A DNA stretch of 10,918 nucleotides, from positions 1-10,918 of the forward strand of contig JAISVN010000029.1 of assembly GCA_031271555.1 (NCBI GenBank), read 5' to 3'. The notes beneath the pieces were generated by a model that ran no database searches, was not told the DNA's origin, and saw only the letters and a list, made by a program, of their open reading frames with translations. The first letter of the stretch is position 1. Every line of letters begins with the position of its first letter. This DNA comes from Candidatus Methanoplasma sp. Lineage in GTDB: Archaea; Thermoplasmatota; Thermoplasmata; Methanomassiliicoccales; Methanomethylophilaceae. Positions 1-10,918 of this stretch are shown here, in pieces. Position numbers and translations under genes: made by a program.

Positions 1-1757
1 ATAGTATCCAGTATGACATCCGGATAACAGTGTCTGGAAAGGCCGTTGCCTTTGCCCGGAAGCCATTCGAGAGTGCCGTGCGTTCCCATATGCACGACGC
101 AGTCGGCTTTGAATATGTCCCGTATCCATCTGTAGTATGCAAGATACTGATGGGGCATTACGACCCTCGGATCGTGATACAGCGTCTCCGCCTGCTCATG
201 CTGGCCCCTGTTGGGCTGTATCCCGATGAACACATTGCCGTTCCTTACGCCGGGTACTATGAATTTGCCCTCGTGTACCGATATTATTCCCGGCGGTTCC
301 CCCCAGCTTCTCACCATGCCTTCCCTCGCTTTGGAAGATAAAGAGTTGAACCATCCCATGTATCGATCTATGCCTATCAGATCCGCGGCTCGGCCTGATA
401 TCTCGCTCTCCGGTATCCACTCGAGATCGCTTGTTACGCCGGCGAGTACTTCGTTGACGATCTCATTTCCGTTCTCAGGGATATGATCCACCACATAGCC
501 TTTTTCCTTCATTGATATCAGGCAGTTCCTGATGCTCTCGAACGTGTCAAGGCCTGCGGCCCCTCCGACGCGGTCGTTCGTGGGAGGGTACATGTTCAGA
601 AGTATGACCGTCTTCCTTTCTTCGGGGGGCTTGCGCCGAAGATTCGCCCACGCTATCGCAAGCGTTGAAATCCTCTCTATTCTGTCCGGAACGGACACCG
701 TTTCGAATTTCCCGGTTTCATCCCTTATTGTGAAACCCAGAGGCACAGATATTATCTGCCCGTCGAACTCCGGCCATATTACGCTGACGCCTATCTCCAC
801 CGAACTCAATCCTATTATGTCCTCGTCCCAATCCTCCGGCGGCCGCATGACGTTGATCGCCTGTATTATCGGGACGTCGAGGTCCCCCAGAAAATTATAG
901 GCCTCTCCGTCACCGCTGCTCGGGCTGCTGAGGGATATCTGAGAGAATCCCAGCGTCATGATCACCGATTCCATTACGGGTTTCCCGTCAAGCATCATGT
1001 ATTTTTCTATCGTTTTTCTTATCCCTATGCTTCCCGTGATCGGGTTCGGAGCAGACTCGAAGAATATCGGTACGACGTTCACATCTCTTCTGCGCAGGTC
1101 TTCTATAAGGTCATCCACTGCTCCCGACCGTTCTTTCAGTAGGGTCGTGTTATGCAGCATCACTCCGATAGTCGGCTTTGAACGGTCAAGGCCCCTTAGA
1201 TATTCTTCAGGATCCGCATCCTCGGACATCCACGGGAGGTAAAGCCCCTCTGTGCGGCTGAATGCCGGTTCATGAACCTCTATTTCCGGGAATCCGCCTA
1301 TCGTCCTGCATATCCAGAGGCCCATCGATGCGTTGTTATCATGGCCGCCTATCAGAATGTAGGACATTGCTTTCCTGTATTCCTCGTCAGAGTGTTTGAA
1401 CCGGTATCTGTTCTCCTCGTTGGACTCCGGCATGCTTCCCGCATAAAGCACATCCTTCTCCGTTTTGTCTAATATCTCTTTGAGCCTGTGGTATTTCTTG
1501 AACTTGGTGTCATCGCCGTGGAGGCGCATCAACACGATGTCCGCTCTCCTGACTGCCGTGAGGAACTCGATGAATGCCTTCTCATCCGCATCCAGATCCT
1601 GTGAGTCCGCACAGTATACTTCTATCTGGACAGGAACATCGTTGAGTTCGGAGAATGCTTTTCCGATGAATGTGCTGTCATAGTTCATTACGCTGAGGTT
1701 GACCACTCTTATCGTCTTCTCCGGAGCATTCGGATGATTCCTGAACGTTATCGGCAT
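1..1757 (-). CDS. cobN: CobN-type chelatase large subunit, paralog 2 (3' end beyond window)
   Basis: Large subunit of the CobN/ChlH/BchH family, which binds the tetrapyrrole and receives the metal. It works with a ChlI/ChlD-type ATPase. I translated the reverse complement from ATG at 1757. It stays open for 585 codons to the window edge, about half of a usual 1,200-residue CobN. Visible family segments include MPHQYLAYYRW, the HMGTHGTLEWLPGKGNGLS block with GTHG at about residues 558-561, and an N-terminal half that aligns along its length with the complete CobN at 5115-8897. The start is well defined: in-frame TAA and TGA codons lie just upstream and no other start codon intervenes. The ribosome site is weak. 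Only 4 nt separate it from the chlD stop, so translational coupling within a chlI-chlD-cobN operon is likely. The metal and substrate cannot be read from sequence; cobalt is the family default. An intact C-terminal half is assumed, not seen. Confidence 0.93.
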   Translation of the reverse strand, partial: MPITFRNHPNAPEKTIRVVNLSVMNYDSTFIGKAFSELNDVPVQIEVYCADSQDLDADEKAFIEFLTAVRRADIVLMRLHGDDTKFKKYHRLKEILDKTEKDVLYAGSMPESNEENRYRFKHSDEEYRKAMSYILIGGHDNNASMGLWICRTIGGFPEIEVHEPAFSRTEGLYLPWMSEDADPEEYLRGLDRSKPTIGVMLHNTTLLKERSGAVDDLIEDLRRRDVNVVPIFFESAPNPITGSIGIRKTIEKYMMLDGKPVMESVIMTLGFSQISLSSPSSGDGEAYNFLGDLDVPIIQAINVMRPPEDWDEDIIGLSSVEIGVSVIWPEFDGQIISVPLGFTIRDETGKFETVSVPDRIERISTLAIAWANLRRKPPEERKTVILLNMYPPTNDRVGGAAGLDTFESIRNCLISMKEKGYVVDHIPENGNEIVNEVLAGVTSDLEWIPESEISGRAADLIGIDRYMGWFNSLSSKAREGMVRSWGEPPGIISVHEGKFIVPGVRNGNVFIGIQPNRGQHEQAETLYHDPRVVMPHQYLAYYRWIRDIFKADCVVHMGTHGTLEWLPGKGNGLSRHCYPDVILDT

Positions 1758-1761
1758 ACTA

Positions 1762-3651
1762 TCACACTTCTCTCATTACCAATCTGACGGAACTCTCTAT
1801 GAACTCGGCGTTCAGATCCTCCAGGCACAGGTATGTGCCGTTCAGGGCCCTGCAGAGCTCCAGAGCAAGGCCGAACTTCAAAGTGCCTATTTCGGTATCT
1901 ATCACAATGAATCTTATATTGGACTCGGAAAGGGATCTGGCGGTAGACAGCATCTCGTCGATCGGCCTCATGCCTGCGGTATACGGCGCATTGCATCTGC
2001 CGTCCGAAAGGATCACCATTACCGGGCTGGAGTTCTTTGTTATCCTGTCTTTGAGGATCTCATATCCTTTCAGAAGCCCATGGATCAACGGGGTCCTGCC
2101 TCCGGTGGGTATCTCCGCGAGGACCTTGTAGGCTTTCAAGGTGCTTTTCGTCAGAGGAAGGATCTCCTCGGCCTTATCTATCCTGAATACGGCCATTCCG
2201 ATCTCGTCGCGTTTCTGATAGGCGTCCTTAAGCATAGACAATATAGCCCCTTTTACGGCCACCATGCGCTTCTGGGCGCCTATGGAGCCGCTGCCGTCCA
2301 CCAGGAACAGCACGCAGTTGCCCTGCTTCTTCTCCCTCACTTTCTCCCTGAGGTCGTCGGCCTCGAGGACTATGGCCATATCCTTGTGGTCGCGGAGTAT
2401 CTGATACGGAGCGGATGCCCTTATGCTTGCACAGAGGGCTATGTCGCTGATCTTCCCTTTCGGTATCCTGTAGCCTACGCATCTTCCCGCTTTGTCGTTG
2501 GATTTGGATTGGCTGTGGCGCCCGGATTTCCCCGTATCCTGTATCTTCTCCGCATTGGGCATGTAGTCTATTACTCTGAACGTGTCGCCTATGGAGAACA
2601 CCTCTTCCTTGAGGTCCTCGTCCTGCTGCGGCAGAGGCGGAGGAGGCTGCTGATCGTTATCTGGATTTTCTTCCTGATCCCTTTCATCATTCTCTTTATC
2701 ATCCTCTTGATCTTCGTTCTCCTGATCGTCATTCTCCTCCGGCGGCTCCGGAGGTTCCTGTTGCTGCTGGTCATCGTCCCTATCGTTCCTTCTGTGCTCC
2801 AGACAGATGGCTGCGGCATTCTTCAGGTCGTCAAGGTTAGTCATTTCTCGGTCGTCCAATGCAGCGATCGCACATGCCGCATTCATCACCGAGATGTCTC
2901 CTCTGTGTCCGGCCACGTTCAGCTCGTTGCACACTTCGGATATCGCGCCGCAGTATCCGGCAGGTACCCTTGTGAATCTGGCTTTGCTGCGGGCCTTATT
3001 GATATTGGCTGATACCTCTTCCTCTTCTTCCGCATAGGAATCTATGAACTTTTTAGGGTCTGTTTCGTAGGCCAGCCTTCTTTTTATTATTTCTTCTCTT
3101 AGCGTTTCATCATCGATGTTCGATGTGAATACACAGACATCAAAGCGGTCCAAGAGATGCTCTGAAAGCCCGCCCTCGTCAGGATCCATGGTCGCGACAA
3201 GCAGCAGTTCGCAGTTATGTGTCTCCGATATTCCTTCTCTTTCCACTGTGTTGTATCTTGTTCCGGCCGCGTTCATTATCTGGTAAAGAAGATATTCCGG
3301 AAGGAGGTTTATGTTCTCAACAAGAAGGATGTTGTTGTCCGAACGGAGAAGGATGCTGTCGGAAAGCGCTTTCTTTCCGTCTTTCATGGTCCTCTCCATG
3401 TCCATGCCGCCGAATATCTGATCCTCCGTAGCATTCAGCGGAAGCGTCACTATCTTCCTGGTTCCGGCTATGGATGAGATCGAGTTCGCCATCACCGATT
3501 TGCCGGTCCCCTTCGGACCGCATATGAGCATAGATGTTATATCCGGAGATGCCAGCGAGCATGTTATCGCTTTCTTCACATTGTCATTGCCGACTATAGC
3601 GGAGAAAGGATAGTTTGGCCTCACTTTGTTCCGAACGTCGTCTGAAGCCAT
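1762..3651 (-). CDS. chlD: ChlD/BchD-type chelatase subunit (AAA+ plus von Willebrand A domain)
   Basis: Middle subunit of a Mg/Co-chelatase motor, 629 aa and cytoplasmic. It bridges the ChlI ATPase ring to the CobN subunit. Residues 1-290 are an AAA+ domain with an intact Walker A (GPKGTGKS, 45-52). The Walker B region reads LLVENINLL (109-117), where ChlI has YVDEINLL, so the usual Asp-Glu pair is Glu-Asn. The sensor-1 position is Asp156 in TMDPDEGG, where ChlI has Asn. Residues about 288-350 are a very acidic, Gln/Pro-rich linker. Residues about 445-629 are a von Willebrand A domain with MIDAS motif DGSGS (452-456), Thr520 and Asp550. Substituted catalytic residues are known for ChlD subunits, which mainly scaffold. 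The start ATG lies inside the 3' end of chlI (31-nt overlap), with a GGAGGA ribosome site 9 nt upstream. The 4-nt gap to the downstream cobN supports one operon. The symbol follows the family; the true substrate may be a corrin or another tetrapyrrole. Confidence 0.94.
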
Positions 3652-4658
3652 GAGTCCAGTTCCTCCGTGTTAAGAGTGGATTCTTGGAATGGGTTCCTCC
3701 TCATACGGTGCGGCATTACCAATTTTGAAACATGCACAACATCAGACGGGGTCACTTCGGTGCGTTTGTTCATGGCCGCATACGCCACGGCGGCTTTTAT
3801 CAAAGTGAGATCCGCACGGTGGCCGTCCACGCCGAGATGCAGAGGTATCTTCACAGCGGCACGGATGACCTCTTCGCCGGGCTCGATCTCGGTTATGAGT
3901 GAACGCGCATCCATGATGATATCCCTCAGTTTCTGCTGTTCTTTGGAATAGTCCTCTCTGAAACCTTCGGGGTCCTTTTCGAATTCCATGCGCCTCTGGA
4001 TTATCTCCATCCTTCGCGTCTCGTCATGTTCTGATCCGACATCCACAAGAAGGCCGAACCTGTCCAGGAGTTGCGGTCTGAGATCCCCTTCTTCAGGGTT
4101 CATCGTCCCTACCAATATGAATTTTGAAGGATGGGAGTAAGATATCCCTTCCCTTTCGATATAATTGACTCCCATGGCTGCGGCATCGAGAAGAAGGTCC
4201 ACAATGTGGTCGTCGAGAAGGTTGATCTCATCTACGTAGAGTATGTTCCCATTTGCCTTCGCCAATACGCCGGGTTCGAATTTCTTTTTGCCTGTCTTGA
4301 TAGCATGTTCTATATCCAGCGTTCCGGCCACACGGTCCTCGGTAGAGCTCAGAGGCAGCTCAACCACCTTCATTGACGATGATGTCTCCTTCAGCTCCCC
4401 CTTTTCCTTCTTCTCCTGGCAGTCCGGACAAAGGTTGTTTGCATCGTCCCAATCGCACCCGCATGCGCACCCAGATACGATGTGTCTCTCGGGCAGAAGA
4501 TCGGCGAGGGCTCTTACTGCGGTAGACTTTGCAGTTCCTTTCTCCCCTCTTATTAAAACTCCTCCGATCAATGGATAGATCGTATTCAAAATCAACGCTT
4601 CTTTCATGTTTTCCTGGCCTACGATGGCCGTGAACGGATAGACTGACCTCTTCCTCAT
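3621..4658 (-). CDS. chlI: ChlI/BchI-type chelatase AAA+ ATPase subunit
   Basis: ATPase of the Mg/Co-chelatase motor, 345 aa and cytoplasmic. It forms a ring with ChlD and drives metal insertion by a CobN/ChlH subunit. The N-terminus YPFTAIVGQ is the standard ChlI opening. All catalytic elements are present: Walker A GEKGTAKS (38-45), Walker [11 protein letters not shown] (139-148), sensor-1 Asn in TMNPEEGDL (185-193), the LLDRFG arginine (Arg200) and sensor-2 Arg281 in GHRADLTL. Residues 64-80 contain five cysteines (CACGC, then CPDC), a possible zinc site; Cys-bearing inserts here are common in cobalt-chelatase-associated ChlI proteins. It is first in the chlI-chlD-cobN operon. No ribosome site precedes the ATG, and the predicted transcription start is only about 10 nt upstream, so the mRNA is probably nearly leaderless. 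The length is normal and nothing is broken. The name ChlI reflects family only; the organism need not make chlorophyll. Confidence 0.95.
3661..3666 (-). promoter_or_regulatory. Ribosome binding site of chlD inside chlI
   Basis: Read on the minus strand this is GGAGGA, 9 nt before the chlD ATG at 3651. It lies within the last codons of chlI. It fixes the chlD start and supports translation of the overlapping gene pair from one transcript. Confidence 0.7.
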
Positions 4659-4665
4659 TATAATA

Positions 4666-4679
4666 CCATGTGTACATGG
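4666..4679. repeat. Inverted repeat CCATGT-GT-ACATGG at the predicted chlI transcription start
   Basis: Perfect 6-bp arms (CCATGT and ACATGG) with a 2-nt spacer, 8 nt upstream of the chlI start codon. It overlaps the transcription start expected about 25 nt downstream of the chlI TATA box. A similar 11-bp palindrome, CATGT-T-ACATG, lies at 4781-4791 in the same intergenic region. It could be a second protein-binding site or a small 5' RNA fold. A chance palindrome in AT-rich DNA is possible. Confidence 0.4.
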
Positions 4680-4682
4680 CGG

Positions 4683-4703
4683 AGTTGGAATATAAATCCA
4701 ACT
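4683..4703 (-). promoter_or_regulatory. chlI promoter: TATA box inside a 7-bp inverted repeat operator
   Basis: On the plus strand the site is AGTTGGA-ATATAAA-TCCAACT, with perfect 7-bp arms and a 7-nt spacer. On the minus strand the spacer reads TTTATAT, a consensus-like archaeal TATA box. Its centre is about 35 nt upstream of the chlI ATG, so initiation about 25 nt downstream gives a leader of about 10 nt. A protein bound to the repeat would cover the TATA box and should block TBP. The same GTTGGA-N7-TCCAAC symmetry recurs at 8927-8945 beside the other promoter of the locus. Promoter identity is well supported by position. The operator role is inference from the paired occurrence, and I do not recognise the regulator. 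Confidence 0.68.
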
Positions 4704-4892
4704 GTAGGTTTACATTATGTATTTATGCACATCCATTGTTCATTATGCATTCATGATAGGGCATAATATCCCATTAGTCCCATGTTACATGTGAAGATTA
4801 AATATATTCTTAAAACGTGAAAAATTACACAAAGTAGGTTCCTAAAATGTGGAAAATCCCACGATTTACATACATAAATACCAAATGAGAAT
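4704..4892. other. AT-rich intergenic spacer
   Basis: About 190 nt between the chlI promoter and the AAA ATPase remnant. No ORF of note and no tRNA-like fold were seen. It is clearly richer in A and T than the flanking genes. It holds a CATGT-T-ACATG palindrome (4781-4791) and a TATA-like AAATATAT near 4800 that could once have served the plus-strand ATPase gene. No terminator or repeat array was recognised. Confidence 0.5.
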
Positions 4893-5116
4893 ATGTGGAA
4901 CACAATATCTATGGTAAACTCATGGAGTGGAAGGAATCGCCTCGCTGCAAACCTCTGATATTGGAAGGTGTAAGGCCGTGCGGCAAGGCCTACATATCAA
5001 AAAAATTTGGAAAAGAGAATTTTGATTCTGCGCTGTACATCAACTTCGAGGAGAATCCGCCCCTCATATCGCTGTCAGAAATGTATCCCGATCCCATAAG
5101 GATGCTGTCCGATCTC
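4893..5116 (+). pseudogene. Truncated AAA ATPase remnant (archaeal AAA_14/DUF4143-type), 5' fragment only
   Basis: The reading frame from GTG 4895 gives YGKLMEWKESPR...KPLILEGVR, then a P-loop-like segment, KKFGKENFDSALYINFEENP and DPIRMLSDL. This is the characteristic N-terminus of the AAA_14/DUF4143 ATPases common in archaea and gut anaerobes, which usually have around 400 residues. Only about 74 residues remain. The P-loop reads GVRPCGKAY, where the family usually has a GxRQxGKT pattern, so the Thr/Ser of Walker A is lost. The ATG at 4893 gives MWNTI, a plausible true N-terminus, but it is in another frame: 2 extra nucleotides near 4908 would explain the switch to YGKLMEW. Similarity stops at about 5116, exactly where the opposing cobN stop codon (TGA, 5117-5115) lies. 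Frameshift, altered P-loop and truncation together argue for a pseudogene. Beyond 5116 the open frame is only the antisense of cobN. Confidence 0.72.
4999..5005 (-). terminator. Possible poly-T terminator for the full-length cobN
   Basis: A run of seven A on the plus strand reads as seven T on the minus strand, about 110 nt downstream of the cobN stop. Euryarchaeal transcription often ends at such T-tracts. It lies inside the ATPase remnant, so it may instead be leftover coding sequence (Lys-Lys codons). Confidence 0.25.
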
Positions 5117-8100
5117 AGGCGGCATCGCCCCTTTTGCCGTTCACCTCTTCCAAGACACCCTCTGTTTCCAGATACAGCTCCTTGAGTCTTTGTTCCATTT
5201 CCTCCGTGGTCTCCCACAGGCCGCGCGATATCGCTTCCAGCATATCCTCAAGTATGCCTCTGAGGGCAAGGGGGTTGCTCTCTTCTATCCATTTGCGGTT
5301 GTCCTCGTCAAAGAGGAAGTGTTCGGTCATGGATTCGTACATCCAATCCTCTATGACATCTGACGTCGCATCCCACCCCAGAGCATGGTTTACGTTCACG
5401 GCTATCAGGTTGGCACCTACGAACCCGTGGTCTTTGAGTCCCTCTATCCACTTTGGATTGAGCAGCCTTGTTCTCATTATGTAAGCCATCTCGCCTTCCA
5501 AGTCTCTGACCTTCAGGCGATCGGGATCGGAACTGTCGCCGATGACGTTGAGCGGCTTCTTTTTGCCGCTGCTTCTCACAACGGCATTTATGCCTCCGAA
5601 GTACGCATACCCGTCATCTGTATCAATAAGATCGAATTCTCTGTCGACCTGGTTCTTGACCGCGACATCCAGCTGATTCAGCCTGTGCCTGAACAGCTCA
5701 GGTTTGGTCTCCCCTCTCCATTTCCTTCCGTATGCGCTGCATCCGCATGTGATGTATATCTGCGCAAGATCGTCAATGTTGTTCCATTTTTTGGATTCGA
5801 TGAGGATGTCCACGCCTGCCCCGTGCGTCCCCGGAGGCTCGCCGAAGACGCGAATCATCGCATTGCTCCTTGCATCATCGGCGGACATGCCGTTCTTGAT
5901 CATCTCTGCAATGTCTTTCTGAAGATGTTTTCTTATGAAGTTCTTCTCATCTCCTTCATCCAGATCCGCTACCAACTCCACCGCCTCGTCGATCAGCTGG
6001 AAAAGGTTCGGGAACGTATCTCTGAAAAGACTGCTTATCCTCACGGTCACATCTATCCTCGGCCTTTTCAGTTCCTCCTGCGATATAACCTCAAGTCCGT
6101 TTATCTTGCCTCCTGTAGAACCCCAGATCGGGCGGACACCCATAAGATACAGTATATAGGCGACATCATCGCCTCCGGTCTTCATCGTATCCACAGACCA
6201 GACCACTATTCCGACATTCTCGGGATAGGTCCCCTCATCCTCGATGTAGCGTTCGATCATCTGGTCCGCCATCTTCATGCCGGCCTTCCAGCTTGATTGA
6301 GTAGGAACAGTCTCAGGGTCAAGGGAATAATAGTTCTTGCCGGTCGGAAGCAGGTGGGCATTCCCTCTGGTCGGAGAACCTGAAGGTCCAGGAGGAACGA
6401 AGCCTCCTCCCAACCCATTAAGTCCGTTCGTCAGTTCTTCGACCATCCCGAGGATGCTCGGGTGAACAGAATTGCAGATGAATTCCGTGACCCGCAGAAC
6501 ATTCTCATTGTTCTCCGGACAGAACTCTTTTGCCAAGGCTAAGCATTCATCGATCCTGTATTCGTGCTCCTGCATAGCGAATAGAAGCTCTTGGGTCTTA
6601 TCGTCGACCCTGTTCACTATGCCTCCGTTGACCTCTCCCGTGACGCTGTTGATCGATGAGAAATTATCCATCAATTCATCGAGATCGAATCCCATGCTCT
6701 CAGCGACCGATATCCTCAGTGAGGGCATGCCGCCGTTCCTGAGCCTTGTGAGGCAGTACACCATCTCCTGCATATGGCGCCCTTCGGGCACTTTGCCCAG
6801 TATATGTAGGCCGTCTGTTATGAGGCCGTCCTTAAGGTCTGAGACGTAATCGTATATCGTCTCTATCCTTTCCATGACCTCTTCTATGGGGGCGTCCTCT
6901 TCTATCTTCAGCTCTTTCCACATTGACATCTCTTTTATGAGCCCGTACACGGTCTCGGCTATTCCGGGAAGCTTATCCTTTTGGAAAGTGCTTCTGCAGA
7001 AAAGATAGTCATGGATATTCGCCTCCAGTTCCATTAGTTTATCATATGTCCCCGCACGGGTCAGCGAAGGCATCATATGATCCACTAGGACCGAATTCTT
7101 GCGTCTTTTTGCCACTATCCCCTCAGAGGGGTCGTCTATAACGTACACATACAGGTTCGGTATGTGCTGCATCATTATGTCCGGAAAACATTCTTCCGAG
7201 AGGCCGTTGCCTTTTCCGGGCAGCCACTCCAATGAACCGTGCGTTCCGACATGAACATGAATGTCTGTTTTGAAGCCTTGAGCGATCCATCTGTAGTATG
7301 CAAGATACTGATGAGGCATTACTATGTGCGGATCGTGTATCAGCTCCTCCGCCTTCTCATGCTTCCCTCTGATCGGTTCCATTCCGAGATAGACGTTGCC
7401 GTTGACCACTCCGGGTATTATGAAGCGGCCGTTGTATGACATTACGCTTCCGGGAGGATCACCCCAGTTACGGCACATGCGCCCTCTGGGAACCTCATGG
7501 AGTTCGTCAAGCCATTTTTTGTATCTATCGACGCTCATAAGCTCCATTGCCTGTTCTTCTATGTCCTTATCGGTCTTCCATTCGAGATCGTTGGTCAGCG
7601 AGGAATTCATCTCATCGATTATCTCCTGTCCGCTCTGAGGAACATGATCGAGCGTGTACCCGGCATCCGCCATTACCTCGAGCATATTCCTGATGCTCTC
7701 AAAAGAATCGAGACCGCCCGCGCTCCCGAGTCCCGCTCCGCTTCCGTTGACGAGAATTGATACTTTCCTGTCTTTTATCGGGACCTTGCATATTGCTGCC
7801 CACTTTACCGCCATTCCCGCTATCCGTTCTATCCTGTCCTGACGCCACGTGTGGTAATCTCTTCCGTCCTCGTCCTTCTCATTGAAAAGGAACGGCACTG
7901 TTGTGAGCAGACCGTCCAATTCGGGCAGTGCTACGCATATAGCAAGCTCTCCGCCCTCCATACCTATCTCGTCATCCTTCCAAGCCTGCTGGGATCTGAA
8001 TATCGGTATCGCCTGAAGCGCCGTCACGTCAAGGTCCTGGTAAAAATTGAATCTGTTGCCGGAGCCGTCTCCTGGATCGGAGAGGGCTACCTGTGAGAAT

Positions 8101-8897
8101 GCATTAGGTGTGATGATGGAGCCGACTATCGCTTTACCGTCCTTTTTGAAATATTGTTCCACCAATTTTATGGCGCCGGTGGAACCGGTTATATCGCTGG
8201 GTGCGGGTATGTAGAAGACAGGTATCGTGTTCGCTCCGAGCTTTTCCACTTCCCTTATCAATATGTTGTAAGGCTCCAGCTTTTTATTGAGCCACGCACC
8301 GTGGGGGAACATTATGCCCACCGTAGGCTTCTCCGGGTCTAAAGTGGGGTAGTAATCCTCAGGTTTCACATCCAGCGGGAAGTCCGGATGATAAAGGCCC
8401 TGGGCGCGGCTCCTCACAGGTTCAGGTACGTCTATTTCTGCGCCTCCGATATTTTTGAGCAACCAGAGGACCAAGCCCTTGCGGTTTTCTTCGCCGCCCA
8501 ACTGTATGTACCTCCTGATCATCAGGAACTCTTCATCCGTTCCTTTGAACAGCGGACGGTTGTCTATTACGGATTCCTCTATGTTGCAAAGAAGGAACGT
8601 ATTGATACTGTTCTCAAGGATGCATGCTTTCAGCGGGTCGAATTTCTTGTACCCGGACACATCGCCGTGCATGTTGATCATGAATAGGTCGGAGGACCTC
8701 GCCGCCTTCTGCATCTCTCTGAACTCTTTAGGATCTCTGATGGTGTCCTCTGAGTCGAAGGTTATGAAGTTGATCGAGATCCCATCGGTCTTTTCGAACA
8801 GATTCCCCAACACCGGTGCAAGATTCATTCCTCCGACATTCAGATAGACTATTGTGAGTTCTTTACCTTTTTTTGCAGTGTTTTTGTACATCCTCAT
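5115..8897 (-). CDS. cobN: CobN-type cobalt/metal chelatase large subunit, paralog 1 (complete)
   Basis: Full-length CobN/ChlH/BchH family subunit, about 1,260 aa, a normal length. It is expected to hold the corrin or porphyrin and the metal (classically Co2+ into a hydrogenobyrinate-type substrate) while ChlI/ChlD hydrolyse ATP. Landmarks are an N-terminal [11 protein letters not shown] strand, [20 protein letters not shown], and the signature [20 protein letters not shown] with GTHG at about residues 551-554. Further on are [32 protein letters not shown], here quoted only as its GNAHLLPTG core, and [11 protein letters not shown] and YGRKWRG. I chose ATG 8897 because AAAGGAGG (8914-8907) sits 9 nt before it. 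The upstream in-frame ATG at 8906 abuts that site with no spacing, and ATG 8891 is also possible. It stands alone behind a divergent promoter shared with a substrate-binding protein gene. Its stop codon falls at the junction with an ATPase remnant. The other CobN (1-1757) is clearly paralogous. Which substrate or metal each handles is unknown. Confidence 0.95.
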   Translation of the reverse strand: [1260 protein letters not shown]

Positions 8898-8906
8898 TAA
8901 ATGCAT

Positions 8907-8914
8907 CCTCCTTT
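8907..8914 (-). promoter_or_regulatory. Ribosome binding site of full-length cobN
   Basis: Reads AAAGGAGG on the minus strand. The spacing is 9 nt to ATG 8897, 15 nt to ATG 8891 and 0 nt to ATG 8906, which makes 8897 the best start. Confidence 0.7.
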
Positions 8915-8926
8915 GGCATTACTTAT

Positions 8927-8945
8927 GTTGGAGTATACATCCAAC
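8927..8945. promoter_or_regulatory. Operator-like inverted repeat GTTGGA-N7-TCCAAC in the divergent promoter
   Basis: Perfect 6-bp arms, GTTGGA and TCCAAC, with a 7-nt spacer (GTATACA). Arm sequence and spacing match the chlI promoter site at 4683-4703. The repeat directly abuts the TATA element at 8946-8953. For cobN (minus) it lies between the TATA box and the expected transcription start. For the binding-protein gene (plus) it lies just upstream of the TATA box. One bound regulator could thus repress cobN and repress or activate the transporter gene. TTGAA at 8974-8978 resembles part of a half-site but is unpaired. The regulator is not in the window. Confidence 0.65.
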
Positions 8946-8953
8946 TATAAATA
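8946..8953. promoter_or_regulatory. TATA element serving the divergent cobN and binding-protein promoters
   Basis: Reads TATAAATA on the plus strand and TATTTATA on the minus strand, so it is a plausible TBP site in both directions. Starts about 26 nt away would fall near 8923 (minus) and 8976 (plus). Both leaders would then be about 25 nt, each containing a strong GGAGG site. A second, weaker AT element (TTTAATAG, 8965-8972) lies nearby. Confidence 0.6.
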
Positions 8954-8987
8954 TTATGATTCCGATTTAATAGTTGAAATATACCTT

Positions 8988-8995
8988 AAAGGAGG
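8988..8995 (+). promoter_or_regulatory. Ribosome binding site fixing the start at 9001
   Basis: AAAGGAGG with 5-nt spacing to ATG 9001. It rules against the upstream in-frame TTG at 8974, which would place this site inside the coding sequence and put nine charged or polar residues before the membrane segment. Confidence 0.85.
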
Positions 8996-9000
8996 ATAAA

Positions 9001-10086
9001 ATGGATAGTAAATGGATAATAGTGATCATTACAGCTGCAATCATAGTGATTGCGGGCGCAGCGGTCGTCGTTATAGGCGATGATAAAAACGAGAGGGGAA
9101 ATGGACCGGTCACTGTCACAGATGGGCTTGGAAATGAGGTCTACATAGAATCCTCAGACAAAGTATCATCCACATCCGCAACGGTCACAGAGATAATATG
9201 CGGCATAGGAGCATATTCAAAGATCGCAGGCGTTACTGTTGATGACGGACCATACAAAGTGAATGAAAAGATAATAGGTCTGGCCGATGACGGATATCCA
9301 GGTTCCATATTGGAGGGAATTAAGAACAATACCATAACGGACATGGGAGGAATGTGGAACATAGCTGCGGAATCCATCCTTAAATCCGAACCCGATCTTG
9401 TAATAATGGGCGGCTATTTCAACAGCCCCGATACAATAACGGCACTCGGGAATATGGATATCCCCGTGGTAATATGCAAAGACGACAACTCGTTGGATAA
9501 CATCTACTTTAACATAGAGCTCATAGGAAAGGCATTGGGCATGGAATCTGAAGCCGAATCTCTTGTAAAAGACATGAAGTCTTCCATCAAGAAGATAGTG
9601 GATTGGACAGATTCTCTGAATGATGAACCCGAAAGCGTGGCTGTGTTTATGGGGTACGGTTCACAATACGGAACCTATGCCAACGGCCAAACCTACCTGA
9701 TGGGGTCACCGATGATAACAATGCTCGGAGGAACCAATGCGTTCTCCGGCATAAAGGGCATGTATGAGATAGTGTCGACCGAGTCGGTAATTACTGCAAA
9801 TCCAGACATCATAATCGACTCTAGCCCGGCTGGAAAGACAGAACTTGAATCAGTAACTACAAGTACGTTAACCAGCGGCATATCTGCGGTCAAGAATGAC
9901 AGAGTCTATGGCACGTTCGACTCCTGCGGTTCGGCATTTACTTTGACCAGTCAGGGAATTGTAAATTCTGTGGCCATAATGGCGATGTTCATGTATGAGG
10001 ATCATCTGAACTTCGATATAGATCATTTCATGGGCGATGACTACACATCATATCTTGAAAGTTTCTGGAAAATGATCAATGCATAA
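9001..10086 (+). CDS. ABC transporter substrate-binding protein, iron-siderophore/cobalamin class (Peripla_BP_2)
   Basis: Extracytoplasmic binding protein of 361 aa, similar in design to FepB/FhuD/BtuF. It would capture a chelated metal or corrinoid and pass it to a BtuC/FecD-type permease. Residues 5-26 are a strongly hydrophobic segment (IIVIITAAIIVIAG core) after a short MDSKW start. No lipobox cysteine is visible, so it is probably held by an uncleaved N-terminal anchor. The mature part opens with VTVTDGLGNEVYI, typical of the family. The first lobe contains ESILKSEPDLVIMGG, a linking helix spans about residues 162-205, and the second lobe contains ESVITANPDIIIDSS. The start is set by AAAGGAGG at 8988-8995. 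It is transcribed divergently from cobN through a shared operator-bearing promoter. No permease or ATPase gene is in the window, which is odd for this class. A paralog converges on it at 10271-10918. The ligand cannot be determined; corrinoid, haem-like or siderophore are all possible. Confidence 0.93.
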   Translation: MDSKWIIVIITAAIIVIAGAAVVVIGDDKNERGNGPVTVTDGLGNEVYIESSDKVSSTSATVTEIICGIGAYSKIAGVTVDDGPYKVNEKIIGLADDGYPGSILEGIKNNTITDMGGMWNIAAESILKSEPDLVIMGGYFNSPDTITALGNMDIPVVICKDDNSLDNIYFNIELIGKALGMESEAESLVKDMKSSIKKIVDWTDSLNDEPESVAVFMGYGSQYGTYANGQTYLMGSPMITMLGGTNAFSGIKGMYEIVSTESVITANPDIIIDSSPAGKTELESVTTSTLTSGISAVKNDRVYGTFDSCGSAFTLTSQGIVNSVAIMAMFMYEDHLNFDIDHFMGDDYTSYLESFWKMINA

Positions 10087-10112
10087 ACAGTCGGCAAGTA
10101 TTACAAAAAACA

Positions 10113-10136
10113 AACTTTTTATTTCCATTTTTATTG
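10113..10136 (+). terminator. Poly-T terminator of the binding-protein gene
   Basis: Two T5 tracts (10116-10120 and 10128-10132) in a pyrimidine-rich stretch begin about 30 nt after the TAA stop. This is the usual form of a euryarchaeal terminator. No hairpin precedes it. Confidence 0.55.
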
Positions 10137-10173
10137 GTTCGATTGAAAAGATGTCGTTTTAAAGGCTTTAGAA

Positions 10174-10217
10174 TAAAAAAAGAATGGTGCTTATGCAGTT
10201 ACTGCATAAACTACCAT
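10174..10217 (-). terminator. Hairpin plus T-tract terminator of the second binding-protein gene
   Basis: The core TTATGCAGT-T-ACTGCATAA (10191-10209) is a perfect 9-bp inverted repeat. Outer arms ATGGT (10184-10188) and ACCAT (10213-10217) extend the stem beyond a small internal loop. Read on the minus strand, the hairpin is followed by seven T (10181-10175), like a bacterial intrinsic terminator, about 55 nt past the stop of the gene at 10271. On the plus strand it is followed only by a weak AT-rich stretch. Confidence 0.6.
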
Positions 10218-10270
10218 CTTATTTCAATAAAATATTTCTAACAACCGGATGCAGTTATTGAGAAATGGTA

Positions 10271-10918
10271 TCAACTGTTTATCATTTCCCAAAACTGTTG
10301 CATATATCCGGCGTAGTTGGCGCTGTCGAATGCGTCAGGTATATCGAATGTCAGATAATCTTTGTAAATGAACATACAATATAGCGCATACGCGTTCACG
10401 AAATCCTGGTTTGCCTGCCCTGCAGTGGTCTTTGCCCCCTCGATCGTGGTGAATATCAATCCGTTCTTGGCCGCATTCAGATTTCCGATTATTGGATCGG
10501 TGTACATCGACTGAACATACCCCACAGGGTCTGTCACTCCGTCCCCCATTCCAAGTGTTTGATATATCAATATATCCGGGTTGGATTCGGCAATGGTTTC
10601 TTTTGATATCGTAGCATACCTGTCTATGCTTGAGAATACATTATTGACGTGCAGCTCTTCCAACACTGAACTTTGAGGATAGTTCCGGCCTATTGCGATG
10701 TTGGCTGTCATCATGAGGGCTACATCGTATTTTTCCCCGTTCAGCTCTTTCTCCACTATGGATTCGCACCAGTCCCCGACTTTGCCTATGGCAGTTTTCA
10801 TTTCGGATATCATTTTTTCGGCCTCGGATTCTTTGCTGACCGCTTTGCCTATAAGTTCTATTTTACCATATATTTCATCAATGACAGTGTTGCTGCTCGG
10901 GATAACGATGTACTTAAC
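10271..10918 (-). CDS. Second ABC transporter substrate-binding protein, paralog of the one at 9001 (5' end beyond window)
   Basis: C-terminal 215 residues of a Peripla_BP_2 protein; the frame is open to the right edge, so the true start lies outside. The edge residues VKYIVIPSSNT and IYGKIELIGKAVSKESEAE align with IPVVICKDDNS and IYFNIELIGKALGMESEAE of the neighbour, the bridging helix between lobes. The C-terminus LTFDIPDAF...QQFWEMINS aligns with LNFDIDHFM...ESFWKMINA. The ATG at 10813 is internal, not the start. The second lobe differs clearly (RNYPQSSVLEELHVNNVF versus YLMGSPMITMLGGTNAF), so ligand preference may differ. The two genes converge, with 184 nt of terminator sequence between them. 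Its role is presumed to be capture of a metal complex or corrinoid, by family and context only. It may lead a transporter operon to the right, but that is not visible. Confidence 0.9.
   Translation of the reverse strand, partial: VKYIVIPSSNTVIDEIYGKIELIGKAVSKESEAEKMISEMKTAIGKVGDWCESIVEKELNGEKYDVALMMTANIAIGRNYPQSSVLEELHVNNVFSSIDRYATISKETIAESNPDILIYQTLGMGDGVTDPVGYVQSMYTDPIIGNLNAAKNGLIFTTIEGAKTTAGQANQDFVNAYALYCMFIYKDYLTFDIPDAFDSANYAGYMQQFWEMINS

Follow-up and report, generated by a model that had tools for sequence, protein, structure and literature searches.

A conserved palindrome at archaeal chelatase promoters as the likely operator of a corrinoid regulon, with a DUF4443 winged-helix protein as its candidate reader

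Bacterial genes of vitamin B12 (corrinoid) metabolism are mostly under riboswitch control. For archaeal B12 genes, we know of no controlling protein that has as yet been named. Rodionov and others (J Biol Chem 278:41148) reportedly described in 2003 an archaeal "CBL-box," a DNA signal found before B12 genes in some archaea and ascribed to a hypothetical regulator. Given that description, the palindrome analyzed here, GTTGGAT-N5-ATCCAAC, may be the same motif as the CBL-box and hence already known. A literature word search did not find the term CBL-box or CBL box, found no paper naming DUF4443, the protein family that we propose as the reader of the site, and found none for COG1777, which we take to be the COG number of this family, combined with archaea. 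A structure exists for one member of the DUF4443 / PH0730-like family, PH0730 of Pyrococcus horikoshii (PDB 2p8t), which was deposited as a hypothetical protein. The available part of the PH0730 listings names no operator, ligand or regulon, and the available part of the literature names PH0730 only as a winged-helix family.

Two palindromes in a chelatase locus

We analyzed a 10,918-nucleotide stretch of DNA from Candidatus Methanoplasma sp. (contig JAISVN010000029.1), referred to as the window. Its features are as follows.

3..1757, minus strand: CobN-type chelatase subunit, cut by the window end
1762..3651, minus strand: ChlD-type AAA/VWA subunit
3621..4658, minus strand: ChlI-type AAA subunit, the first gene behind palindrome 1 (25 nt)
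4683..4703, no strand: palindrome 1, operator-like, AGTTGGA-ATATAAA-TCCAACT, exact match
5115..8897, minus strand: second CobN-type chelatase subunit, 1260 aa, behind palindrome 2 (29 nt)
8927..8945, no strand: palindrome 2, operator-like, GTTGGA-GTATACA-TCCAAC, exact match
8946..8953, plus strand: TATA-like element TATAAATA of a putative promoter, abutting palindrome 2 (read from sequence)
9001..10086, plus strand: Peripla_BP_2 substrate-binding protein (BtuF/FepB-like), divergent, behind palindrome 2 (55 nt)

A first-pass annotation had named these genes ChlI, ChlD, two CobN and a Peripla_BP_2 binding protein, and the names are right. The start of the second CobN is probably at 8897, 9 nt behind AAAGGAGG, rather than at 8906. 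The annotation had further described two perfect inverted repeats that contain or abut a TATA box, and this description holds. The exact GTTGGA-N7-TCCAAC cores lie at 4684-4702 and 8927-8945, and they are the sole exact matches in the organism's own draft genome (G000; 929,037 bases, 68.6% complete), in which the reversed pattern has 0 matches. As read from sequence, palindrome 1 contains the TATA-like ATATAAA of the putative chlI-chlD-cobN promoter. Palindrome 2 sits between the divergent cobN and binding-protein genes, where it abuts its TATA-like element.

Within the window alone, a search allowing up to 3 mismatches found 3 sites against 4.46 expected from shuffles, which is no excess, so the significance of the motif comes from the exact matches and from the relatives. 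Across the draft genome, allowing up to 3 mismatches to GTTGGAT-N5-ATCCAAC yields 61 matches, while the control yields 13, and weaker sites therefore exist beyond the two exact ones. Some chance matches are expected at the level of 2-3 mismatches; sites of this kind precede transporter genes with FecCD beside HemA, and two of them, 115 bp apart, precede a second ChlI, while a 3-mismatch site precedes an aminotransferase-CbiB run.

Conservation of the site and the genes behind it

Next, we searched a set of 61 genomes, made up of the organism's own genome and 60 relatives from 26 genera. Exact GTTGGA-N7-TCCAAC has 88 matches in 37 of these genomes, against 3 matches for the reversed control, and the frequency comparison that the first-pass annotation had proposed thus places the motif far above its control. 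The refined consensus is GTTGGAT-N5-ATCCAAC: when the 71 intergenic sites are scored on both strands, 84% have T at position 7 and 98% have A or T as the middle base. The core TTGGAT-N5-ATCCAA, with at most 1 mismatch, occurs in all 61 genomes (671 matches vs 28 for the control). Within a 292-genome sample of the phylum, the exact core is present in 36/39 genomes of the order Methanomassiliicoccales and in 2/51 genomes of the same class outside that order. By these sequence counts, GTTGGAT-N5-ATCCAAC is conserved across the order, and a chance origin of the motif is incompatible with the reversed-pattern controls.

Conservation upstream of chlI was examined in 30 loci, of which 2 were dropped for want of an anchor. 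A site with up to 3 mismatches was found in 11/28 upstream regions of chlI homologues (10/27 without the window's own), compared with 0/28 for the reversed pattern and about 1% for shuffles. The expectation of conservation at orthologous chlI promoters is therefore borne out against the controls, and it holds for a minority of homologues, including the two closest relatives. The 19-mer of palindrome 1 is identical before chlI in one relative (G001) and one change away in another (G005), and the spacing from site to chlI is the same in both as in the window's genome. The excess of exact matches and the chlI sites together support the earlier idea that a common regulator, responsive to a metal or a corrinoid, joins the chelatase and binding-protein operons.

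The 74 stretches that we fetched around exact sites, plus the window, cover 76 of the 88 sites. Between predicted genes lie 71 of the 76, and the 5 sites inside predicted genes (L171, L182, L189, L192 and L197) were left out of the operon count. The L171 and L192 sites lie inside a phosphopantothenate-synthetase gene, and for the L189 site the predicted gene start may be wrongly long. For the 57 site-gene pairs lying no more than 120 nt apart, site and predicted start are separated by a median of 30 nt. TATA-like hexamers cluster either inside the site (16, partly owed to the A/T-rich motif centre) or 26-30 nt before it (18).

Corrinoid labels were assigned by BLAST comparison with one or a few reference proteins, and tandem sites were counted separately. 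On this basis, 29/71 sites have a corrinoid or cobalt gene as their first downstream gene. Such a gene is among the first four at 37/71 sites, and none was recognized at 34/71; the labelling is limited by the Peripla_BP_2, FecCD and ABC families, which also carry other substrates. The background is 2/254 genes at 60 loci chosen by Fur or DtxR, and since it counts genes and not operons, it compares better with the count of first genes than with that over four genes. Pfam and NCBIfam searches identified CobN, ChlI, BtuF-type binding proteins, FecCD permeases, CobA/BtuR, CbiA, CbiD, CbiH, CbiT, CbiK and CobT behind exact sites, with CbiM as a fourth gene. In one genome or another, the site precedes corrinoid-type uptake genes (Peripla_BP_2, FecCD, ABC and ECF-like systems), genes of cobalt insertion and uptake (CobN/ChlID, CbiK, CbiM, NicO), ring-building genes (CbiD, CbiH, CbiT), the adenosylation gene CobA/BtuR, and CobT.

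Other genes also stand behind exact sites. These include a NifH-NifD-like fusion and, in two genomes (L195 and L196), a ribonucleotide reductase with a TSCPD domain, which we take to be the class II, B12-dependent type. An alcohol dehydrogenase with a ~372-aa protein after it also recurs beside the site, as do an amino-acid permease and CbpB, a radical SAM enzyme whose gene is divergent to that of an amidohydrolase.

DUF4443 as the candidate reader

A winged-helix protein of ~195 residues recurs beside the site in archaeal motif loci, and Pfam assigns it to DUF4443. In six of these proteins (L062, L069, L083, L138, L416 and L435), the C-terminal domain PF14544 scores above the curated cut-off and is preceded by a winged helix; in some, the match to this N-terminal part falls below cut-off, and L122 is a truncated gene call. 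A pattern scan of public genomes with the 14-base form of the motif returned at least 119 stretches, with 27 archaeal by record title among the matches listed; the non-archaeal matches were taken as chance. The DUF4443 profile finds 6 of the 119 listed loci (L046, L062, L069, L083, L122 and L138), all of them archaeal, so that among the matches listed it is found at 6/27 archaeal and 0/92 other loci. The DtxR profile finds 2 of the same 119.

The distribution of the family was then compared with that of the motif. DUF4443 is encoded by 60 of the 61 genomes of the relatives set, namely all 60 relatives, and no match was found in the window's own genome, a draft that is 68.6% complete. It is present in 1 of 14 named control genomes, and Sulfolobus acidocaldarius is a carrier of the family. 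Outside the order, in the phylum sample, the exact core occurs in 7/9 DUF4443-positive genomes vs 54/244 DUF4443-negative genomes (Fisher one-sided p 0.0008); the positive G071 and the weakly positive G082 are without it. Of the 27 archaeal records among the matches listed, 16 were tested at the genome level, and 14 of these 16 genomes encode DUF4443; the remaining 11 records look, by title, like order members. When three apparent order members (L069, L080 and L100) are removed, the family is present in 11/13 of the genomes reached by the motif. At the sites of the two DUF4443-negative genomes, L102 and L115, there is no recognizable corrinoid gene.

Gene order is the strongest point in favor of DUF4443 as the putative reader of the site. 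G204 carries, behind ATTGGATGTATTATCCAAT (2 mismatches), an operon that encodes a BtuF-type binding protein, a FecCD permease, an ABC ATPase, a 141-aa protein, CobS, a 232-aa protein, a CobY-like protein, DUF4443 and a CobT-like protein, where the CobY name rests on gene place and an NTP-transferase domain. The arrangement BtuF-FecCD-ABC-CobS-CobY-like-DUF4443-CobT is repeated on two contigs of G246. Among Thaumarchaeota, an exact site heads NicO-DUF4443 in L429, the site lies between divergent NicO and DUF4443 genes in L424, and it heads NicO in L137, with DUF4443 elsewhere in that genome. In the Bathyarchaeota locus L435, a gene resembling an ECF S-component (below the Pfam cut-off), DUF4430 and DUF4443 follow the site. 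The order in G080 is metK, DUF4443, exact site, DUF4430 and DUF6580, and in G043 metK and DUF4443 are followed by a 2-mismatch site and then by genes for a beta-propeller protein, a 164-aa protein, CbiQ and a double ABC ATPase; the metK name is Pfam-confirmed in L310 and comes from sequence likeness elsewhere. At 30 DUF4443 loci of Methanomassiliicoccales, BLAST recognized 0 of 111 neighbour genes as corrinoid genes.

A proposed corrinoid regulon and its alternatives

We consider it likely that the palindrome serves an archaeal corrinoid regulon as its operator and that it is read by a DUF4443 winged-helix repressor. As the site is a palindrome, the regulator would bind as a dimer of the ~195-aa protein. 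The bound protein would then block the TBP/TFB/polymerase complex, since its site overlaps either the TATA box or the start region. A protein sitting on either of these hinders assembly of the archaeal initiation complex, and since both TATA placements, inside the site and 26-30 nt before it, would have this effect, repression is the likelier mode. With sufficient corrinoid (or its cobalt), the regulator would repress import and synthesis, and when corrinoid is scarce it would let go of the site. In the window, chlI-chlD-cobN, the second cobN and the binding protein would be switched together. This account of ligand, binding and direction of control is what the sequence evidence suggests. Several results weigh against it: no regulator gene was found in the window's draft genome; within Methanomassiliicoccales no recognized corrinoid gene adjoins DUF4443; 34/71 sites are followed by none; the site precedes only 11/28 chlI homologues; the exact core is present in 54/244 DUF4443-negative genomes and missing from G071 and G082; the extra sites of the own genome have 2-3 mismatches, a level at which the control matches too; a 2-mismatch site precedes a long DUF4443 paralogue in L438; and the sites before the ribonucleotide reductase fit poorly with simple repression by B12.

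The wider proposal is one that we favor with somewhat less assurance: DUF4443/PH0730 proteins may be the long-missing archaeal B12 regulators. They would be corrinoid-sensing repressors with a tRNA-synthetase-like sensor domain that read GTTGGAT-N5-ATCCAAC in several archaeal phyla and control the import and synthesis of corrinoids as well as some enzymes that use them, among these the enzymes of methyl-reducing gut methanogens.

The regulator could instead sense cobalt or another metal rather than a corrinoid, as the NicO and CbiM transporters and the cobalt chelatases among the targets would allow. We regard this as unlikely while giving it some weight, as the targets also include steps after cobalt insertion (CobA, CbiB, CobS and CobT) and corrinoid-type importers. 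Moreover, no Cys/His ligand set is conserved in the regulator, the best column being a His in 8/13 and 30/49 rows of the alignments.

Activation rather than repression by the same protein appears improbable. The site before a B12-dependent-type ribonucleotide reductase is odd for a repressor that is active when B12 is plentiful, and its presence in two genomes speaks for activation; against it, the sites lie on the TATA box or start region and not upstream of the promoter.

A different reader of the same operator and regulon, with the short DUF4443 protein a mere neighbour, seems at least as improbable, whether that reader is Fur, DtxR, the long DUF4443 paralogue or an unrecognized protein. 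The first-pass annotation had named DtxR-, ArsR- and NikR-type regulators as candidates, and of these DtxR fits the data less closely than DUF4443. DtxR genes are nearly as widespread as the motif (57/61 genomes) and occur within three fetched motif stretches (L127, L139 and L179), yet none of 30 DtxR loci of roughly 3 kb has a site with up to 3 mismatches, and the DtxR profile trails that of DUF4443, which is found in motif loci of several archaeal groups. Fur has in its favor that the window's genome shows Fur and no DUF4443, and that Fur-family genes lie near sites in L244, L248, L249 and L258. Its gene is patchy, however, being present in 30/61 genomes and absent from the site-rich G025, a single contig, 99% complete, with 23 relaxed sites. 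In L235, Fur precedes CbiM inside a site-headed cobalt-uptake gene run, so that Fur may there be a target or a second layer of control. The long paralogue (~320 aa, with DUF2111) adjoins an ABC protein that is presumably component A2. A 2-mismatch site lies just before this paralogue in L438, but four 4-kb stretches around it (L408-L411) contain no site with up to 2 mismatches, and it is the less likely candidate.

An RNA hairpin or riboswitch in the leader is very unlikely. Arms of seven bases around a loop of five would allow pairing in RNA, but no Rfam family, cobalamin riboswitch included, reaches threshold in the window. In addition, the TATA box falls inside many of the sites, which would place these upstream of the transcript, and the spacer is A/T-rich at its centre.

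A DUF4443 repressor acting at this palindrome would make a concrete candidate protein-operator pair with a solved relative (2p8t), and it points to a role for a family of archaeal proteins whose function Pfam lists as unknown. Further putative members of the regulon include the CbpB radical SAM peptide system and the alcohol dehydrogenase operon. Growth of these methanogens on methylated compounds runs through corrinoid proteins, and corrinoid supply may for this reason limit methane output in guts and wetlands.

Among the closest known systems, the bacterial cobalamin riboswitch likewise coordinates B12 uptake and synthesis genes, as is proposed here. However, the riboswitch is an RNA element, whereas the archaeal site is a short DNA palindrome on the promoter. 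The DtxR and Fur regulons resemble this site in their palindromic operators and metal uptake targets, although their gene distribution and neighbourhoods fit it less well. Regulators of the CggR and MarR type, with their winged helix, are also among the closest known systems to the putative DUF4443 repressor.

Genes preceded by the site at other loci

Between divergent genes for CbpB, a radical SAM peptide enzyme, and an amidohydrolase lie one or two copies of the palindrome at four loci (L158, L162, L167 and L236), with predicted genes of 55–57 aa downstream of cbpB. The name CbpB comes from TIGR04163 for the L167 protein and from BLAST for the other three. This peptide-modifying system may be a member of the B12 regulon. 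A NifH-NifD fusion gene (L180, genome G023) is preceded by two sites at a spacing of 136 bp and is followed by a CbiA-like gene; the two genes possibly form an enzyme set for F430 or another tetrapyrrole. Furthermore, the site precedes a gene for a ribonucleotide reductase with a TSCPD domain in two genomes of one genus, identified by Pfam in L195 and by BLAST in L196.

A small frame beside the second cobN

One further frame overlaps the 3' end of the second cobN in the window and probably represents what is left of a gene for an ATPase.

4895–5185, + strand: 96-aa frame, borderline AAA_14 match over the N-terminal part only

Fur and DUF4443 genes

Fur-family genes occur within or adjoining the site-carrying genes at L235 (2906–3298, immediately ahead of CbiM) and L248, a possible second regulatory layer. 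The short DUF4443 gene, encoding the candidate regulator, directly follows a SAM synthetase gene (metK) at 25 of 30 loci by gene order (L298–L327); two of the 30 are cut off at this upstream position, and in L309, L311 and L318 the preceding gene is not metK. A second, long DUF4443 protein is encoded at L408–L411 and L438, with a C-terminal DUF2111 domain by Pfam in L408, and is perhaps a regulator of methanogenesis genes. Its gene adjoins one for an ABC protein that resembles component A2 of methyl-coenzyme M reductase.
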